Source: an uncultured Trueperaceae bacterium (GTDB lineage: Bacteria > Deinococcota > Deinococci > Deinococcales > Trueperaceae). From it: a stretch of 64,000 nucleotides of DNA. Made by a program: the position numbers and the translations under genes. The stretch lies in the NCBI GenBank assembly GCA_937873495.1, contig CALMXZ010000015.1, positions 1 through 64,000 of the forward strand, read 5' to 3'. The notes below the pieces were generated by a model. That model searched no databases and was not told where the DNA came from. It saw only the letters and a list, made by a program, of their open reading frames with translations. Position 1 is the stretch's first letter, and each line of letters begins with the position of its first letter. Positions 1 through 64,000 of the stretch are shown here, in pieces.

Positions 1-51
1 TCAGGATCGTAGAAGTTGCCTGACCCACACGCTCCGCACCTGATCACCGAG
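1..51 (-). pseudogene. Zinc-ribbon tail of the kinase in the -1 frame
   Basis: Minus-strand reading in the frame one base behind the kinase gives GGSVIRCGACGSGNFYDP and is still open at the window edge. The CxxCG then NFYDP pattern is what follows the kinase domain in TerY-P kinases. A single extra G in the GGGG run (complement of 52-55) would join the kinase and ribbon into one protein. The options are a real frameshift mutation, a homopolymer error in the assembly, or programmed -1 frameshifting. The sequence alone does not decide between them. Confidence 0.6.
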
Positions 52-994
52 CCCCGAGACGCGCGAGGGCCTTCTTCCAGATGCTCTCCTTGACCCTCTC
101 GTGCGGTTGGGTGAGCCCGACCGTGAAGGCCCGTAAGAAGAGCTCATTGAACCAATTCGGGTATATCGCCCAGTAAGTCAGCGCGTTTTGCCCAGCCTCA
201 TCACTAGTGCACGCCTGCCCATCATTCGGTTGTGCACGATTCGTGTCGTTACTTGGATCGAATATGAATACGGGGTTGTTCCCGAAGAGCTCGCGTCTGG
301 CGTGGAGGTCAAAGACGTGAATTTTCAGGATGCGTCGTCCCATCAACGGGTGGTGGACGTAGAACATCAGGAAGAGAAGGACGGCTAGCGAGTGGCGATC
401 CGTGTCGGCGTTAGGAGCGGCCTGGCCGCGAACGAGTTCGGGCGCCATGAAGTCGGGGGTTCCCTGGATCGGGCCCTTTACGCCTTCAATGTCGACGTTA
501 TCGTTGTCGCATATGAGGACATCCCCGGTGACCGGATTAAAGAAGGCGTTGCCATATGAGATATCGCGATAGCACTTACCCTGAGCGTGGAGTGCGTGGA
601 ATCCGGTAGCGAGGTTGAAGCCTGCTGTCGACAGTGCCCTGAACCCCGGACGTGCACTCCCGTTCATCATTTGCACGATGCTCTTGTAGTCATCCGGACG
701 CAAGTTCATCACGTATCCGAAGCCACTGAGGTTCGAGGCTTCGACAAACAGCCTTGGCCACAGGAAGCGACTTGGATCGGGAGGGCCATCGCGTATAGAT
801 CTCTCTAACCGATCGCTGAGTGAAGCGTCAGAGGCAATCCACTCAGGGAAGTACCACTTGAGGGCCACAAGTTCATCCCCGACCGATGCCCGGTATACCT
901 CACCTTGTGTGCCCGCGCCCAGAAAGCCGTCCACGACGCATGCTGCCCCCGGTAACTGGATTTCGGTTCCTGCTTTTAGGAGACGCCCCGGCAT
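44..994 (-). CDS. TerY-P-type Ser/Thr protein kinase, C-terminal zinc-ribbon out of frame
   Basis: Protein kinase fold. The glycine loop GAGTQGEVY is near residue 27 and the VALK lysine near 46. The catalytic loop reads YRDISYGN (near 142) and the metal-binding DFG position reads CDNDN. The activation segment GTPDFMAPE follows. The YRDIS and CDNDN variants and the C-terminal FLRAFTVGL segment are typical of kinases in TerY-P triads (vWA + PP2C + kinase). ATG at 994 has a GAGG Shine-Dalgarno 8 bases upstream, so I prefer it to GTG at 1003. The frame stops at 44-46, but the next bases in the -1 frame encode CGACGSGNFYDP, the zinc-ribbon that normally ends this family. The gene therefore looks frameshifted at the GGGG run (52-55) and would run off the left edge. 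It lies just downstream of the PP2C gene. Phosphorylation targets are unknown. Confidence 0.85.
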   Translation of the reverse strand: MPGRLLKAGTEIQLPGAACVVDGFLGAGTQGEVYRASVGDELVALKWYFPEWIASDASLSDRLERSIRDGPPDPSRFLWPRLFVEASNLSGFGYVMNLRPDDYKSIVQMMNGSARPGFRALSTAGFNLATGFHALHAQGKCYRDISYGNAFFNPVTGDVLICDNDNVDIEGVKGPIQGTPDFMAPELVRGQAAPNADTDRHSLAVLLFLMFYVHHPLMGRRILKIHVFDLHARRELFGNNPVFIFDPSNDTNRAQPNDGQACTSDEAGQNALTYWAIYPNWFNELFLRAFTVGLTQPHERVKESIWKKALARLGAR

Positions 995-1066
995 CAACCG
1001 CACCTCATATTGCGTTGGAAAAATGCGTATTTGGCACTCGCGGTAAGAGCCCTGCCGAGGCTCGTA

Positions 1067-2278
1067 CTAGTCCGATTCAAGTAGCTGTTCCACATCTTCA
1101 TTTCTCTCCTGCTCGGTATCGAGGGGTGAGGCATCGGTAGCCATTGGCGAACTGTCCGGGCTGGACGACTGCACTCGGGTTGCGGCAGTCGAGTGATCAG
1201 GCGCGGCTGGAGAGTCGTCCAGCTCGCTATTAGTAACCAGACCGGCGTCCTCGGGTGGCACCGATGCGAGGACTACAGTGTCGTTTTCTTGGGCCGGTGC
1301 GCTCCCAGAGGTCCTTCGAGACTTGTTGCATAAGATCCCGAACGAGACGTCATCGCCGCTACCGTCACGCGTGGTTCGAGCGAGCCATCGGTGAAGATTG
1401 TCTGCGGTTCCCGCAAGCCCCCTCTCGGCTAGCGCATGAGCATATGCACCGGCCGTGCTCATGAAGTCCTCGTCATTCCTGTAGGATTTCGCGAATCCGT
1501 CAGTTGTAAGAATGACGGCCGCCGGCGCCTCCTCTCGGATCGCGATGAGAGTAGTTCGGATTCGGCTTTCTGGGTCGTTCGAGCACATCGAGTCCGTTTC
1601 ATCACCCGCGTCGTTATCTTCGGGGAAGACTCGCTGAGCGACTCCGTTTGCGTCGACAACAACGATGTCGCAGTCTCCGATGGAGCAACATATGAGAACG
1701 TCGTCGGTCACCAACGCGAACGCCAATGTCGTCCCATAGGCGGCGAGGGGCAGTAGCTCCGTTGTGGGAGTGCGTCCTGGCATCGGCTCGTCATGGTGGG
1801 GCAGCGGAGTACCGATCCCAAGTAGCTGGAGTTCGGCTTCGGTGAACGGGTCCTGCCCGATGTCGCTTCGTACCGCAGCTCTCCAGTAAGCCATGAGTTG
1901 ACGCGGTAGTTCGCTTCGCAGTAGTCGGCTAATGTACGTGCGTTCCGCTATGGACTCCGCATTGCTCTTTGGGCCCTCCAGTAACATCTGACTCATGCCT
2001 TCGGCGGCGAGAACAGCGAAGTGCGCTCCCCGCCCGCTGGGGAAATGCTTGGGTGCCCCATGGCCGTCAGCGACGGCGATCAAGTGACAGCTGGCCGCGC
2101 GCCCGTCTGGATAGGAGTGAACCGTCCGTACCAGAATTGCGTCTTGGCCTGGCAAACCTCTTTGAGCGTGGTTTGCTCCGACCACAGTGTCCCCGTACGC
2201 CCACCAAGAAGGAGCCATTCCTTGCTGATCCAGCAATGAACTACCAGACCCAGTCGGAAGCGTCATCATCACTACCAC
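1067..2278 (-). CDS. PP2C-family protein phosphatase of the TerY-P triad
   Basis: Metal-dependent Ser/Thr phosphatase. The PP2C signatures are in order: AVADGHG near residue 68-74, GDCDIVVV mid-protein, TTDGFAKS, and DDVSFGIL near the end of the domain. All metal-coordinating aspartates appear present, so it should be active. The last ~80 residues are acidic, Ser/Pro-rich and probably disordered. The start overlaps the 3' end of the vWA gene; GTG at 2278 or ATG at 2269 are both possible and neither has a clear ribosome site, which suggests translational coupling. It presumably reverses phosphorylation by the adjacent kinase. The gene order vWA-PP2C-kinase is that of known TerY-P triads. Confidence 0.88.
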   Translation of the reverse strand: MVVMMTLPTGSGSSLLDQQGMAPSWWAYGDTVVGANHAQRGLPGQDAILVRTVHSYPDGRAASCHLIAVADGHGAPKHFPSGRGAHFAVLAAEGMSQMLLEGPKSNAESIAERTYISRLLRSELPRQLMAYWRAAVRSDIGQDPFTEAELQLLGIGTPLPHHDEPMPGRTPTTELLPLAAYGTTLAFALVTDDVLICCSIGDCDIVVVDANGVAQRVFPEDNDAGDETDSMCSNDPESRIRTTLIAIREEAPAAVILTTDGFAKSYRNDEDFMSTAGAYAHALAERGLAGTADNLHRWLARTTRDGSGDDVSFGILCNKSRRTSGSAPAQENDTVVLASVPPEDAGLVTNSELDDSPAAPDHSTAATRVQSSSPDSSPMATDASPLDTEQERNEDVEQLLESD

Positions 2279-3017
2279 TTACTTCATGAACGTCTGGGAG
2301 CACGCCAAGAGGCACGTTGGAGACCGGGGTTCCACCCGCGACAGGTGTACTAGCTGGGGACGACGCTGCGCTGACAGCGGTTGTGGCGGCCCACCGAATG
2401 TAGTTGACGAGTTGGTCGGCGTTCCGTGCCTCTAGGGGATGTAGCTCGGAGTTGTTGATGAAGCTCTGAAGCACCTGGAGATCTGCGTCTCTACCAATGC
2501 CTATGGCAAGACGGACGGACTTACGGGCCCAGATTTCACTCATCAACGCGTCTAATCCGCTCCGGTAGTCATCGGTAGGCATTCCGTCCGAAACCAACAC
2601 AAGTACGGGTGGCAGTGCTCGATTATCCATCGGCGGCATCTTCAAGACATCGGCAAGCATTTTGAACGCTCTGCCCATTTGTGTCTCCCCACCGGCACCG
2701 ATACTCTGCCACTGGAATGTACTCACTGGCGTAGGCTCTGGAACATGCCACTGGGCGCCGGTACTGAACGTCAGAGCGCGCACTAGTAGTTCTGATCCTG
2801 GGTTCGACTGCGCGACCTCGCGCATGTGCGGCAACGCTTCAGCGATCGCGTTGTTCAGCGCTTGGATCTTCCCGTCATCAAGCATCGAACCTGAGCAATC
2901 GAGTATCCAGATGAAGTGCAACGGCCTCTTGGCGAGGGCGGCCCCGGGTCCCAGACCGTCCGGCTGAGAATCTACGGAAGGTATACTCGACGTATTGCGC
3001 TGTGAATTTCCATCCAT
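2241..3017 (-). CDS. TerY-like von Willebrand factor A domain protein
   Basis: A vWA domain of about 258 residues with a complete MIDAS metal site: DCSGS at 40-44, a GGETQMG threonine loop, and SDGMPTDD. The body resembles TerY of the tellurite-resistance and TerY-P systems. The C-terminus is Ala/Ser/Pro-rich with an acidic end (SGSDDDASDWVW). The frame stays open further upstream, but that part is antisense to the divergent gene. ATG at 3017 has TAGGAGA 7 bases upstream and is clearly the start. It is the first gene of the leftward triad and overlaps the phosphatase gene. vWA proteins of this type act as adaptors; the phosphorylated partner is unknown. Confidence 0.88.
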   Translation of the reverse strand: MDGNSQRNTSSIPSVDSQPDGLGPGAALAKRPLHFIWILDCSGSMLDDGKIQALNNAIAEALPHMREVAQSNPGSELLVRALTFSTGAQWHVPEPTPVSTFQWQSIGAGGETQMGRAFKMLADVLKMPPMDNRALPPVLVLVSDGMPTDDYRSGLDALMSEIWARKSVRLAIGIGRDADLQVLQSFINNSELHPLEARNADQLVNYIRWAATTAVSAASSPASTPVAGGTPVSNVPLGVLPDVHEVSGSDDDASDWVW

Positions 3018-3077
3018 TGGGCATCTCCTACTGACAATAGGCTTTGCACATAAACTAGCAGTGACAAGAGAGTCTTT
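3018..3077. promoter_or_regulatory. Compact divergent promoter region between the two operons
   Basis: Only 60 bases separate the start codons of the vWA gene (leftward) and the tail-anchored protein gene (rightward). It is AT-richer than its surroundings. TAAACT at 3051-3056 could be a rightward -10 box, but I see no well-spaced -35. Both transcripts must start here, so the two operons are probably controlled together. Confidence 0.4.
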
Positions 3078-3689
3078 ATGGAAGATAATCCACTTACCTT
3101 GGGCGAGACGGGCGCTGGTGTGGTAGGATCGTATTATCTCGCCGAACTCGTTCCCGATGAGATAAACGTCATCCGGCGCCTGGTATCTAAAGACCAGGCG
3201 CGAATTCTCGGCGACGCGAAACTGTGCGAAGCCTACATGAAAGATTACTTCCCAGGGAGATCCCCGATCAGGAACGCACTTATCGCCGGGGTTGAGGTCG
3301 GTTTTCCCCTTGAGTATCTGGAAGCCAAGAGCCCAACCGATAGAATCAGGGTGAAGCGGGTTGCCGAGGAGAGGCTCAAGGATCGCCTGATTCATGCTGC
3401 CAACAGCGTCTGGATCACAGACACATGGGAGAGAATCCTCACGAACATGCATATGGGGTCGCCGTTTCGCAGATCGCAAAGCTACATGGAGAGCCTGGTG
3501 TGGACGCCGCCGCTCAGGCAGCCTTCCGACTTGATGCTGCCTAGGTTGACCCCGACGGTTCAGCCTGCCAGCAAGTCGCGAGCCTCACTAGCCCCTGTTC
3601 TGGGACTCGTGGCTCTGGGGGCCATCCTCCTGGGCTGGTGGCTCGGCCGCATTGGCTGGCCTCTGACGTCCCTGACGGGACGGGGCTGA
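3078..3689 (+). CDS. Tail-anchored membrane protein of unknown function
   Basis: 203 residues. A soluble N-terminal part of about 150 residues is followed by a Pro/Ser-rich linker (about 150-168), one membrane segment (APVLGLVALGAILLGWWLG, about 172-190) and a short basic tail. I recognise no domain. There is no N-terminal signal, so the soluble part should stay in the cytoplasm. The start has GAGAG upstream. The stop is 4 bases before the ZorA-like gene, so the three rightward genes form an operon. As the first gene of a membrane-motor operon divergent from a phospho-signalling triad, it could link the two halves; this is inference. Confidence 0.75.
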   Translation: MEDNPLTLGETGAGVVGSYYLAELVPDEINVIRRLVSKDQARILGDAKLCEAYMKDYFPGRSPIRNALIAGVEVGFPLEYLEAKSPTDRIRVKRVAEERLKDRLIHAANSVWITDTWERILTNMHMGSPFRRSQSYMESLVWTPPLRQPSDLMLPRLTPTVQPASKSRASLAPVLGLVALGAILLGWWLGRIGWPLTSLTGRG

Positions 3690-3693
3690 GCCG

Positions 3694-5196
3694 ATGGATC
3701 GGGCATTGACGGGCATCGCCGAAGTCGGCCAGGTCCTCCTCCGGGCACTCGGCTCGAACACCTCGTTTGGCTGGGCCGTCGTACTCGTCATTGTGCTGGT
3801 TGCTGTCCGAACCGCTGTCGCTTTGGTAGCCATCCGGCAGTCAGTTGGTCGCCAGGCCACAGAACTCCACCGGGTGGTGGAAGAGGTCACGGCTCTCGGT
3901 CCTGGAGGGTTTCCCCAAGGCAGCAGTGCGCTCAGTACCTTGATCGAGTCCACCACGGGAATCGCGCGCTCATTGCTCGTGCTTCTAGAAGGAGTCCGGA
4001 AGCTGCCGGCGCCGGAGCTTTCCTTGGTGATCTCGGTCGCAACGCAGCGCGAGTCGGAGCCCCTCCAGAGGTTCAGGCCGGTACCCAACGCACTGATGAT
4101 GCTAGGGCTGTTCGGAACAGTTGTTGGCCTGGCGGCGGTCGTTGGCTCATTGGGTCCACAGATCGAGGTGGCCATCCAGCTCTCAGATACCGGTGGGATT
4201 AAGAACTCGTTGGGGGAGTCGTTGCGCGCGATGCAGACGGCGTTCGCTTGCACGATCTTCGGTGTGTTGTCGGCGCTCGTCGTATCTAGCTTGTTGAACC
4301 GCGTTGCCACTATGCAGTCGGTGCTCGCCTCGGATGCAGAGGCCATCACTGTCCAATTCTTGGCCCCGGCGATACTCCCGAGCAGCCCGGAGTTCCAGTT
4401 GGAGATGATCCAGCAGGCGTTGACCGACAACAAGGCGTTTCAAGGGACCTTCCGCACAGCACTGGAGAGCGTGGCTACGGCCGTATCTTCAGCCATGGTG
4501 GCGGCCGGAGAAAGCGCCAGGATCGTCACGGAGAGCCTGGCGGATGCAGCGCAGAGTTTTACTGAGCAGTTGTCCTTGACGAACGAGGCTACGCGACAGA
4601 CGGTTGAGTCCCTGCGGGTGGCTGCGACTGCTGCGAGGGATGGAGCAAGCGAACTAAGAGCAGTGGTGTCCGGCGTGCCGACTAGCCTGGGCGAACTCCA
4701 GACGGCAGTGCAGCGTGAGTTGGCTGTCGGGACCGACTCTCAGCGGAGTATGTCCCACGAGATCTCTCGGAGCTTGCAGGAGATACAAGCCTTGATAGAA
4801 CGCCAAGGTGATTCGCTCTCGCGGAGCGTGAGCGAGTTTCCAGCGACACAGGCGCACGCGCTCGATCGGTTGGCCGACCTTCTTGACCCTTCGCTGAATG
4901 CCGTTCTGAACGTCGATCGGCACGTTGGAGGTCTTGGTCCGACACTCGAGGGCATAAGGGCTTCGCTAAGTGATCTCCACGAGTCGATAGCAAGGGGTAA
5001 CGAACTCCTCCGCAAGACATATGTGGAGCCAGGACAGCTCAAAGGTGACCGGAGCGAGGCCGCTCGGCCATCGGTAGACCTGCAGCAGGACGCCGGATTT
5101 GAGCCGGCCAGTTCTCAGACTCATGTGGGTGAGGTCGGTAGGGCAAGTCGTACGAACCTCGGCTCGAACCGGCTGGACTCAGATCCTGAAGCATGA
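3694..5196 (+). CDS. ZorA-like MotA/TolQ/ExbB proton-channel protein with long cytoplasmic tail
   Basis: 500 residues. There are three membrane segments: about 25-47, about 133-157 containing LGLFGTVVGL, and about 178-202 containing the AMQTAFACTIFGVLSALVV helix. These are the hallmarks of MotA/TolQ/ExbB stators. A 290-residue, largely helical cytoplasmic tail follows, rich in Ala, Ser, Glu and Gln and resembling coiled coil. ExbB and TolQ lack such a tail; Zorya ZorA has one. ATGA overlap with the next gene implies coupled translation and a fixed partnership. It probably forms the ion channel of a motor complex in the inner membrane. It could instead be a housekeeping ExbB paralogue, but the tail, the low-GC island and the neighbours argue against that. 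Confidence 0.75.
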   Translation: MDRALTGIAEVGQVLLRALGSNTSFGWAVVLVIVLVAVRTAVALVAIRQSVGRQATELHRVVEEVTALGPGGFPQGSSALSTLIESTTGIARSLLVLLEGVRKLPAPELSLVISVATQRESEPLQRFRPVPNALMMLGLFGTVVGLAAVVGSLGPQIEVAIQLSDTGGIKNSLGESLRAMQTAFACTIFGVLSALVVSSLLNRVATMQSVLASDAEAITVQFLAPAILPSSPEFQLEMIQQALTDNKAFQGTFRTALESVATAVSSAMVAAGESARIVTESLADAAQSFTEQLSLTNEATRQTVESLRVAATAARDGASELRAVVSGVPTSLGELQTAVQRELAVGTDSQRSMSHEISRSLQEIQALIERQGDSLSRSVSEFPATQAHALDRLADLLDPSLNAVLNVDRHVGGLGPTLEGIRASLSDLHESIARGNELLRKTYVEPGQLKGDRSEAARPSVDLQQDAGFEPASSQTHVGEVGRASRTNLGSNRLDSDPEA

Positions 5197-5825
5197 ACCA
5201 AAGGTCACGGAACCGCCTTGATGACTTGGTGAGCCCCATAATCGCGTACACGGACTTGCTTTTCGGGATGATTCTGATCCTGGCGTTCGTGATCTCAGTC
5301 CTGAACGTCGGATGGGGTGACCTCGAGTACGAGTCGAAGCAACAGCGTGTCCGTTTCGCGGTGGAAAGTGCGTTGCCTACAGCGATGCGACCACGTGAGT
5401 TGGCGGCACGAGGCAAGAACGATCCCCCAGGCGTTCAGCGTTGGGTCTTCACCGCCGAACAGCTCTTCGGCGATGGTGAAACCGAGGTTTCGCCGCAAGG
5501 AGAGGACGCTCTGAAACGCTTCGCTAGGGTGCTACGCGAAGTCGGCGAGTGGCGACGCATCAGAGTCGAGGGTCACGTAAGCTCGCGGTCGGGAACCAAC
5601 GGGGATCCATGGGAGGAATCTGCAGCTCTGGCCTCTAAAGTGGTGCACGTATTGCAAGGGGCCGGCTGTATCGAACCCTGGTACCTGGCCATCGCCGGGA
5701 GGGCCGATCAGGATCGCATCAATCCAGTGGATGCGTCGAGTCCTGAGAACGAGCGGGTTGAGTTGCTGCTCGAATACAGCTACGGACCGCCCTACGAACC
5801 TGGGGGCCGCTTGTGTGCCGACTGA
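5193..5825 (+). CDS. ZorB-like MotB/OmpA-domain stator protein
   Basis: 210 residues. A short cytoplasmic N-terminus leads into one membrane helix with an aspartate at its start (YTDLLFGMILILAFVISVL, about 19-37). That aspartate matches the proton-carrying Asp of MotB and ZorB. The C-terminal OmpA/MotB peptidoglycan-binding domain runs from about residue 87, with LF-GD, VSPQGEDAL, RIRVEGH and a terminal ENERVEL (the NRRV-type motif). The protein should sit in the inner membrane and anchor to the wall. It overlaps the ZorA-like gene by ATGA. No effector of the known Zorya types (ZorC, ZorD, ZorE) follows; the opposite operon holds a kinase triad instead. Confidence 0.75.
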   Translation: MNQRSRNRLDDLVSPIIAYTDLLFGMILILAFVISVLNVGWGDLEYESKQQRVRFAVESALPTAMRPRELAARGKNDPPGVQRWVFTAEQLFGDGETEVSPQGEDALKRFARVLREVGEWRRIRVEGHVSSRSGTNGDPWEESAALASKVVHVLQGAGCIEPWYLAIAGRADQDRINPVDASSPENERVELLLEYSYGPPYEPGGRLCAD

Positions 5826-6100
5826 GAGATCGTAGTAACTTTCTTGCCGGCGCCGCCAAGCGCGGACTCTGACCTCCGTGGTGGTGGCGGCCTTGTCACC
5901 AACTTCAAGGTGGCAACCGGTAACTAAGAGGCTGCAGCACTCCTCGGTGGAGCAGTGAACCATGGAGAGCAACGTGCTTGACGCCACCTAGTTGACGACA
6001 AGTGAAGAATATGAAGGGGGACATGATCAGATCCCTCCTCCGTTTGGAGGACCTTCCCGTGCTACCCAGCTCGGTTGGCATAGGTGCGCCATAACGTACT
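5826..6100. other. Non-coding spacer after the ZorB-like gene
   Basis: No credible gene. A weak hairpin TCCTCC-GTTT-GGAGGA lies at 6036-6051 without a T-run and could terminate the rightward operon. This is the right edge of the low-GC island. Confidence 0.3.
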
Positions 6101-6136
6101 AGCCGTCAAGCCGAGCCCGTCGTCGCACTGGTTTTC

Positions 6137-6409
6137 GTGTTCCGCGCCGGCGACGCGCAGACGATTCGGTTCGGTTACGTGCTGTGGGATGACTGCGTGG
6201 CCACTACCAACGTCTCGCCCACCCTGATCCACGACCGCCCCGGTTACGACCTCAGGTACCTGGTCGACCAGCTTGGTGTGTTCGGCGATGTCGAACAGGT
6301 CACCGTGGTGGTCAACAACGACTTCGTCGCCAGCGGCCCTGTTGAGGTAAGGACAGGCCCCCAGGTGCGAAGCCCCCGAGGTCCCAGCAGCCTCGGGGGC
6401 TTCGCCTAG
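6137..6409 (+). CDS. Small hypothetical protein or gene remnant
   Basis: 90 codons from GTG 6137; the frame is open from about 6093. Third codon positions over the first ~70 codons are strongly GC-biased, as in genuine genes here, so this was probably coding. The final ~20 residues run into a perfect transcription-terminator hairpin, so the true 3' end may have been lost. I recognise no family, and there is no ribosome site. It may be the end of a gene whose 5' part was replaced when the neighbouring defence-like island arrived. Confidence 0.35.
   Translation: MFRAGDAQTIRFGYVLWDDCVATTNVSPTLIHDRPGYDLRYLVDQLGVFGDVEQVTVVVNNDFVASGPVEVRTGPQVRSPRGPSSLGGFA
6367..6405. terminator. Perfect 15-bp stem terminator hairpin
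   Basis: GCGAAGCCCCCGAGG (6367-6381), a 9-base loop, then its exact complement (6391-6405). It ends one base before the stop codon of the leftward peroxidase gene, so it probably stops transcription from both sides. There is no clear T-tract, which is common in GC-rich genomes. Confidence 0.7.
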
Positions 6410-7335
6410 GACACGCCGTCCAGGAACGTGGCGGTCGGGAGGAAGAACAGGCTGCCCGTTACGGGGCGGCTGAAGTCCAGTATGCGATCGTAGTTGCCGG
6501 GCGGGTTGCCGATGTACATGTTGTCGAGCATCCGCTCGATCCGCTGGGGCGAGCAGGCGTAGCCGATGAAGTAGGTGCCGAACTCGCCCTTGCCGACCTC
6601 GCCGAACGGCATGTTGTCGCGCACGATCTCGAGCTGCTGGTCGCCGTCGAAGACGGTCGTGAGCGCGTTATGCGCGAACGTCGGCTTCACTGAGTCTTCC
6701 AGCTCGATATCGGAGAGCTTCTTGCGGCCGATGATGTTCTCCTGCCGCTCGACCGGCAGCGCGTTCCAACTGGCGAGGTCGTGCAGGTACTTCTGGACGA
6801 TCACGTAGCTGCCCCCGGCGAACGCCGGGTCCTCGGCGCCGACCATGGTGGCCCTGTCGGCGGCGCGCCCCACCGGGTTCTCCGTCCCGTCAACGAAGCC
6901 GAGGAGGTCGCGCTCGTCGAAGTAACGGAAGCCGTGGGTCTCGTCGACAACGGTGATGGCCGCCCCTAGTCTGGTCACGATCTGCATGCCGAGCTCGAAG
7001 CAGACGTCCATGCGCTCACCGCGGATGTGGATGAGGAGGTCGCCCGGCGTGGAGACGGCGTGGTGCACACCGTTGATCTCGCGGAAGGGGTGCAGCTCCT
7101 TGGGGCGCGGCTGCCCGAAGAGCCTGTCCCACGCGGCGGAGCCGATGCCGAGCATGCACGTGAGGCCCGCGTCGAGGTTGCGGAAGCCCACGGCGCGCAC
7201 GAGGCCAGAGAGGTCGGGGCAGAGCGAACGGACGGCCGTGGCCGCCCGTTCGTCGTCTGCGATCGTCGCCACCAGGAACAGCGCGTAGCGCGTGAGCCTG
7301 GAGGTGACGGGCTGGCTGAGGCTCTCCTCCTGCAC
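6406..7335 (-). CDS. Dyp-type haem peroxidase, YfeX-like
   Basis: 309 residues, the normal length for the YfeX branch of dye-decolourising peroxidases. The GFVDGTENP motif (the family GxxDG with catalytic Asp) lies mid-protein. The proximal haem histidine is probably in FAHNAL, and IVRDNMPFGEVGKGEFGTYFIGY carries the conserved distal Arg region. There is no signal peptide, so it is cytoplasmic. The start is GTG at 7335. A 7-bp inverted repeat (7324-7330 with 7340-7346) brackets this start codon and might limit translation. The aminotransferase gene ends 35 bases upstream on the same strand, so the two may be co-transcribed. Confidence 0.9.
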   Translation of the reverse strand: MQEESLSQPVTSRLTRYALFLVATIADDERAATAVRSLCPDLSGLVRAVGFRNLDAGLTCMLGIGSAAWDRLFGQPRPKELHPFREINGVHHAVSTPGDLLIHIRGERMDVCFELGMQIVTRLGAAITVVDETHGFRYFDERDLLGFVDGTENPVGRAADRATMVGAEDPAFAGGSYVIVQKYLHDLASWNALPVERQENIIGRKKLSDIELEDSVKPTFAHNALTTVFDGDQQLEIVRDNMPFGEVGKGEFGTYFIGYACSPQRIERMLDNMYIGNPPGNYDRILDFSRPVTGSLFFLPTATFLDGVS

Positions 7336-7370
7336 GCTCGGAGGAGGCGAGCTCTGCCGATCGTGGGTGC

Positions 7371-8684
7371 TCAGGCGAGCACTTTCAACGCCCGGTCGAG
7401 CCCGTCGAGGCCGACCTGCAGGTCGTCGCGCTTGATGGTCAGTGGCGGCGTGACCAGCAGCACGTTGTAGCGCCCGAACGCGTAGACGCCCTCGTTGCGC
7501 AGGGCCCCGGAGAGCTTGGCGATGGGGGCGTTATCGCCGCCGTACCAGGGCACGATTGGCTCCCTCGTATCGCGGTCCTTCACCAGTTCGATGGTGTAGA
7601 AGGCGCCGATGCCGCGCACGTCGCCGATGACACGGTGCTTGTCCTTGAGGGCGTTCAGGCCGTCCTTCAGCCACGGGTCGATCTCGCGCGCCCGCTCGAA
7701 CAGGCCCTCCTTCTTGAGGGCGGTCACGGTGGCGAGGCCGGCGGCCATGGCCATGGGGTGGCCGGCATAGGTGTGGCCGCACATGAGCGCGACGTCGTCG
7801 AAGTGCTTGGCGAGGCTCTCGCGGACCATCACGCCGCCGAGCGGGATGTAGGCGGAGGATGAGCCCTTGGCGAAGGTGATCATGTCCGGCGTGACGCCGA
7901 AGCGCGTGGCCGCGAAGCGGTCGCCGACGCGGCCGAAGCCCGTCATGACCTCGTCGAACACGAGCACGATGCCGTGCTTGGCCGTGATCTCGCGCAGGCC
8001 GGCCAGGTAACCTTCAGGGTAGACGATCACGCCGTTGGAGCCGACGACGGGCTCGATGACGAGCGCCGCGATGTTCTTGCCGCCCTCGAACATGATGACC
8101 TGCTCGAGGTGCTCGAGCGCGCGGGCCGTCTCGAGCTTCGGGTCCTCCGTGAAGAACGGGCTGCGGTACGGGTAGGGGGCGAAGAAATGGATGATGCCGG
8201 GCAGACCGGGCTCGTTGGCCCAGCGCCTGTCCTCGCCCGTGAGGCTGCCGGCGCCCGGTGCCGAACCGTGGAACGAACGGTAGGCGGCCAGCACCTTCTG
8301 GCGGCCCGTGATCATGCGCGACATCTTGATGGCGTCCTCGTTGGCCTCGCCGCCGCCCGTCGTGAAGAACGTGCGGGCGCCCTCGCTCCACGGGCTGACC
8401 TCGGAGAGGAGCTCGGCGAACTCGGAACGCACGTCGTGGATGAGGGAGGGCGGTAGGTAGCAGATCTTGGCGGCCTGCTCCTGGATGGCCTTGACGACGG
8501 CGGGGTGGCCGTGGCCGAGGTTGGTCGAGACGAGACCGGCCGAGAGGTCGAGGTAGCGCTTGCCCTGGTCGTCGAAGAGCCAGGAGCCCTCGCCGCGGAC
8601 GAACGTGGGGCCGCCGATGGCCGCCTGCTTGGACCAGGGGGTGAGCACATGCTTGTGCGAGCGGGTGGTGGCTGTAGGGGACAT
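7371..8684 (-). CDS. Class III PLP-dependent aminotransferase
   Basis: 437 residues with the class III (omega) transaminase fold. FTTGGGEANEDAIKM binds the cofactor phosphate, VLVFDEVMTGFGR carries the PLP-ring Asp, and TFAKGSSSAYIPLGG carries the Schiff-base lysine. Similarity is to the taurine-pyruvate or beta-alanine type; the substrate cannot be fixed from sequence. The frame runs ~100 codons further upstream, but ATG 8684 has a full AGGAGG seven bases before it and the protein starts there in family style. It lies upstream of the peroxidase gene on the same strand. Confidence 0.9.
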   Translation of the reverse strand: MSPTATTRSHKHVLTPWSKQAAIGGPTFVRGEGSWLFDDQGKRYLDLSAGLVSTNLGHGHPAVVKAIQEQAAKICYLPPSLIHDVRSEFAELLSEVSPWSEGARTFFTTGGGEANEDAIKMSRMITGRQKVLAAYRSFHGSAPGAGSLTGEDRRWANEPGLPGIIHFFAPYPYRSPFFTEDPKLETARALEHLEQVIMFEGGKNIAALVIEPVVGSNGVIVYPEGYLAGLREITAKHGIVLVFDEVMTGFGRVGDRFAATRFGVTPDMITFAKGSSSAYIPLGGVMVRESLAKHFDDVALMCGHTYAGHPMAMAAGLATVTALKKEGLFERAREIDPWLKDGLNALKDKHRVIGDVRGIGAFYTIELVKDRDTREPIVPWYGGDNAPIAKLSGALRNEGVYAFGRYNVLLVTPPLTIKRDDLQVGLDGLDRALKVLA

Positions 8685-8987
8685 CGCCTGACCTCCTAGA
8701 ATCGCTCCTGAAGCGCTTGGCAACGCGAAGGAGCCTCCCAGGCGCTGCTGCGGCCGGGAGCCGCCGGATACCGGTGTTGGCCTGAAGATTACCGCATCTC
8801 GCTCGGCGATGGTGGTAAAAGCGGCGCTTCCGAGCCGGTCGGCGTGCGCCCGCGCCGGCCGTGGGCGTAGGGTCGGCACGACACCTGCCAACCGGCGGCG
8901 CTGCATGACCGGGTATGCTGGAGCGCTCCGAGTCGGACGGTTGGAACGGATCGATCTCATCGTTCCAGTCCGCTTACCAGGCCTGCC
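8685..8987. other. Divergent intergenic region
   Basis: It separates the leftward aminotransferase gene from the rightward flippase-like gene. It holds the aminotransferase ribosome site (8693-8698) and a possible rightward -10 box TATGCT (8914-8919) without a recognisable -35. I see no gene or repeat. Confidence 0.3.
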
Positions 8988-10022
8988 ATGATGAAGCGAC
9001 CGGTACTCCACGCCCTGCTCATCTCCCTCGCGCTGTCCGGCCTGGGGTTCGCCTTCGCTCTATGGAGCGTCGGAGGACCGAAGGCCCTCCTCAAGGCCGG
9101 CGAGCTGGCCCCGCGGTACTTGCTGTACGCGGCGGCCGCGTTGTTGGCCTCTTTCGTCATCTCGGCCCTGCGCCTCGCCTTCATCTGCCGGTCGCTCGGC
9201 TACCGGTTGCGGCTCAGGCACGCTTTGCGGGCGCACGTCCTCGGCCTGTTCTCCGCCGCCGTTACCCCGGGCGGCAGCGGCAGCGTCGCCGGCATCGCCC
9301 TCACGCTCGACCTGCAGGGGGCCGGGAGCGGGCGCGCGTGGGCGGCCGCCCTCGCCACGATGTCGTCGGACACGACTTTCCACGCCTGGGCCATGCCGCT
9401 CTCCCTGATAGCGCTCTACTCGATGGGCGCCTACCCGCGCACCCCGCTCTGGACCGTCATCGGGATCGTGACGATCCTCCTCACGGTGGCGTTCGCGTAC
9501 CTGCTGCTCTTCAAGGTGAGCTGGATCGGCCCGATCGCCAACCGCCTGCTCCGCGGTCCGTTCCTGCGGTTCAGGCGCCGCGGCTTGCGCCTGGCGACGA
9601 GCGTCATCGCCAGCAGCCGGACCTTCGCCACCGCCCCGCTCTGGCAGCACGTGGTCATCCAGCTCCTCACGGCAGCCGCGTGGGCGTGCTACTTCACCGT
9701 CCTGCACTTCCTGCTCGTGGGCTTGAACGTGCACCTCGGCTTCGGACTCGTCCTCGTCGGGCAGACCGTCGTGTCCGTCATGAGCACCTTCGTGCCGACC
9801 CCGGGCGCCAGCGGTTTCCTCGAGGTCGTGCTGAGCTGGTTCCTCATCAGCAAGGGGAGTGGGGAGGCCGGCCCGGCCACCGTGTTCGTCTGGCGGTTGT
9901 TGACGTTCTACAGCCTGTTCATCCTCGGCCCGCTCCTGGGCGGCTACATGGTCGTCAAGATGGTGGGCGACGGCAACAAACCGAAGCCCGTCGGGCAAGG
10001 CTCGGAGGCGGACCCGGCCTAG
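8988..10022 (+). CDS. Flippase-like integral membrane protein (UPF0104/LPG-synthase TM family)
   Basis: 344 residues with about eight membrane helices. It matches the transmembrane half of lysylphosphatidylglycerol synthase MprF: SALRLAFICRSLGY, then an AVTPGGSGSVAGIAL segment, and a late VPTPGASGFLE segment; these two Pro-Gly segments are the family signature. There is no C-terminal aminoacyltransferase domain, so it should act in lipid translocation or an unknown envelope step. ATG codons at 8988 and 8991 are adjacent; the ribosome site is weak (AGG). The charged tail after the last helix is short. Confidence 0.85.
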   Translation: MMKRPVLHALLISLALSGLGFAFALWSVGGPKALLKAGELAPRYLLYAAAALLASFVISALRLAFICRSLGYRLRLRHALRAHVLGLFSAAVTPGGSGSVAGIALTLDLQGAGSGRAWAAALATMSSDTTFHAWAMPLSLIALYSMGAYPRTPLWTVIGIVTILLTVAFAYLLLFKVSWIGPIANRLLRGPFLRFRRRGLRLATSVIASSRTFATAPLWQHVVIQLLTAAAWACYFTVLHFLLVGLNVHLGFGLVLVGQTVVSVMSTFVPTPGASGFLEVVLSWFLISKGSGEAGPATVFVWRLLTFYSLFILGPLLGGYMVVKMVGDGNKPKPVGQGSEADPA

Positions 10023-10140
10023 GCCGACCCCGCCTGGGCGGACCACGCCTAAGGGGAGGGGAGGCCGCTCCCGGGGGTACGCGGCGCTCGCCCCGGCTCG
10101 GTCCAGCATGGTCTTACGCTCCGGCGTCGCTGAGTCGTAG

Positions 10141-11304
10141 CTAACGCAGCACCTCGGCGTAGAGGTCGCCGAGCGCCCGCCAGTGCCGCTCGTACGTGTA
10201 CCGGTCCAGTACCCTTTGACGGGCGGCGGCGCCCGCTGCCGGCACCGCGTCGCGGTTGACTGCCAGCCAGTCCCAGGCGGAGCGCAGGTCCCGGCGGATG
10301 TTAAGCGGGTCCAGCACGCGCCCAAGGCCGCTCAGCACGTCGGCGTGCTCCCCGACGTCGGTCGCCACCGGCATGCAGCCGCTCGCCATGCCCTCCAGGA
10401 GGCTCAGGCTCAGCCCCTCGATCGGGCTCGGTAACATGACGATGTCCGACCCCCGCCAGAGGCTCTTGCGCACGGCCTCGTCGGCCACGAAGCCGAGCCA
10501 CTCTATGCGGCGATCGGCCGCGAACCTGGCCTTCAGGCTCGCCACGAGCGGGCCGGCCCCAGCCAGCGTCAGCACCAGGTCCGCGTGCCGGTGGGCGGCG
10601 AAGGTCTCGACGAGCGGCGTGATGTTCTTGTCGGCCGTCATGCGCCCCATGTACGTGATGCGCAGCTTGTCGGGGAGCCGGAACTCGCTCGGGCCCGGCG
10701 CGTAGGCCGCCGCGTCCACCCCGTTGGGGATGACGGCGATGCGCTCCGCCGCCACGCCGCGCGCCTCGAAGTGCCTCTGCAAGCGGCTGCCGAAGACGAT
10801 CACGCGCGTGTAGCGCGCCAGCGCTGGGGCGTAGGCGTTGCTAACGAGTTGGCCGAAGAGCCCGAACCTGGTGGGCCGGTAGTCCCAGCCGTGGTGGAAG
10901 GTCGCGATGGCGGGCACGCCAAGCTCGCGCGCCAGGCGTGGGACTAGGAAGTCGACGGGGCTGGTCGTCAACTGGGCGTGGATGAGGTCAGGACCGAGCG
11001 TCTGCAACAGCCGCTTCAGGCGGCCGTACGAGCCCGGGCCGGGCACCGTGTAGCCGGGCGACCTGGTGAGGTAGGGGAGGGCATGGACGTCTGGGTCGGG
11101 CGTGGCGGGGCCGACAGACGGATGCTGGCCCGGTGGGTTGGCGGAGCTGCTCGAGCCGCCCGGCTCGTTCGACCCGGCTGGGTCGTTCGAGAAGTGCACG
11201 ATGTCGGCCACATGTCCGTTGGTCCGCAACCAGGCCTGCAGTTGCCGCGTGTACACGACGACGCCGTCGCCGGGGCTCAGCTTGCTGAGGATGGCTACGC
11301 GCAT
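10141..11304 (-). CDS. GT4-type glycosyltransferase
   Basis: 387 residues with a GT-B fold. The N-terminal half starts MRVAILSKLSPGDGVVVYTRQL and carries an FHHGWDYRP loop. The nucleotide-sugar-binding half has YMGRMTADKNI and the EX7E motif in SPIEGLSLSLLEGMASG. An unusual low-complexity Ser/Gly/Pro-rich stretch at residues ~47-70 interrupts the first domain. The Nudix gene ends... upstream on the same strand with a 22-base gap, so the two probably form an operon. The acceptor is unknown; a cell-envelope glycolipid or polysaccharide is likely. Confidence 0.88.
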   Translation of the reverse strand: MRVAILSKLSPGDGVVVYTRQLQAWLRTNGHVADIVHFSNDPAGSNEPGGSSSSANPPGQHPSVGPATPDPDVHALPYLTRSPGYTVPGPGSYGRLKRLLQTLGPDLIHAQLTTSPVDFLVPRLARELGVPAIATFHHGWDYRPTRFGLFGQLVSNAYAPALARYTRVIVFGSRLQRHFEARGVAAERIAVIPNGVDAAAYAPGPSEFRLPDKLRITYMGRMTADKNITPLVETFAAHRHADLVLTLAGAGPLVASLKARFAADRRIEWLGFVADEAVRKSLWRGSDIVMLPSPIEGLSLSLLEGMASGCMPVATDVGEHADVLSGLGRVLDPLNIRRDLRSAWDWLAVNRDAVPAAGAAARQRVLDRYTYERHWRALGDLYAEVLR

Positions 11305-11326
11305 GCGTCGATTACCCCCGGCGCAC

Positions 11327-11779
11327 TCACCGAGGGTGGCGGCCGCGGTGGACGTGCCAGAGCCGCAGCGCCGTGTCCACCAGCGGCACGCGTTCCAAGC
11401 TCGTGACCTCGTGGAACTCGAACCAACGCGCCTCGTCGGTCGAGCCGTTCGTCTCGGACATGAGTTCGCCAGAAACGATCCGGGCGGCGTAGATGAGGCG
11501 GAACGAATGAAGCGGCAGCACGCCCGGCGTGCCGCGCTGCTCCGGGCTCAGGTGCACGCTGTCGGTCCCCAGCAGGCTGGTCAGCTCGATGCGGTACCCG
11601 GTCTCCTCGAACACTTCCCGCACGGCCGCCGCTGACGGGTCCTCGCCGAACTCCAGGCCGCCGCCCGGCAGCGTCCAACCTGGCTCGAGGCCGGGCACGC
11701 TGAAGTGCGCGAGCAGGACCCGTCCCTGGTCAACGACCAACCCGTAGGCTCCCACACGCGTCTCGAAGGTCAGGGGCAT
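11327..11779 (-). CDS. Nudix hydrolase
   Basis: 150 residues. The Nudix box is complete: GGLEFGEDPSAAAVREVFEETGY, written here in two parts as GGLEFGEDPS (about 39-48) and AAAVREVFEETGY (about 49-61), with the metal-binding REVFEE core. It hydrolyses a nucleoside diphosphate linked to an unknown group. It is the first gene of a two-gene unit with the glycosyltransferase, so a nucleotide-sugar substrate is possible. The start is ATG 11779. Confidence 0.88.
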   Translation of the reverse strand: MPLTFETRVGAYGLVVDQGRVLLAHFSVPGLEPGWTLPGGGLEFGEDPSAAAVREVFEETGYRIELTSLLGTDSVHLSPEQRGTPGVLPLHSFRLIYAARIVSGELMSETNGSTDEARWFEFHEVTSLERVPLVDTALRLWHVHRGRHPR

Positions 11780-11908
11780 CTTCTTTAGGAGCTTAGCCCA
11801 AGCCGGGGAGCTCGACCCCCGGCAGGGCGCGCCGGCCTGCGCTCGGCCAGCTCTGGGCTAGCGCCCACCCAGCGTCCGCCGTGCACTCGGTCCACGCTCG
11901 TCTCTCGT

Positions 11909-12316
11909 TCAGGCGGCGTTCAACCGGGCGGCCTGCTTGATCAGACCGCGCAGCGCCTCCCGGCGCGCTTCCTGCTCCTCGAGCGACCGCAGCTTCACGT
12001 GGCGCACGTTCTTGCCCGCGCCCTCCAGGATGCCTGTCGCGTCGTCCAGGTCCGTCGCCCGCATGAAGACGAGCGACACCCAGCGCGCATGCGGCATCAG
12101 CGCCGCCATGCCCCAGCCGCCGTAGCCGTACTGGTGCGCGCCGTAGCCGGTGGCAAGGTCGACGAGGTCGGTGCTCCAGCGCACGTCTGGTAGTACGTCC
12201 CTGACGAGGGCGTGCACGGCCAGGTAGGTGGCGCGCACCACCTCGGACTTGCTGGCCAGCAGTTCGGCGAGGCGCTCGTCCGGGGCGCCTTCCTCATGCG
12301 GGTGCTTGTCGCTCAT
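11909..12316 (-). CDS. DUF1801-family protein
   Basis: 135 residues from ATG 12316, which has CGGAG just upstream; a longer frame from 12349 is less likely. Features of the DUF1801 (YdhG-like) fold are the LVRDVLPDVRWSTDLVDLATGYG segment and the WVSLVFMRATDL strand, followed by a VRHVKLRSLEEQEARREALRGLIKQA C-terminal helix region. The biochemical function of the family is not established. It follows the deaminase gene on the same strand after about 80 bases. Confidence 0.75.
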   Translation of the reverse strand: MSDKHPHEEGAPDERLAELLASKSEVVRATYLAVHALVRDVLPDVRWSTDLVDLATGYGAHQYGYGGWGMAALMPHARWVSLVFMRATDLDDATGILEGAGKNVRHVKLRSLEEQEARREALRGLIKQAARLNAA

Positions 12317-12394
12317 GCTCCGGGTATACACCGCGGTGTTCATGACCACGGCGTCGAACCCGTGCCGACCCGCCCGAAGGCGTCGCGTCTCGGG

Positions 12395-12850
12395 TCACTC
12401 CTCCCCGATGTCCTCGTTCCAGACGTCCGGCTTGGCGGCGATGAACTCCGTCATGAGGCGCACGCACTCTTCGTCGTCGAGGTCGATCACCCGCACGCCC
12501 TGCTCGCGCAGCCACGCGGCCCCGCCCTTGAACGTGCGCGACTCGCCGACGACCACCGTGGGGATGCCGAACTGCTTGACGAGGCCGCTGCAGTACCAGC
12601 ACGGCTCGAGCGTGGTGACCATGATCGTGTCCTTGTACGTGCGCTGCCTGCCCGCGTTGCGGAACGCGTCCGTCTCGCCGTGCGAGCTCGGGTCGCCGTC
12701 CTGGACGCGGCGGTTGTGACCGCGGCCAAGCAGCGTCCCGTCCGTGCGGAAGAGTGCCGCGCCGATGGGGACGCCGCCCTCCGCCAGCCCCTGCCTGGCC
12801 TCCTCGAGGGCTACGCGCAGTAGCGAGCGGTGGTCGAGAGCATCTTCCAT
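12395..12850 (-). CDS. Zinc-dependent cytosine/nucleoside deaminase, FCY1-like
   Basis: 151 residues. The CDA-fold zinc motifs are SHGETDAF (HxE, ligand and catalytic Glu) and TLEPCWYC (PCxxC). The flanking features GGVPIGAALF, LGRGHNRR, VVGESRTFKG and the C-terminal PDVWNEDIGE closely follow yeast cytosine deaminase FCY1, so cytosine or a related base is a good guess for the substrate. ATG 12850 has AAGGAGG six bases upstream and is preferred over the longer frame to 12898. It is divergent from the BMP-family nucleoside-type transporter, which supports a salvage role. Confidence 0.85.
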   Translation of the reverse strand: MEDALDHRSLLRVALEEARQGLAEGGVPIGAALFRTDGTLLGRGHNRRVQDGDPSSHGETDAFRNAGRQRTYKDTIMVTTLEPCWYCSGLVKQFGIPTVVVGESRTFKGGAAWLREQGVRVIDLDDEECVRLMTEFIAAKPDVWNEDIGEE

Positions 12851-12914
12851 GCCTGGCCTCCTTGCCTTACCAGACGCTACCGCGCCCGACGTTCCCAACG
12901 TACGGGGTTGCCGC

Positions 12915-12920
12915 TATACT
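12915..12920 (+). promoter_or_regulatory. Possible -10 box of the BMP transporter operon
   Basis: TATACT lies in the divergent region about 110 bases before the start of the binding-protein gene. A weak TTCCCA at 12892-12897 has 17-base spacing. Confidence 0.4.
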
Positions 12921-13026
12921 CGCCGAGGAACGCGTAAGTAGACGCCGCGGCCTAGGTCGCGGGCGCTTGTGCGGATCGCGCGGTAGGCTCCTGCGGCTCG
13001 TGCAGGACGTCAGAAAGGGCGTGAAC

Positions 13027-14010
13027 GTGAGAAGAGTCGTGTCTATGCTCGTCGTCGCCATGGCGGTGCTGGTCGGCTTGGCCGCCGCGCAGGGCCCCGT
13101 CAACGTCTACGCCGTCTACGCCACGGCCATCGAGGAGCCCTGGGACGGCGTGATCCACGCCGCGCTGCAGGATGCCCAGAAGGCCGGCCTCATCAACTAC
13201 GAGTTCGTCGACGACCTCGGCTACGCCGGCGACCTGGAACGCATCATGCGCGAGGTCGCCGAGGAGAACGCCCCCGACGTCATCTTCGGCGACGCCTTCG
13301 GCAACGAGGAGGCCGTGCGGCGCGTCGCGCGCGACTACCCCGACATCGCGTTCGTCTTCGGTTCGGGCCTCGGACCGGTGGAGCCGAACTTCTCCGTGTT
13401 CGACAACTGGATCCACGAACCCGCCTACCTCTCCGGTCTGATCGCCGGCAAGGTCAGCAAGAGTGGCATCGTCGGCGTGGTGGGCGGTTACCCGGTGCCC
13501 GAGGTCAACCGTATCGTCAACGCCTTCATCGTGGGCGTGAAGGAAGCCAACCCGCAGGGGCAGGTCCTCGTCAGCTTCATCAACTCGTGGTTCGACCCGC
13601 CCGCGGCGAAGGAAGCCGCGCTGGCGCAGCTCGACGCCGGCGCCGACGCCCTCTTCGCGGAGCGCTTCGGCGTGATCGAAGCGGCCGTGGAGCGCGGAGC
13701 CGTCGCCTTCGGCGCCATGAGCGACCAGAACGCCCTCGGACCCGACACGGTGATCACCGGACCCGTCTGGCACATGGAGCCGCTCGTCCGCTACGTCATA
13801 GATCAGGTGGCGAAGGGCTCGTACACGTCGCAGGACCTCAAGGACTTCACGATGATGGCCAAGGGCGGCGCGAGCCTCGCCCCATTCCACGGCTTCGAGC
13901 AGACGCTCCCGAGCGAGGTCATCGAACTCGTGCGGCAGCGTGAAGCGGAGATCCTCGGCGGCCTCTTCCGCGTGCCGATCAACGAGGAGACCCCGGTCAC
14001 GACGCGCTGA
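13027..14010 (+). CDS. BMP-family ABC transporter substrate-binding protein
   Basis: 327 residues with a signal peptide (MRRVVSMLVVAMAVLVGLAAA, residues 1-21 approximately, cleaved before Q). The mature protein has the BMP/PnrA-Med fold, as in nucleoside-binding PnrA: FGDAFGNEEAVRRVA, a FNDNW-like VFDNWIHEPAYLSGLIAG, and VVGGYPVPEVNRI. It delivers a purine nucleoside or similar ligand to the permeases encoded next. GTG 13027 sits nine bases after AAAGG; GTG 13021 is too close to it. It is the first gene of a four-gene transporter operon. Confidence 0.85.
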   Translation: MRRVVSMLVVAMAVLVGLAAAQGPVNVYAVYATAIEEPWDGVIHAALQDAQKAGLINYEFVDDLGYAGDLERIMREVAEENAPDVIFGDAFGNEEAVRRVARDYPDIAFVFGSGLGPVEPNFSVFDNWIHEPAYLSGLIAGKVSKSGIVGVVGGYPVPEVNRIVNAFIVGVKEANPQGQVLVSFINSWFDPPAAKEAALAQLDAGADALFAERFGVIEAAVERGAVAFGAMSDQNALGPDTVITGPVWHMEPLVRYVIDQVAKGSYTSQDLKDFTMMAKGGASLAPFHGFEQTLPSEVIELVRQREAEILGGLFRVPINEETPVTTR

Positions 14011-14024
14011 ACTGAGGTAATGGC

Positions 14025-14059
14025 TCGCCGCGCGGCGCGTTCAGCACGCCGCGCGGCGA
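14025..14059. other. GC-rich stem-loop between binding-protein and ATPase genes
   Basis: TCGCCGCGCGGCG (14025-14037), a 9-base loop, and its exact complement (14047-14059). Stem-loops at this position often protect the binding-protein mRNA end or attenuate downstream transcription, giving more binding protein than transporter. Confidence 0.6.
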
Positions 14060-14102
14060 AGCCCACTGACTACCGCGCCGCGCCTTCCGAGAGGGGCGAC
14101 CA

Positions 14103-15656
14103 GTGACCACCACGCCGGAGCCCGTCGTCAGCCTGCGCTCCGTCACGAAGCGCTTCGGCGCCCTGACGGCCCTCGCCGACATCGACCTCGACGTGCGGCC
14201 GGGCGAGATCCTCGCGCTGCTCGGCGAGAACGGCGCGGGGAAGACGACGCTCACGAAGATCGTCTACGGCATGTACCAGCCCGATGACGGCGAGCTACGC
14301 GTCGGTGGGGTCCCTGTCAGGCTGCGCTCGCCCGCCGACGCCATCGCGAGCGGCATCGGCCTCGTCTCGCAGCATTTCGCGCTCGTGCCGAGCCTCACCG
14401 TGGCGGAGAACGTCGTGCTCGGCAGGGAAGGCGGGGCGCTGCTCGACCGCTCGAAGATCGAGGGCGCCGTCCTGGCCACCGCGGAGCGTTACGGGCTCGA
14501 CGTCGCGCCGCGGGCGCTCGTACGCGCCATGTCCGTCGGTGCGCAGCAGCGCGTCGAGATCCTCAAGGCCCTCCACCGCGACTGCAAGCTCCTCATCCTC
14601 GACGAGCCGACGGCCGTCCTCACGCCGCAGGACGGCGAGCGCCTGTTCGCCACGTTGGATGGGCTGCGCGAGCGCGGGCTCGCCGTCATCATCATCACGC
14701 ACAAGCTCCGCGAGGTGATGCGCGTGAGCCAGCGCGTCGTCGTGCTGCGGCACGGTCGTGTAGTCGGCGAGCGCGCCACGGCGGGGGCTAGCCAGGCCGA
14801 GCTCGCGCGCATGATGATCGGCCGGGAGCAGCTGCCGGTCGAGAGCGCGTCGCGCAGGGGAACTCCGCTTCAACGGACTCCGCTTCAGCGCACGCCGCTT
14901 CAGCGAACCCCGCTCGTCGAGGCCCGGCGCCTCACGCTGCGCGACAAGCGTGGCGTCACGCTCCTGGACGACGTCAGCTTCGACCTCTACCCTGGCGAGA
15001 TCGTCGGGGTGGCGGCGGTGGCAGGCAACGGGCAGAGCGAACTCGTGAGCGTCCTCACGGGCATGGCGCAGCCCTCGGCCGGCGAGGTCCTCCTCAGCGG
15101 CGAGCGCGTTAGCGGCCTGCCGCCCGCGCAACTGGCCCGGCTCGGCGTCGGACGCGTGCCGGAGGACCGCCTCGAGGCGGTGGTCGGTAACCTGTCAGTG
15201 CGCGAGAACCTCACGCTCGAGCACATCGGCGCGTTCACGCGCGCCGGCCACCTCGACGGCCGCGCCATGGCGGCCGAGGCGGATAGGCTCATCGCGGAGT
15301 ACCAGGTGAAGGCCAAGCCCGGCGACCTCGTGCGGACGCTCTCTGGCGGCAACATCCAGAAGATCGTGCTGGCGCGCACCCTCTCGCGCAAGCCGCGCTT
15401 CGTGGTCGTCGCGCAGCCGACGCGGGGGCTCGACGTCGGCGCCACCGCCTACGTCCACGAGCGGCTCCTCGAACAGCGCGACAGGAACGCCGCCGTCCTG
15501 ATGGTCAGCGAGGACCTCGACGAGGTCCTGCGCCTGTCCGACCGCGTGCTGGTCATGTACGGCGGACGCATCGTCGGCGACTTCGCGGCGGACGAGGTGG
15601 ACGTCGGCCGCGTCGGGCTCCTCATGGCGGGGGAGGGGGTGGCGGTGCATGGTTAG
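14103..15656 (+). CDS. Tandem ATP-binding protein of the BMP-type ABC transporter
   Basis: 517 residues with two nucleotide-binding domains, as in RbsA and YufO. Domain 1 has Walker A GENGAGKTT, signature MSVGAQQR and Walker B LLILDEPTAVLT. Domain 2 has the degenerate Walker A AGNGQSEL, signature LSGGNIQK and Walker B with Gln (VVVAQPTRGLD), the normal asymmetry of this family. The linker between the domains (about 254-272) contains a 15-bp in-frame tandem repeat encoding TPLQR three times. The start is GTG 14103 after GAGAGG. It energises the two permeases. Confidence 0.9.
   Translation: MTTTPEPVVSLRSVTKRFGALTALADIDLDVRPGEILALLGENGAGKTTLTKIVYGMYQPDDGELRVGGVPVRLRSPADAIASGIGLVSQHFALVPSLTVAENVVLGREGGALLDRSKIEGAVLATAERYGLDVAPRALVRAMSVGAQQRVEILKALHRDCKLLILDEPTAVLTPQDGERLFATLDGLRERGLAVIIITHKLREVMRVSQRVVVLRHGRVVGERATAGASQAELARMMIGREQLPVESASRRGTPLQRTPLQRTPLQRTPLVEARRLTLRDKRGVTLLDDVSFDLYPGEIVGVAAVAGNGQSELVSVLTGMAQPSAGEVLLSGERVSGLPPAQLARLGVGRVPEDRLEAVVGNLSVRENLTLEHIGAFTRAGHLDGRAMAAEADRLIAEYQVKAKPGDLVRTLSGGNIQKIVLARTLSRKPRFVVVAQPTRGLDVGATAYVHERLLEQRDRNAAVLMVSEDLDEVLRLSDRVLVMYGGRIVGDFAADEVDVGRVGLLMAGEGVAVHG
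14861..14920 (+). repeat. 15-bp tandem repeat inside the ATPase gene
   Basis: Three near-identical 15-base units of the form xACtCCGCTTCAxCG, starting at 14861, 14876 and 14891, plus a diverged fourth at 14906. They encode repeated TPLQR in the linker between the two ATP-binding domains. Copy number can change by slippage without breaking the frame. Confidence 0.85.
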
Positions 15657-15703
15657 GTCCGCTCACCCCACTGGCCGGGACGGGCGCCGGGAGGCGGTGA
15701 CCC

Positions 15704-16810
15704 ATGGCTAGGTCTGCGCCGACCGCGCGCGCCGCGCGCCGCCCGTGGCGCTGGGAGTGGGGCTCCGCCCCGTGGTGGTTGCGCCTGGCGCTCCCCATGA
15801 TCGCCATCCTCGTCACGTTCGCCCTCGCGTCCGTGCTCATAGCGGCCTCCGGCGCCAACCCGCTCGACGTCTTCTACGAGCTCCTCATCCGGCCCCTCAC
15901 GCGCCGCACCTCGCGCCTCGAGGTCCTCGTGCGCGCCACGCCGCTCCTGCTGACCGGCGTCGCCGTCGCCATCGCGTTCCGGGCCGGCTACTACAACATC
16001 GGCGCCGAGGGCCAGCTTTACGCTGGCGCGCTCGCCGCCGCCTTCCTCGGCCCCCGCCTCGGCGAGTGGGCGCCGCCCGCCGCGGTGGCGGTCATGCTCG
16101 TCGGCGGCCTGGTGGCGGGCGCCGCCTGGGCGCTCCTGCCCGCCGTCCTGAAGGTCTACGCCAAGGTCGACGAGGTCGTGACCACGCTCCTGCTCAACTC
16201 CGTGATGCTCCTGCTCGTCGGCGGGCTGCTGAACGGTCCGTGGCGCGACCCGGTGTCTGGCTGGCCGCGTTCGCCCACCATCGCCGCCGCGGCCGAGTTT
16301 CCGCAGGTCATCGCCCGCTCGCGCGTCCACCTCGGTTTCGTGGTGGCGCTCGTCCTGGTGGCGCTCTTCTGGTGGGTGCTCTCCCGCACCCATTTTGGGC
16401 TCGAGCTGCGCGCGGTCGGCATGGGGGCGACGGCCGCCCGCTTCATGGGTGTGAGCGTGCGCGCCACCGTCCTCTTCGCAGCTCTGCTCAGCGGCGGGGT
16501 GGCCGGGCTCGCCGGCGTGGGCGAGGTGGCGGGCATCCATCACTACCTCATCGAGGGCATCTCGCCCGATTACGGCTACACGGGCATAATCGTCGCGACC
16601 TTCGGGGGTCTGCACGCCCTCGGGGTCGCCGTGGCCGCCGGGTTCCTCGCGCTCGTCGACGTCGGCTCGACCTCGGCCAGCCGGGCGCTTGGCATCCCCG
16701 CCTACCTTGGGCAGGTCGTGCAGGCCACGCTGCTCCTCGTCACGCTCGCCGTCCTGCTGCTCAACCGCTACCGCCCCGCGCGGCGGAGCCGCCGAGAGGA
16801 GCGCGTCTGA
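15704..16810 (+). CDS. BMP-type ABC transporter permease 1
   Basis: 368 residues with about ten membrane helices, of the branched-chain-amino-acid/simple-sugar permease family as in YufP/NupP. Key segments are FRAGYYNIGAEGQLYAGA (about 85-102), the KVDEVVTTLLLNSV coupling segment and GLAGVGEVAGIHHYL. The start follows GGGAGGCGG. It ends with TGA overlapping the ATG of permease 2 (TGATG), so the two are translationally coupled and form the heterodimeric channel. Confidence 0.9.
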   Translation: MARSAPTARAARRPWRWEWGSAPWWLRLALPMIAILVTFALASVLIAASGANPLDVFYELLIRPLTRRTSRLEVLVRATPLLLTGVAVAIAFRAGYYNIGAEGQLYAGALAAAFLGPRLGEWAPPAAVAVMLVGGLVAGAAWALLPAVLKVYAKVDEVVTTLLLNSVMLLLVGGLLNGPWRDPVSGWPRSPTIAAAAEFPQVIARSRVHLGFVVALVLVALFWWVLSRTHFGLELRAVGMGATAARFMGVSVRATVLFAALLSGGVAGLAGVGEVAGIHHYLIEGISPDYGYTGIIVATFGGLHALGVAVAAGFLALVDVGSTSASRALGIPAYLGQVVQATLLLVTLAVLLLNRYRPARRSRREERV

Positions 16811-17724
16811 TGGAGTTCCTCATCGTCCTCGCGGCCGCCGCCCTGCGCGTGGCCACCCCCATCCTGCTGGCGGCCCTCGGCGAGATGCTCGCGGAGCGCG
16901 CCGGCGTGCTCAACCTCGGTATCGAGGGGACCATGCTGCTGGCCGCGTTCGTCGGCTTCGTGGCCGCGCACCAGAGCGGCTCGCTCTGGGTCGGCCTCGC
17001 GGCGGCCATCGCGACGGGCGCGCTCATGGGGACGCTCATGGCGCTCCTGTCCGTCACCCTCGGCCTGAACCAGCACGTCTCCGGCCTCGGCATCACGCTG
17101 CTCGGGGGCGGACTGGCGCTCTACTTCTTCCGCCTCCTGTACGGCGGCGCGAGCACCCCGCCCTCGCTCGGCCAGTCGTTCGGTCAGTTGAGCGTCCTGC
17201 CGGGCACGACGCTCGCGCCGCTCCTGAGCCAGTACGGCCTAACGTACTTCGCGCTGCTGCTCGTGCCCGTGCTCGCTTTCGTGCTGCGCCGCACGGCGTT
17301 CGGCCTGCGCCTGCACGCTTCGGGCGAGAACCCCGAGGCCGTCGACATAGCCGGCGTGAACGTCTACCGCGTGCGCTACCAGGCGCTGGTCCTCGGCGGC
17401 GCGCTCATGGGGCTCGCCGGGGCGTTCCTCACGCTTGCCCAACTCGGCGCGTTCACCCACGGCGTGGTGAACGGGCGCGGCTGGGTGGCCATCGCCATCG
17501 TCATCTTCGGCAACTGGCGCCCGGTGCGCATCCTGCTCGGCGCGCTCCTGTTCGGCTTCGTGCAGGCGCTCCAGCTCCGGCTCCAGGCCGAGGGCGTCGC
17601 GCTGCCGTACGAGATCCTGCTGGCGCTGCCGTACCTCGTCACTATCCTCGTGCTGGCACTGGCTGGCCGCAACGCCAACTACCCCGCGGCGCTGCTCAAG
17701 CCTTATCGGCGAGAGGGTGGGTGA
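16810..17724 (+). CDS. BMP-type ABC transporter permease 2
   Basis: 304 residues with about nine helices, of the YufQ/NupQ type. The N-terminal AERAGVLNLGIEGTMLLAA motif is diagnostic of the family, and HASGENPEAVDIAGVNVYRVRY is the cytoplasmic coupling loop. It shares one base with the preceding gene. It is the last gene of the nucleoside-type transporter operon; downstream lies a decayed toxin gene on the other strand. Confidence 0.9.
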   Translation: MEFLIVLAAAALRVATPILLAALGEMLAERAGVLNLGIEGTMLLAAFVGFVAAHQSGSLWVGLAAAIATGALMGTLMALLSVTLGLNQHVSGLGITLLGGGLALYFFRLLYGGASTPPSLGQSFGQLSVLPGTTLAPLLSQYGLTYFALLLVPVLAFVLRRTAFGLRLHASGENPEAVDIAGVNVYRVRYQALVLGGALMGLAGAFLTLAQLGAFTHGVVNGRGWVAIAIVIFGNWRPVRILLGALLFGFVQALQLRLQAEGVALPYEILLALPYLVTILVLALAGRNANYPAALLKPYRREGG

Positions 17725-17738
17725 TGGCAGCGGAGTGG

Positions 17739-17867
17739 CTAGGAAGGTCGCACGATGCCTGCCAGCAATGCGGTGCCTGCTGTCAAACAGACTGAGCTGC
17801 AACGATCTTCAAGACGCGCGAGAAACCGGTAGTACGGTAGGAGGGCGCTAGTGTCAAGGTACAGCAC
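17739..17867 (-). pseudogene. Truncated PIN-domain toxin gene
   Basis: GTG 17867 begins immediately after the antitoxin stop codon (TGAGTG). The first residues MLYLDTSALLPYYR are the classic PIN-toxin N-terminus, including the first metal-binding Asp. The reading frame then ends after 42 codons, against the usual 125-145. The rest (CLTAGTALLAG) weakly resembles the C-terminal end of a PIN domain, so an internal deletion is possible. The other acidic active-site residues are missing and the protein should be inactive. Confidence 0.6.
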
Positions 17868-18104
17868 TCAATACCGTTCGTCGTTGCGGAGTTCGCGGAC
17901 GGTCTGGACGGCAGGGTGCTGCATAGGTGGGATCTCGCTCCGGAGCTCGCTGCGGTCTAGAAAGGCCGTCATGGGCTTGTCGACCGCCACGAGCTTGGCG
18001 ACTGGGCGATCGCGGCGGACGATGACGATCTCCTCGCCACCTTCAACGGCGGCAAGCAACTCGGCGAGGTTCTCGCGGGTTTGACTCACGTTGACTGTAC
18101 GCAC
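17868..18104 (-). CDS. Phd/YefM-type antitoxin
   Basis: 78 residues. The N-terminal Phd fold is VNVSQTRENLAELLAAVEGGEEIVIVRRDRPVAKLVAV (quoted only in part: VNVSQTRENL, EIVIVRRDRPVAKL). The C-terminal ~30 residues would wrap the toxin. GTG 18104 has AGGAGG upstream. A palindrome overlaps the promoter and ribosome site, as expected for autorepression. The toxin gene next to it is truncated, so this is an orphan antitoxin that may protect against related toxins or serve only as a regulator. Confidence 0.85.
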   Translation of the reverse strand: MRTVNVSQTRENLAELLAAVEGGEEIVIVRRDRPVAKLVAVDKPMTAFLDRSELRSEIPPMQHPAVQTVRELRNDERY

Positions 18105-18112
18105 GACTCACC

Positions 18113-18137
18113 TCCTGTACAAGTCAATTGTACAGGA
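18113..18137. promoter_or_regulatory. Putative operator of the Phd antitoxin
   Basis: Perfect 10-bp inverted repeat TCCTGTACAA-GTCAA-TTGTACAGGA. It overlaps the antitoxin ribosome site (CCTCCT at 18111-18116) and includes a leftward -10-like TACAAT (18127-18132). Binding here would block both transcription and translation of the module. Confidence 0.7.
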
Positions 18138-18257
18138 TATGGAAGCGGTCGGGCCGACCCGCTCAAGCGTCGCCCTGAGCCCACGAACTAGGTGCGACCG
18201 CTAGCTCCAGGCCCTTGCATGAGGCCCCAAACACCCGCTACCATTTCACCACCAAGT

Positions 18258-18277
18258 GATTCACTGATCGGTGAATC
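18258..18277. promoter_or_regulatory. Inverted repeat upstream of the AAA ATPase gene
   Basis: GATTCAC-TGATCG-GTGAATC, 7-bp arms, about 20 bases before the ATPase start. The motif TTCGGTGAA recurs between it and the start codon. It is a possible regulator site; the regulator is unknown. Confidence 0.4.
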
Positions 18278-18295
18278 GCCGTTCGGTGAAAGCAG

Positions 18296-19465
18296 GTGAC
18301 CGTGCCGGACCCAACTGGCAACCCCTTCCGCATCGGCGAACACGTTTCCGGTTACCACTTCGCCGACAGGGAAGAGGAGATGGCCCGCATCCGGGCCGCC
18401 ATGCTCTCCGCGTCGTCGCTGCTCGTCTACGGACTACGGCGCATGGGGAAGAGCTCGACGATCGCCAACGCGGGAGAGTCGGCGCGGCACTCCAGGCCCA
18501 AGCCCATCGTGGTGAGCGTCGACATGGCGACGGCCACCAACCTGTTCGACGTCTCGGCGCGGTTGCTCGGCTCGCTGTACCGGGAGACGCGCTGGTTGAA
18601 GTTGCGCCTCGAAGACCTCCTGGGCGGGTTGGCGCCGCGCGTGACCGTGAAGCTGGACGAGCGCGGCGGCCCGCCGGCCATCACGTTCGGCATCGACAGG
18701 CGCATCGCGGGCGAGGAGGAACGGCGGCAGGCACTGGAGGGGGTCTTCGACCGCTTCAGCCGGATCCGGGAGGAGACGGGGCGGCCGGTCGCGGTCGTGC
18801 TCGACGAGTTCCAGGCCGTGACGTCCTTCGCGGGCGAGAGTTCCGAATGGCACCTGCGCGACGTCATGCAGCGCCACGGCGACCTCGCCATCATCTGCGC
18901 CGGGTCGCAGGAGTCGTTGATCCACGACATGATCGGCCCGAAACGGGCGTTCTACAAGATGTTCGACATGCTGCCGCTGGCGCCCATCGCCCCGGCCGTG
19001 TTCTCGCCCTGGCTCGAGGAGCGCCTGGAGCGTGGGAGCGGCGTGGCGCCAGGGGTGGGCCTTGAACTGCTGCGCCTGGCCGGGCCTCGGACGCAGGACG
19101 TCATCCAGGTCGCCCGGCAACTCTACTTCCGCGGGCTCGCGGCGCGGCGTAGGGTCGACCGGCCAGACGTTCAGGCGGCACTCGAGGACGTGGTCAACGG
19201 GGAAGCGCCCCTGTTGCGCAGCATCTGGGGTGGCCTCTCGGCGCAGCAGCAGGACGTGCTGCGGGTGGTGGCGCTCGGCGTCGACCGTCTGTACTCCGCC
19301 GAGGTGCGAGACCAGTACGGCCTGCCGGGGGCGTCGTCCGTGCACAAGGCCGTCCAGGCGCTCATCGCGCGCGGGCTGTTGGTGACCGAGAACGAGAAGG
19401 TCGCCTTCGACAGCCCGTTCTTCCTGCGCTGGGTGAGGACGGCGGTGGCGCCGGACATCGGTTGA
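18296..19465 (+). CDS. AAA ATPase of the archaeal-type/STAND-like group
   Basis: 389 residues. Walker A is YGLRRMGKSS (about 40-49) and Walker B is VVLDEFQ (about 163-169). A sensor-like CAGSQESL and the FSPWLEERLE segment follow, then a C-terminal winged-helix region (LSAQQQDVLR through HKAVQALIARGLL). This is the layout of the ATPase_2 or MNS-type AAA proteins common in archaea and seen with mobile or defence genes. The start is GTG 18296 or GTG 18302 (AGGTG five bases upstream). It stands alone; the role is unknown. Confidence 0.75.
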   Translation: MTVPDPTGNPFRIGEHVSGYHFADREEEMARIRAAMLSASSLLVYGLRRMGKSSTIANAGESARHSRPKPIVVSVDMATATNLFDVSARLLGSLYRETRWLKLRLEDLLGGLAPRVTVKLDERGGPPAITFGIDRRIAGEEERRQALEGVFDRFSRIREETGRPVAVVLDEFQAVTSFAGESSEWHLRDVMQRHGDLAIICAGSQESLIHDMIGPKRAFYKMFDMLPLAPIAPAVFSPWLEERLERGSGVAPGVGLELLRLAGPRTQDVIQVARQLYFRGLAARRRVDRPDVQAALEDVVNGEAPLLRSIWGGLSAQQQDVLRVVALGVDRLYSAEVRDQYGLPGASSVHKAVQALIARGLLVTENEKVAFDSPFFLRWVRTAVAPDIG

Positions 19466-19513
19466 GCCGACCGGGTCAGATGGTGAGGCGCGTCGGGTCG
19501 GTAGGCTTGGGGA

Positions 19514-21217
19514 CTAGGCGTCCTCCTCCGCGGCTGGGGCGCGGTACCCGATAGGGTAGCGCGGGCCGACGTGGACCGGCAACCGACCGGCGGGAGTCAG
19601 TTCTCCGCGGATGGCGCGGATCACGGATCCGAAGTAGGTGGATTGGTTGCCGAACCAACCACGCTCGCCGTACCCGACCAGGAACGTGCCCTCTTCCGGC
19701 AGCCTTCGCACGAGGTGTGGGTTGCCGAAGGCCACTACCACGGCCGCCCCCTGCTTCCTCATGAGGAGCTGCTCGAGCACGTCCATGTCGGTCGCCCGTA
19801 ACGGCGCGGGCTCGCCGTACTTGTCGCGTTGCACGAACAGGGACACGAGCAGCAGTTCTGCCCCGGCCGCGGCCTCGAGTGTGGCGGCTCGGTCGGAGGC
19901 GTTCGTGCCGTCCGTCAAGGTGTAGCTGCGCGACCCGGGGAACGCCTGGGCCAGTTCCTTGGCCAGCGCCAGCGGCCCCGGGTCGCCGGGGGTCTTCTCG
20001 ACGCTCACGTTCACCAGATCGTAGGTTCCGTCAGGGCGCTCCAAGAGGCTCGGAGTCGGGCCAGTGCGCCTGAGGCATGTAAGGGAGCGATCCGCTACTT
20101 CCTGGGCAACCGCCACATGGTCGGGTGTGCCCACGAGGGTCTCCACTAGGCTCTCGTCGACCAGCCGCCGCTCGAACAGCCCGAGTCGCACCTTCACGGC
20201 CAGTACGCGCCGAACGGCGTCGTCGATCCTGTCGCTCGGGATGCGGCCGGATCGGACGGCTCCGACGAGGGCGGCGATCGTCGCGATCGGGTCTCTGGGC
20301 TTGAGGAGCATGTCGTGGCCGGCTTCGAAGGCCAACACGGCGACTTCTTCCGCCCCGAAGCGCGCCACGACGTGGTCGTACCACAGGTCGTCGGACGTCA
20401 AGATGCCGTTGAACCCGAGACGATCCCTGAGCCACCCGCGGGCAAGTCGCTCTTCGACACTGGCGGGCAGCTCGGAGCCTTCTGTCAGGGCAGGCACTGC
20501 GATGTGTTCGGTCATAACGAAGTCGACGCCGGCGTCTATGGCGTGTTTGAAGGCCGCCAGCTCAGTCCGCTCGAGTTCGTCACGTGGTTTGTCCAGGAGG
20601 AGCCAGCCTGGCCTTCCAGGCATCGGGCGAACGTCCCCGCGCCCCGGAAAGTGCTTCGCAGTTGCCAACATCCCGTGATCGTGGAGACCACGGACGTGGG
20701 CGCGGACGAGGCGGCCGAGCAGTCCGATTTCCGCGCCGAAGGACCGGACGCTCTCGGCGGGGTTGGTCGGGTCGGGCGAAACGTCGACCACAGGACAGTA
20801 GGTCAGGTGTACCCCGAGGGCTCGTCCTTCGGTCGCCGCGATCGAGCCTGCGCGGTACATCAACTCTTCCGACCCGGCGGCCGCGAATGCCATGTTGGCA
20901 GGGAACTCGGTGGCGCCGTCGACCTGCTGGCCGACCCCGCCCTCGTAGTCCGAGGCAAACAGCAGCGGCAACTCCGCAACCGCCTGGAGGCGGTTGGTCA
21001 GACGAGCGACCGCCGCCGGGGTGCCGCCGTAGACTACGAAGGACCCAACGCCATAGTCGCGGGCGAACTCGAGCCACTCTGCCAGACGCTGTTCGTCGAG
21101 CCCGACCGCGGCGTCGGGAATAGGGACGGTTACTAGCTGGGCCACCTTGCGATCCAGTGAGAGTCCGGCGAGGTGCCTCTCCACCACGATCTCCAGCGCT
21201 TGCGCGGAGCTTGTCAT
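19514..21217 (-). CDS. Glycoside hydrolase family 3 (beta-N-acetylhexosaminidase-like)
   Basis: 567 residues. It has the GH3 TIM barrel with SDYEGGVGQQV, CPVVDVSPDP, TAKHFPGRGD (the KH-FPG substrate loop) and GFNGILTSDDLWYD, whose first Asp of SDD is the nucleophile position. A C-terminal GH3 alpha/beta sandwich follows (TLTDGTNASDRAATLEAA). There is no signal peptide, so it should act on imported glycosides. Three bases separate it from the kinase gene, making it the last gene of the isomerase-kinase-hydrolase operon. Specificity cannot be fixed; the barrel is closest to NagZ and related N-acetylglucosaminidases. Confidence 0.85.
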   Translation of the reverse strand: MTSSAQALEIVVERHLAGLSLDRKVAQLVTVPIPDAAVGLDEQRLAEWLEFARDYGVGSFVVYGGTPAAVARLTNRLQAVAELPLLFASDYEGGVGQQVDGATEFPANMAFAAAGSEELMYRAGSIAATEGRALGVHLTYCPVVDVSPDPTNPAESVRSFGAEIGLLGRLVRAHVRGLHDHGMLATAKHFPGRGDVRPMPGRPGWLLLDKPRDELERTELAAFKHAIDAGVDFVMTEHIAVPALTEGSELPASVEERLARGWLRDRLGFNGILTSDDLWYDHVVARFGAEEVAVLAFEAGHDMLLKPRDPIATIAALVGAVRSGRIPSDRIDDAVRRVLAVKVRLGLFERRLVDESLVETLVGTPDHVAVAQEVADRSLTCLRRTGPTPSLLERPDGTYDLVNVSVEKTPGDPGPLALAKELAQAFPGSRSYTLTDGTNASDRAATLEAAAGAELLLVSLFVQRDKYGEPAPLRATDMDVLEQLLMRKQGAAVVVAFGNPHLVRRLPEEGTFLVGYGERGWFGNQSTYFGSVIRAIRGELTPAGRLPVHVGPRYPIGYRAPAAEEDA

Positions 21218-21220
21218 GCT

Positions 21221-22744
21221 TTACCCCTTCGAGGCGGTGGTGCCCGCCCTGGACAGTTCGTGCATGATTCCCGCCGTGGCCGTGTATAGCTCCCGATACT
21301 GGCGGTAGCCGGCGTCATAAGTGGCCCGGGCTGTCTCCGTTGGGCGGACCACGTGTGACCCGTCCGCCCAGTCCTTCAGGTCGCCACGCTCGACGATGCC
21401 TACGGCCAGCCCGGCTAGGAACGCGTCGCCGTAGCTGGCCCCTAGCGTGGTCCTCGGCACTTCCTGCTCGCGGCCGATCGCATCGCTGACGATCTGCAAC
21501 CACGTGTCTCCGGTGGTGCCCCCGCCAACTGCCACGATCCGCTCGGCCACGCCAACACCGTCTGACAAGGTCTCGATATTGTGGCGTATGCCGTAGGCCA
21601 CGCCCTCGAGGACCGCCCTGAAAACGTGGGCACGCGTATGGTGGAGCGAGAGGCCAATGATTGCGCCACGGGCGGACGGGTCGTTGATGGGTGTCCTCTC
21701 GCCGTTGAAGTATGGCAGTACCAGCAGGCCGGAGCTGCCTGCACCGACCTCTGACGCCTCGCGAAACAGCTCCAAGTACGCTGTCTCGTCGGGCAGATCC
21801 CTTGCCAGCTCGTCTCTGAACCACCTCGTGATAGAGCCGCTCGTGGCCATGCCCGCCGCGGTGGTGTGTTGGCCCTCGAATGCCCCTGGCAGAGTCCAGG
21901 TCAGGGGATGCGGCCGAGGGCGATCGGTGACCAGGATGAAGAAGGTGCTACTCCCGTACATGATCATCAGGTCGCCCGGTTGGACTACGTTTACGCTGAC
22001 GGCCTCGCTCAGGGCGTCCACGGTGCCTATCGTGACCGGCGTACCCGGGACGAGACCGGTTTCGGACGCCGCCTTTGCAGTGACGCCACCTGCGAGATCG
22101 CAGCTCCATCCGGGACGGGGGAGCAGGTCGAGATCGGTGATCCCTTCGCTGAACCTCTCCGACCATCCGAGTGCGACCGGGTCGTACAAGGGCATGTAGT
22201 GGGCGGCGGTGTGGTGGTCGATGACGTGTTCACCCGTCAGGCGTTGGACGAGGTAACTGCTCGCCGTGGTGAGGAAGGCGGTCTGCTCCCAGACCGTTGG
22301 TTCATTTCGCCGCAGCCAGAGGATCTTCGGCCCGATCGCCTGGCTGGTCAGGTGCATCCGGGAGAAATCGAAGATCGACTCGGCGCCCCAGCGTTCGGTG
22401 AGGATCCTGATCTCGATCGAAGCACGAGTGTCTACCCCGTAGAGGATGCCGGGCCGCAACGGTCTGCCTCTGCTGTCAAGGGGTAGCAGGCAGGGTCCGA
22501 TGGCGCTGACCCCGACAGCGGCTACATCAGAACCGGCGTACGGGGCGCCGTCCAACAGGTGATGACAGAGGAGAGCCGTATCTGACCACCAGACGGAGTC
22601 GGCGTCCTGCTCGGCCCACCCTGGGTGTGGGAACGAGACGCCGTGCTGGACCACGGCCTTCCGGAGTACCTCGCCGCTCGGAGTGACCAGGACACCCTTG
22701 CTTGAGTAGGTGCCTACGTCGATTCCCAGCAGCAGTTCCGCCAT
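21221..22744 (-). CDS. FGGY-family carbohydrate kinase
   Basis: 507 residues. It starts MAELLLGIDVGTYSSKGVLV, the phosphate-binding loop of the xylulose/gluconate/fuculose kinase superfamily. GWAEQDADSVWW and LPYFNGERTPINDPSARG are FGGY features, and VAVGGGTTGDTWLQIVSDA is the adenosine motif. ATG 22744 overlaps the isomerase stop (TGATG), so a longer frame upstream is antisense. It should phosphorylate the ketose made by the adjacent isomerase. Confidence 0.88.
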   Translation of the reverse strand: MAELLLGIDVGTYSSKGVLVTPSGEVLRKAVVQHGVSFPHPGWAEQDADSVWWSDTALLCHHLLDGAPYAGSDVAAVGVSAIGPCLLPLDSRGRPLRPGILYGVDTRASIEIRILTERWGAESIFDFSRMHLTSQAIGPKILWLRRNEPTVWEQTAFLTTASSYLVQRLTGEHVIDHHTAAHYMPLYDPVALGWSERFSEGITDLDLLPRPGWSCDLAGGVTAKAASETGLVPGTPVTIGTVDALSEAVSVNVVQPGDLMIMYGSSTFFILVTDRPRPHPLTWTLPGAFEGQHTTAAGMATSGSITRWFRDELARDLPDETAYLELFREASEVGAGSSGLLVLPYFNGERTPINDPSARGAIIGLSLHHTRAHVFRAVLEGVAYGIRHNIETLSDGVGVAERIVAVGGGTTGDTWLQIVSDAIGREQEVPRTTLGASYGDAFLAGLAVGIVERGDLKDWADGSHVVRPTETARATYDAGYRQYRELYTATAGIMHELSRAGTTASKG

Positions 22745-24372
22745 CAGGTATGCCCTATCCCGCAGAGGTGCACGCGTAAGCCCAACTCCGCGAGAACGGC
22801 GCCCTTGATGCGCAGGGCCTCGTCTGCCGACACCCGGTCCGGCGCGTAGGCGACCTGCACGTGGTTCGACTGGTGGCGTGCCATCATCTGATCGCGGCTT
22901 ACACCGTCCAGGACGGCATGCATGATTGGCCAGGCGTACGTCGTCCGTCGCCGCCTGCGTTCCGTTTCGTCGACTGGCAGCTGGACGGCGCGCCCGCGCC
23001 CCAGGTCGACGTTCAGCGCGTCGTCTGCCACGTAGACGCGTGACCAAACGAGTTCGCCCGGTCGACACACCCCTGCGAGGGTGCTGCCTCCCCGAGGGAA
23101 GTACATGGCAGGCTGACGGAAGCCGTGCGCTCCTGCATAGCCTCCGCTCAGGTGGGAAGCCGGGACCGCCCCAGAGATCTGCCAGGTCCAGACGTAGGTG
23201 GGGCGCCCATCGAGGTCGTACTCCTCGCCCCACCTCACGTCATGCAGTGTGTTGCTGGGGTCGAGTCCGAGCGACCGCCACACGAGATCAGTTATCACGC
23301 CGTCCACGGCGCTGCCTTCGTCGACCTCGTTGAAATGAGTTAGCGCTCGTCCGGCGTACAGTTCCCGAGTGCCGCCACGCTCTCGCACAGGTGGGCGATC
23401 GGGGTTGTTAAGGAGGCCCTCGACGAGGTCGCTGGCGGGTGCCATGTCCTTGAGGCCCTGTTGGTACTGGATCCCGATGGCGTCGCAACCGAAGGCGTCC
23501 GCCATCCTCGCTGCTGCGATGTACATCCGCCCCTGGTCCACCAACTGACGCTCGGTCAGGTCGGACTCTTCGCTCGTACCAGTCTCGAAGCGCATGCCGC
23601 GGCCCCGGAGCCAGGCGATCACTGCGGCCGCCTCGGCCTCGGTGACCAGGCCCATCTCGGCTAGGAGTGCAGATTGGGATAGGCGTTCCTTGAAGACCCC
23701 AAGACGGTTGAGAAAGCGGTCCTCGATCACGGCGTTGGACATGCCCATACACCCTTCGTCGAAGACGCCGATGATCACCTTGTCACGCCTCACGCCGTCC
23801 GCGATCTTTCGGGCAGTCCGGACCGATGCCTCCGGCAGCAGAGTCGTGTCGAACGCCGTGACATGGCTCGAATCGTGAGCGATCCTGCCGGTGCCGAGCC
23901 AGGAGTCAAGCGCCTCGCCGAAGTGCACGTCGTCGAACGTCTCGCTCCAGATGGTCGAGTACGGCACTTGCGCCTTGGTGAGGCACGCGTTGAGGTTGAG
24001 TAGCCCCACGAGCCCGGGCCAGGTGCCGCTCCAATTTGCCACCGTCAAGATAGGCGCCGCGCGCTCCAGTAGGCCTGGAAGCACGTGGTGGCTGTACTGC
24101 CAGGCAGCGATTGCCACCACCACCCAAGCGTCGGGTGGTAGCGAATTCGTGACGTCCAGGCCGTCCCTTTGGGAGCCAATAAAGCCGTGGCCCCTTTCCG
24201 GCGAGTACCGATGAGCCCTAACGAGCTCGATACCGCGGTCCCTGAACGCCACTTCGAGCAGCGACTCGAGTTCGTGCTGGGCAGGCCAACACTGCCGGTT
24301 GGCGCTCTCGCGCTGGTCGCCGCTTGCGATCAAGTAGACCCGGTCGGGGTAGGCCGATGGCGGGTTGGGCAT
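22744..24372 (-). CDS. L-fucose/L-arabinose isomerase-family protein
   Basis: 542 residues from ATG 24372, with GAGGAG about ten bases upstream. It has the FucI-type fold. The C-terminal RHQSNHVQVAYA matches the metal-binding histidine region of FucI, and FNEVDEGSAVDGVIT matches the Glu/Asp metal-site segment. An aldose-ketose isomerase step feeding the FGGY kinase is the natural reading. FucI itself is about 590 residues, so the substrate may differ from fucose. It is the first gene of the leftward operon, divergent from lacI. Confidence 0.82.
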   Translation of the reverse strand: MPNPPSAYPDRVYLIASGDQRESANRQCWPAQHELESLLEVAFRDRGIELVRAHRYSPERGHGFIGSQRDGLDVTNSLPPDAWVVVAIAAWQYSHHVLPGLLERAAPILTVANWSGTWPGLVGLLNLNACLTKAQVPYSTIWSETFDDVHFGEALDSWLGTGRIAHDSSHVTAFDTTLLPEASVRTARKIADGVRRDKVIIGVFDEGCMGMSNAVIEDRFLNRLGVFKERLSQSALLAEMGLVTEAEAAAVIAWLRGRGMRFETGTSEESDLTERQLVDQGRMYIAAARMADAFGCDAIGIQYQQGLKDMAPASDLVEGLLNNPDRPPVRERGGTRELYAGRALTHFNEVDEGSAVDGVITDLVWRSLGLDPSNTLHDVRWGEEYDLDGRPTYVWTWQISGAVPASHLSGGYAGAHGFRQPAMYFPRGGSTLAGVCRPGELVWSRVYVADDALNVDLGRGRAVQLPVDETERRRRRTTYAWPIMHAVLDGVSRDQMMARHQSNHVQVAYAPDRVSADEALRIKGAVLAELGLRVHLCGIGHT

Positions 24373-24426
24373 ACTAGTCGACTCCTCAGGGTTGCCGCCA
24401 GGTGGAAAGCCGTACTGCTGCAGCAA

Positions 24427-24440
24427 TGCAAACGTCGTCA
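24427..24440. promoter_or_regulatory. Putative LacI operator 1
   Basis: TGCAAACGTCGTCA lies just downstream of the isomerase -10 box. It differs at only two of 14 positions from the site at 25853-25866 and fits the TGNAANCG...CA pattern of LacI-family operators. Confidence 0.55.
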
Positions 24441-24443
24441 TAA

Positions 24444-24472
24444 ACGATGGCATCAAAACCAGCCGATGTCAA
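24444..24472 (-). promoter_or_regulatory. Promoter of the isomerase-kinase-GH3 operon
   Basis: Minus strand: TTGACA (24472-24467), 17 bases, CATCGT (24449-24444). Transcription would begin near 24437, inside the putative LacI operator. Confidence 0.5.
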
Positions 24473-24485
24473 CAGCCGTGGCTGA

Positions 24486-24514
24486 TTGACCGGGCGTGGC
24501 GCGCTCGGTATCCT
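24486..24514 (+). promoter_or_regulatory. Promoter of the lacI gene
   Basis: TTGACC (24486-24491), 17 bases, TATCCT (24509-24514). The predicted start of transcription falls on or next to GTG 24521, and no ribosome site precedes it, so the mRNA is probably leaderless. Confidence 0.65.
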
Positions 24515-24520
24515 CATCCT

Positions 24521-25543
24521 GTGCCGCAATCGGTTTCGAGGACGGCGACCCTGATGGACGTTGCGTCGAGGGCTGGGGTATCCTCTTCGACCGTTTCTCG
24601 CACGCTCACATCGCCCGGTATGGTCGCGCCGAGCACTCGCAACAAGGTGTTGCGGGCTGTCGCCGAACTCAATTACCAGCCGAACCAGTTGGCTCGCAGC
24701 CTTCGTAACCAGCACACGACTACCATCGGGCTCATCCTGGCGGACATCCTCAACGAGTTTCACGCACAGGTGGCGCAGGGCGTCCAGGACGCGGCCTTCA
24801 CGCATGGACTCACCGTCATGCTGTCCAGCACGAACGAGGACGCCAGACGCGAGGCTGCCTTTCTCGGGGAACTTCAGAGGCACAGGTTCCGCGGTCTGAT
24901 AATCGTTCCCACCGAGCACACCGCGCGGCACCTCCAGAACCTTCTCACCACGCCCATAGTGGAGGTGGACAGGTCGTCAGGAGTGCGTGGCGCCCACGTG
25001 GTACTCGCGGAGAACCGCGAGGGTGGGCTGAGCGCTGTCCGGCATCTTGTGCAGCTTGGTCACAAGCGCGTTGCGACGATCAGCGGGAAGCCGGGCGTGA
25101 CGACGGGCGCGGAGCGATTGAGCGGATACCACGACGGGATGGCAGAGGCCGGGTTGCGGGTCGAACCGGGTTGGGTCGTGAGCGTTTCACAGCACGATGA
25201 GGCTCACGGTTACGACGCTGCCATGCGACTCCTGCGACTACCGGGAAAGCGTCGCCCGACCGCCGTCTTCGCGTTCAACAACGAACTCACTGCAGGCCTG
25301 CTACGAGCGGTCAAGGCGGTCGGGATGCGCGTTCCAGACGACATTTCCATCGTTGGGTTCGATGATTCGCGGTGGGCCCGCTTGATGTCACCGTCTCTGA
25401 CCGTAGTGACCCAACCCGCCTACGAGATGGGTTACCTGGCCGGGGAGCGGCTAGTCTCCTTGCTCGATCGACCTAACGTCCCGGGGAGTGTGACGCGCCT
25501 ACCGACTTCTCTGATCGTTCGGGAGTCGACTGCGGCGCCGTGA
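24521..25543 (+). CDS. LacI-family transcriptional regulator of the glycoside island
   Basis: 340 residues. The N-terminal helix-turn-helix is TLMDVASRAGVSSSTVSRTL with the hinge helix YQPNQLARSLRNQ. The periplasmic-binding-like sensor domain has the usual PTAVFAFNNELTAGLLRA and DISIVGFDD motifs. The frame extends upstream, but the promoter places transcription at GTG 24521. It sits between the two operons it probably represses; matching putative operators occur beside both. Confidence 0.88.
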   Translation: MPQSVSRTATLMDVASRAGVSSSTVSRTLTSPGMVAPSTRNKVLRAVAELNYQPNQLARSLRNQHTTTIGLILADILNEFHAQVAQGVQDAAFTHGLTVMLSSTNEDARREAAFLGELQRHRFRGLIIVPTEHTARHLQNLLTTPIVEVDRSSGVRGAHVVLAENREGGLSAVRHLVQLGHKRVATISGKPGVTTGAERLSGYHDGMAEAGLRVEPGWVVSVSQHDEAHGYDAAMRLLRLPGKRRPTAVFAFNNELTAGLLRAVKAVGMRVPDDISIVGFDDSRWARLMSPSLTVVTQPAYEMGYLAGERLVSLLDRPNVPGSVTRLPTSLIVRESTAAP

Positions 25544-25814
25544 AGTATCTCTGCACGCTGCCCGCCCGGCGGGCGGTCCGACCGGTGACGTATGAGGCGG
25601 TCGAATGTCCGTTCGGACGACCGAGCGAGGCGAGGCGTGACCTGCGTGCTGGCCGGGGCAGATGGTTGTGCCGGACCCATGGCGGCCTAGGGCGGGGGCT
25701 CTGCCCGAGTAGCCGCCCAGCCGCCAGTCGCCCGGGGGGCTGAGCGGTCCCGCCCTCGCCGAGGAACCAACGGTGGGTCTGAAGTTAGGCGGGGTTCTGG
25801 GCCGGAGTACAGGA

Positions 25815-25843
25815 TTGACACGTCTGGGGATGCGGCGTATCCT
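25815..25843 (+). promoter_or_regulatory. Promoter of the peptide-type ABC transporter operon
   Basis: TTGACA (25815-25820), exactly 17 bases, TATCCT (25838-25843). It is the best sigma-70-type promoter in the window. Confidence 0.75.
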
Positions 25844-25852
25844 TCAGGCGTC

Positions 25853-25866
25853 TGCAATCGTTGTCA
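25853..25866. promoter_or_regulatory. Putative LacI operator 2
   Basis: TGCAATCGTTGTCA, a partial palindrome with the central CG typical of LacI-family sites. It covers about +3 to +16 of the transporter transcript and matches operator 1 at 12 of 14 positions. Confidence 0.6.
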
Positions 25867-25977
25867 CTGCATCGTCGCGCCTGAAGTCATATGTCACGAC
25901 CCTCCAGGAGACTGGGAGCCGCTCATGTACTCGCCCGTTCATCACAAGGCCCGCCGCCCGTTGCTGCGGGTGACGCC

Positions 25978-26901
25978 ATGAGTCAGTGGGTTGCGTGGCG
26001 GCTGGTGCGAATGTTCCTTGTGTGGATCGGTGTGACGCTGGTCGCGTTCCTCTTACTCCGGTTGACCGGAGATCCTGCCAGAGTGGTATTGGGCGAGTTC
26101 GCCTCTCCTGCGGCCATGGCGGCGTACCGAGCCGAACAGGGGCTTGACCGACCGTGGCCGGCACAGTACGTGAGCTTCGTATCAAAGGCTCTTCGGGGGG
26201 ACCTCGGCACCTCGTTGCGATTCCGAGAGCCCAACCTGAAAGTGATCGTCGAGCGCCTGCCTGCGACTCTTGAGTTGGCGCTGGCGAGCCTGCTCATCTC
26301 GGCGCTCGTCGGAGTTCCGTTGGGTGTGGTGACGGCTCTCAGGCGCGACTCGGCGTTTGATGTGGTGGCACGCGGGCTCGTGCTCCTGGCCTTGGGCATT
26401 CCCAACTTCTTCCTGGCAATCTTGTTCGTACTGCTGTTCGGCGTGGAGCTCGGTTGGCTGCCGACCGGTGGCCGGGGTGGTCTCGGGCACCTCGTGATGC
26501 CCGCCGTGGTCCTCAGCTTCCTACTCCTACCTTTGACGGTTCGCATCACGCGTTCCTCGGTGCTTGACAACCTATCGATGGATTACGTGCGCACTGCCCG
26601 CGGCAAGGGGGTGGGAAGTCGTGCGATTGTTTGGCGCCACGTGCTACGGAACGCATCCCTTCCGGTCGTCACGGTGCTTGGCGTGCAGTCGGCATTGCTT
26701 CTTTCGGGTGCCGTGGTGACGGAGACCATATTCTCGTGGCCGGGTATCGGGAGGTTGCTCGTGACGTCGATCACGGGACGCGACTTTCCGCTCGTTCAGA
26801 GCGCGATCCTCGTGGTGTCTACCGGTGTCGTCCTGATTGGGTTCTTCGTGGACTTGTGCTACGCGGCCCTTGATCCGAGGCTCGGTCGGTCCCGTGGCTG
26901 A
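25978..26901 (+). CDS. DppB-like ABC transporter permease
   Basis: 307 residues with six membrane helices, of the oligopeptide/nickel/glycoside permease family. N-terminal features are DPARVVLGEFASPAAMAAYRAEQGLDRP (here shortened: AYRAEQGLDRPWPAQY) and SLRFREPN. The cytoplasmic EAA loop is MDYVRTARGKGVGSRAIVWRH near 200-220. ATG 25978 begins the family-style N-terminus. It overlaps the second permease by 8 bases. No ATP-binding subunit gene is in this cluster, so the ATPases must come from elsewhere in the genome. Confidence 0.88.
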   Translation: MSQWVAWRLVRMFLVWIGVTLVAFLLLRLTGDPARVVLGEFASPAAMAAYRAEQGLDRPWPAQYVSFVSKALRGDLGTSLRFREPNLKVIVERLPATLELALASLLISALVGVPLGVVTALRRDSAFDVVARGLVLLALGIPNFFLAILFVLLFGVELGWLPTGGRGGLGHLVMPAVVLSFLLLPLTVRITRSSVLDNLSMDYVRTARGKGVGSRAIVWRHVLRNASLPVVTVLGVQSALLLSGAVVTETIFSWPGIGRLLVTSITGRDFPLVQSAILVVSTGVVLIGFFVDLCYAALDPRLGRSRG

Positions 26902-27814
26902 TGTGCCGAGGTTCCGGTGGTTGGGAGTTGCGCGGAGGCTCGGTTCCCGGAGGGCGACCCGCGTCGGCCTGGTGTTCCTAGCCCTGTTCCTGGCCCTCGG
27001 CGTTTGGCCAACCAGTTGGCTGCCGCACGATCCGACTGAGGTGAACCTTGGTCTCGCCAACCGGCCTGGCCTGTGGGCCGGCAACTGGTCCCAGCCGCTG
27101 GGGACCGACTTCCTGGGCAGGGATCTTCTGTCAAGGTCTGTCTACGCTGCGCGCCTCACTCTCGTCATTGGTCTGGGTGCGGTCACGATTGCGACCCTGG
27201 TGGGCACGGTCGTCGGGCTGCTGGCTGGGTACTTCGCCGGATGGGTGGACGAAGTATTGAGCTGGCTAATCGATGTTCAACTGGCCTTTCCGATGATCGC
27301 CTTGGCGGTGGCTGTCATCGCTGTGCTGGGCGGGAGCCTCACCAGCCTGATCGGGGTGCTGGCCGCCACGAGCTGGTTCACGACTGCGCGCGTTGTCAGG
27401 GCTCAAGTGCTGGCCGTCAAGGCGAGCCTCTTCATCGAGGCTGCCGGGGCGCTTGGTGCCGGGTCGGTTCGCACCGTCTTCCGCCATATCTTGCCCAACG
27501 TTGTGTCTCCGATCCTGGCGGTGGCGACTTTTGAGATGGCACGCCTTGTGCTGACGGAGTCGGCGCTCAGCTTCCTCGGCCTCGGCGTGAGTTCTCCGCA
27601 GACAACTTGGGGAGCGATGATCGGCGACGGACGTGCGTACGTCTACGAGTCGTGGTGGGTGGCGACCGTCCCAGGACTCCTGATCGCCGCGCTTGTTATC
27701 GCCTTCAACTTCGTCGGTGACGGTCTCCGCGATGCCATGGATCCGACGTCTTACGCGTCATCCGGAAGGACAGGGGGTGGCGGCCTGCGCAGTGAACAAG
27801 CGACTGAACCGTAG
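26894..27814 (+). CDS. DppC-like ABC transporter permease
   Basis: 306 residues with six membrane helices. The family features are PLGTDFLGRDLLSRSVYAAR (about 68-87) and the EAA loop around EAAGALGAGSVRTVFRHILPN. The start is GTG 26894, overlapping the end of the first permease; GTG 26903 is an alternative. It is the partner of the DppB-like subunit. A Gly-rich tail follows the last helix. Confidence 0.88.
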   Translation: MADVPRFRWLGVARRLGSRRATRVGLVFLALFLALGVWPTSWLPHDPTEVNLGLANRPGLWAGNWSQPLGTDFLGRDLLSRSVYAARLTLVIGLGAVTIATLVGTVVGLLAGYFAGWVDEVLSWLIDVQLAFPMIALAVAVIAVLGGSLTSLIGVLAATSWFTTARVVRAQVLAVKASLFIEAAGALGAGSVRTVFRHILPNVVSPILAVATFEMARLVLTESALSFLGLGVSSPQTTWGAMIGDGRAYVYESWWVATVPGLLIAALVIAFNFVGDGLRDAMDPTSYASSGRTGGGGLRSEQATEP

Positions 27815-27859
27815 AGAGCATGTGGCCCAGAATCCAAGCGATGCTAGAGAGGTCTAACC

Positions 27860-29383
27860 ATGATGCGAAACGCTGTTCGTTTATGCGCTGTGATAGCGGC
27901 CGCTGCGGTGTTGGGTTGTGCGACCGCACAGAGCCGGTTGATTATCGCCCAGTCCGTTGACCCGCCCACCCTCAATCCGTTCGATACGACCGCCCCCTAC
28001 ACCAGCGTCTATGCGCAAGTATGCGAGCCGTTGATGTTTTGGGACACGGACGAGAACGGGGGAGCCTACATACGCATGCACCTGGCGACTTCGTACGAGT
28101 GGGTTGACGACCTAACTATTCGCCTCAAGCTGCGTGATGGCGTCACCTTCAGCAACGGCGAACCCTTCGACGCCACGGCCGCCAAAGTGAGTCTAGAGAA
28201 ACTCTTCGGGGCCTTCAATTACAGCCAATGGCTCGAGGGACTGCTTTCCGAAGTCCGCGTGGTTGACGAGGACACCGTTGACGTGGTCCTGACGAAGTCT
28301 GCCGGGTTCGTGCCGTCGGTACTCGCGATGGGCAGCTTCCAGATCGCTCCTGCAGATTTCGCAGCGCGCGGGGAAGACGCGTTCAACCAATCTCCGGTTT
28401 GCACTGGTCCCTGGATGGTCGGTGAGCACGTGCGCGACGACCACATAACGCTTCGGGCGAACCCCAACTACTGGGGCGGTGACGTCCTGTACGATGAAAT
28501 CGTTTATCGCATCATCCCGGACGACAACGCACGCGTAGCCGCGCTGGAAGCCGGCGAGGTCGATATGGCCGTTAACGTGCCGTTGTCCGCCGCCGACAGG
28601 ATAGAACGCAACGGGGCATTGGAGCTCCTGGCCGTTCCGAGCCTCAGGCAGTTCGCGACCTTCTTCGACACCGACAACCCCAAGGCCGTCCCGCTGCTTG
28701 ACGTAAGAGTAAGGCTGGCACTCAATTACGCTGTCGACCGTGCGGCACTGTGCTCGCAATTGTTCGCGGGGCGCTGCACGCCTATGGCCGGTCAGTTCCT
28801 AACCAACCAGCACTCCGGTTTCGATCCCGACCTTGAGCCCTACCCCTTTGATCCACAACGGGCTCGGGCTCTCCTGGCGGAAGCGGGCTACCCGAACGGC
28901 TTCGCGCTCGAACTTACGTACACTGCTGGTCGTTACCCGCAGGACCGACAGGCCGGCGAGGCAATAGCCGCATACCTGCGGGCTGTGGGGATAGACGTTA
29001 CGGAGCGGACGGTCGACTTTCCCGAGTGGGCGAGGCAGTTCGATGCCCGGCCCAGGGAAACGACTGCCTTGTACACGGTCGGGTTCCTGTTCGGCCAGGA
29101 CGGCTACTTGGCCCTCCTCGGCTACACGGAAGGGAATCGCTTCCGGACCAGCGTGATGCCCGAAGGGTTCGATGCCGGGATGGCCGGCGCTGCCACGGCC
29201 ACCAACGAGGCCGATAGGATCGGTTTCCTCCAGCAGGCTATGCGGGCCATCAACCAGGAGCCCTTCGCGATCTATCTGTACGCTCTCGACGACCTGTACG
29301 GGGTTCGCAAGGGTGTTACCGGCTTCAAGCCTCGCGGTGACCAGACAATCCGCCTACTCGACATGGGCGTCGCAAGGCACTGA
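27860..29383 (+). CDS. Family 5 extracellular solute-binding protein (DppA-like)
   Basis: 507 residues. An N-terminal signal of about 24 residues contains VLGC, a possible lipobox, but cleavage before Q further on would also fit this genome. The mature part shows the family 5 order: PPTLNPFDT near the start, the LRDGVTFSNGEPFDA motif, VVLTKS, ANPNYWGG, and RVRLALNYAVDR. Family 5 proteins bind peptides, nickel or plant and animal oligosaccharides. With GH3, a kinase and a dipeptidase nearby, a sugar or sugar-amino-acid conjugate is plausible. Confidence 0.88.
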   Translation: MMRNAVRLCAVIAAAAVLGCATAQSRLIIAQSVDPPTLNPFDTTAPYTSVYAQVCEPLMFWDTDENGGAYIRMHLATSYEWVDDLTIRLKLRDGVTFSNGEPFDATAAKVSLEKLFGAFNYSQWLEGLLSEVRVVDEDTVDVVLTKSAGFVPSVLAMGSFQIAPADFAARGEDAFNQSPVCTGPWMVGEHVRDDHITLRANPNYWGGDVLYDEIVYRIIPDDNARVAALEAGEVDMAVNVPLSAADRIERNGALELLAVPSLRQFATFFDTDNPKAVPLLDVRVRLALNYAVDRAALCSQLFAGRCTPMAGQFLTNQHSGFDPDLEPYPFDPQRARALLAEAGYPNGFALELTYTAGRYPQDRQAGEAIAAYLRAVGIDVTERTVDFPEWARQFDARPRETTALYTVGFLFGQDGYLALLGYTEGNRFRTSVMPEGFDAGMAGAATATNEADRIGFLQQAMRAINQEPFAIYLYALDDLYGVRKGVTGFKPRGDQTIRLLDMGVARH

Positions 29384-29397
29384 AGAGTGCTCGCCCC

Positions 29398-29432
29398 GGC
29401 CCCGGGATGGAGTTCCTCTCCACCCCGGGGCC
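29398..29432. terminator. Stem-loop after the solute-binding protein gene
   Basis: GGCCCCGGGATGGAG (29398-29412), loop TTCCT, and CTCCACCCCGGGGCC (29418-29432): 14 of 15 positions pair. It may partially terminate, or protect the binding-protein mRNA, before the oxidoreductase gene. Confidence 0.65.
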
Positions 29433-29459
29433 GAGCGCATCCGAAAGACAGTGAGCGTG

Positions 29460-30479
29460 ATGGCTAAAGAACTCAATTGGGGGGTCCTCGGAACCGCAGA
29501 TATTGGCCTACGGGCTGTGCTGCCCGCTATCCGGCGAGCTGAAGGAGGCAAACTGGTCGCTGTCGCGAGTAGGGATATTGCTAAGGCGCGGGCGGCGGCG
29601 GATACCCTGACCATACCGGTGGTTCATGGCAGCTATGAGGAGCTGCTGAGGGACCCAAGTGTTGACGCGGTCTATATTCCGCTTCCCAACTCGCTACACG
29701 TGGATTGGGCGGTTCGAGCGATCGAGCATGGCAAGCACGTGCTATGCGAGAAGCCTATGGCGACCACCACGGCGGGCGTCGACGAGATCCGTGAGGCAGC
29801 AGCCAGGATGGGGGTTCTCGCAGAGGAAGCGATGATGTACCGGTTCCACCCCCAGACCGAACTGATGCTTGACATGGTTAGGTCCGGGGGTCTAGGTGAC
29901 GTTCATTTGGTCACGGCCTCGTTCACCTACGGACTCGGGAGACAAGACGATATCCGTCTGAGAAGCGCACTCGGTGGCGGTGTGATGTACGACGTTGGCA
30001 GTTACTGCGTTCACGTGGCCCGAAAGGCGTTCGGTGCCGAACCAGAGGCCGTGTTCGGTTGGGCCCGTGTCGGTCCTGGTAGCGATGTCGACGAGGTGTT
30101 CGCCGGCACCATGCGGTTTCCTAACGACCGTATGGCGACGTTCGTATGTAGCCTGCGAGGCCCACGCGCGCAGTCGTACACGGTCACCGGGACGGATGCC
30201 AGCCTGACCGCCCCGCTCCCCTTCGCTCCGGGGACGGAGGATCGTGTCCTCATCGTGAAGCGCGGCTGGCGCAGAGAAGACGTGCGCGAGGAGCGACTCG
30301 TGGTGAACGGCACCGATCAGTACCAGGTGATGATCGAGGACTTCAACAGGCGAGCGCGTACCGATACGCCCCCCGAGACAGATTTGACCGATACCAGGGC
30401 GAACCTGACAGCCGTCTGTGGGCTGTTGGAGAGCGCCAAGACCGGATGCATGGTGCCTATCCCGGCGCAAGGAGAATAG
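29460..30479 (+). CDS. Gfo/Idh/MocA-family NAD(P)-dependent oxidoreductase
   Basis: 339 residues. The Rossmann start is WGVLGTADIGLRAVLPAI, with VAVASRDIAKARAAA. The EKP motif (HVLCEKPMATT, catalytic Lys) is near residue 95, and GGGVMYDVGSYCVH matches the active-site helix. It oxidises or reduces a sugar or cyclitol. It stands fourth in the transporter operon after the stem-loop. ATG 29460 was chosen because the domain begins directly after it. Confidence 0.88.
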   Translation: MAKELNWGVLGTADIGLRAVLPAIRRAEGGKLVAVASRDIAKARAAADTLTIPVVHGSYEELLRDPSVDAVYIPLPNSLHVDWAVRAIEHGKHVLCEKPMATTTAGVDEIREAAARMGVLAEEAMMYRFHPQTELMLDMVRSGGLGDVHLVTASFTYGLGRQDDIRLRSALGGGVMYDVGSYCVHVARKAFGAEPEAVFGWARVGPGSDVDEVFAGTMRFPNDRMATFVCSLRGPRAQSYTVTGTDASLTAPLPFAPGTEDRVLIVKRGWRREDVREERLVVNGTDQYQVMIEDFNRRARTDTPPETDLTDTRANLTAVCGLLESAKTGCMVPIPAQGE

Positions 30480-30480
30480 A

Positions 30481-31521
30481 GTGATCCCAGACCAGGTCTC
30501 CAACCCTACCGCCTTCCACGCGAATGCACTGGTGATAGATGGATTGCAGGCGGCCCCCATGACGGCCGAGCATTTCGAACGGCTGCGTCTCGGTGGTGTC
30601 GACGCGGTGAACTACACCACTGCTTCGATTACGCACGAGTTCGCCGAAGCCGCCCTGGATATCTTGCGCCTAAGGAACACGGTTGCTCGCCACCCAGGCA
30701 GGGTCTTGGTTGTTGAGCATGCTGACGACATCCTCGAGGCGCATAGGTCCGGCAGGACCGGCCTGATAATCGGCCTTCAAAGCGCCAAGCCCGTCATGGA
30801 CGACGTGGCGTATGTCGAAGCCCTTCACTACCTCGGGGTACGCATAATCCAACTGACGTATAACGAACGCAATCTCATAGGCGACGGCTGCGTTGAGCGA
30901 GCGAACGGCGGCCTGAGCCGGTTCGGGCGTCGAGTGGTCGCCGAGATGAACCGGCTTGGGGTCCTGGTCGACATATCGCATTGCGGAGAACGCACTTCGC
31001 TTGACGCGATCGAGGCATCGACGCTGCCGATTGCCGCAACACACTCGAACGCCAAGTCCGTCACGCCCAGCCCTCGCAACAAGACCCCGGAGGTTATCCG
31101 GGCCCTGGCTGACCGCGGCGGGGTGATCGGCGCGGCCTTCTGGGCCCCCATGGCCTACCGGGAGGCCAATACTCGACCCAAGTTCTCTGATTTCCTTGAT
31201 CACGTGGAGCGGCTCGTCGAAGAAGCGGGCATCGACCACGTCGGAATCGGTTCTGACCTTGGTGAAGGCGAGTCGCGGGAGTACTACGAGGGCATGTTCG
31301 CCCGTGGTGGCGGGCTGTATCCCGAGGTGACGGAGCTCCTGGGCGACTGGTACGACTTCGACGGCCGGATGGTCGAGGGGCTCGAGTCTACGGTAGCCCT
31401 CCCGCTCGTGACGGCCGGCCTATTCCAGCGCGGCTTCAAGCAGGACGACATCGCGAAGCTCCTGGGCCTGAACTTCTTGAGGGTGCTGCGCCAAGCGTGG
31501 GCCTCTACATCGCCCGCATGA
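30481..31521 (+). CDS. Membrane-dipeptidase-like peptidase (M19 family)
   Basis: 346 residues starting at GTG 30481, with AAGGAG seven bases upstream. It has the M19 amidohydrolase fold: VIDGLQ near the start (the usual DGHND metal motif is altered), GLIIGLQSA, LGVRIIQLTYN, VDISHCG, and ATHSNAKSVTPSPRNKTPEVIRA with the metal-site His. The canonical HxD at the N-terminus reads DGLQ, so the first metal pair may be lost or rearranged. Renal-type dipeptidases hydrolyse dipeptides. Its place in a sugar-uptake operon suggests a sugar-linked dipeptide or another amide. Confidence 0.82.
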   Translation: MIPDQVSNPTAFHANALVIDGLQAAPMTAEHFERLRLGGVDAVNYTTASITHEFAEAALDILRLRNTVARHPGRVLVVEHADDILEAHRSGRTGLIIGLQSAKPVMDDVAYVEALHYLGVRIIQLTYNERNLIGDGCVERANGGLSRFGRRVVAEMNRLGVLVDISHCGERTSLDAIEASTLPIAATHSNAKSVTPSPRNKTPEVIRALADRGGVIGAAFWAPMAYREANTRPKFSDFLDHVERLVEEAGIDHVGIGSDLGEGESREYYEGMFARGGGLYPEVTELLGDWYDFDGRMVEGLESTVALPLVTAGLFQRGFKQDDIAKLLGLNFLRVLRQAWASTSPA

Positions 31522-31549
31522 CAGTGGTGTGCGTGCTTCGCTCCAGCGG

Positions 31550-32464
31550 ATGAGGGTCCTACTGCTCGGGGGAAGTGGCTTCCTCGGATCCGCTATTGCC
31601 CGGCGTGCCCTACAGGCTGGTCATGACGTTTGGAGCGTGAGTCGCGGGGCGAGGCTCGCCCCGGAGGGGGTACGCGGCATCGTCGCCGACAGGCATGACC
31701 ACGACGCCCTAGCGTCCAATGTGGGTCGCCTTACGGGTCCATGGGACCTGGTGGTGGACTGCATTGGTTTCGACGCTGCAGACGCCGAGCAGGACGTCAC
31801 GTTGTTCCGGGAGGTAGCGCGGCACCTGGTGTTCGTTTCGTCGGATGCCGTGTTCGATCCGAGCGTGGGTAGGTTTCCGCTCTCGGAGCACGCCGGTTAC
31901 CAGAGTAGTGGCTACGGTGGCGGGAAACGTGCAGCAGAGGTGGTTCTCGAACACTCCGATGTTCTCGATATGCAGTGGACCGTGCTCCGCCCTACCCACA
32001 TCTATGGCCCTGGCTCTGAGCTGGGCTGTCTACCATGGCATCTACGCGATCCACGCCTGTTGGGTAGGCTGTTGGCCGGCGATCCGCTGCGGCTCGTGGC
32101 GGGCGGCAGCATCCTCCAACAGCCGGTGTACGTGGACGACGTGGCCGACCTGGCACTGAGTTGTGCCGGTGCGAGGCGGGCCCACCGCGCGCACGTCCTG
32201 GCTGTTGGGAAGGAGATGGTGGAGGCGCGCGAGTACTACCGCCTGATAGCCGACGCGCTGGGGGTAGACCTCCAGCTTGAGGAGGCTGACATGGGTGGCT
32301 ACCTTACGGCGAACCCAACCATGCGGTCCGTGCTGACGCACCGCGCTTACGGCGACCAATCTGCTTCGCTGCGGGCTTTGGGTCTGGAGCCACCCTCGAC
32401 GACCCTGAGCGACGGTATCCGCGCTCATGTCGACTATTTGATGGCCTCGCGACCGCTAGTCTGA
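31550..32464 (+). CDS. NAD-dependent epimerase/dehydratase family protein
   Basis: 304 residues. It begins MRVLLLGGSGFLGSAIARRA, an extended-SDR Rossmann loop. The expected YxxxK is replaced by the GYGGGKRAAEVVL segment, which retains Tyr-x3-Lys spacing, as in atypical SDRs. RPTHIYGPGSE and PVYVDDVADLAL are the usual downstream motifs. It acts on a nucleotide sugar or other sugar. It is the last gene of the island; start ATG 31550, weak ribosome site. Confidence 0.82.
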   Translation: MRVLLLGGSGFLGSAIARRALQAGHDVWSVSRGARLAPEGVRGIVADRHDHDALASNVGRLTGPWDLVVDCIGFDAADAEQDVTLFREVARHLVFVSSDAVFDPSVGRFPLSEHAGYQSSGYGGGKRAAEVVLEHSDVLDMQWTVLRPTHIYGPGSELGCLPWHLRDPRLLGRLLAGDPLRLVAGGSILQQPVYVDDVADLALSCAGARRAHRAHVLAVGKEMVEAREYYRLIADALGVDLQLEEADMGGYLTANPTMRSVLTHRAYGDQSASLRALGLEPPSTTLSDGIRAHVDYLMASRPLV

Positions 32465-32582
32465 CCTAGACCCGGGCCCGCTACGCGAGCTCGTGGAGGG
32501 ATGGGTCGCCGGCGTTCGAGTCGCAGGGTGCACGGCTGCCGATGTGTCGAAGCGGTGACGCCCCTCACCTTGCTCACATCCA

Positions 32583-32606
32583 AGTGAGCGCTCACTCAAT
32601 TACACT
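32583..32606. promoter_or_regulatory. TetR operator and -10 box of the exporter operon
   Basis: AGTGAGCGCTCACT (32583-32596) is a perfect 14-bp palindrome. TACACT (32601-32606) follows as a -10 box, six bases before GTG 32613. The palindrome fills the promoter spacer, so the TetR protein probably represses its own operon. Confidence 0.65.
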
Positions 32607-32612
32607 CCTGCG

Positions 32613-33314
32613 GTGACCAGACCCCGCAGAGCACCCCCACTGGACCGCGAAGCGCGGCGCGTCAAGATCATCGAGGCCGTGGCGCCGCTGTTGGCGGCGC
32701 GGGGCGGCGGCGTCACCACGCGCGAACTCGCAGAGGCTGCCGGGGTGGCGGAGGGGACGCTCTTCAGCGTCTTCGACGACAAGCGCTCGCTCATGCTCGC
32801 GGCCATCCAGGGCCGACTCGACCCCGAGCCTTTGCGCGCGCGGCTGGCCGACCTGGCGACCCTGCCGACCATCGAGGCCAAGCTGCTCGGGGTGTGGAAG
32901 GTAATCATCCCGCGCGTGGAGGAGTTCCACGCATTGTTCGTCGCCATGCGCGGCGTGATGACAGGCGCCCCGCCCATGCCGCCACCGGGTAAGGGGGTCC
33001 GGGGCGGGTCCGCCGCGGACCTTGGGCGTCGAGGGCCCCCCGCCGGCCTCGGCTCACGCGGGGACCACTTCGATCGTTCAGGGCCGCCGGGACTGATGCA
33101 CGGCTGGGTGACGGTGGCGATAGCCCAGGTCACCGAACTCCTTGCCCCGCACGTTGCCGAGCTCAGGGAGAGCCCTTCCCGCCTCGCCCAGATATACGTG
33201 ACCCTCCTGCTCGCGAGCCGCATGCCCCAGGCGGAAGGCGGGTCCCCGCTCAACCCGAAGGAACTCGTCGACTTCTGCCTAGAGGGCGCGCTCAAGCGCC
33301 GACACGAAAGGTGA
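32613..33314 (+). CDS. TetR-family transcriptional regulator
   Basis: 233 residues. The N-terminal TetR helix-turn-helix is VTTRELAEAAGVAEGTLFSVFDDKRSL. The ligand domain contains an unusual Gly/Pro-rich insertion (about 119-165: PPMPPPGKGVRGG and onward). The start is GTG 32613, predicted leaderless. The stop lies seven bases before the exporter gene. It should sense a drug or metabolite and release the exporter operon. Confidence 0.88.
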   Translation: MTRPRRAPPLDREARRVKIIEAVAPLLAARGGGVTTRELAEAAGVAEGTLFSVFDDKRSLMLAAIQGRLDPEPLRARLADLATLPTIEAKLLGVWKVIIPRVEEFHALFVAMRGVMTGAPPMPPPGKGVRGGSAADLGRRGPPAGLGSRGDHFDRSGPPGLMHGWVTVAIAQVTELLAPHVAELRESPSRLAQIYVTLLLASRMPQAEGGSPLNPKELVDFCLEGALKRRHER

Positions 33315-33321
33315 CCCACAG

Positions 33322-35052
33322 ATGTTGCTCAAGCTCGTAGCACGCTTCATGAAGCCGTACTGGCGAACGGTCTGGGTCATCGTCGCCCTGCAGTTCGTCG
33401 CCACCATCTGCACGCTCCTCCTGCCGAGCATCAACGCCGACATCATCGACAAGGGCGTCGTGCTCGGCGACACGAACTACATCCTCAGGCAGGGCGCGCT
33501 CATGCTGGGCGTCTCGCTCCTGCAGGTGCTCGCCACTATCGTGGCCGTCTACTTCGCGGCCAGGACGGCGATGGCGTTCGGGCGCGACATGCGCTCCGGA
33601 GTGTTCGCGCACGTCGGCGAGTTCTCCGCGCGCGAGGTGAGCCGGTTCGGCGCCCCGTCACTCCTCACCCGCACGACCAACGACGTCATGCAGGTGCAGA
33701 CGCTCGTGTTCATGGCCTTCTCCATGCTCGTGACGACTCCCATCATGATGGTCGGTGGCATCATCATGGCCATCCGTGAAGACGTCGGTCTCTCGTGGCT
33801 CGTCGCCGTGGCCGTGCCCGTGCTGGCAGGGTCCGTCGGCGTGATCCTCATGGCCATGGTGCCGGGCTTCCGGAAGATGCAGAAGCGCATCGACCGCGTC
33901 AACCAGGTCCTACGCGAGCAGATCAGCGGCATCCGTGTCGTGCGCGCGTTCGTCCGCGAGCCGTTCGAGGAGAAGCGCTTCGCCGAAGCGAACACGGAGC
34001 TGACGGACGTCGCCCTGTACGTGGGGCGGTGGATGGCCGGGCTCTTCCCGCTGGTGATGCTCGTCCTCAACGCCTCGACCATCGCCGTGCTCTGGTTCGG
34101 GGGCATCCGCGTGGACGCCGGGCACATGCAGATCGGCTCGATGACGGCGTACCTGAGCTACCTGATGCAGATCCTCATCGCCATGCTGATGTCCACCATG
34201 CTCCTCATGCTCCTGCCGCGCGCGACGGTCTCCGCCGGCCGCATCGGCGAGGTGCTCGACGCGGAGCCGAGCGTCGTGCCGGCCGCCAAGTCGGTCCCCG
34301 CCCCCGCCGCCCGCCTCGGCAGCCTCGAGTTCAGGAACGTGACCTTCAGCTACCCCGGCGCCACGCACCCCGTGCTGGACGACATCAGCTTCAAGGTCGG
34401 TCCGGGTGAGACGGTCGCGGTCGTCGGCTCGACGGGCGCCGGCAAGACGACGCTCGTCAACCTCGTGCCCCGCCTCTTCGACGCCACTGGCGGCGCCGTC
34501 CTCATCGACGGCGTCGACGTGCGCGACTACGCCCCGGAGGCCCTCTGGGAGCGGATCGGGCTCGTGCCGCAGAAGGCCTACCTGTTCACGGGCACGGTGG
34601 CGAGCAACCTCCGCTACGGCGACCCTGACGCCACCGACGCGGACCTGTGGCGCGCGCTCGAGGTGGCGCAGGCCAAGGACTTCGTGAGCGCCATGCCGGA
34701 GGGCCTGGAGTCGCCGATCGCGCAGGGCGGCACGAACGTCTCCGGCGGCCAGCGGCAACGTCTAGCCATCGCGCGCGCGCTCGTGCGCAAGCCGGCCGTT
34801 TACGTCTTCGACGACTCCTTCTCGGCCCTCGACGTGGCGACGGACGCGCGCCTCAGGCGGGCGCTGGAACCGGCGACCCGCGACGCCGCCGTGCTGATCG
34901 TGGCGCAGCGCGTGGCGACCATCCAGAACGCCGACCGCATCGTCGTCATCGAGGACGGGCGCGTTGTCGGCATGGGGAGCCACGCCGAGCTGCTCGCCAC
35001 GTCCGAGACCTACCGCGAGATAGTCGCCTCCCAGGAACAGGTGGCCGCATGA
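33322..35052 (+). CDS. ABC exporter half-transporter A (degenerate catalytic site)
   Basis: 576 residues. Six membrane helices come first, followed by an ATP-binding domain with Walker A GSTGAGKTTL and a good signature VSGGQRQR. The Walker B end is YVFDDS (Asp for the catalytic Glu) and the H-loop is LIVAQRV (Gln for His). These changes mark it as the non-catalytic partner of a heterodimeric type IV exporter such as TM287/288 or BmrCD. It overlaps the next gene by ATGA. Regulated by the upstream TetR gene. Confidence 0.92.
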   Translation: MLLKLVARFMKPYWRTVWVIVALQFVATICTLLLPSINADIIDKGVVLGDTNYILRQGALMLGVSLLQVLATIVAVYFAARTAMAFGRDMRSGVFAHVGEFSAREVSRFGAPSLLTRTTNDVMQVQTLVFMAFSMLVTTPIMMVGGIIMAIREDVGLSWLVAVAVPVLAGSVGVILMAMVPGFRKMQKRIDRVNQVLREQISGIRVVRAFVREPFEEKRFAEANTELTDVALYVGRWMAGLFPLVMLVLNASTIAVLWFGGIRVDAGHMQIGSMTAYLSYLMQILIAMLMSTMLLMLLPRATVSAGRIGEVLDAEPSVVPAAKSVPAPAARLGSLEFRNVTFSYPGATHPVLDDISFKVGPGETVAVVGSTGAGKTTLVNLVPRLFDATGGAVLIDGVDVRDYAPEALWERIGLVPQKAYLFTGTVASNLRYGDPDATDADLWRALEVAQAKDFVSAMPEGLESPIAQGGTNVSGGQRQRLAIARALVRKPAVYVFDDSFSALDVATDARLRRALEPATRDAAVLIVAQRVATIQNADRIVVIEDGRVVGMGSHAELLATSETYREIVASQEQVAA

Positions 35053-37070
35053 CGCAGGAGCGAGGCAAGGCACCGAGGAACGAGCAAGGGGGGGCGCCAA
35101 GCGCCGAGGGGGCTTCCAGGCAACCCAAGACCATGAAGGCCACCGAACGCGTCCGGGCCGGCGGGATGATGTTCGGCGGTGGCGCCGTGGGGCAGAAGGC
35201 GAGCAACTTCGGGCCGTCCGTGCGCCGGTTGTTGAAGCAGCTCGCGCCACACAAGGCCAAGGTCGGCCTGCTGCTCGTCGCGGCCGTCATCTCCGTAGCG
35301 TTGTCGTCCATCGGCCCGCGCGTCCTCGGGCGCGCCACCGACCTCATCTTCGGCGGCGTCATCGGCAAGATGTTCCCCGCCGGCATGACCAAGGAACAGG
35401 CCATCGAAGGCGCGCGGGCGGCCGGCCAGGGGCAGGTCGCCGACATGCTGAGCGGCATCGACCTCGTCCCCGGCGTCGGGGTCGACTTCCAGGCCGTGAG
35501 CCAGGTCCTCCTGCTCGTCATGGGCATCTACGTGGTCGCGTCCCTGCTCCAGTTCGTGCAGGGCTACCTGCTCAACGACGTCGTCAACGCCACCGTCTAC
35601 GGCCTCCGCCGTTCGGTGGAGGAGAAGCTCAACCGGCTGCCGCTGCGTTACTTCGACGCCCAGCCGCGCGGCGAGCTCCTCAGCCGCGTCACGAACGACA
35701 TCGACAACGTGTCGCAGAGCCTCCAGCAGACGCTCAGCCAGTTCGTCACATCGCTCCTCTCCGTCGTCTTCATGCTCGTCATGATGTTCACGATCTCCCC
35801 GGTCCTGACGGGCGTGGCGCTGCTCAGCATCCCGCTGACCATGATCGTGGCGATCCTCGTCATGTCGCGCAGCGGCAAGCAGTTCACGCTCCAGTGGCGC
35901 CGTACCGGCACCCTCAACTCGGCCATCGAGGAGGCGTACACGGGCCACGCGCTCGTGAAGGTCTTCGGCAGGCAGCGCGAGGTGCAGGAGCAGTTCGAGA
36001 AGGAGAACGCCGGCCTCTACGACGCCAGCTTCCGCGCCCAGTTCCTCTCTGGCCTCATCATGCCGGCGTCCAACTTCATCGGGAACCTCAACTACGCGGC
36101 GGTTGCCGTCATCGGCGGCCTGCGGGTCGCGAGCGGCACCATCAGCCTCGGCAACATCCAGGCCTTCATCCAGTACTCGCGGCAGTTCACGCAGCCCGTC
36201 ACGCAGATCGCGTCGATGATCAACATGCTGCAGTCCGGCGTCGCCTCCGCCGAGCGCGTCTTCGAGCTCCTCGACGCCGAGGAGGAGTCCGTCGACACCA
36301 CGGTGCGGCGCCTCGAGGGCGAGACGCACGGCCGCGTGACCTTCGAGCACGTCTCGTTCCGCTACGAGCCCGACCGGCCGCTCATCGAGGACCTGTCGCT
36401 CACGGCCGAGCCGGGCCGCACCGTCGCCATCGTCGGTCCGACCGGGGCGGGCAAGACCACGCTCGTCAACCTGCTCATGCGTTTCTACGAGCTCGACTCC
36501 GGCAGGATCACACTCGACGGCGTCGACATCGCCACGATGAGCCGCGCCGAGCTCCGCTCCAACATCGGCATGGTGCTGCAAGACACGTGGCTCTTCAAGG
36601 GCACGATCCGCGACAACATCGCCTACGGCCGGCCCGGCGCGAGCGACGAGGAGGTCATGGAGGCGGCGCGAGCCACCTTCGTCGACCGCTTCGTGCACAG
36701 CCTGCCCGACGGCTACGACACGGTCATAGACGACGAGGGGAGCAACGTCAGCGCCGGCGAGAAGCAGCTCATCACCATCGCGCGCGCCTTCCTCGCCGAC
36801 CCGGCGCTCCTCATCCTCGACGAGGCCACGAGCTCGGTGGACACGCGCACGGAGCTCCTCCTCCAGCAGGCCATGGCGGCCCTGCGCGGCAACCGCACGT
36901 CGTTCGTCATCGCCCACCGCCTCTCGACCATCCAGGGCGCCGACACCATCCTCGTGATGGAGGAGGGGCAGATCGTGGAGCGCGGCACGCACGAGGAGCT
37001 CCTGGCACTCGGCGGCGCTTACGCGGCTCTGTACCGGTCGCAGTTCGAGGGGGCGTTGGAGGCGGCGTGA
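35049..37070 (+). CDS. ABC exporter half-transporter B (catalytic Walker B)
   Basis: 673 residues. A ~55-residue basic, Gly-rich N-terminal extension precedes six membrane helices. The ATP-binding domain has Walker A GPTGAGKTTL, Walker B LLILDEATSS with catalytic Glu, and a normal H-loop VIAHRLS. Its signature is degenerate (VSAGEKQ). It complements subunit A: one consensus ATP site and one degenerate site in the dimer. A ~50-residue insertion between helices 1 and 2 (FPAGMTKEQAIEGAR to GVDFQ) is extracytoplasmic. Likely multidrug or lipid export. Confidence 0.92.
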   Translation: MTQERGKAPRNEQGGAPSAEGASRQPKTMKATERVRAGGMMFGGGAVGQKASNFGPSVRRLLKQLAPHKAKVGLLLVAAVISVALSSIGPRVLGRATDLIFGGVIGKMFPAGMTKEQAIEGARAAGQGQVADMLSGIDLVPGVGVDFQAVSQVLLLVMGIYVVASLLQFVQGYLLNDVVNATVYGLRRSVEEKLNRLPLRYFDAQPRGELLSRVTNDIDNVSQSLQQTLSQFVTSLLSVVFMLVMMFTISPVLTGVALLSIPLTMIVAILVMSRSGKQFTLQWRRTGTLNSAIEEAYTGHALVKVFGRQREVQEQFEKENAGLYDASFRAQFLSGLIMPASNFIGNLNYAAVAVIGGLRVASGTISLGNIQAFIQYSRQFTQPVTQIASMINMLQSGVASAERVFELLDAEEESVDTTVRRLEGETHGRVTFEHVSFRYEPDRPLIEDLSLTAEPGRTVAIVGPTGAGKTTLVNLLMRFYELDSGRITLDGVDIATMSRAELRSNIGMVLQDTWLFKGTIRDNIAYGRPGASDEEVMEAARATFVDRFVHSLPDGYDTVIDDEGSNVSAGEKQLITIARAFLADPALLILDEATSSVDTRTELLLQQAMAALRGNRTSFVIAHRLSTIQGADTILVMEEGQIVERGTHEELLALGGAYAALYRSQFEGALEAA

Positions 37071-37112
37071 GACTGTAGGGACTGGGTGCCCAGGCGCAAC
37101 ATCTCGACTTTG

Positions 37113-37128
37113 CTCGGGCGCACCCGAG
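37113..37128. terminator. Small hairpin between convergent genes
   Basis: CTCGGG-CGCA-CCCGAG between the exporter operon and the nagB-like gene, which converge here. The stem is short and no T-tract follows. Confidence 0.35.
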
Positions 37129-37137
37129 GCCGATGCG

Positions 37138-37941
37138 CTACGCCCGCACCAACTCCCGATAGGGCGCCCAGTCCGGCTCGTTCTCTAGCGTCCAGCGGTA
37201 GTACTCGTGGCCGGCCAGGCGCGCGGCTGCGGCCTCGTCGACGAGGACGTGGCAGCGCGGGTGGAGCTGGAGGGCGGTGGCGCTCACCATCGCGGTGATG
37301 GGTCCCTCCGTCGCGGTGGCGAGGATCTCGGCCTTGTGCGCTCCGGTCGCGATCATCAGGACCTCCCGCGCCTCCAGGATGGTCCCGACGCCCATGGTGA
37401 GCGCGCGCGGCGGCACCGCGTCGGGGTCGCCGCCGAACATGCCGGCGTTCTGCTTGCGGGTCTGCGGCGCCAGCGCCTTCTCGCGCGTGCGCGACATGAG
37501 CGACGAGAGCGGTTCGTTGAACCCGATGTGCCCCGAGTTCCCAAGGCCGAGCAGCTGCAGGTCGATGCCGCCAGCGGCCGCGATCTCGGCCTCGTACCGG
37601 GCCGCCTCGGCCGCCAGGTCGGCCGCCGCGCCGTTGGGCAGGTGCGTGTTCTCCGGCCGCAGGTTCACGTGCCGGAAGAGCATCTCCTGCATGTAGTGGT
37701 GGTAGGAGCGTGGGTCGTCGGCCGTCAGGCCGACGTACTCGTCGAGGTTGAACGTGCGAACGCGCGCGTAGTCGATGCCCTCCGCGCGGCTGATGCGCAC
37801 GAGTTCGCCGTAGATCCCTTCCATCGTCCGGCCGGTGGCGCAGCCGAGCACCAGGTCGGGCTTGGCGGCGACGCGATCGGCGACGATGCGAGCCGCCAAG
37901 CGCTCGGCATGCCCTGCGGTAGGGAGGATCAAGATCTCCAT
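37138..37941 (-). CDS. nagB: Glucosamine-6-phosphate deaminase
   Basis: 267 residues, the normal NagB length. Motifs are LGCATGRTMEGIYGEL (phosphate loop), TFNLDEYVGL (catalytic Asp), GLGNSGHIGFNEP (catalytic His in GHIGFNEP) and ALTMGVGTILEAREVLMIATG. It converts glucosamine-6-phosphate to fructose-6-phosphate and ammonia. ATG 37941 with AGGGTGG upstream is better than the longer frame. A second NagB-family gene lies at 59791-60573. Confidence 0.9.
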   Translation of the reverse strand: MEILILPTAGHAERLAARIVADRVAAKPDLVLGCATGRTMEGIYGELVRISRAEGIDYARVRTFNLDEYVGLTADDPRSYHHYMQEMLFRHVNLRPENTHLPNGAAADLAAEAARYEAEIAAAGGIDLQLLGLGNSGHIGFNEPLSSLMSRTREKALAPQTRKQNAGMFGGDPDAVPPRALTMGVGTILEAREVLMIATGAHKAEILATATEGPITAMVSATALQLHPRCHVLVDEAAAARLAGHEYYRWTLENEPDWAPYRELVRA

Positions 37942-38037
37942 GCAGACCACCCTATCCAAGCGCGCGGGCTTGGGGAAGGGGGCCGGCGGTGGGCTGGCGG
38001 GGCGCCGTCCGAGGGGCTCTCGGATGGTCCTGGTGAC

Positions 38038-38286
38038 TCAGCGCATCAGCAGCCCGTCGGACTTGTCCGGCGCGGCCTGTAGCGTCTGGATGAGCTTGCG
38101 GGCCTGCTCGACGACGACCTTGGCGCGGGCGCTCGAACGTGCCTGGAGCACCTCGTCCACGGCACGCCCGAGGCTGAAGAGCTCCATCGCGAACGCGTCG
38201 GCGAGGCGTTTCGTGGTGGCGAGTTCCTGGGCGTCGCGCAGCAGGCTCTTCAGCTGTGCCTCGACGTAGAAGGGGGTCTCCGTCAT
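38038..38286 (-). CDS. Small conserved-looking protein of unknown function
   Basis: 82 residues, soluble and mostly helical, no cysteine and no signal peptide. A leftward TAGAGT box lies eight bases before the ATG, in keeping with the leaderless pattern of other genes here. GC-biased third positions support coding. I recognise no family. Confidence 0.6.
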   Translation of the reverse strand: MTETPFYVEAQLKSLLRDAQELATTKRLADAFAMELFSLGRAVDEVLQARSSARAKVVVEQARKLIQTLQAAPDKSDGLLMR

Positions 38287-38323
38287 GGACCTAGACTCTA
38301 CCCAGCGCGAGTGTCGGGTTTCT

Positions 38324-38339
38324 TACACGTCGGCGTGTA
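38324..38339. terminator. Hairpin downstream of the importer operon
   Basis: TACACG-TCGG-CGTGTA, 6-bp arms, about 40 bases after the stop of the leftward ATPase gene. It may be a terminator or a protein site for the small gene that follows. Confidence 0.35.
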
Positions 38340-38378
38340 GGCGATGAGGCCGCCTCCATGGGCCCGTCAACTAGTCGA

Positions 38379-39461
38379 CTAAGCGTCCGCCAGCGCGTGC
38401 AGCGCCCCGGGTGCCAGCGACACGTGCGTACCTGGCGCGAGCAACCCCGTCTCGGCCGGGCTGGCGACGTCCACCTGGAGGTCGGGCAGTCCACCGACCT
38501 CGACCATGTAGCGGGCGATGGTGCCAAGGAACATCGTGCGCTTCACGGCGCCGAAGAGCGTGCCGGCCGCGCGCTCGTCATGCTCAGCCGCACGCGCCAG
38601 GTTCATGGCCTCCGGCCGCGCCACGACGACGACGTTGGAGCCGGGCCGCTCCTGGCAGGGGTCGGCCAGCGTGAGGGTCGCGCCGGCTATGCGCACCGTG
38701 CGCGCGTCGAGGAGGACGCCGGGCAGGAAGTTGGCGTCGCCGATGAAGTCTGCCACGAAGCGCGACACGGGTCGCGCGTAGATCTCACGCGGGCTGCCGA
38801 CCTGCTCGACCCGGCCGGCGTTCATGACCACCACGACGTCCGACATGGCCATCGCCTCGATCTGGTCGTGGGTCACGTAGACGCTCGTGATGCCGAGGCG
38901 CTGCTGCAGGTCGCGGATCTCGACGCGCATCTGCTCGCGCAGCTTGGCGTCGAGGTTGGAGAGGGGCTCGTCGAAGAGGAGGAGCTTCGGCTGCATGACG
39001 ATGCAGCGCGCGAGGGCGACGCGCTGCTGCTGGCCGCCGGAGAGCTGGCTCGGCGCGCGCTTCGCCATCTTCGTGAGGCCGACGAGCTCGAGGACCTGCC
39101 CGACGCGCTCGGCTAGCTCGCTCTTGCTCACGCCGTGCATGCGCAGGCCGAACGCGACGTTCTCGTACACGTTGAGGTGCGGGAAGATCGCGTAGGACTG
39201 GAACACCATCGCCGTATCGCGGACGTTCGGCGCGAGCTCGTCGACGCGCCTGTCGCCGAACCAGATCTTCCCGGACGTCGGCTCCTCGAAGCCCGCGATC
39301 ATGCGCAGGAGCGTCGTCTTCCCGCAGCCCGACGGCCCGAGCAGCGTCACGAGCGCGCCCTTCTCCGCCTCGAGCGAGACGTCGTCGACGGCGACGACGG
39401 TCACGCCTTCAGGCGAGGCGAACTCTTTGCGGAGCTTCTCTAGGCGCAGGTCGGCTGGCAT
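38379..39461 (-). CDS. ATP-binding protein of iron/polyamine-type ABC importer
   Basis: 360 residues. Walker A is GPSGCGKTTL, the signature LSGGQQQR, Walker B LLLFDEPLSNLD and the H-loop YVTHDQIEAM. The C-terminal TOBE region (ISV-type strands near 280-350) is typical of FbpC, PotA and CysA. ATG 39461 follows AGGAGA. It forms the third gene of a leftward SBP-permease-ATPase operon. Confidence 0.92.
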   Translation of the reverse strand: MPADLRLEKLRKEFASPEGVTVVAVDDVSLEAEKGALVTLLGPSGCGKTTLLRMIAGFEEPTSGKIWFGDRRVDELAPNVRDTAMVFQSYAIFPHLNVYENVAFGLRMHGVSKSELAERVGQVLELVGLTKMAKRAPSQLSGGQQQRVALARCIVMQPKLLLFDEPLSNLDAKLREQMRVEIRDLQQRLGITSVYVTHDQIEAMAMSDVVVVMNAGRVEQVGSPREIYARPVSRFVADFIGDANFLPGVLLDARTVRIAGATLTLADPCQERPGSNVVVVARPEAMNLARAAEHDERAAGTLFGAVKRTMFLGTIARYMVEVGGLPDLQVDVASPAETGLLAPGTHVSLAPGALHALADA

Positions 39462-39486
39462 CACGTCTCCTTGGGCTTAGCGGCCG

Positions 39487-41163
39487 CTAGAACCGCACCG
39501 AGGTGGCGTCCTCTGCGCCGCGGCCGACGATGAGGTTGATCACCCCGAACGCGACGAGGACGATGGCGAGGAGCACCATGCTGTACGCGGCCGCGACACC
39601 GAGCCGGCCCGACCCGACCTCGTTGAGGATCTGCACCGTCATGAGGTTCCAGTTGGCCGACACGAGGAAGATGGCGGCGCTGATGGCCGTCATGGCCCGC
39701 ACGAACGCGAACACGAGGCCGGAGAAGAAGGCGGGCGCGATGAGGGGCAGCGTGATGCGCCTGAACGTCGTGATGGCGTTGGCGCCGAGGTTCTGCGCGG
39801 CTTCCTCGATGGCCGGGTCGATCTGCCGCAGCACCGCGATGCCCGACTGGATGCCGACGGGCACGTACCGGAACACGAAGTTGAGCACGAGGATGGCCAG
39901 CGTGCCCGTGAGGATGAGGGGCGGCCCGTTGAACGCGAGGATGTAGCCGATGCCCGCGACCGTGCCAGGCACCGCGAAGTTCAGGATCGACATGAACTCC
40001 ATGGGCGCGCGGCCGGGGAAGCGCCGGCGCACGACGAGGAAGGCGATGAGCATGCCGAGCAGGCCGCTGACGGGCGTCGTGAGCACGGCCACGATCAGGG
40101 TGTCCTTGACCGTCTCCCACCCGACGGCGAAGACGTAGCGGAAATGGCGCAGGTCGAGCGTGTAGTCGAAGCCCCACACGCGCGTGACGGCGCCGAGCAG
40201 GATGACGGCATAGAACGCGATCACGACGACGGCGAACGCCACGACCACCCCGTACAGGGACCACTTGGCGGCGGGCGAGACGATCTTGCTCGTCGAGGCG
40301 GTCGGCTTGCCCGTGACCGTGACGTACTGGCGCTTCGCGAGGTAGTAGCGCTGGATGGCGAAGGCCGTGATGGACGGCAGGAGGAGCACCCCGGCCAGCA
40401 TCGCGCCGCGCGCCAGGTTGAACGAGCCGGTGATCTCGAGATAGGCCTGCGTGGCGAGCATGGGGAAGGCGGCCCCGCCGAGGACGAGGGGGTTGCCAAA
40501 GTCGGCCATGGACTCGATGAGCACGACGAGGAACGCGCTGGCCACGCCCGGCAGGGAGAGTGGGAAGATGACGCGCCAGAAGACCTGCCAGCGGCTGGCG
40601 CCGACGTTGAGAGCGGCGTCCTCGAGGGTCGGGTTGAGCCCGGCCAGGACGCCCCGCAGGTTGAGATAGGCGATGGGCGCGAACGTGAACACTTGAGATA
40701 AGACGACGCCGTGCATGCCGTAGATGCTGAAGTTGGTCAGGCCGAACAGCTGGCGCGTCACCAAGCCGTTGAACCCGAACAGGAACAGGATCGAGATGGC
40801 CCCGGCGAACGGGGGAGAGATGATCGGGAGCATGACTAGCGTGTGCAGGACGCGCTTGAAGGGCACGTTAGTGCGCGTGAGCACGAACGCGGCTACGTAG
40901 CCGATGACGACGCCCACGAGGCCGACGAGCCCGCCCACCACGAGGCTGTTACGCAGCGCGTTCCGGTAGAGGCGGCGTTGGCCGAGGAGCTCGAAGTTGC
41001 TGAGCGAGAAGCTGCCGTCGGGCGCCTGGAAGGCCGTGAGCAGCACGCGCGCGAGCGGCCAGACGACGAACACCACGAGCGCCGCCATGATGAGCACGAT
41101 CAGCGCCAGCAGGATGGGGTCGCGCGCGATGATGCGGAGTTCTTGCCAGGCTCGCTTGAACAT
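39487..41163 (-). CDS. Fused double permease of iron/polyamine-type ABC importer
   Basis: 558 residues with about twelve membrane helices: two permease domains in one chain, as in FbpB and AfuB. Each half has an EAA coupling loop (DAALNVGASRWQVFWRVIFP near 185-204; EEAAQNLGANAITTFRRITLP near 460-480). ATG 41163 follows AAAGG. It partners the ATPase encoded 25 bases downstream and the binding protein encoded upstream. Confidence 0.92.
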   Translation of the reverse strand: MFKRAWQELRIIARDPILLALIVLIMAALVVFVVWPLARVLLTAFQAPDGSFSLSNFELLGQRRLYRNALRNSLVVGGLVGLVGVVIGYVAAFVLTRTNVPFKRVLHTLVMLPIISPPFAGAISILFLFGFNGLVTRQLFGLTNFSIYGMHGVVLSQVFTFAPIAYLNLRGVLAGLNPTLEDAALNVGASRWQVFWRVIFPLSLPGVASAFLVVLIESMADFGNPLVLGGAAFPMLATQAYLEITGSFNLARGAMLAGVLLLPSITAFAIQRYYLAKRQYVTVTGKPTASTSKIVSPAAKWSLYGVVVAFAVVVIAFYAVILLGAVTRVWGFDYTLDLRHFRYVFAVGWETVKDTLIVAVLTTPVSGLLGMLIAFLVVRRRFPGRAPMEFMSILNFAVPGTVAGIGYILAFNGPPLILTGTLAILVLNFVFRYVPVGIQSGIAVLRQIDPAIEEAAQNLGANAITTFRRITLPLIAPAFFSGLVFAFVRAMTAISAAIFLVSANWNLMTVQILNEVGSGRLGVAAAYSMVLLAIVLVAFGVINLIVGRGAEDATSVRF

Positions 41164-41289
41164 CGGGCCTTTCAGAGGCGGGGCTAGTGGTCTAGGTGTG
41201 GCGCCGCCGCCGTTACGGCTGCGCAACTACGGTCGAGACCCGCGCCGGACGCTGTGCCAGGCGCGAGCCTCGACGACGTTACTTTCCCG

Positions 41290-42282
41290 TTACTGCCCAA
41301 GGACCTCTTCGACCCAGCGGTCGACGAGGCGCTGCCGGTTCTCGGCGGCGTAGCCCGGGTCCCAGCTCACGAGCTTGATGTCGGAGAGCGACGGGACGCC
41401 GGGGCCGGCGCTGACGTCGGCGCGGATGGGCATGAAGTACGTCTTCTGCGCGGACAGGGCGGCCTGGCCCTTCTCGGAGGTCATCCAGTCGACGAGCTCC
41501 TGGGCGCCCCCGAGGTTCGTAGCGCTCTTGAGGATCGACATGGCCGCGACCTCGTAGCCGACGCCCTCGCTCGGGAACACGATCTGGGCGGGGAAGCCCT
41601 CGTCGATGAGCTTGAGGAAGCCCGGGCTGAACTGGATGGCGACGGCCGTCTCACCGACACCGAGCGCGCCGGACGGGGCCGTGCCGCTCTGGGTGTACGT
41701 CTGCACGTTCGCGTTGAGGGCCTTCATGTAGTCGTAGGCCGCGTCCTCGCCCATCACCGTCGCGACGGTGAGGATGAAGTTGTAGCTCGTGCCGGACGAC
41801 TGCGGGGACGGCATCTGGATGAGGCCCTTGTAGCTCGGGTCGAGGAGGTCGGCCCAGCTCGTCGGAACGGCCGCGCCGCGGCTCGCCAGGATGTCGGTGC
41901 GCACGCCGATGGCGAGCGGGTTCGTGTAGATGGCGTGCCAGTACCCCGAAGCGTCCTTGAAGGAGTCGGGGAGGGCGGCGGCGTTGGCGGACACGTACGG
42001 CTGTGTGAGCCCGCGGTCCTTGGCGATGATGTGGTTCTCGCTTGGAGCGCCGAACCAGACGTCGGCCTGCGGGCGATTCTTCTCGGCCTCGATGCGCGAC
42101 AGCGCCGGGCCGGCCGAGAGGAACACCATCTGGACCTGGACGCCCGTGTCGGCGGTGAACGCCTCGAGGATGTGGCGGGCGTTCTCCTCGTCGACGCTCG
42201 AGTAGACGGTCAGCGTCTGGGCGGAAGCGAGGCCTAGCAGGGCGGCTGCCAGGAGTGCGATGAAGATGGACCTGAAACGCAT
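41290..42282 (-). CDS. FbpA-like periplasmic substrate-binding protein
   Basis: 330 residues with a signal peptide (cleavage after ASA, before Q). The mature start TLTVYSSVDEENARHILEAF is the family 1 iron/thiamine/phosphonate-binding pattern, and PLAIGVRTDIL and SWADLLDPSYKG follow. The tyrosine pair expected for ferric binding is not clear to me, so iron, 2-aminoethylphosphonate or another anion are all possible. ATG 42282 follows GGAGGG. First gene of the operon. Confidence 0.85.
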   Translation of the reverse strand: MRFRSIFIALLAAALLGLASAQTLTVYSSVDEENARHILEAFTADTGVQVQMVFLSAGPALSRIEAEKNRPQADVWFGAPSENHIIAKDRGLTQPYVSANAAALPDSFKDASGYWHAIYTNPLAIGVRTDILASRGAAVPTSWADLLDPSYKGLIQMPSPQSSGTSYNFILTVATVMGEDAAYDYMKALNANVQTYTQSGTAPSGALGVGETAVAIQFSPGFLKLIDEGFPAQIVFPSEGVGYEVAAMSILKSATNLGGAQELVDWMTSEKGQAALSAQKTYFMPIRADVSAGPGVPSLSDIKLVSWDPGYAAENRQRLVDRWVEEVLGQ

Positions 42283-42388
42283 TTACCCTCCGGTTCGCGA
42301 GGCGACGGCCCGAGCGGTCGGTGAGGGCGCCGCGCCCCCGGAGGGGCGCGCGACCGACCTGGTCGACTGGACCGCGGCTTGCAAGGCG

Positions 42389-42394
42389 ATTGTA
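42389..42394 (-). promoter_or_regulatory. Possible -10 box of the importer operon
   Basis: Minus-strand TACAAT about 107 bases before the binding-protein start; the -35 region is weak (CGGTTC with 17-base spacing). Confidence 0.35.
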
Positions 42395-42500
42395 CCGTGT
42401 GCTTGGGCGGTGAACCGTGGCTGGTCGCGGCCAGGCTGCTCAGCCCGGTCGTGGCGACCCTGCCGATCAAGTGTGTTCTTCGGCGATCGACGGCCCGTAC

Positions 42501-43034
42501 CTAGTCGGCCGCCTCGAACGTCACGGTCGCGTACCCGTCCGGAGCGCTGAACGCCCAGTTCCCGTCTTCGGCGCTGCGGAACCGGGTCACGAGGGTCAGT
42601 TCCTGAGGTACATCGCTGGTGAAGGCGACGGTGTGCGTGTCGACAGCGATGTCGCTCCTGTGGCTCCTCGTGACCAGGAAGTTCACGTCCTTGCCAAGGC
42701 TCTCGCCCGGCAGTAACTGGACACCGGGCGGCAGTTGCCCAGCGGGTGCCTCGCGGCAGTAATCGATGGGGTCGTTGGGCGTGGGCACCACGCAAAGTTC
42801 CAGGCGGCCCTTCGCCATGGCCCGGGCCGCCAACGCGCCGTGCCGCCAGATGCCGCGGATCTCCAGTGCGGCCGTAACTGGGGCGCCGATGAAGGTGGTG
42901 GAGACGTCCGTCATGACCTTGTGGTCCAGGAGTAAGTGGACGTCGCCGCTGAAGAGGCAAGAGGACAGCGTGAGGAGCAGCAGGACGGTTGCGGCAGGCT
43001 TGATTGTGGCGATCAGCTTGGTGGGTGCTCTCAC
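42501..43034 (-). CDS. Predicted lipoprotein of unknown function
   Basis: 177 residues. The N-terminal signal ends in a lipobox, LTLSSC, with Cys near residue 26. The mature part is beta-rich and contains two further cysteines? one near CVVP and one in DYCREAP, which could form a disulfide. I recognise no family. It is the only gene between the importer operon and the divergent HD gene. Confidence 0.75.
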   Translation of the reverse strand: MRAPTKLIATIKPAATVLLLLTLSSCLFSGDVHLLLDHKVMTDVSTTFIGAPVTAALEIRGIWRHGALAARAMAKGRLELCVVPTPNDPIDYCREAPAGQLPPGVQLLPGESLGKDVNFLVTRSHRSDIAVDTHTVAFTSDVPQELTLVTRFRSAEDGNWAFSAPDGYATVTFEAAD

Positions 43035-43078
43035 GGTGGTCTCCTCAGGTTAGCCTGCACGGCCGTCCTCACCCGTAC

Positions 43079-43780
43079 ATGGTAGCGCCCGACTGTTACG
43101 TTCTGAGCACCCGCAGGAGGCCACGTCGTGCTCTAGAACCTATCCCACTCTGGCCGGAGGCTCTCGCCTTCGCCGCCGCACGCCACGGGTCGCAGCAGCG
43201 CGAGGGCACCCGAGTTCCTTACGTCACCCACCTCATGGCGGTGGCTGACACACTCGCCTACTACTACCCAGAACGCGAGCCCCTGATCCTGGCTGGGCTT
43301 CTCCACGATGTGATGGAGGACGCGAACGTTGCGGTCGAGGAGCTGGAGGCGCGCTTCGGTCCGCAGGTGGCCACCCTCGTGCACGCGGTCTCCAAGGACG
43401 ACGTTGCGATGATGAAGGCTCTGGGAGCGTCCATCGAGGTTTTGACGCAATGGAAGACCGAGGACGAGGCGAAGGTGATCTTGTGGCGGGAGCGTCGCAA
43501 GTACATGCTCAGTCATCTGGAATCGCAAGGTCAGGATCCGGACACTCATCGCGACATCTTGCGGTTGAAGGCTGCGGATGCCCACGCCAACTTGGTCTCG
43601 ATACATCGTGACCTTCGCAACCCGATGGTGGGGGAGGGGGTGTGGACGCGGTTCAAGGTGGGGCGGGTCGACAGCCTTTGGTTCTACGAGAAGATCACGG
43701 CAGCGGTCGTTCGGGGCCTGCCAGGCGAGCAGTCGGCGGCCGATCTGGACGAGGCGCTGACAGCGGTCCGGCTAGCCTAG
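43079..43780 (+). CDS. HD-domain protein related to RelA/SpoT hydrolase (MESH-like)
   Basis: About 233 residues. The metal-binding order is as in the SpoT hydrolase domain: RVPYVTHLMAVADTL (His), LLHDVMEDANV (HD and ED), FGPQVATLVHAVSK, and LRLKAADAHANL (the D near the end). There is no synthetase, TGS or ACT domain, so it is a stand-alone small hydrolase, possibly of (p)ppGpp or a related nucleotide. ATG 43079 is chosen because the domain follows; no ribosome site is visible. Confidence 0.8.
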   Translation: MVAPDCYVLSTRRRPRRALEPIPLWPEALAFAAARHGSQQREGTRVPYVTHLMAVADTLAYYYPEREPLILAGLLHDVMEDANVAVEELEARFGPQVATLVHAVSKDDVAMMKALGASIEVLTQWKTEDEAKVILWRERRKYMLSHLESQGQDPDTHRDILRLKAADAHANLVSIHRDLRNPMVGEGVWTRFKVGRVDSLWFYEKITAAVVRGLPGEQSAADLDEALTAVRLA

Positions 43781-43937
43781 GCGCCAGGCGCTTCGCATAT
43801 ACACGAGGAAGTCCGTCTCCTGTTGCACGATCCCATGCATGTACTAGGTGAGGAGGGCAACCCGGTCGTCGACCGCCCTTTCTTGGTCGGCCGTTGGACG
43901 ACATGAACCTGCGCGCGCCTCAACGGCGACTATCAAC

Positions 43938-46900
43938 TCAGTTCACCGCCCCACCCTCCCCGACCCGCCCGCCGGCCCTCACCCGCGCGGCGCCCTCGGC
44001 ATCGCCGCTTTCCTCCAGCACACGCGCGCGTTGTTCCTCGATGTCGCGCAGGTACGGCGTGATGGGCGTCAGCGCGTCGGGCTCGAGGCGCCCCTTGACC
44101 GCGTCGACCTCGGCCAGCAGCTCGCGCGCGGCCTCTAGGTCCGTGCGGTGCAGCGCGTAATCGAGGGCCACCTTCAACGCGAGGAGCAGGCGCCACGCCG
44201 CGCGGGCGCGCGTGTCGCTCGCGCACACGCGCCGCGACAGGTCCACGGCTTCCGTAACGTACTCGTGACCCTCGGCCACCGCGCCTTGCGAGCCAACTAT
44301 CTCGCCCGCACGGGTCAACGAGTAGCCCAGCATGGCGTAGTCAGGCAGCGCGCGCGACCGCTCCGCCACGGTGCGCCGCAGGGCCACGGCCTCCCGGATG
44401 TGCTGTGCCGCGGCCTCGCCCGCTCCCAACCGCTGTTGCAGAACGGTCAGCCGCTCCAGCGCGTCCGCTACGTTGGCCATGGTCCTGGGTGCGTCGGGCG
44501 CTAGGCTCAGGTGCCGGCGCATGAGTTCGAGGACCTCGACCAGCAGCGCTTCCGCGTCTCGCGGGCGCCCCGTGGCCGAGTACGCGTCCGCCAGGTGGTC
44601 GAGGGCGGTCGACAGGCGGATGTCGAGGTCGACGCTCACCGCGCCCTCGGCCAGTGCGCGCAACGTGGCGGCGGCCTGCTCCAGGTCGGGGAGGGCGCCC
44701 CGGGCGTCGCCGCGCAAGAGCGCGTTCGTGCCTACCTCGCTCTGCACGGTGGCGGCCTGCAGGCGCCGCACGGGGTCGTCCTCCAGCGCGAGGAGCTGGT
44801 TCGCGACGCCGAGCGCGTAGCGGTAGGTCTCCAGGGCGTCGTCGAGCCTGCCGTACTCGTCGAACCACGCGGCGTACATGCGGTGGAGGCGCAGCGAGGC
44901 CTCCAGCACCTCGACCTTCGGCTCGAAGCCGTCGAGGCTCTGCACCACGGACACCGCGGCGTTGATCGCCTCCGAGCGCAGCTCCTGGGCGCCGGCCTCC
45001 TCATGGAACTCGGCCACGTCCATGAGGACCTGCGCGTACAGGGCGGCCGACCAGGTGTTCACGTCGTCCTCGTACGCCTCGCCGGTGAGGCGGACCAGGC
45101 GCGTGAGCACGGAGCGGCGCGCCTCGGTGTCTGCGGCGGTCGCCAGTACGTCGTTGGTCGCCCGCAGCCACGCCAGGTCGCCGTCCTGACGCGCGTCGGA
45201 GATGCCCTCCAGGAGCGCCGCCTGCCGCACGGCCAGCCCGTGGGCGACCTGCAGCTCACCCGCCGTCGAGGCCGCGAGCGTGAGCCGGTGCAGCCCGTGG
45301 GCGGCGAGGCGGCGCTCCTCTTCGTCGTCCGAGGTCTCGAACAGATTGGCGGCGAGGCGCATCAGGGCGCGTTCCGCGTCCGCGGTCACCGGGAGGGGCA
45401 GTTCGCCGAGCAGCACCTGCGCGACGACCGCGCGTAGCGCGGCCTCGGCGGCCGCCTCGTCGTGGAACACGGGGAGGAACTCGCGGGCCACGTCCTGGTA
45501 GATGCGCTGGCTGAACGCGCCCCGCTCCTCGGTGAGCCAGGCGACGTAGCCGTGGCGTTGGCAGGCGTCGGCCAGCGCGTGGGCGACGTCGTCGTCGTCG
45601 GACCGTCCGTCGGCTCGATCGTAGGCCTGGTCGTAGGCTCGGTCGTCGGCTTGCCCTTCTGTCCGGCCGCCGGCTTGATCGACCGCCTGACCAGCGCTCG
45701 CGCCGCCCGATCGGCCGCCCACCTGGCCGCCTGCCAGACCCCGGTGCGTCAACTCAACGAGCGCTCCCAGGAACTCCGCTCCTTGCACGCCGGCTAGCGC
45801 CACGGCCTCCTGGACCTCGGCGGGGCTGTTGGCGAAGCGCTCGGCCACGACGTCCTGCAGCTTCACGCTCTTGGCGAGCAGCGTCTCGAGCCCGGCGTCC
45901 GTCAGAGCACCAGTCGGGTCGCGCCCCTCGAACCAGGCGCGGCTGCGCGGGTCGAGCGTCAGGCGCACGATCTCGTCGAGGTACTGCGGGTTGCCGCCGG
46001 CGCGCTCCGTCAGGCGGGCCACCTGCGCAGCCGGCAGGCCGGGCAGGCGTTCGGTGACGAGCGGCTCCAGCCCGGCGATGGGCGCGAGCCTCAGCACCTC
46101 GACCCGCTCGGGCCGTAGTCGGGCCTGGCGGGCGATGATGGCGGCCACGGACGCGTCGACCTCGCCGTCGGCCGCTTCGGCGAACTCGCGTTCCCAGTGC
46201 GTCACCAGCAAGAGCAGCGGCCAGTCGCCTGCCGCCATGGCCTTCAGCAGGGCCTGCACGAACGCGGTGACGCCCGGATCGACGTTCGAGAACTGCGCGT
46301 CGTCGACGAGTATGACCGCGGGCACCGTGCGGCCGCTCGGGCCGTCGAACAGCTTCCCGAGGTCGCCCAACAGTTGGTCCACCAGAGAGTCGCGCCGCTG
46401 GCCGAGCAGCGTGGCGGCGTCGAGCGCCTGGCGGTCCTTGCGCCATGAATCGTGGATGCCCTTGAGCTCGAGCCCGACCTCGCCTGCTTTCTTTATCAGG
46501 CTGAGCACGGGGACGAGGTCGAGGACGGCGTCGACGGCGACGGCCCCACCCATCTTGGCCAGCTGCCCGAGCCGCTGCCGGCGGCGCTGCTCGCGGTGGA
46601 ACGGTTCAAGGTGCGGGACGAGGTAACCGTCGACGTGCGCGGCCAGCGCCCCGGTGGCCACCTGGTTGCGGCCCACCGGGTCGGACAGGCGCACGCCCCA
46701 CCACAGGAACGGCATCTCGGCGGCGGCGTTCCAGCCGGCCGGGGGCGGGTTGACGAGCAGGTTGTTGCCGTCGGTGCCCAGTTCCGCAGGCCAGTAGCCG
46801 CCTTCTGCCTGCTCGGTTTGGACGAGGCGCGCGTAGAACTCCTGCGCCAACCGGGTCTTGCCGAGGCCAGACTCGGCCAGCAGCACGACCACGCGCGGCC

Positions 46901-46976
46901 CAACGCCTTGCTTGACCTCCCGCCAGCGGGACAGCAGGGTGGCCAGGTGGTCTTCGCGGCCGCAGAACGGGGGCAT
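43938..46976 (-). CDS. Large AAA/STAND NTPase with tetratricopeptide repeats
   Basis: 1012 residues. An N-terminal NTPase domain has Walker A LLAESGLGKTRLA (about 31-43) and Walker B VILVDDAQFS (about 217-226), in LuxR/AfsR-like style. Residues ~418-460 are a low-complexity Gly/Gln/Asp/Arg insertion. The C-terminal ~450 residues are helical TPR-type repeats. There is no DNA-binding or effector domain that I can see. It resembles signalling ATPases of the STAND class, where TPRs bind a ligand. Function unknown. Confidence 0.78.
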   Translation of the reverse strand: MPPFCGREDHLATLLSRWREVKQGVGPRVVVLLAESGLGKTRLAQEFYARLVQTEQAEGGYWPAELGTDGNNLLVNPPPAGWNAAAEMPFLWWGVRLSDPVGRNQVATGALAAHVDGYLVPHLEPFHREQRRRQRLGQLAKMGGAVAVDAVLDLVPVLSLIKKAGEVGLELKGIHDSWRKDRQALDAATLLGQRRDSLVDQLLGDLGKLFDGPSGRTVPAVILVDDAQFSNVDPGVTAFVQALLKAMAAGDWPLLLLVTHWEREFAEAADGEVDASVAAIIARQARLRPERVEVLRLAPIAGLEPLVTERLPGLPAAQVARLTERAGGNPQYLDEIVRLTLDPRSRAWFEGRDPTGALTDAGLETLLAKSVKLQDVVAERFANSPAEVQEAVALAGVQGAEFLGALVELTHRGLAGGQVGGRSGGASAGQAVDQAGGRTEGQADDRAYDQAYDRADGRSDDDDVAHALADACQRHGYVAWLTEERGAFSQRIYQDVAREFLPVFHDEAAAEAALRAVVAQVLLGELPLPVTADAERALMRLAANLFETSDDEEERRLAAHGLHRLTLAASTAGELQVAHGLAVRQAALLEGISDARQDGDLAWLRATNDVLATAADTEARRSVLTRLVRLTGEAYEDDVNTWSAALYAQVLMDVAEFHEEAGAQELRSEAINAAVSVVQSLDGFEPKVEVLEASLRLHRMYAAWFDEYGRLDDALETYRYALGVANQLLALEDDPVRRLQAATVQSEVGTNALLRGDARGALPDLEQAAATLRALAEGAVSVDLDIRLSTALDHLADAYSATGRPRDAEALLVEVLELMRRHLSLAPDAPRTMANVADALERLTVLQQRLGAGEAAAQHIREAVALRRTVAERSRALPDYAMLGYSLTRAGEIVGSQGAVAEGHEYVTEAVDLSRRVCASDTRARAAWRLLLALKVALDYALHRTDLEAARELLAEVDAVKGRLEPDALTPITPYLRDIEEQRARVLEESGDAEGAARVRAGGRVGEGGAVN
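45598..45720 (-). repeat. Degenerate tandem repeat encoding the linker of the NTPase
   Basis: A 12-base-scale degenerate repeat (variants of GTCGTAGGCTCG on the plus strand) encodes the DQAYDRA-type linker. It looks like slippage-expanded DNA within an otherwise normal gene. Confidence 0.5.
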
Positions 46977-47047
46977 GGGAGAAAAGTACCAGACGGTGCG
47001 TCGGGTGCGGGGCGGACCGAGAGGACGCCGGCTTCAGTTTAAACCTG

Positions 47048-47146
47048 TCACATCCAGACCCGCCCGGATGCCTCGGTGACGCTAAGGCCAAGGGGCGCAA
47101 GCACGTCTTCCTTGAGGATCGCTCCGGGATGAGGGTGGTCGAACAC
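47048..47146 (-). pseudogene. HigA-type antitoxin remnant
   Basis: About 32 codons reading DHPHPGAILKEDVLAPLGLS and then VTEASGRVWM before a stop. The HPGxILKEDVLxPLGLSVTEA string is the start of the HigA addiction-module antitoxin (XRE family). The remaining helix-turn-helix is lost. Its 5' end abuts the stop of the YfbR-like gene. No HigB toxin is visible next to it. Confidence 0.65.
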
Positions 47147-47151
47147 GATGA

Positions 47152-47832
47152 TCAACCCCTTGCCAGCCGGTACTGTGCCTCGATGCTCGCGAAGAGCCGT
47201 TTGGCGAGCGGCGTGCTCAAGCGCCACTCGGCGCTGAGGAAGAACTCGTCCAGGTGCCTGTGCGAGTCGCGGGACGCTATGAGCACGTCCGCGTCGTAAC
47301 GCGCCTCGCGCTCGTAGCGCAAGGCTTGTAGGCACATGTCGATGAGGTTCATGTCGCGGACGAACACCGCCTCGGCATCGGCCCGGTCCTCGTAGGCGCG
47401 CCACAGGGCGGCGGGGGAGTCGGGGCCTGCGGCCCCGCCCAGCACGGCGGCCGCCCCCGGCAGCAGTTCCAGCACGGCCGCGCGTTCGAGCTCCGCCTTC
47501 TCCGCCTCGGTCACCGCTCGGTCCTCGGTGGCGGCCCGCGCAGCGAAGTCGCCCGTCTTGGCCTCTGCGATGTCGTGCACGACGGCCATCGCCACCGCCC
47601 TCTGCGGGTCGACGCCGGCCTCGGTGGCGAACAGGAGGCACAGGTAGGCGGTGCCCCACGAGTGCGCCGCCACGCTCTCCGGCTCCTGGATCCCGTGCAT
47701 CACCCAGCCTGCGCGCGGCTCGTCCTTGAGGCGCATGGCGGCGTAGGTCAGCTCCAGTAAGCGCTGCACCCCTTCCGGCGCGCTACCGTCTTTCGACATC
47801 GCCGATCGGTCGGTGTCTAGCAGGTCGTCCAT
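47152..47832 (-). CDS. YfbR-like HD-domain hydrolase
   Basis: 226 residues from ATG 47832. The HD signature is spread as ESVAAHSWGTAYLC, VVHDIAEAKTGD and later MNLIDMCLQAL, as in YfbR 5'-nucleotidases and HDDC2. It probably dephosphorylates deoxynucleoside monophosphates. A leftward TAGCCT lies eight bases before the ATG, suggesting leaderless transcription; ATG 47799 is an alternative start. Confidence 0.82.
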   Translation of the reverse strand: MDDLLDTDRSAMSKDGSAPEGVQRLLELTYAAMRLKDEPRAGWVMHGIQEPESVAAHSWGTAYLCLLFATEAGVDPQRAVAMAVVHDIAEAKTGDFAARAATEDRAVTEAEKAELERAAVLELLPGAAAVLGGAAGPDSPAALWRAYEDRADAEAVFVRDMNLIDMCLQALRYEREARYDADVLIASRDSHRHLDEFFLSAEWRLSTPLAKRLFASIEAQYRLARG

Positions 47833-47928
47833 GCTTCGCGAGGCTACCGCATGGTGGTGGGCCGCGAGCCGACGGCCTCGGCGTGTCGGGCTTCTGATCG
47901 CGCCCGTCACCTCATGGCAGCGGGTGCC

Positions 47929-49347
47929 CTACTCCAGCAACTGCTCTTGCACCGCCGCCTCGAAGCCGCCATCCGAGGTGATGAGGCTGGCGACCGCGGC
48001 AACGAGTTCCGTCTCGGTCGCGGCCGCCGGCGCGCTCTGGGCAGGCGCGACGGTGGTCCCGGGGTCGGTGGTATCGACGCGCACCTGCGGCAGCCGCGCG
48101 ACTATCACGTAGGCGAGGCTCGAGCCGATCGTGAGCATGGCCGCGATGGCGAGGGCCGGTCGCGGTCCCATCTGCGTCGCCAACCACCCGAGCGGGCCGG
48201 AGGCGATGGCGATGCCCGCGTAGAACACGAGGGAGTGCACCGACAGCATGGAGGAGCGCCGCGACGACGGGATGGTGTCGTGCAGGAGCGTGTAGTGGGG
48301 GACGTTGGTCGTGGGGAGCACGAAGTAGGCGAGGGCGAGCCCTACCCCGAGGCCCCAGGCGGAGGCCATGGACGCGAAGAGCAGCATGGCGGCGCCCCGT
48401 ATGAGCGTGCTAGCGGCAGCGAGCGCGACGTTGCCGCCGGGGAAGAGCCGACCCCAGCGCATGACGGCGAGGCTGCCGAGGAGGACGGCGACGCCCGATG
48501 CCGTGCCGAGGGCGGCGAACGGCAGGGAATCGTCGGGGCTGTCGCCGAACGTGAAGGCAGCGATGGGCTGCCAGAACGTCTCCAGGCTCACCATGGCCAA
48601 CCCGCTCGCGCCGGCGGCGACGAGCAACCACCTGACCCTGGGTATGCGCTTGGTGAGCCTGCCGGCGTCCATGAGGATGGCCGGGATGGCCTTCACCCCG
48701 ACGAGTTCGCCGCCCTGCGGCTTGACGGGCTCCTGCATGAGGACGTACGTGAACAGCCACACGAGGCCGCGCAGGAGCACGCCGGCGAACAGCGCGATCC
48801 CGAAGCCGGAGAGGGGCCACGGCAGGTCCAGGCCCGCCGTCAGCTTGGGGAGCACGCCCCCCACCGCGGTGCCGATCAGCATGCCGGCCGCCTGATAAAC
48901 CTCGGCGGTGGCGAGGTGCGGTTGCAGCGCGACGTCTGGGTCGAGGCGTTGGAGTTCGTCGACGAACCAGGCCTCGAGCGCTCCAGAATGCAGCGCGGAG
49001 CCGATGGCTTGCAGGAGCGCGTACACGAGCGCGAGGAACGGGCCGCTGACGAACAGCAGCGCCGCGAAGGAAGCCAGCGTGAAGAGCTGCGAGGCCAGGG
49101 CGACTGGCCGGCGCCCGATGGCGTCGGCGAGGCCGCCGGTAGGCAGCTCCAACAACACGACGAACACGGCCCGCAAGGTGAAGGCCAGGCCGATCACGGC
49201 CAGGTCAAGGCCCCGGCCCGTCATATGCAGGACGAGGACCGGCATCGGGACCGCGATAGCCAACTCGAGCAGCCCGACCAGCAACGCGTAGCGTCGCGTC
49301 AGCGCGCCAAGCGGGCCACGGTTCACGGCAGGCGACTGCGCGGCCAT
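47929..49347 (-). CDS. Major facilitator superfamily transporter
   Basis: 472 residues with 12 predicted helices. The MFS loop 2-3 motif appears as LPTGGLADAIGRRPVAL (about 70-86). A central loop separates the two halves, and the ~45-residue C-terminal tail is Ala/Thr-rich. ATG 49347 follows GGGGGAG. The cargo is unknown. Confidence 0.88.
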   Translation of the reverse strand: MAAQSPAVNRGPLGALTRRYALLVGLLELAIAVPMPVLVLHMTGRGLDLAVIGLAFTLRAVFVVLLELPTGGLADAIGRRPVALASQLFTLASFAALLFVSGPFLALVYALLQAIGSALHSGALEAWFVDELQRLDPDVALQPHLATAEVYQAAGMLIGTAVGGVLPKLTAGLDLPWPLSGFGIALFAGVLLRGLVWLFTYVLMQEPVKPQGGELVGVKAIPAILMDAGRLTKRIPRVRWLLVAAGASGLAMVSLETFWQPIAAFTFGDSPDDSLPFAALGTASGVAVLLGSLAVMRWGRLFPGGNVALAAASTLIRGAAMLLFASMASAWGLGVGLALAYFVLPTTNVPHYTLLHDTIPSSRRSSMLSVHSLVFYAGIAIASGPLGWLATQMGPRPALAIAAMLTIGSSLAYVIVARLPQVRVDTTDPGTTVAPAQSAPAAATETELVAAVASLITSDGGFEAAVQEQLLE

Positions 49348-49537
49348 GACCAACTCCCCCTAGCAGGCTCGACCAGTTGTCGATGGCCTGGGGAGCAGTA
49401 GGACCAAGACTCCTCGGACGCCCCCGACCAGATCCAGCGCTCCGTTCGCGCCATCACCCTCTCCTAGCTCTCCCACTTCTTATGGCGCTAATCATAACAG
49501 CGGGGTTCGCCGGCCGGCGCTGGGGTTGGGCGGCAGC

Positions 49538-51763
49538 CTAGACCGCGGTAGGTCGCCCGTCGGTAGTGGCCTTGAGGAGGTAGTACGTGGTCTTCCACCG
49601 TACCTCCTGGTCGGCGAGCTGCGCCCTGAAGGCCCGCTCCACGCGCTGCAGTTCCTCCTCGCTCAGCGCGCGGGCGAGGTGGTCGGCGAAGCTGGGCCGC
49701 GCCGCCCCGCGCTCGAACCAGCCCTCCACGGTCTCCCTGGCCAGACGGCGCGTGTCGGTGAACTCCAGCCGAGTGAGCTGCACGTCGGCGAACCCGGCTT
49801 CGGTGAGCAGTTGGGCTACGGTCTCCGGGGCCGGTCCGATGGTGGCGTTGGCCGGTCCGTAGATGGACTCCTCGGCCGCGGCGAGGCGCTCCGCCAGGTC
49901 GGCCGCCTCGCCGGTCACATCCACCAGCGCGGTGAGCCGTTGAGCACGGCGCGTGTCGACCTCGGCCAGCGCCACGACGCCCCCGGAGGCCATAACGGCA
50001 CGCAGTCCGTCGAGCGCGCGCGGCAGTTCGCTCTCGCCGACGCCGGCGAGCGCTCCTCGCCCGAACGCGGCGTCGAACCGTACCGTCCTCACGAGTTCGC
50101 CTGTCAGGGCCGCAACGTTCGTACGTAGAACGACCGGTCGGTCTAGCTCCGGGAGATTGCTCGCTTGGGCCTCCAGGGCCGCCGCGGCGCCCTCGTCCGG
50201 CTCGAGCGCCCATACCTGGCCCTCGGGGGTGCGGCGCACGGCCTCCCACGTCACCAGCCCGGTGCCGGGCTTCAGGTCGAGGACGAGGTGATGCCTGGCC
50301 AGCGGGGCCAGGCCGAAGAGGGCGTCGCGCAGCTCGCCAAGCCGCTTGCCCCGTGTCGACACGGCCCGCTCCAGCCACCGCTCGCGCTGGCCCGCGCGTG
50401 GCGCCACGGTGAGGACCTCCGGCGTCGGCTCCGCCTCGAGCATGGCCGCGAGCTGCGCTTCGCGCCGGCGCTCCACGTCGGCACGGATGCCGGCCTCGTG
50501 CCCGCTCGAGCTCGGCTGGTAGAAGACCTGGCCCTGCAACGAGGTCGGGAGGTACTGCTGTGCCACCCAGTGGTCGCGGTAGGCGTGCGGGTAGGCGTAG
50601 CCCGCCCCATGCCCGAGCGACTCCTTGTCGCGGTTGCCATCGCGCAGGTGGACGGGCACCTCCGAGTCGCGCTCGCGCTCCACGGCGGCCAGCGCGTCGA
50701 AGAAGGCCAGCGTGCTGTTGGATTTCGGGGCGGTGGCGAGATAGAGCGTCGCCTGCGCCAGGTGGTAGCGGCCCTCGGGCAGGCCGACGTAGTCGTAGGC
50801 CTGCGCCGCCGCGATCGTCTTGGGCAGAGCGGACGGGTCGGCCAGGCCGATGTCCTCGCTGGCCAGCACGAGGAGGCGCCTGAAGATGAAGCGCGGGTCC
50901 TCGCCAGCGTAGACCATCTTGGCGAGCCAGTAGAGGGCCGCGTCGGGGTCTGAGCCGCGCACGCTCTTGATGAACGCGCTGATCGTGTCGAAATGCGCGT
51001 CGCCCTCCTTGTCGTACAGGACGGCCCGGCGCTGGATGGACTCCTCGGCCACCTCCTTGGTGACGCGCACGACGCCGTTCTCGAGCGGCGTGGTCTCGAC
51101 GGCCAGCTCGAGTGCGTTCAGGAGGGCCCGCGCGTCGCCGTTGGCCACGTTGACGAGGTGGTCGAGGGCGTCCTCCGCGAGCTCTACGGCGCGGTTGCCG
51201 TAGCCGCGCTCCTTGTCGCCCAGCGCCTGCCAGGCGACCGCACGCAGGTCGTCCTCGCCCAAGGGCAGGAGCTGGAACACGCGGCTGCGGCTGACGAGCG
51301 CCTTGTTGACCTCGAAGAACGGGTTCTCGGTCGTGGCGCCGACCAGGATGACGGTGCCGTTCTCGACCCACGGCAGGAGCGCGTCCTGCTGCGCCTTGTT
51401 GAAGCGGTGCACCTCGTCGACGAACAGGATGGTCTTGGCGCCAGCCCGGCGCGAGGCTTGCGCCGCAGTGACGGCCTCGCGGATCTCCTTGACGCCGGAG
51501 AGCACGGCGTTGATGGCCGTGAAGCGCGCCCGCGTCGAGTTGGCGATGACCCTGGCGAGCGTCGTCTTGCCCGTGCCGGGCGGCCCGTAGAAGATCAGGG
51601 AGGAGAGCTGGTCGGCCTCGATGGCCCGCCGCAGCAGGCGGCCGGGCCCGATGATATGACCCTGGCCGATGAACTCGGCCAGGGTCCTCGGCCGCATGCG
51701 CGCGGCCAGCGGTTCCGTTGCGGGCGACTCGAAGAGCGAGCCTGGGTGGGGGTCGGCTGGCAT
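49538..51763 (-). CDS. rarA: RarA/MgsA recombination ATPase fused to methyltransferase-like domain
   Basis: 741 residues, well over the ~440 of ordinary RarA. The N-terminal RarA part has Walker A YGPPGTGKTTL (about 58-68), Walker B ILFVDEVHRFNKAQQD, sensor ATTENPFFEV and the MgsA C-terminal region (SASEDIGLADP-type, here LASEDIGLADPSA). From about 475 to 735 a second domain has an SAM-methyltransferase-like layout (LDLKPGTGLVTWEAV near 525, then VWALEPDEGAAAAL). A leaderless-type TAGCAT precedes ATG 51763. RarA acts at stalled replication forks; the role of the fusion is unknown. Confidence 0.88.
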   Translation of the reverse strand: MPADPHPGSLFESPATEPLAARMRPRTLAEFIGQGHIIGPGRLLRRAIEADQLSSLIFYGPPGTGKTTLARVIANSTRARFTAINAVLSGVKEIREAVTAAQASRRAGAKTILFVDEVHRFNKAQQDALLPWVENGTVILVGATTENPFFEVNKALVSRSRVFQLLPLGEDDLRAVAWQALGDKERGYGNRAVELAEDALDHLVNVANGDARALLNALELAVETTPLENGVVRVTKEVAEESIQRRAVLYDKEGDAHFDTISAFIKSVRGSDPDAALYWLAKMVYAGEDPRFIFRRLLVLASEDIGLADPSALPKTIAAAQAYDYVGLPEGRYHLAQATLYLATAPKSNSTLAFFDALAAVERERDSEVPVHLRDGNRDKESLGHGAGYAYPHAYRDHWVAQQYLPTSLQGQVFYQPSSSGHEAGIRADVERRREAQLAAMLEAEPTPEVLTVAPRAGQRERWLERAVSTRGKRLGELRDALFGLAPLARHHLVLDLKPGTGLVTWEAVRRTPEGQVWALEPDEGAAAALEAQASNLPELDRPVVLRTNVAALTGELVRTVRFDAAFGRGALAGVGESELPRALDGLRAVMASGGVVALAEVDTRRAQRLTALVDVTGEAADLAERLAAAEESIYGPANATIGPAPETVAQLLTEAGFADVQLTRLEFTDTRRLARETVEGWFERGAARPSFADHLARALSEEELQRVERAFRAQLADQEVRWKTTYYLLKATTDGRPTAV

Positions 51764-51832
51764 GCGTGTGGCTATGCTAGCCGCTCCAGACCCCCACGAA
51801 CGAAGCGCGCCAGGCGGCGTGCCGCGCGAAGC

Positions 51833-52657
51833 TCAGCGCTGGGGTACGTAGACCTCGAGGTCCAGCGTGTAGGCGCCCTCGCCGTCGAGGCTCCACGCTG
51901 CCACGTACACGACGTAGCTGCCGGGCTTCAGGAGGGTGAACAGAGCGGAGTCGGTGTTGTAGCCGAGCTCTTCGCTGTAATCGGCGTCGTCGTTGCTCGC
52001 GATCTCGTAACCGAACGAGTCGTACACGTACAGGTAGGTGTCGAAGTCGTTCGAGGAGGCCGCGATGCGCAGGGCGGTTGGCTCGGTGAGCTCGAGGAGG
52101 AACGCATGGCTCGGGCCGGTCCAGCCGTACGGCACGGTCGGGTCCGACGTGGACAGGAAGCCGCCGTACTGGCCGGGGGCGCTTATGGGCGTGGCGTCCT
52201 CGATGTTTGCGACGTTCCCCTGGGTGATCATGATCTCGTACTCGCCGAGGTCGTACTGACCGTAGCCGCTCACCACGATGTAGTACTTGCCGGCCGTGTA
52301 CGGGTACACCTGGACGCGCGAGGAGTAGGCGTCGCCGTAGCCGTCGTCGTCGTTCCAGTCGAAGAGGGTGCCGTCCGGGTCGAAGACGCTCACGTAGGTG
52401 TCGAAGTCGTAGCTTGACACGGTGACGGTGAACTCCTCGTCCACCCCGGCCTCGTACGTGTAGATGTCGAGGTGCGAGCCGTCCTTGTAGTTCTGGCCGT
52501 CGGAGGCGTCGAGCTGGCCGGTCACGCTCACGCCTGCTTGAAGCTTGGTGAGCTGGGAGACGTAGTAGTTGGGGACGTTGAACGGCCGCTGGGCCCCGGC
52601 CAGCGCGACCGTGGCGAAGGTCAGGGCGATCAGGAGTCGGGTGAGCGTACGTGGCAT
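51833..52657 (-). CDS. Secreted protein with two PPC-type domains
   Basis: 274 residues. A signal peptide is cleaved near AGA, before Q. Two copies of a bacterial pre-peptidase C-terminal-like domain follow (about 40-130 and 150-270). Each has an FDTYV/LYV core (YDFDTYVSVFDPDGTLFDWNDDD; NDFDTYLYVYDSFGYEIASNDDAD) and a Y-IVVSGY or YVVYVAAW strand. The acidic DDD runs may bind calcium. No protease domain is attached. ATG 52657 follows AAAGGA. Confidence 0.82.
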   Translation of the reverse strand: MPRTLTRLLIALTFATVALAGAQRPFNVPNYYVSQLTKLQAGVSVTGQLDASDGQNYKDGSHLDIYTYEAGVDEEFTVTVSSYDFDTYVSVFDPDGTLFDWNDDDGYGDAYSSRVQVYPYTAGKYYIVVSGYGQYDLGEYEIMITQGNVANIEDATPISAPGQYGGFLSTSDPTVPYGWTGPSHAFLLELTEPTALRIAASSNDFDTYLYVYDSFGYEIASNDDADYSEELGYNTDSALFTLLKPGSYVVYVAAWSLDGEGAYTLDLEVYVPQR

Positions 52658-52789
52658 GCGCGTTCCTTTCGCGGTGGCGGCGGTGGTCGAGTGCCCGGTG
52701 TGCCCGTCCGACTCGTGCGGCTCGGGCTGGAGGCGTTATGCGTCACGATTCTACGGTAGCCTCATTCGTTCACGGTAGGCTAGGCCCTC

Positions 52790-53788
52790 ATGACCAGAAG
52801 CAGCGATAAAAGAACCGACACGCCGCGGGCGATGGCGCGAGCGCGCCTGCGCCCCGGCGCGGGGGCCGGCCGGACCGGCTCCGGCAGCGGCGGTGCCAAG
52901 CCGGCCGCCCAGCTCACGTTCAAACAGCGCTTCTGGCGCGAGGTGCGCGGCTACGCGGAGGCGCTCCTCATCGCTTTCCTCGTCGTCACGTTCCTGTTCA
53001 CGACCGTCGGCGTGGTGGGCACCTCCATGGAGCCGAACCTGGACGGCGGCAACGGCCGCGGCAACGTCCTGCAGGCCCTGCTCACGGGCGACCGCGTCTT
53101 CATCCCCAAGTTCGACACGTGGCTGCGCCGCGCCGGCCTCCTCGGCACGTACGAGCGCGGGGCGGTCGTAGTACTGCGCGAGCCGGCCACGGCCCCGACG
53201 GCGCTGGAGTCCGGCAAGCGCAACTTCTTCATCAAGCGCATCGTCGGAGTGCCGGGCGACCGCATCCGCATCGAGCGGGGGCAGGTCTACGTCAACGACG
53301 TCGCCATCGACCAGGGCTTCATAACCGATCCCGGTACCATTCGCGTCGCCCCCGTCGACTTCCCGTCCGTGATCGTGCGCGACGGCGTCGTCAGCGCCTT
53401 GGTGATGGGTTTCGAGACGACGCCCAAGGGCAACGCCGTCCCCATGCTTCCCATGGGCGGCTTCTCGCCCGCGAGCGTGAGCGTCGATGACCCGCGCGTT
53501 CAGCTCTTCTATGGCAACGTCTTGAAGAACGTCGAGGTGCCGGCCGGGACGGCCGAAGGCACCCCCGTGGTCCTGAACATGGTCGTGCCAGCCGGTCACT
53601 ACTTCGTGATGGGCGACAACCGCTCTGCTGGCGGCAGCGAGGACTCCCGCTACTTCGGGCCGGTCGAAGCGATGGCGATCGCCGGTCGCGCCACGGCCGT
53701 CATCTGGCCGCCCCGGCGCGACGGGGAGTGGAACTTCCGCGGCTTGTCTGCGCCGGAGGCGTTCAAGGCGGCGGATAGAGCCGAGTAG
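52790..53788 (+). CDS. lepB: Signal peptidase I
   Basis: 332 residues. A Gly/Arg-rich cytoplasmic N-terminus precedes one membrane helix (about 60-82). The catalytic serine is in GTSMEPNL (about 86-93) and the catalytic lysine in FIKRIVGVPGD (about 149-159). The box E motif is MGDNRSAGGSEDSR. A ~75-residue insertion before box E enlarges it. TAGGCT lies eight bases before the ATG, suggesting a leaderless transcript. Confidence 0.93.
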   Translation: MTRSSDKRTDTPRAMARARLRPGAGAGRTGSGSGGAKPAAQLTFKQRFWREVRGYAEALLIAFLVVTFLFTTVGVVGTSMEPNLDGGNGRGNVLQALLTGDRVFIPKFDTWLRRAGLLGTYERGAVVVLREPATAPTALESGKRNFFIKRIVGVPGDRIRIERGQVYVNDVAIDQGFITDPGTIRVAPVDFPSVIVRDGVVSALVMGFETTPKGNAVPMLPMGGFSPASVSVDDPRVQLFYGNVLKNVEVPAGTAEGTPVVLNMVVPAGHYFVMGDNRSAGGSEDSRYFGPVEAMAIAGRATAVIWPPRRDGEWNFRGLSAPEAFKAADRAE

Positions 53789-53804
53789 TTGCGGAGGTAG
53801 CGCG

Positions 53805-54731
53805 TTACTGAACCTGGTCGAGCGGGAACCCCGACCGCCAGCCCAGCGCCTTCCATGCGCGTACAAGGTGCTCCAAACGGTCCCTGACGCGCTCGTCCGA
53901 GAGGTACTGCTCGTGGGTGAAGGCCCGGGCCCCTGGGAGGGCAGGCACCCTTGGCGCCGGGTGCGCTGCCGGAACGGCGCCCACCGTGCCGGCCAACGTG
54001 CGTGGTGACCCTTGTCCGACCAGCGCCGCGCGCTGCCCCGCCACCGCAATCACTTCGCCCACGTCCTGCTCAAACCGTTCCAAACGCAGGTCGGTCGAGA
54101 AAAGCTCCAGGCGGGTCGTCGGGTCGTGAAGGCTGCCTTCTGCGCGCACCCGGCGCCGCGTCTCGTCGCCTAGGTAGTAGACCTCGGCGCGGTCGTCGTC
54201 CGCTGTCAGGAGACCGAGGAGCCCGTTGGGTCCATCGGCCATCGCCCGTACTGCCTCCAGCGAGCCCGTGTAGTAGTGCAGGCGCGGCGCCCGGTCGAGC
54301 GCGGCGGGCGTCGCGAAGCGCGTGATGGCGTCCGTCACCTCGTCATGATGTGCGCGGGCGGCCTCCGCCGAGGTAGCCCCGGCCGAGTAGCGCATGCCGG
54401 CGTTCAGGGCGTGGAAGCCGAACCGCAGCCACGGCGCGGCCGCGGCGAACTCGGTGGCGAAGCGCTCGTCGGCGTGCGCCAGGCGCCAACCGGCGGCCGA
54501 CGACCCCGAGGATCCGCGCTCCGACCCGCCCGCCGGCCCTCGCCTCGCCGCGTCCTCCGCGAAGCAGTAAAGGCTGACGCACAACCCGTAGCGCTCGTGC
54601 AGGTCGCGCAGGTAGGCGAACGTCAGCTGCGCGAACGGGCTCGCGTAACCGCCCGTGAAGGCGTCCCGCAGGCAGCCGAAGACGTCGTCGACGCTGAAGT
54701 GGAGGTACGGCGTCACGTCAGCCGGCGACAC
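53805..54731 (-). CDS. Polysaccharide-deacetylase-like protein of the hexuronate operon
   Basis: 308 residues from GTG 54731, overlapping the uxaC stop. The N-terminal LHFSVDDVFGCLRDAF and the FGFHALN segment resemble the NodB-type deacetylase barrel (Asp pair and His). The full metal triad is not evident, so the assignment is tentative. As the last gene of the hexuronate operon it may act on uronate-containing glycans. Confidence 0.6.
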   Translation of the reverse strand: MSPADVTPYLHFSVDDVFGCLRDAFTGGYASPFAQLTFAYLRDLHERYGLCVSLYCFAEDAARRGPAGGSERGSSGSSAAGWRLAHADERFATEFAAAAPWLRFGFHALNAGMRYSAGATSAEAARAHHDEVTDAITRFATPAALDRAPRLHYYTGSLEAVRAMADGPNGLLGLLTADDDRAEVYYLGDETRRRVRAEGSLHDPTTRLELFSTDLRLERFEQDVGEVIAVAGQRAALVGQGSPRTLAGTVGAVPAAHPAPRVPALPGARAFTHEQYLSDERVRDRLEHLVRAWKALGWRSGFPLDQVQ

Positions 54732-56205
54732 CCAGGCGATAGGTCTCCTTCGTGAGGTCGTACGCGAGCGCGCGGGCCAGCTCCGGCGCCTGGTCCTCGT
54801 CGATGAGGCCCCGCACCACGCGGCCGGCCAGCCAGTCGCACGTCACGCGCCGCCACACGTCGTGGCGCGCGGGGATCGACGGGTAGGCGCGCGTGTCGTC
54901 GACGAAGCCCGCGAGGTTGTAGATGCCGGCCGTCTCCGTCACTGCGTCGAGGTAGCGCTCCATGCCGAGGACGGAGTCGAAGAACCACCACGGCGCGCCC
55001 AGGCGCAGGGCGGGGTAGAAGCCGGCCAGCGGCGCCAGTTCGCGCGAGTAGGTCGTCTCGTCGAGCGTGTAGAGCACCAGACGGAAGCGCTCGTGCGCGC
55101 CGAGTTCGTTCAGGAGGGGCGCGAGCTGGCGCGTCCAGCCGCCGGCGATCGGCATGTCGGCGCCCTTGTCGCGCCCGAAGCGCTCGAAGGTCGGGCGGTG
55201 GTGGTCGCGCAGGGAGCCGACGTGAAGCTGCATGACGAGGCCGTCCTCGGCGCTCATGCGGGCCATGACCATGAGCATGTTGGCGGCGAAGCCGCGGCGC
55301 TCGGCGTCGGTGGCCGTGCCGGCCAGCACGCGGTCGAAGACGGTTTCCGCCTCGGGGAGGGGCGCCGCGTCGGCCGTGAGGGCCGCGTGGTCCGTCGCCG
55401 TGGCGCCCGCCGCCTTGAACGCGGCGCGGCGCTGCTCGAGCGCTGCGAGGTACGCGGCGTAGTCGTCGACGGCGACGCCGCTGCGCTCCTCGAGTAGCCG
55501 CAGGTTGGACAGGAAGTCCTCGCGCGTCGGGTCGATGACGGCGTCGGGCCGGAAGGTCGGGACGACGTTCATGCCCTCCCGCTGGAGCTCGGCGTGCTCC
55601 TGGAGCGAGTCAGTGGCGGCGTCGGTGGTGGCGAGGACCTCGATGCCGAAGCGCGCGAAGAGTGCGCGGGGCCTGAACCCCGGCTCGGCGAGCCTGGCGG
55701 CGAGGTGGTCGTAGGTCCGGTCGGCGTTCGCGGCGGACGGCCGTTCGGCGAGGCCGAACAGGTCGACGAGCTCGTGCTTCAGCCAGAGCCCGCTTGGCGT
55801 GCCAGCGAAGAGGTAGAAGTTGGCGCAGAACTCCCGCCAGATGGCGCGCGGGTCCGTCTCGACCGGTGCGCCGTCGAGGCGCTCCACGCCCAGCCGCTCC
55901 AGGGGCACGCCCTGGCTGTGCAGCATGCGGAGCAGGTAGTGGTCCGGCACGACGAAGGTGGTGGCCGGGTCGCCGAGGGGCGCGTCGTCGAGCAGCAGCG
56001 AGGGCGGCACATGGCCGTGCGGCGAGACTAGCGGCAGGCCCTCGACCTGCGCGAACAGCTCCCGCGCCAACGCGCGCTGGCTCGGGTCGGGGGAGAAACA
56101 GCGGTCCGGGTCGAGCGACCAGGCCGCGCCGGACGCTCCGCGCGTCCGGCCGCCCTGGGGCCCGCGCCCGCCGTCTGGCTTACGGCCGCCCTGCGCCCCG
56201 CTCAC
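54718..56205 (-). CDS. uxaC: Glucuronate/galacturonate isomerase
   Basis: 495 residues. The UxaC features are LVSPHGHVPPSLLLDD (metal-site HxH near 58-60), LRMLHSQGVPLERLG, VPTFRPDAVID, MQLHVGSLRDHHRPTF and YTLDETTYSRELAPLAG. It converts D-glucuronate to D-fructuronate, or galacturonate to tagaturonate. The start overlaps the uxaE stop by ATGA. A Gly/Arg-rich N-terminal ~25 residues precede the domain. Confidence 0.93.
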   Translation of the reverse strand: MSGAQGGRKPDGGRGPQGGRTRGASGAAWSLDPDRCFSPDPSQRALARELFAQVEGLPLVSPHGHVPPSLLLDDAPLGDPATTFVVPDHYLLRMLHSQGVPLERLGVERLDGAPVETDPRAIWREFCANFYLFAGTPSGLWLKHELVDLFGLAERPSAANADRTYDHLAARLAEPGFRPRALFARFGIEVLATTDAATDSLQEHAELQREGMNVVPTFRPDAVIDPTREDFLSNLRLLEERSGVAVDDYAAYLAALEQRRAAFKAAGATATDHAALTADAAPLPEAETVFDRVLAGTATDAERRGFAANMLMVMARMSAEDGLVMQLHVGSLRDHHRPTFERFGRDKGADMPIAGGWTRQLAPLLNELGAHERFRLVLYTLDETTYSRELAPLAGFYPALRLGAPWWFFDSVLGMERYLDAVTETAGIYNLAGFVDDTRAYPSIPARHDVWRRVTCDWLAGRVVRGLIDEDQAPELARALAYDLTKETYRLGVAG

Positions 56206-57767
56206 GCGGCGCCCCTGGCGGTGGGGACGAGCGGGGCGATGTGCCGCTCGAAGTGGCGGCGCAGCGCGGCCCGGTACGCGGCCGGCTCGCGCAGCAGCAC
56301 CGCGCGGATCTCGTCGCCGTGCGCCCTGAGGGCCGAGCCGAAGGTCACGTGCAGCACCTGCCGCGCGTCCAGTTGCTCCAAGAGGGCGCAGACGGCGGTG
56401 CCTTCCAGCGTGGCGAGGTCCGGCATCCGCGCCGGGTTGCCGGAGATGTGGTACGAGTGCACGTCCTCCGCGAAATGCTCCCGGGCCAGCACGGCGATGC
56501 GCCTGAGCAACCCCGGCTCATGCGCGCCCACGACGCGTAGGGCCTCCAGGTAGCTCGTGCCGGCCGTCTTGAGGTGTACGAGCCCGTTGGTGGCCGCGGC
56601 CGCGATGGGGTAGACGGCGAACTTGTCCGAGCCGGAATGGAGGCTCAGCTTGTAGGGGCCGAGCTGAGCCGCGATGGCCGCGTGGCCCTGTAGGCACCGC
56701 GCCAGGTCGCCGAGGTCACCGATGTACTCGACGCCCTTCTCGAAGTCGCCTACGAACCGCGGCGCGAGCGACACCCAGGCCACGCCGAGGCGGCGCAGCT
56801 CCGTCGCGAGGTAGACGTGCTCGGCGAACGTCGTCGGGGTGGGCGTCTCGTCGACGGACACCTCGAGTTCGGTCGGGTACGTGGCGGTGGCCGCCAGATG
56901 CCTGGCCAGCTTCGCGACGTGAGCCACGGCCCGGCCGTACTTGACGGCCGCCCGCTCGAGCGCTCCCGGTCCGAAGGTGGCCGCCTCGGCGCCGAGGTCG
57001 ACGCGCGCGTCGGCGAGCCGCGCGCGCAGGTCGCCAGGCGTCGTCTCCATGGCCTGCCACGGCAGGGCCTCGAACGCCTGCTGCAGCGCCGCCCCGCTCA
57101 GCGTGTCCGCCGCCGGGTTCACGTGCTCGCCCGGGTCGATGGTGAAGAAGGAGTAGCCGACTGCTAAGCACAGGTCTATGTCGGCCTCGCTCTTGAGGTG
57201 GTCGGCGTCCGCGCCGACCGCGTGCTGCCAGCCGGCCGTGAAGGCGCCCCAGGTCGCGTCGTCGACGACCTCGCGCGGGGTGCGGCCCGTGCGCGCGTTC
57301 TCGCGCATGGACTGCTGGCCGAAGATGGCCTCCACCTTGCCGGCGGCGCCGCACGCGTTCAGGGCGTCGACGTGGCCGGGCGTGGCGAGGCCGAGCCGGT
57401 CGCCGAAGCCGCCGCTCGTGGCGAGGCCGAGGGGACGCGGCACGAGGTTCGGCAGGAGTGTGCGGAGCGCGGCGTCCGTGGCGGGCGCGCGGCCGGCGCG
57501 GAAGACCGTCCAGCCGCCGCTCGCGTGGGTCTCTGGGCGCAGGGCCTCGATGACGGCGCCGGCGGCGCCGAGCGCGTGGTTCGCCAAGGTGGCCATGACG
57601 AGGCGGTCGGCGCCACCCCCGGCCTCGGCCCAGAAGAACAGGCCGTCTACCCCGCGGGCGCTGCCCGGCACTGCCTGGTGCCCGTGCTCCGTGGCCACGC
57701 GCGCGGCCGCCCGGTCGGCCGTCCCGTCTGTCGTCCTGTCCGCCGAGGGCCTGGTGGTCTCGCTCAT
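56202..57767 (-). CDS. uxaE: Tagaturonate/fructuronate epimerase
   Basis: 521 residues from ATG 57767 with GGAGAG six bases upstream. It matches the UxaE family of Thermotoga: HLKSEADIDLCLAVGYSFFTIDPGEHVNP, SLHSGSDKFAVYPIA and DVHSYHISGNPARMPDL. UxaE interconverts D-tagaturonate and D-fructuronate, so galacturonate can enter the glucuronate branch. It is translationally coupled to uxaC. Confidence 0.9.
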   Translation of the reverse strand: MSETTRPSADRTTDGTADRAAARVATEHGHQAVPGSARGVDGLFFWAEAGGGADRLVMATLANHALGAAGAVIEALRPETHASGGWTVFRAGRAPATDAALRTLLPNLVPRPLGLATSGGFGDRLGLATPGHVDALNACGAAGKVEAIFGQQSMRENARTGRTPREVVDDATWGAFTAGWQHAVGADADHLKSEADIDLCLAVGYSFFTIDPGEHVNPAADTLSGAALQQAFEALPWQAMETTPGDLRARLADARVDLGAEAATFGPGALERAAVKYGRAVAHVAKLARHLAATATYPTELEVSVDETPTPTTFAEHVYLATELRRLGVAWVSLAPRFVGDFEKGVEYIGDLGDLARCLQGHAAIAAQLGPYKLSLHSGSDKFAVYPIAAAATNGLVHLKTAGTSYLEALRVVGAHEPGLLRRIAVLAREHFAEDVHSYHISGNPARMPDLATLEGTAVCALLEQLDARQVLHVTFGSALRAHGDEIRAVLLREPAAYRAALRRHFERHIAPLVPTARGAA

Positions 57768-57837
57768 CGTTCTCTCCAATGCGTCCTGCTTGGTCGTTCC
57801 GGCGTCTGCCGCTCCGGTGCCAGCTTCTCCAGTGGGC

Positions 57838-58881
57838 TCACGGCGCACTCTCCCTCACGATCAGTTCCGGCGCGAAGGTCTTGTCCGTCGGCTTCCTGCC
57901 GCGCTGCAGGGCGAAGATCGTCTCCACCGCCAGGCGGCCGAGCCCGTACTTCTCGATGCGCAGTGTCGTCAGCGAGGGCGCGACGGCGCTGGCCATGCGG
58001 ATGTCGTCACAGCCGACCACTGCTACGTCCTCAGGCACGCGTAGGCCGGCCTCTCGTAGGGCGCGCACGGCGCCGAGTGCTGCCAGGTCGTTGTAGGCGA
58101 CGATGCCGTCGAAGCCGGGACCGCCCGCGCGCGCTTGCGCCGCCCAGCGTGACGCCGCCTCGTAGCCGGCGTCCTCGACGGGCTCGCAGTGCGTCAGGAG
58201 CGCGTCGCTCACGCTCACGCCCGCCTCGCGCATAGCGGCGAGGAACCCCTCGCGCCGGTACCTGGCGCTGGCCGAGCGGTCCGGTCCGCCGAGGAGCGCC
58301 AGGCGTTTGCGGCCGCGTTCCAGCAGATGCCCGACGGCGAGGTGGGCGCCGAGGAGGTCGTCGACCATCAGGCTCACGGCCGGCCCACCCGGGACCTGGC
58401 GGTTGATGAGCACCGAGGCCGGGTGGGCCGACAGCAGGTCGGTCAGCTCGCGGTCGGGGAGGCGCGCGCTGCAGACGATCACCCCGTCGACCCGGTGCCC
58501 CGCGAGGTTGCGTAGGGCGGCGCGCTCGCGCGCCTGGTCCTCGACGGCGTTGGCGAGCGCCACGGTGTAGCCGGCGGCCCAGGCGGCGTCCTCCGCCCCA
58601 CGGACGATCTCGGGAAAGAAGGGGTTGGTGATGTCGGGTACGACGATGCCGATGGTGCGCGTGCGGCCCTGCGTGAGGGAACGCGCGAGCTGATTCGGCT
58701 GGTAGTCGAGTTCCTCGATGGCCCGGCGAACGCGCTCGCGCGTCGCCTCGCTGACGCGGCCCGTGCCGTTCACGACGCGTGAGACGGTCATGGTCGACAC
58801 GCCCGCGACCGCCGCGACGTCGGCGTTCGTGACGGTCCTCGGTCTGGAGCCGTCACCGCGTCGCCCGGGCCGGTCGGTCAC
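57838..58881 (-). CDS. LacI-family regulator of the hexuronate operon
   Basis: 347 residues. The helix-turn-helix is TNADVAAVAGVSTMTVSRVVN, with hinge YQPNQLARSLTQ. The sensor domain has GIVVPDITNPFFPEI and GFDGIVAYNDLAA. GTG 58881 lies eight bases after the SDR stop. It sits inside the operon and so controls its own synthesis; a LacI-type palindrome lies before the first gene. Confidence 0.9.
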   Translation of the reverse strand: MTDRPGRRGDGSRPRTVTNADVAAVAGVSTMTVSRVVNGTGRVSEATRERVRRAIEELDYQPNQLARSLTQGRTRTIGIVVPDITNPFFPEIVRGAEDAAWAAGYTVALANAVEDQARERAALRNLAGHRVDGVIVCSARLPDRELTDLLSAHPASVLINRQVPGGPAVSLMVDDLLGAHLAVGHLLERGRKRLALLGGPDRSASARYRREGFLAAMREAGVSVSDALLTHCEPVEDAGYEAASRWAAQARAGGPGFDGIVAYNDLAALGAVRALREAGLRVPEDVAVVGCDDIRMASAVAPSLTTLRIEKYGLGRLAVETIFALQRGRKPTDKTFAPELIVRESAP

Positions 58882-58888
58882 GTCCGGG

Positions 58889-59794
58889 TCAAACCCCGCT
58901 GGTGACGGCGAAGCCGCCGTCCACGGGCACCACGACGCCCGTCACGAAGCGGCTGGCGTCCGAGCAGAGCCATACAAGCGTGCCGACGAGCTCCTCCGGT
59001 TCGCCGAAGCGCCCGAGGGGCGTGTGGTCGAGGATGGTCCGGCCGCGCGCCGTGAGCGACCCGTCCTCCTCGAGCAGGAGGCGGCGGTTCTGGTTGCCGA
59101 TGAAGAACCCGGGCGCCATGGCGTTGACGCGCAGGCCGCCGCCGTACTGGCGGCCGAACTCCATGGCGAGCCAGCGTGTCAGGTTGTCGATGGCGGCCTT
59201 GGCCGCCGAGTAGCCCACGACGCGCGTGATGGCCCGCAGCGCTGCCATCGACGAGATGTTGACGATGCTTCCGCAGCCGCCCTTGGCGAGCTCGGCCCCG
59301 AACACCTGGATGGGCAGGACCGTGCCCATGTAGTTGAGGTCGATCACCCCACGCATGGGCTCCTCGCCGAGCTCGAGGAAGCTGGCGCCGGGCGACAGGG
59401 TGGCGCCAGGCATGTTGCCGCCGGCCGCGTTCACGAGGATGTCGATGCGGCCGAAGCGCTCCAGGAGCGCCGCGCGCGCGTGTTCGAGGGCGGCGCGGTC
59501 GAGGACGTCGGCCGGCGTGGCCAGCGCCTCGTACCCTTCTGAGGCGAGGCTCGCGGCCAGCTCCTGGGCCCGCTCGGCGTTCCTGCCCAGCACGGCGACC
59601 TTCGCCCCGTGCGCGGCCAGGCCGCGCGCCATCTCGCCACCCAGGACGCCCGTGGCGCCCGTGACGAGCGCGACGCGGCCGGTGAGGTCGAAGCGGTCGC
59701 GGCTCATGGATGAGCCGTGGCTCATCGCCGCGCCGCCGCTTTCAGAGGAGCCGGGGTCCGCCGAGGAGCCGTCATTTGCGGCCGCACCGCTCAT
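58889..59794 (-). CDS. SDR-family oxidoreductase, candidate fructuronate reductase
   Basis: 301 residues. The classical SDR motifs are VALVTGATGVLGGEMARGL, NAAGG, IVNISSMAA and YSAAKAAIDNL (catalytic Tyr and Lys). The context with uxaC and uxaE suggests fructuronate to mannonate reduction (the SDR form of UxuB). ATG 59794 overlaps the nagB-like stop (ATGA). The first ~25 residues are low-complexity and the fold begins at FDLTGRVAL. Confidence 0.88.
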   Translation of the reverse strand: MSGAAANDGSSADPGSSESGGAAMSHGSSMSRDRFDLTGRVALVTGATGVLGGEMARGLAAHGAKVAVLGRNAERAQELAASLASEGYEALATPADVLDRAALEHARAALLERFGRIDILVNAAGGNMPGATLSPGASFLELGEEPMRGVIDLNYMGTVLPIQVFGAELAKGGCGSIVNISSMAALRAITRVVGYSAAKAAIDNLTRWLAMEFGRQYGGGLRVNAMAPGFFIGNQNRRLLLEEDGSLTARGRTILDHTPLGRFGEPEELVGTLVWLCSDASRFVTGVVVPVDGGFAVTSGV

Positions 59795-60573
59795 CGCAGC
59801 CCTGCCGCGGACGCCGGGTCCAGGTAGAGCCGCGCGTGCCGCACGGTGCGCAGGACGGAGCCGGGGTGATCCTCGCTCACTGGCCCGTACAGGCAGGCCT
59901 GTACGGCGGGGACCTTGCGCGCTTCCGGCACGATGCAGAGGACCTGCTTGGGGGCCAGGAGCGCCGGGATGGTGAGGGTGATGGCGTGCGTCGGCACGGA
60001 GGCGAGGTCGGGGAAGTGCCCCTCGCCGACCTGCTGCTTACGGCTTGCCTCGGCCAGCTCGATGACCTTCACCCAGTGGGGGTCGTCGAAGAACGCGTAG
60101 GGCGGGTCGTTGAACGCGAGGTGGCCGTTCTCGCCCCAACCGAGCGCCACGAGGTCGACCGGGTGGGCGCGCAGGAGCGCCTCGTAGGCGCGGCAGTTCT
60201 CCTCGGCCTTGTCCTCGTCGCCCGGCACGGGGTGGAACTCGCCGAGCGGCACGTGTTCTACGAAGTGCTCGTGCAGGAAGCGCGGGAAGCTCGCCGGGTG
60301 TCCGGCAGGCAACCCGAGGTACTCGTCCATGTGGAACGCGCGCACGCGCCGCCAGTCGACGCCGTCGAGCTCGCGCAGCGCGTGCAGGAAGGCGAGCTGC
60401 GAGTTGCCGGTCGCGAGGATGACGTTCGCCTCGCCGCGCTCGCGGATGGCGGAGGCGAGCGCCTCGCGAGCATCCAGTGCCGCGGCCAACCCCATGGCCT
60501 CGGTGCTGTCGTACACGGCGACCGGAAGGGAGTCGACCGTTAGTTCACGTACGGGTGTTGGTGCGCCTGGCAT
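59791..60573 (-). CDS. NagB/6-phosphogluconolactonase-family isomerase-deaminase
   Basis: 260 residues from ATG 60573, with AAAGGA upstream. The NagB fold motifs are VILATGNSQLAFLHAL, AFHMDEYLGLP and VALGWGENGHLAFNDPP. It acts on an amino-sugar phosphate or related compound. As the first gene of the hexuronate operon its job there is unclear; it may deal with an aminated uronate or feed sugar from mixed glycans. Paralogue of the gene at 37138. Confidence 0.85.
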   Translation of the reverse strand: MPGAPTPVRELTVDSLPVAVYDSTEAMGLAAALDAREALASAIRERGEANVILATGNSQLAFLHALRELDGVDWRRVRAFHMDEYLGLPAGHPASFPRFLHEHFVEHVPLGEFHPVPGDEDKAEENCRAYEALLRAHPVDLVALGWGENGHLAFNDPPYAFFDDPHWVKVIELAEASRKQQVGEGHFPDLASVPTHAITLTIPALLAPKQVLCIVPEARKVPAVQACLYGPVSEDHPGSVLRTVRHARLYLDPASAAGLR

Positions 60574-60697
60574 GCGGACATCCTTTCGCTCGCCGTCGAC
60601 CGCCCGTGAGCGCGGATGGCGCCTGGGACGGTCCGAACCCGGTGAACCGGTTCGGGCAAGTGCGCGGGCCGCCGCCGCGACCCTGTTCGACACGTTA

Positions 60698-60711
60698 GGT
60701 TACCGCTAACG
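60698..60711. promoter_or_regulatory. LacI-type operator of the hexuronate operon
   Basis: GGTTACCGCTAACG, a near-palindrome around a central CG with TTA/TAA half-sites, matching the LacI-family consensus TGNTANCGNTANCA at its core. It lies 15-30 bases downstream of the predicted transcription start. Confidence 0.6.
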
Positions 60712-60732
60712 CAAGCTGCTCGACTGCTGTCA

Positions 60733-60762
60733 AGGATAGGGAGGGGCGGTCGGGGCTGTCAA
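60733..60762 (-). promoter_or_regulatory. Promoter of the hexuronate operon
   Basis: Minus strand: TTGACA (60762-60757), 18 bases, TATCCT (60738-60733). A second TTGACA follows immediately downstream and could serve another start. Confidence 0.65.
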
Positions 60763-60967
60763 GGTAGGGCGCGGGTGGCGCTCCCAGAGCTCGCGCAGGG
60801 TTCTAGGAGCGATGACGTTCATGCAAACGGTGTATGTCAGAACGACGTATAGCGCTGTGATTCAGGCGTGCCTTCTCAGGCGGCTACCCTCTAGAGTCAT
60901 GCTGCGAGCCCAGCAACGAACCTACCAGGCGCCCGGCGCCCGCGCGCCGAAGAACGGATGGCCGACG

Positions 60968-61471
60968 ATGCCGATACCAGCCGAAGTCGCACTGCTCCTC
61001 GAGTCCTTCGACCGTAACGCCCGTGTAACGCGCGCCCTGCTCGACACCCTCAGCATGGAGGACCTCGAGTACAGCGACGGCGTGGGCGGGTTCAAGATCG
61101 GCCAGCACCTGGCCGACATCGTGAACTTCAGGCTCGGTTGGCTGAAGCGCGTCTCGCCCGAGCACGCCGAGCGCGTCACCGATGTGACGGGCGAGACGCC
61201 GACCTGGCTGACGGTCGGGAGCGTTGCCGAACTACAGGCCGCGTTCGACGAAGGGGACGCCGCCATGCGCAGCGCCGTGCTGGACGCCATGGCCGAGGGT
61301 CGGGGGTTCAAGGGGTATTACGAATCGCACCCGGCCCACCTCATCCAGCACTGCATCGTGCACGACTCGCACCACCGCGGGCAGATCGCGGCGCTGCTGC
61401 GGCAGGCCGGACGGCCCGAGGACCAGCGCATGGCGCTGGAAGACCTGAGCTGGGCGATCTGGCGCGAGTAG
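60968..61471 (+). CDS. DinB-family metalloprotein
   Basis: 167 residues. The four-helix DinB/YfiT fold is indicated by FKIGQHLADIVNFRLGW (first metal His), then HPAHLIQHCIVHDSHHRGQIAALLR, whose HDSHHRGQI contains the usual histidine pair. Members bind zinc or nickel; some are thiol transferases. An alternative ATG 60899, nine bases after a TACCCT box, would give a leaderless protein 23 residues longer. Confidence 0.85.
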   Translation: MPIPAEVALLLESFDRNARVTRALLDTLSMEDLEYSDGVGGFKIGQHLADIVNFRLGWLKRVSPEHAERVTDVTGETPTWLTVGSVAELQAAFDEGDAAMRSAVLDAMAEGRGFKGYYESHPAHLIQHCIVHDSHHRGQIAALLRQAGRPEDQRMALEDLSWAIWRE

Positions 61472-61555
61472 CCCAGGTTGGTGCGGTCGGTGCCAGCATG
61501 CTCGACTCGTGCGAGAGACCGACGGTGACGCCGCCCCGGTAATATCGTGGGCCAG

Positions 61556-62704
61556 ATGGATCCGGCCGCGAACAGCGCTGCGACGATAACTGCCACCTGG
61601 CGACCCGGGGTCATCGACCTCGGTCCAGGGCACCCGTCGACCGACTTGCTACCCCTAGAACTGCTGCGGTCGGCGGCGCAGGTCGCCCTGACCGGCGACG
61701 CATCGATCCTCCAGTACGGCGCCGAGCAGGGTTCCGAGCGGTTCAGGCGGCAGCTCGCGGCGGTGTTGGCAGCCGAGACGGGTGTCGCCACCGACCCGGA
61801 CGCGCTGTTCGTCACCGGCGGCGCCTCGCAGGCGCTCGACATCCTCTGCACCCTGTACGCGCGACCCGGCCAGACCGTGCTGGTGGCCGAACCGACCTAC
61901 TTCCTCGCACTCAGGCTGTTCGCCGACCGCGGCCTCCACGTCGTGCCCATCCAGTGCGACGAGCACGGTCCGCTGCCGGCGGCGCTCGAGGCGGCGCTCG
62001 CGCTGCATCGGCCGGCGCTCTTCTACCTCGTGCCGATCTTCGGTAACCCTACGGGCGTGACGCTGACACCCGAGCGGCGCGCGGCCGTCGTCGACCTCAC
62101 CGCCGGCACCGGCACGCTCGTCGTGGCCGACGAGGTCTACCGCCTCCTCCAGTTCGATGGCCAGCCGACCGCGAGCCTGGTGGGGGAGGGACGCGAGCAC
62201 GTCGTATCACTCAACTCGTTCTCCAAGACGCTCGGCCCGGGCCTGCGGCTGGGTTGGTTCGCCGGTCCCGAAGCGGTCATCGGCCGCGTGCGCGCGAGCG
62301 GCTTCCTCAGGAGCGGCGGCGGGCTCAACCCCGTCGTCGCGGCGCTGGTTGGCGAGCTGTTGGCCGACGGACGGTTCTCAGACCACGTGCGCAACCTGCG
62401 TCGGGCGTACGCGCAGCGCGCGGGCGCACTCGCGGCTGCGCTGCGCGAGCACGTTCCGGAACTCGCCTTCGACGAGCCTCAGGGCGGTTACTTCATCTGG
62501 GCCCGGCTCGCCGGCAGCGGTGCCGAGCGGGTGCGAGCCGGCGCTCGGGAGGCGCGCGTGGATTACGCCCCGGGCACGGCGTTCTCGGTCGGCGGAGGGT
62601 GCTCGGACTACCTGCGGCTGTCGTTCAGCCACTATGCGCCGGAGGAGCTGGCGGAGGGCGCGCGCCGTCTGGGTGTGGGTTTGCGCGCCGCGTTGGCCGG
62701 TTGA
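61556..62704 (+). CDS. PLP-dependent aminotransferase (class I/II, LysN/Aro8-like)
   Basis: 382 residues. Motifs are LQYGAEQGSERFRRQLA, FVTGGASQALDILCTLY, FGNPTGVTLTPERR, VVADEVYRLLQFDG and SLNSFSKTLGPGLRLGW with the PLP lysine. This is the MocR-related free-standing aminotransferase group. TAATAT lies ten bases before ATG 61556, in the leaderless pattern; GTG 61547 is an alternative. Substrate unknown. Confidence 0.88.
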   Translation: MDPAANSAATITATWRPGVIDLGPGHPSTDLLPLELLRSAAQVALTGDASILQYGAEQGSERFRRQLAAVLAAETGVATDPDALFVTGGASQALDILCTLYARPGQTVLVAEPTYFLALRLFADRGLHVVPIQCDEHGPLPAALEAALALHRPALFYLVPIFGNPTGVTLTPERRAAVVDLTAGTGTLVVADEVYRLLQFDGQPTASLVGEGREHVVSLNSFSKTLGPGLRLGWFAGPEAVIGRVRASGFLRSGGGLNPVVAALVGELLADGRFSDHVRNLRRAYAQRAGALAAALREHVPELAFDEPQGGYFIWARLAGSGAERVRAGAREARVDYAPGTAFSVGGGCSDYLRLSFSHYAPEELAEGARRLGVGLRAALAG

Positions 62705-62711
62705 GGGGCTG

Positions 62712-62787
62712 CCCGCGCTAAGACATCCCTAGCCGAGAGAAGTCCTTAGCGGAGAGATCCCGCGCCAAGACACCCCGAGCCTAGACA
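62712..62787. repeat. Imperfect 29-base direct repeat
   Basis: CCCGCGCTAAGACATCCCTA at 62712 and CCCGCGCCAAGACACCCCGA at 62759, each continued by a similar AGCC..AGA tail, 47 bases apart. Non-coding, between the aminotransferase and the small gene. Confidence 0.45.
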
Positions 62788-62813
62788 TCGCGCTTAACAT
62801 GCGAGAGAACCTC

Positions 62814-63080
62814 ATGGCCAAGCAGACCCGTCATGCACCAACGGCAGTTACCGTCGAGCGCACGCTCGAGAGCACGGGGAACACAGTGCGGCTCCTACTC
62901 GAACCACTCGCGCGTGAGCGGGTCAGGGTCCTCGAGTACCACCGGATGCGCAGGGGAGAGACCCGCTACAGCCGCCAGAGGACCCAAGAAGGCGTGATCG
63001 TGGCGTTCGACCGCCTGAAGCTCGAGCGGAGTTTCGGGGAGGTCTTCCAGCAGGGCAGCCTCTTCGACGCGGCAGACTAG
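62814..63080 (+). CDS. Small conserved-looking hypothetical protein
   Basis: 88 residues from ATG 62814 with GAGAG upstream; ATG 62799 is an alternative. Soluble, basic and mixed alpha/beta. The pattern EYHRMRRGETRYSRQR followed by EGVIVAFDRLKLER is regular and codon-biased, so I accept it. No family recognised. Confidence 0.6.
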   Translation: MAKQTRHAPTAVTVERTLESTGNTVRLLLEPLARERVRVLEYHRMRRGETRYSRQRTQEGVIVAFDRLKLERSFGEVFQQGSLFDAAD

Positions 63081-63253
63081 CCTCCATGATCGTTGAGGAA
63101 CCGGGCGGGTGTCGTCGGCCGTGACGGCGCGTGGGTACGTGGCGTCGTTGTATACAGCACGAACCCAGGTCGTCGGGCACGCCGCAACTCTCGCCAGAGG
63201 CGGCGCTGCGGTTCGGGCAGGGAGGAGAGCTTGGCGTCGAGGCCAGGCTTCAC
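63077..63253 (-). pseudogene. Truncated AbiEii-like nucleotidyltransferase toxin
   Basis: GTG 63253 overlaps the antitoxin stop. The first ~34 residues (KLSSLPEPQRRLWREL, then GFVLY) match the start of AbiEii-type toxins, which continue FVLYGGTALAL and the GSxxxSxDxD motif. Here the homology is lost right after FVLY and the frame ends at 58 codons. No nucleotidyltransferase active site remains. Confidence 0.6.
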
Positions 63254-63567
63254 TCGAACCGCCGTACCGGTAGAGGAGGCACTGCGCCGGGCTCGGCAAG
63301 CCCGAGCCGGTAATGCCAGTAGTGCCAAGAACGGTCGTTGAACCAGCCCGCCTCGGCGTTCCTGAGCACTTCGGCCAGCCGCTCTTCCCCGACCTAAGAG
63401 ATCAGCGTCAACACGTCGCCGTGGTCGCCGATGTTCATGATCTGGGCGATGACGCGCTGCGGACGGCGCAGCGCTGCCTCGGCGTCCTGCCACCATATGT
63501 ACTTGGACGCCAAGGCTTTTAGCGTCTCATCTTCGTTCGCAGCGACGTCTGTGACCGGATGGGGCAC
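63250..63567 (-). pseudogene. AbiE-like antitoxin gene with internal stop
   Basis: Reading from GTG 63567: ASKYIWWQDAEAALRRPQRV, IAQIMNIGDHGDVLTLIS, then TAG (63396-63394), then VGEERLAEVLRNAEAGWFND and RSWHYWHYRLGLAEPGAVPP. The two halves are in the same frame and together make the usual ~100-residue protein found before AbiEii-type toxins (KYIWW... WHYRLGL). The nonsense codon splits it. A sequencing error cannot be excluded, but the toxin is broken too. Confidence 0.65.
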
Positions 63568-63581
63568 CCTTTCAGGGTGCC
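63563..63581. promoter_or_regulatory. Inverted repeat at the antitoxin start
   Basis: GGCACCCT-TTC-AGGGTGCC, 8-bp perfect arms, overlapping the presumed GTG start and ribosome site of the decayed antitoxin. It may be its operator. Confidence 0.45.
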
Positions 63582-63649
63582 ACGCCCTTCCGCCCAGCTC
63601 CGTCGTTTATGCCGGTTGGGACGGCGTTTAGCGTGATCCTGGTCGGCGC

Positions 63650-64000
63650 CTACTTCGCGTCCGCGTACCACGTGGTCGTCGACTCCACCTCGAACCCGAG
63701 CCCGAGGTAGAGCGCGGCGGCCGGCGCGCTGCCGTATGACACCTTCATCCGCTGCGCGCCCTTCGCGGCCAGGCGTTCGAGCCCCGCGCTGAGCATGGCG
63801 CGTGCCAGACCGCGCCGCTGGAACGCGTCCTCGACCCTGACCGGTTCGACGAGGCCGACCTTAGTTACCGGGTCGAACCAGTAGAGCGAGTAGGCGGCCA
63901 CCTGGCCGTCGACGGTCTCGATGGCGATGTCCAGCGTGGGGTCGTAGAGCGAGCATTGGCCGAGGCGCTCGGCCACTTCCGCGCCGTTACGCTTCCGCAT
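63650..64000 (-). CDS. GNAT-family acetyltransferase, partial at the window edge
   Basis: At least 116 residues. The GNAT acetyl-CoA loop is VRVEDAFQRRGLARAML (R/QxxGxA as QRRGLA), with the late ALYLGLGFEVESTTTWY strand. The codon at the window edge is ATG, but the N-terminal beta strands of the fold are missing, so the gene probably continues beyond 64000. Substrate unknown. Confidence 0.75.
   Translation of the reverse strand: MRKRNGAEVAERLGQCSLYDPTLDIAIETVDGQVAAYSLYWFDPVTKVGLVEPVRVEDAFQRRGLARAMLSAGLERLAAKGAQRMKVSYGSAPAAALYLGLGFEVESTTTWYADAK

Follow-up and report, generated by a model that had tools for sequence, protein, structure and literature searches.

The window analysed here, a stretch of 64,000 nucleotides of DNA from an uncultured Trueperaceae bacterium, contains a gene for a LacI-family regulator of 340 amino acids (24521–25543, plus strand) situated between two predicted operons. 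The protein has the architecture of its family, with a PF00356 helix-turn-helix domain at residues 10–55 (61.9 bits, cut-off 27) and a PF13377 effector domain (137 bits), and scored below every cut-off of the NCBIfam equivalog models. A second LacI-family gene is present at 57844–58842 on the minus strand; its product is 39% identical to the first and falls outside the clade described below, and its upstream region is without a TGCAA palindrome.

The first gene of the divergent operon, on the minus strand, encodes a fucose-isomerase-like sugar isomerase (22744–24372, ATG start at 24372). Its match to Fucose_iso_C (PF02952) is weak and below the cut-off (23.4 bits; cut-off 29.3), no PDB relative was found at E 1e-3 either by sequence or with a 16-sequence profile, and from its sequence the protein looks like a member of an uncharacterised isomerase family. 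The family is kept in 21 genomes of the class, at 55–64% identity to the window's protein. The second gene (21221–22744, minus strand) encodes an FGGY sugar kinase of the xylulokinase-like type (PF00370/PF02782; TIGR01312 below cut-off), and a glycoside hydrolase family 3 gene (GH3; 19514–21217, minus strand; PF00933), separated from the kinase gene by a gap of 3 bp, is probably the third gene of this operon.

On the plus strand downstream of lacI are the genes for an Opp/Nik-type ABC transporter, comprising two permeases and a family 5 binding protein (25978–29383; PF19300/PF00528/PF00496). The genes that follow, for a GFO/IDH/MocA oxidoreductase, an M19 dipeptidase and an NAD-dependent epimerase (29400–32464, plus strand; PF01408, PF01244, PF01370), are collinear and closely spaced and probably form the remainder of the transporter operon. 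No ATP-binding subunit is encoded in the operon (25978–32464), so the transporter must rely on an ATPase encoded at another locus. The same genome has nine related family 5 binding proteins. A short ORF, MYSPVHHKARRPLLRVTP (25927–25981), follows an AGGAG-like ribosome site, and its stop codon overlaps the permease ATG (ATGA), arranged as if for translational coupling.

Promoters and 14-bp sites on either side of lacI

Putative operator 1, TGCAAACGTCGTCA (24427–24440, plus strand; TGACGACGTTTGCA when read along the minus strand), overlaps the predicted transcript start of the isomerase operon, while putative operator 2, TGCAATCGTTGTCA (25853–25866, plus strand), lies directly downstream of the transporter promoter. 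A preliminary description of this DNA reported that the two agree at 12 of 14 positions and that each lies just past a -10 box with 17-base promoter spacing; the coordinates proved exact, two of the 14 positions differ, and both spacers are 17 bp, with gaps of 3 nt on the isomerase side and 9 nt on the transporter side. The isomerase operon promoter (24444–24472, minus strand) reads TTGACA (-35, 24472–24467), 17 bp, CATCGT (-10, 24449–24444; poor, 3/6), 3 nt and operator 1. The transporter operon promoter (25815–25843, plus strand) reads TTGACA (-35, 25815–25820), 17 bp, TATCCT (-10, 25838–25843), 9 nt and operator 2. The promoter of lacI itself (TTGACC-17-TATCCT, 24486–24514, plus strand) ends six bases before the GTG, a position from which the lacI mRNA is probably leaderless.

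Taken by itself, the 12/14 agreement is weak evidence and is not beyond chance, since, when the two intergenic regions were shuffled 500 times with dinucleotides preserved, 28.6% of the trials contained a 14-mer pair agreeing at 12 or more positions. The pairing within the window is thus not significant on its own, and what lifts the sites far above chance is evidence derived from orthologues (see below). It had also been proposed that many unrelated copies of the 14-mer in the genome would speak against operators. Pattern searches of the organism's own genome (3.44 Mb) with the joint pattern TGCAAWCGTYGTCA returned only two exact matches, both of them the window sites, together with two matches with one mismatch and 28 with two mismatches; as the reversed control pattern gave 23 matches in all, the genome holds background only beyond the two exact sites. 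With no other exact copy present, the proposed objection does not apply. The one-mismatch sites (C7:57761 and C16:108681) were rejected as extra regulon members, both being inside coding ORFs, as was a two-mismatch partner near C16:108681, the C16 pair sitting within paralogous opp genes.

Predicted operators of the orthologous LacI group

A tree of LacI orthologues collected across the class placed the window LacI in a clade of 26 members (support 0.997). In each of the 25 other members, the 350 bp upstream of lacI contain one or more sites of the TGCAAWCGWTTGCA form (eight or more of the 10 half-site positions matching), against a background of about 0.02 such sites per 350 bp at other loci of the same class, and most members have two copies 84–103 bp apart. 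The perfect TGCAAWCGWTTGCA palindrome, searched for without regard to the regulator, was found 30 times in 111 genomes; in 24 cases it lies at most 200 bp upstream of this group's lacI (22 in the clade and two in its sister lineage), and one further copy stands 20 bp from a less closely related LacI paralogue. This provides a class-wide consensus for the operators of a single group of LacI orthologues, an even palindrome with a central CG; both window promoters carry asymmetric versions of it in which the TGCAA half is intact and the GTCA half degenerate, one half of operator 1 being strongly so.

In one related genus, two perfect copies 85–103 bp apart precede lacI (L036, L037, L138–L142, L144 and L148), which suggests cooperative or looped repression there. 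The helical phasing of paired sites (spacings of 84–103, 210 and 98 bp) was weighed as a sign of looping and dropped, being too inconsistent to support the claim. Wider LacI relatives from named genomes were set aside as distant paralogues only (identity at most 38%). No site was found in G005, where lacI, isomerase and kinase genes run in one direction; its LacI (41% identity) falls outside the clade and its contig stops at lacI.

The group's lacI stands beside fucose isomerase and sugar ABC genes in G037, and with RbsB-like binding proteins, permeases and xylulokinases in G056 and G040. As sugar isomerases, FGGY kinases and sugar ABC genes are its neighbours across the clade, sugar-inducible repression is the best reading of its role.

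The divergent pair of isomerase (minus strand) and lacI (plus strand) is also present in two other genomes, G027 and G033 (isomerase 60–61%, LacI 58% identity). Their isomerase promoters are laid out as TTGACG-18-CACAAT, 3 nt and operator, and hold TGCAAACGTTGTCC and TGCAATCGTTGTCA, respectively, each 3 nt past the -10 box as in the window. The G033 isomerase operator is identical to the window's transporter-side site, and the same sequence precedes lacI in G074, G079 and, reversed, G083; given its recurrence in these four genomes, the degenerate GTCA half is probably an inherited feature. Another 20 genomes of the class have isomerase orthologues, and where these are without this LacI as divergent neighbour no comparable upstream site was found. 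For the transporter binding protein, the class has no orthologue that exceeds 40% identity, so the transporter appears to have joined the regulon in this lineage only.

A symmetric weight matrix was built from the orthologous sites without any window sequence; it was seeded with the TGCAA half and is to that extent not fully independent of the original 14-mer observation. Among 63,987 window positions the matrix placed 25853 first and 24427 second, and these ranks were unchanged after asymmetric variants were dropped from it. The site at 25853 scores 17.4–19.6 bits compared with a simulated mean maximum of 13.4 (an excess of 4–6 bits), and, with no orthologous promoter for the transporter, it is on this motif quality that the transporter side rests. 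The site at 24427 is weaker: chance alone would give 0.4–0.9 scores of that height per 64 kb, and the argument for it therefore comes from position and conservation.

A weak candidate for a third operator, CGCAATCGGTTTCG (24525–24538, plus strand), lies right after the lacI GTG and has matrix rank 5, with a score that 64 kb would be expected to yield 1.3–1.5 times by chance. A better-matching site, GACAATCGATTGCA, is found at the equivalent position, directly after the lacI start codon, in G027 and G033. The lacI promoters of these two genomes are also similar in layout to that of the window. Autoregulation through the site at 24525–24538 is plausible, and part of the similarity there could be amino-acid conservation. 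In the survey of Ravcheev et al. (2014, PMC4052901), 72% of LacI-family regulators are autoregulated.

Proposed regulon and alternative explanations

At a probability of roughly 0.87, we consider both 14-mers to be operators of the LacI encoded between them, which would repress rather than activate the two operons, be released by an inducer and possibly regulate its own gene. A LacI dimer would bind each quasi-palindrome, with its central CG, intact TGCAA half and degenerate other half, at or slightly downstream of the transcription start. This would block initiation both at the divergent isomerase–FGGY kinase–GH3 operon and at the Opp-type transporter operon downstream. The repressor would leave its sites on binding a sugar or sugar phosphate as inducer, and the weaker site at the presumed leaderless lacI start may add autoregulation. 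The two-operon regulon of the preliminary description is in this way supported by the clade operator and by an isomerase-site position kept in two genomes, and is refined by a weak third site at lacI and a transporter side that depends on motif quality.

It is improbable, in our judgement, that the sites are real LacI-family operators bound by another LacI paralogue, alone or with the local protein. The genome has 12 LacI matches, including the one at 57844–58842 of the window, the TG-AA-CG-TT-CA core is common to LacI-family operators, and related sites also stand upstream of several other paralogue clades in the class; however, isomerase promoters carry the site only when an orthologue of this lacI lies divergently beside them, and the perfect sites mostly precede this group's lacI genes. 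Somewhat less credible again is a regulon of one operon and lacI, in which the isomerase-side site alone is functional and the transporter-side match coincidental. The frequency of 12/14 pairs in shuffles and a transporter promoter without orthologue in the class fit such an account, whereas the transporter-side site has the higher matrix score and rank, is shared letter for letter with the G033 isomerase promoter and lies 9 nt past a good promoter. That both matches are chance resemblances without function agrees with their modest within-window significance and is made very unlikely by the phylogenetic footprint and the unbiased genome searches.

With both sites taken as operators of the local LacI, the locus is a standard local LacI regulon, and the view of how such regulators work is unchanged. 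Joining the isomerase–kinase–glycosidase operon and a separate transporter operon in one regulon would narrow the search for their common substrate. We put forward only tentatively, as a possibility we would not bet on, that a transporter operon of the Opp/Nik type, together with its genes for an oxidoreductase, an M19 dipeptidase and an epimerase, has been captured by a sugar-responsive LacI clade next to a kinase and an uncharacterised enzyme resembling fucose isomerases. If it has, the locus would specify a catabolic pathway not yet described, in which a peptide-type transporter takes up the sugar or glycoconjugate substrate.

Relation to known LacI-family systems

In the literature on LacI regulons in this lineage, nothing relevant was found beyond the 2014 survey (PMC4052901), in which most operators of the family are palindromes of even length centred on CG. 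The locus resembles the local sugar-catabolism regulons described there in a regulator that adjoins its predicted targets, an even palindrome centred on CG, sites close to promoters, and sugar isomerase, kinase and transporter genes as targets, with autoregulation a possible further parallel, but differs from them in its asymmetric operators and in one target of Opp/Nik type instead of a typical sugar transporter. With CcpA/PurR/RbsR-type repressors, the nearest among solved structures and NCBIfam models, the window LacI has domain architecture and operator grammar in common, although it scores below the equivalog cut-offs, has other target genes and appears local rather than global. The lacI clusters of G056, G040 and G037 share with the window an orthologous regulator, the same operator and a sugar ABC transporter accompanied by either an FGGY kinase or a fucose isomerase, whereas the window isomerase comes from a different family and its transporter is of the Opp type.
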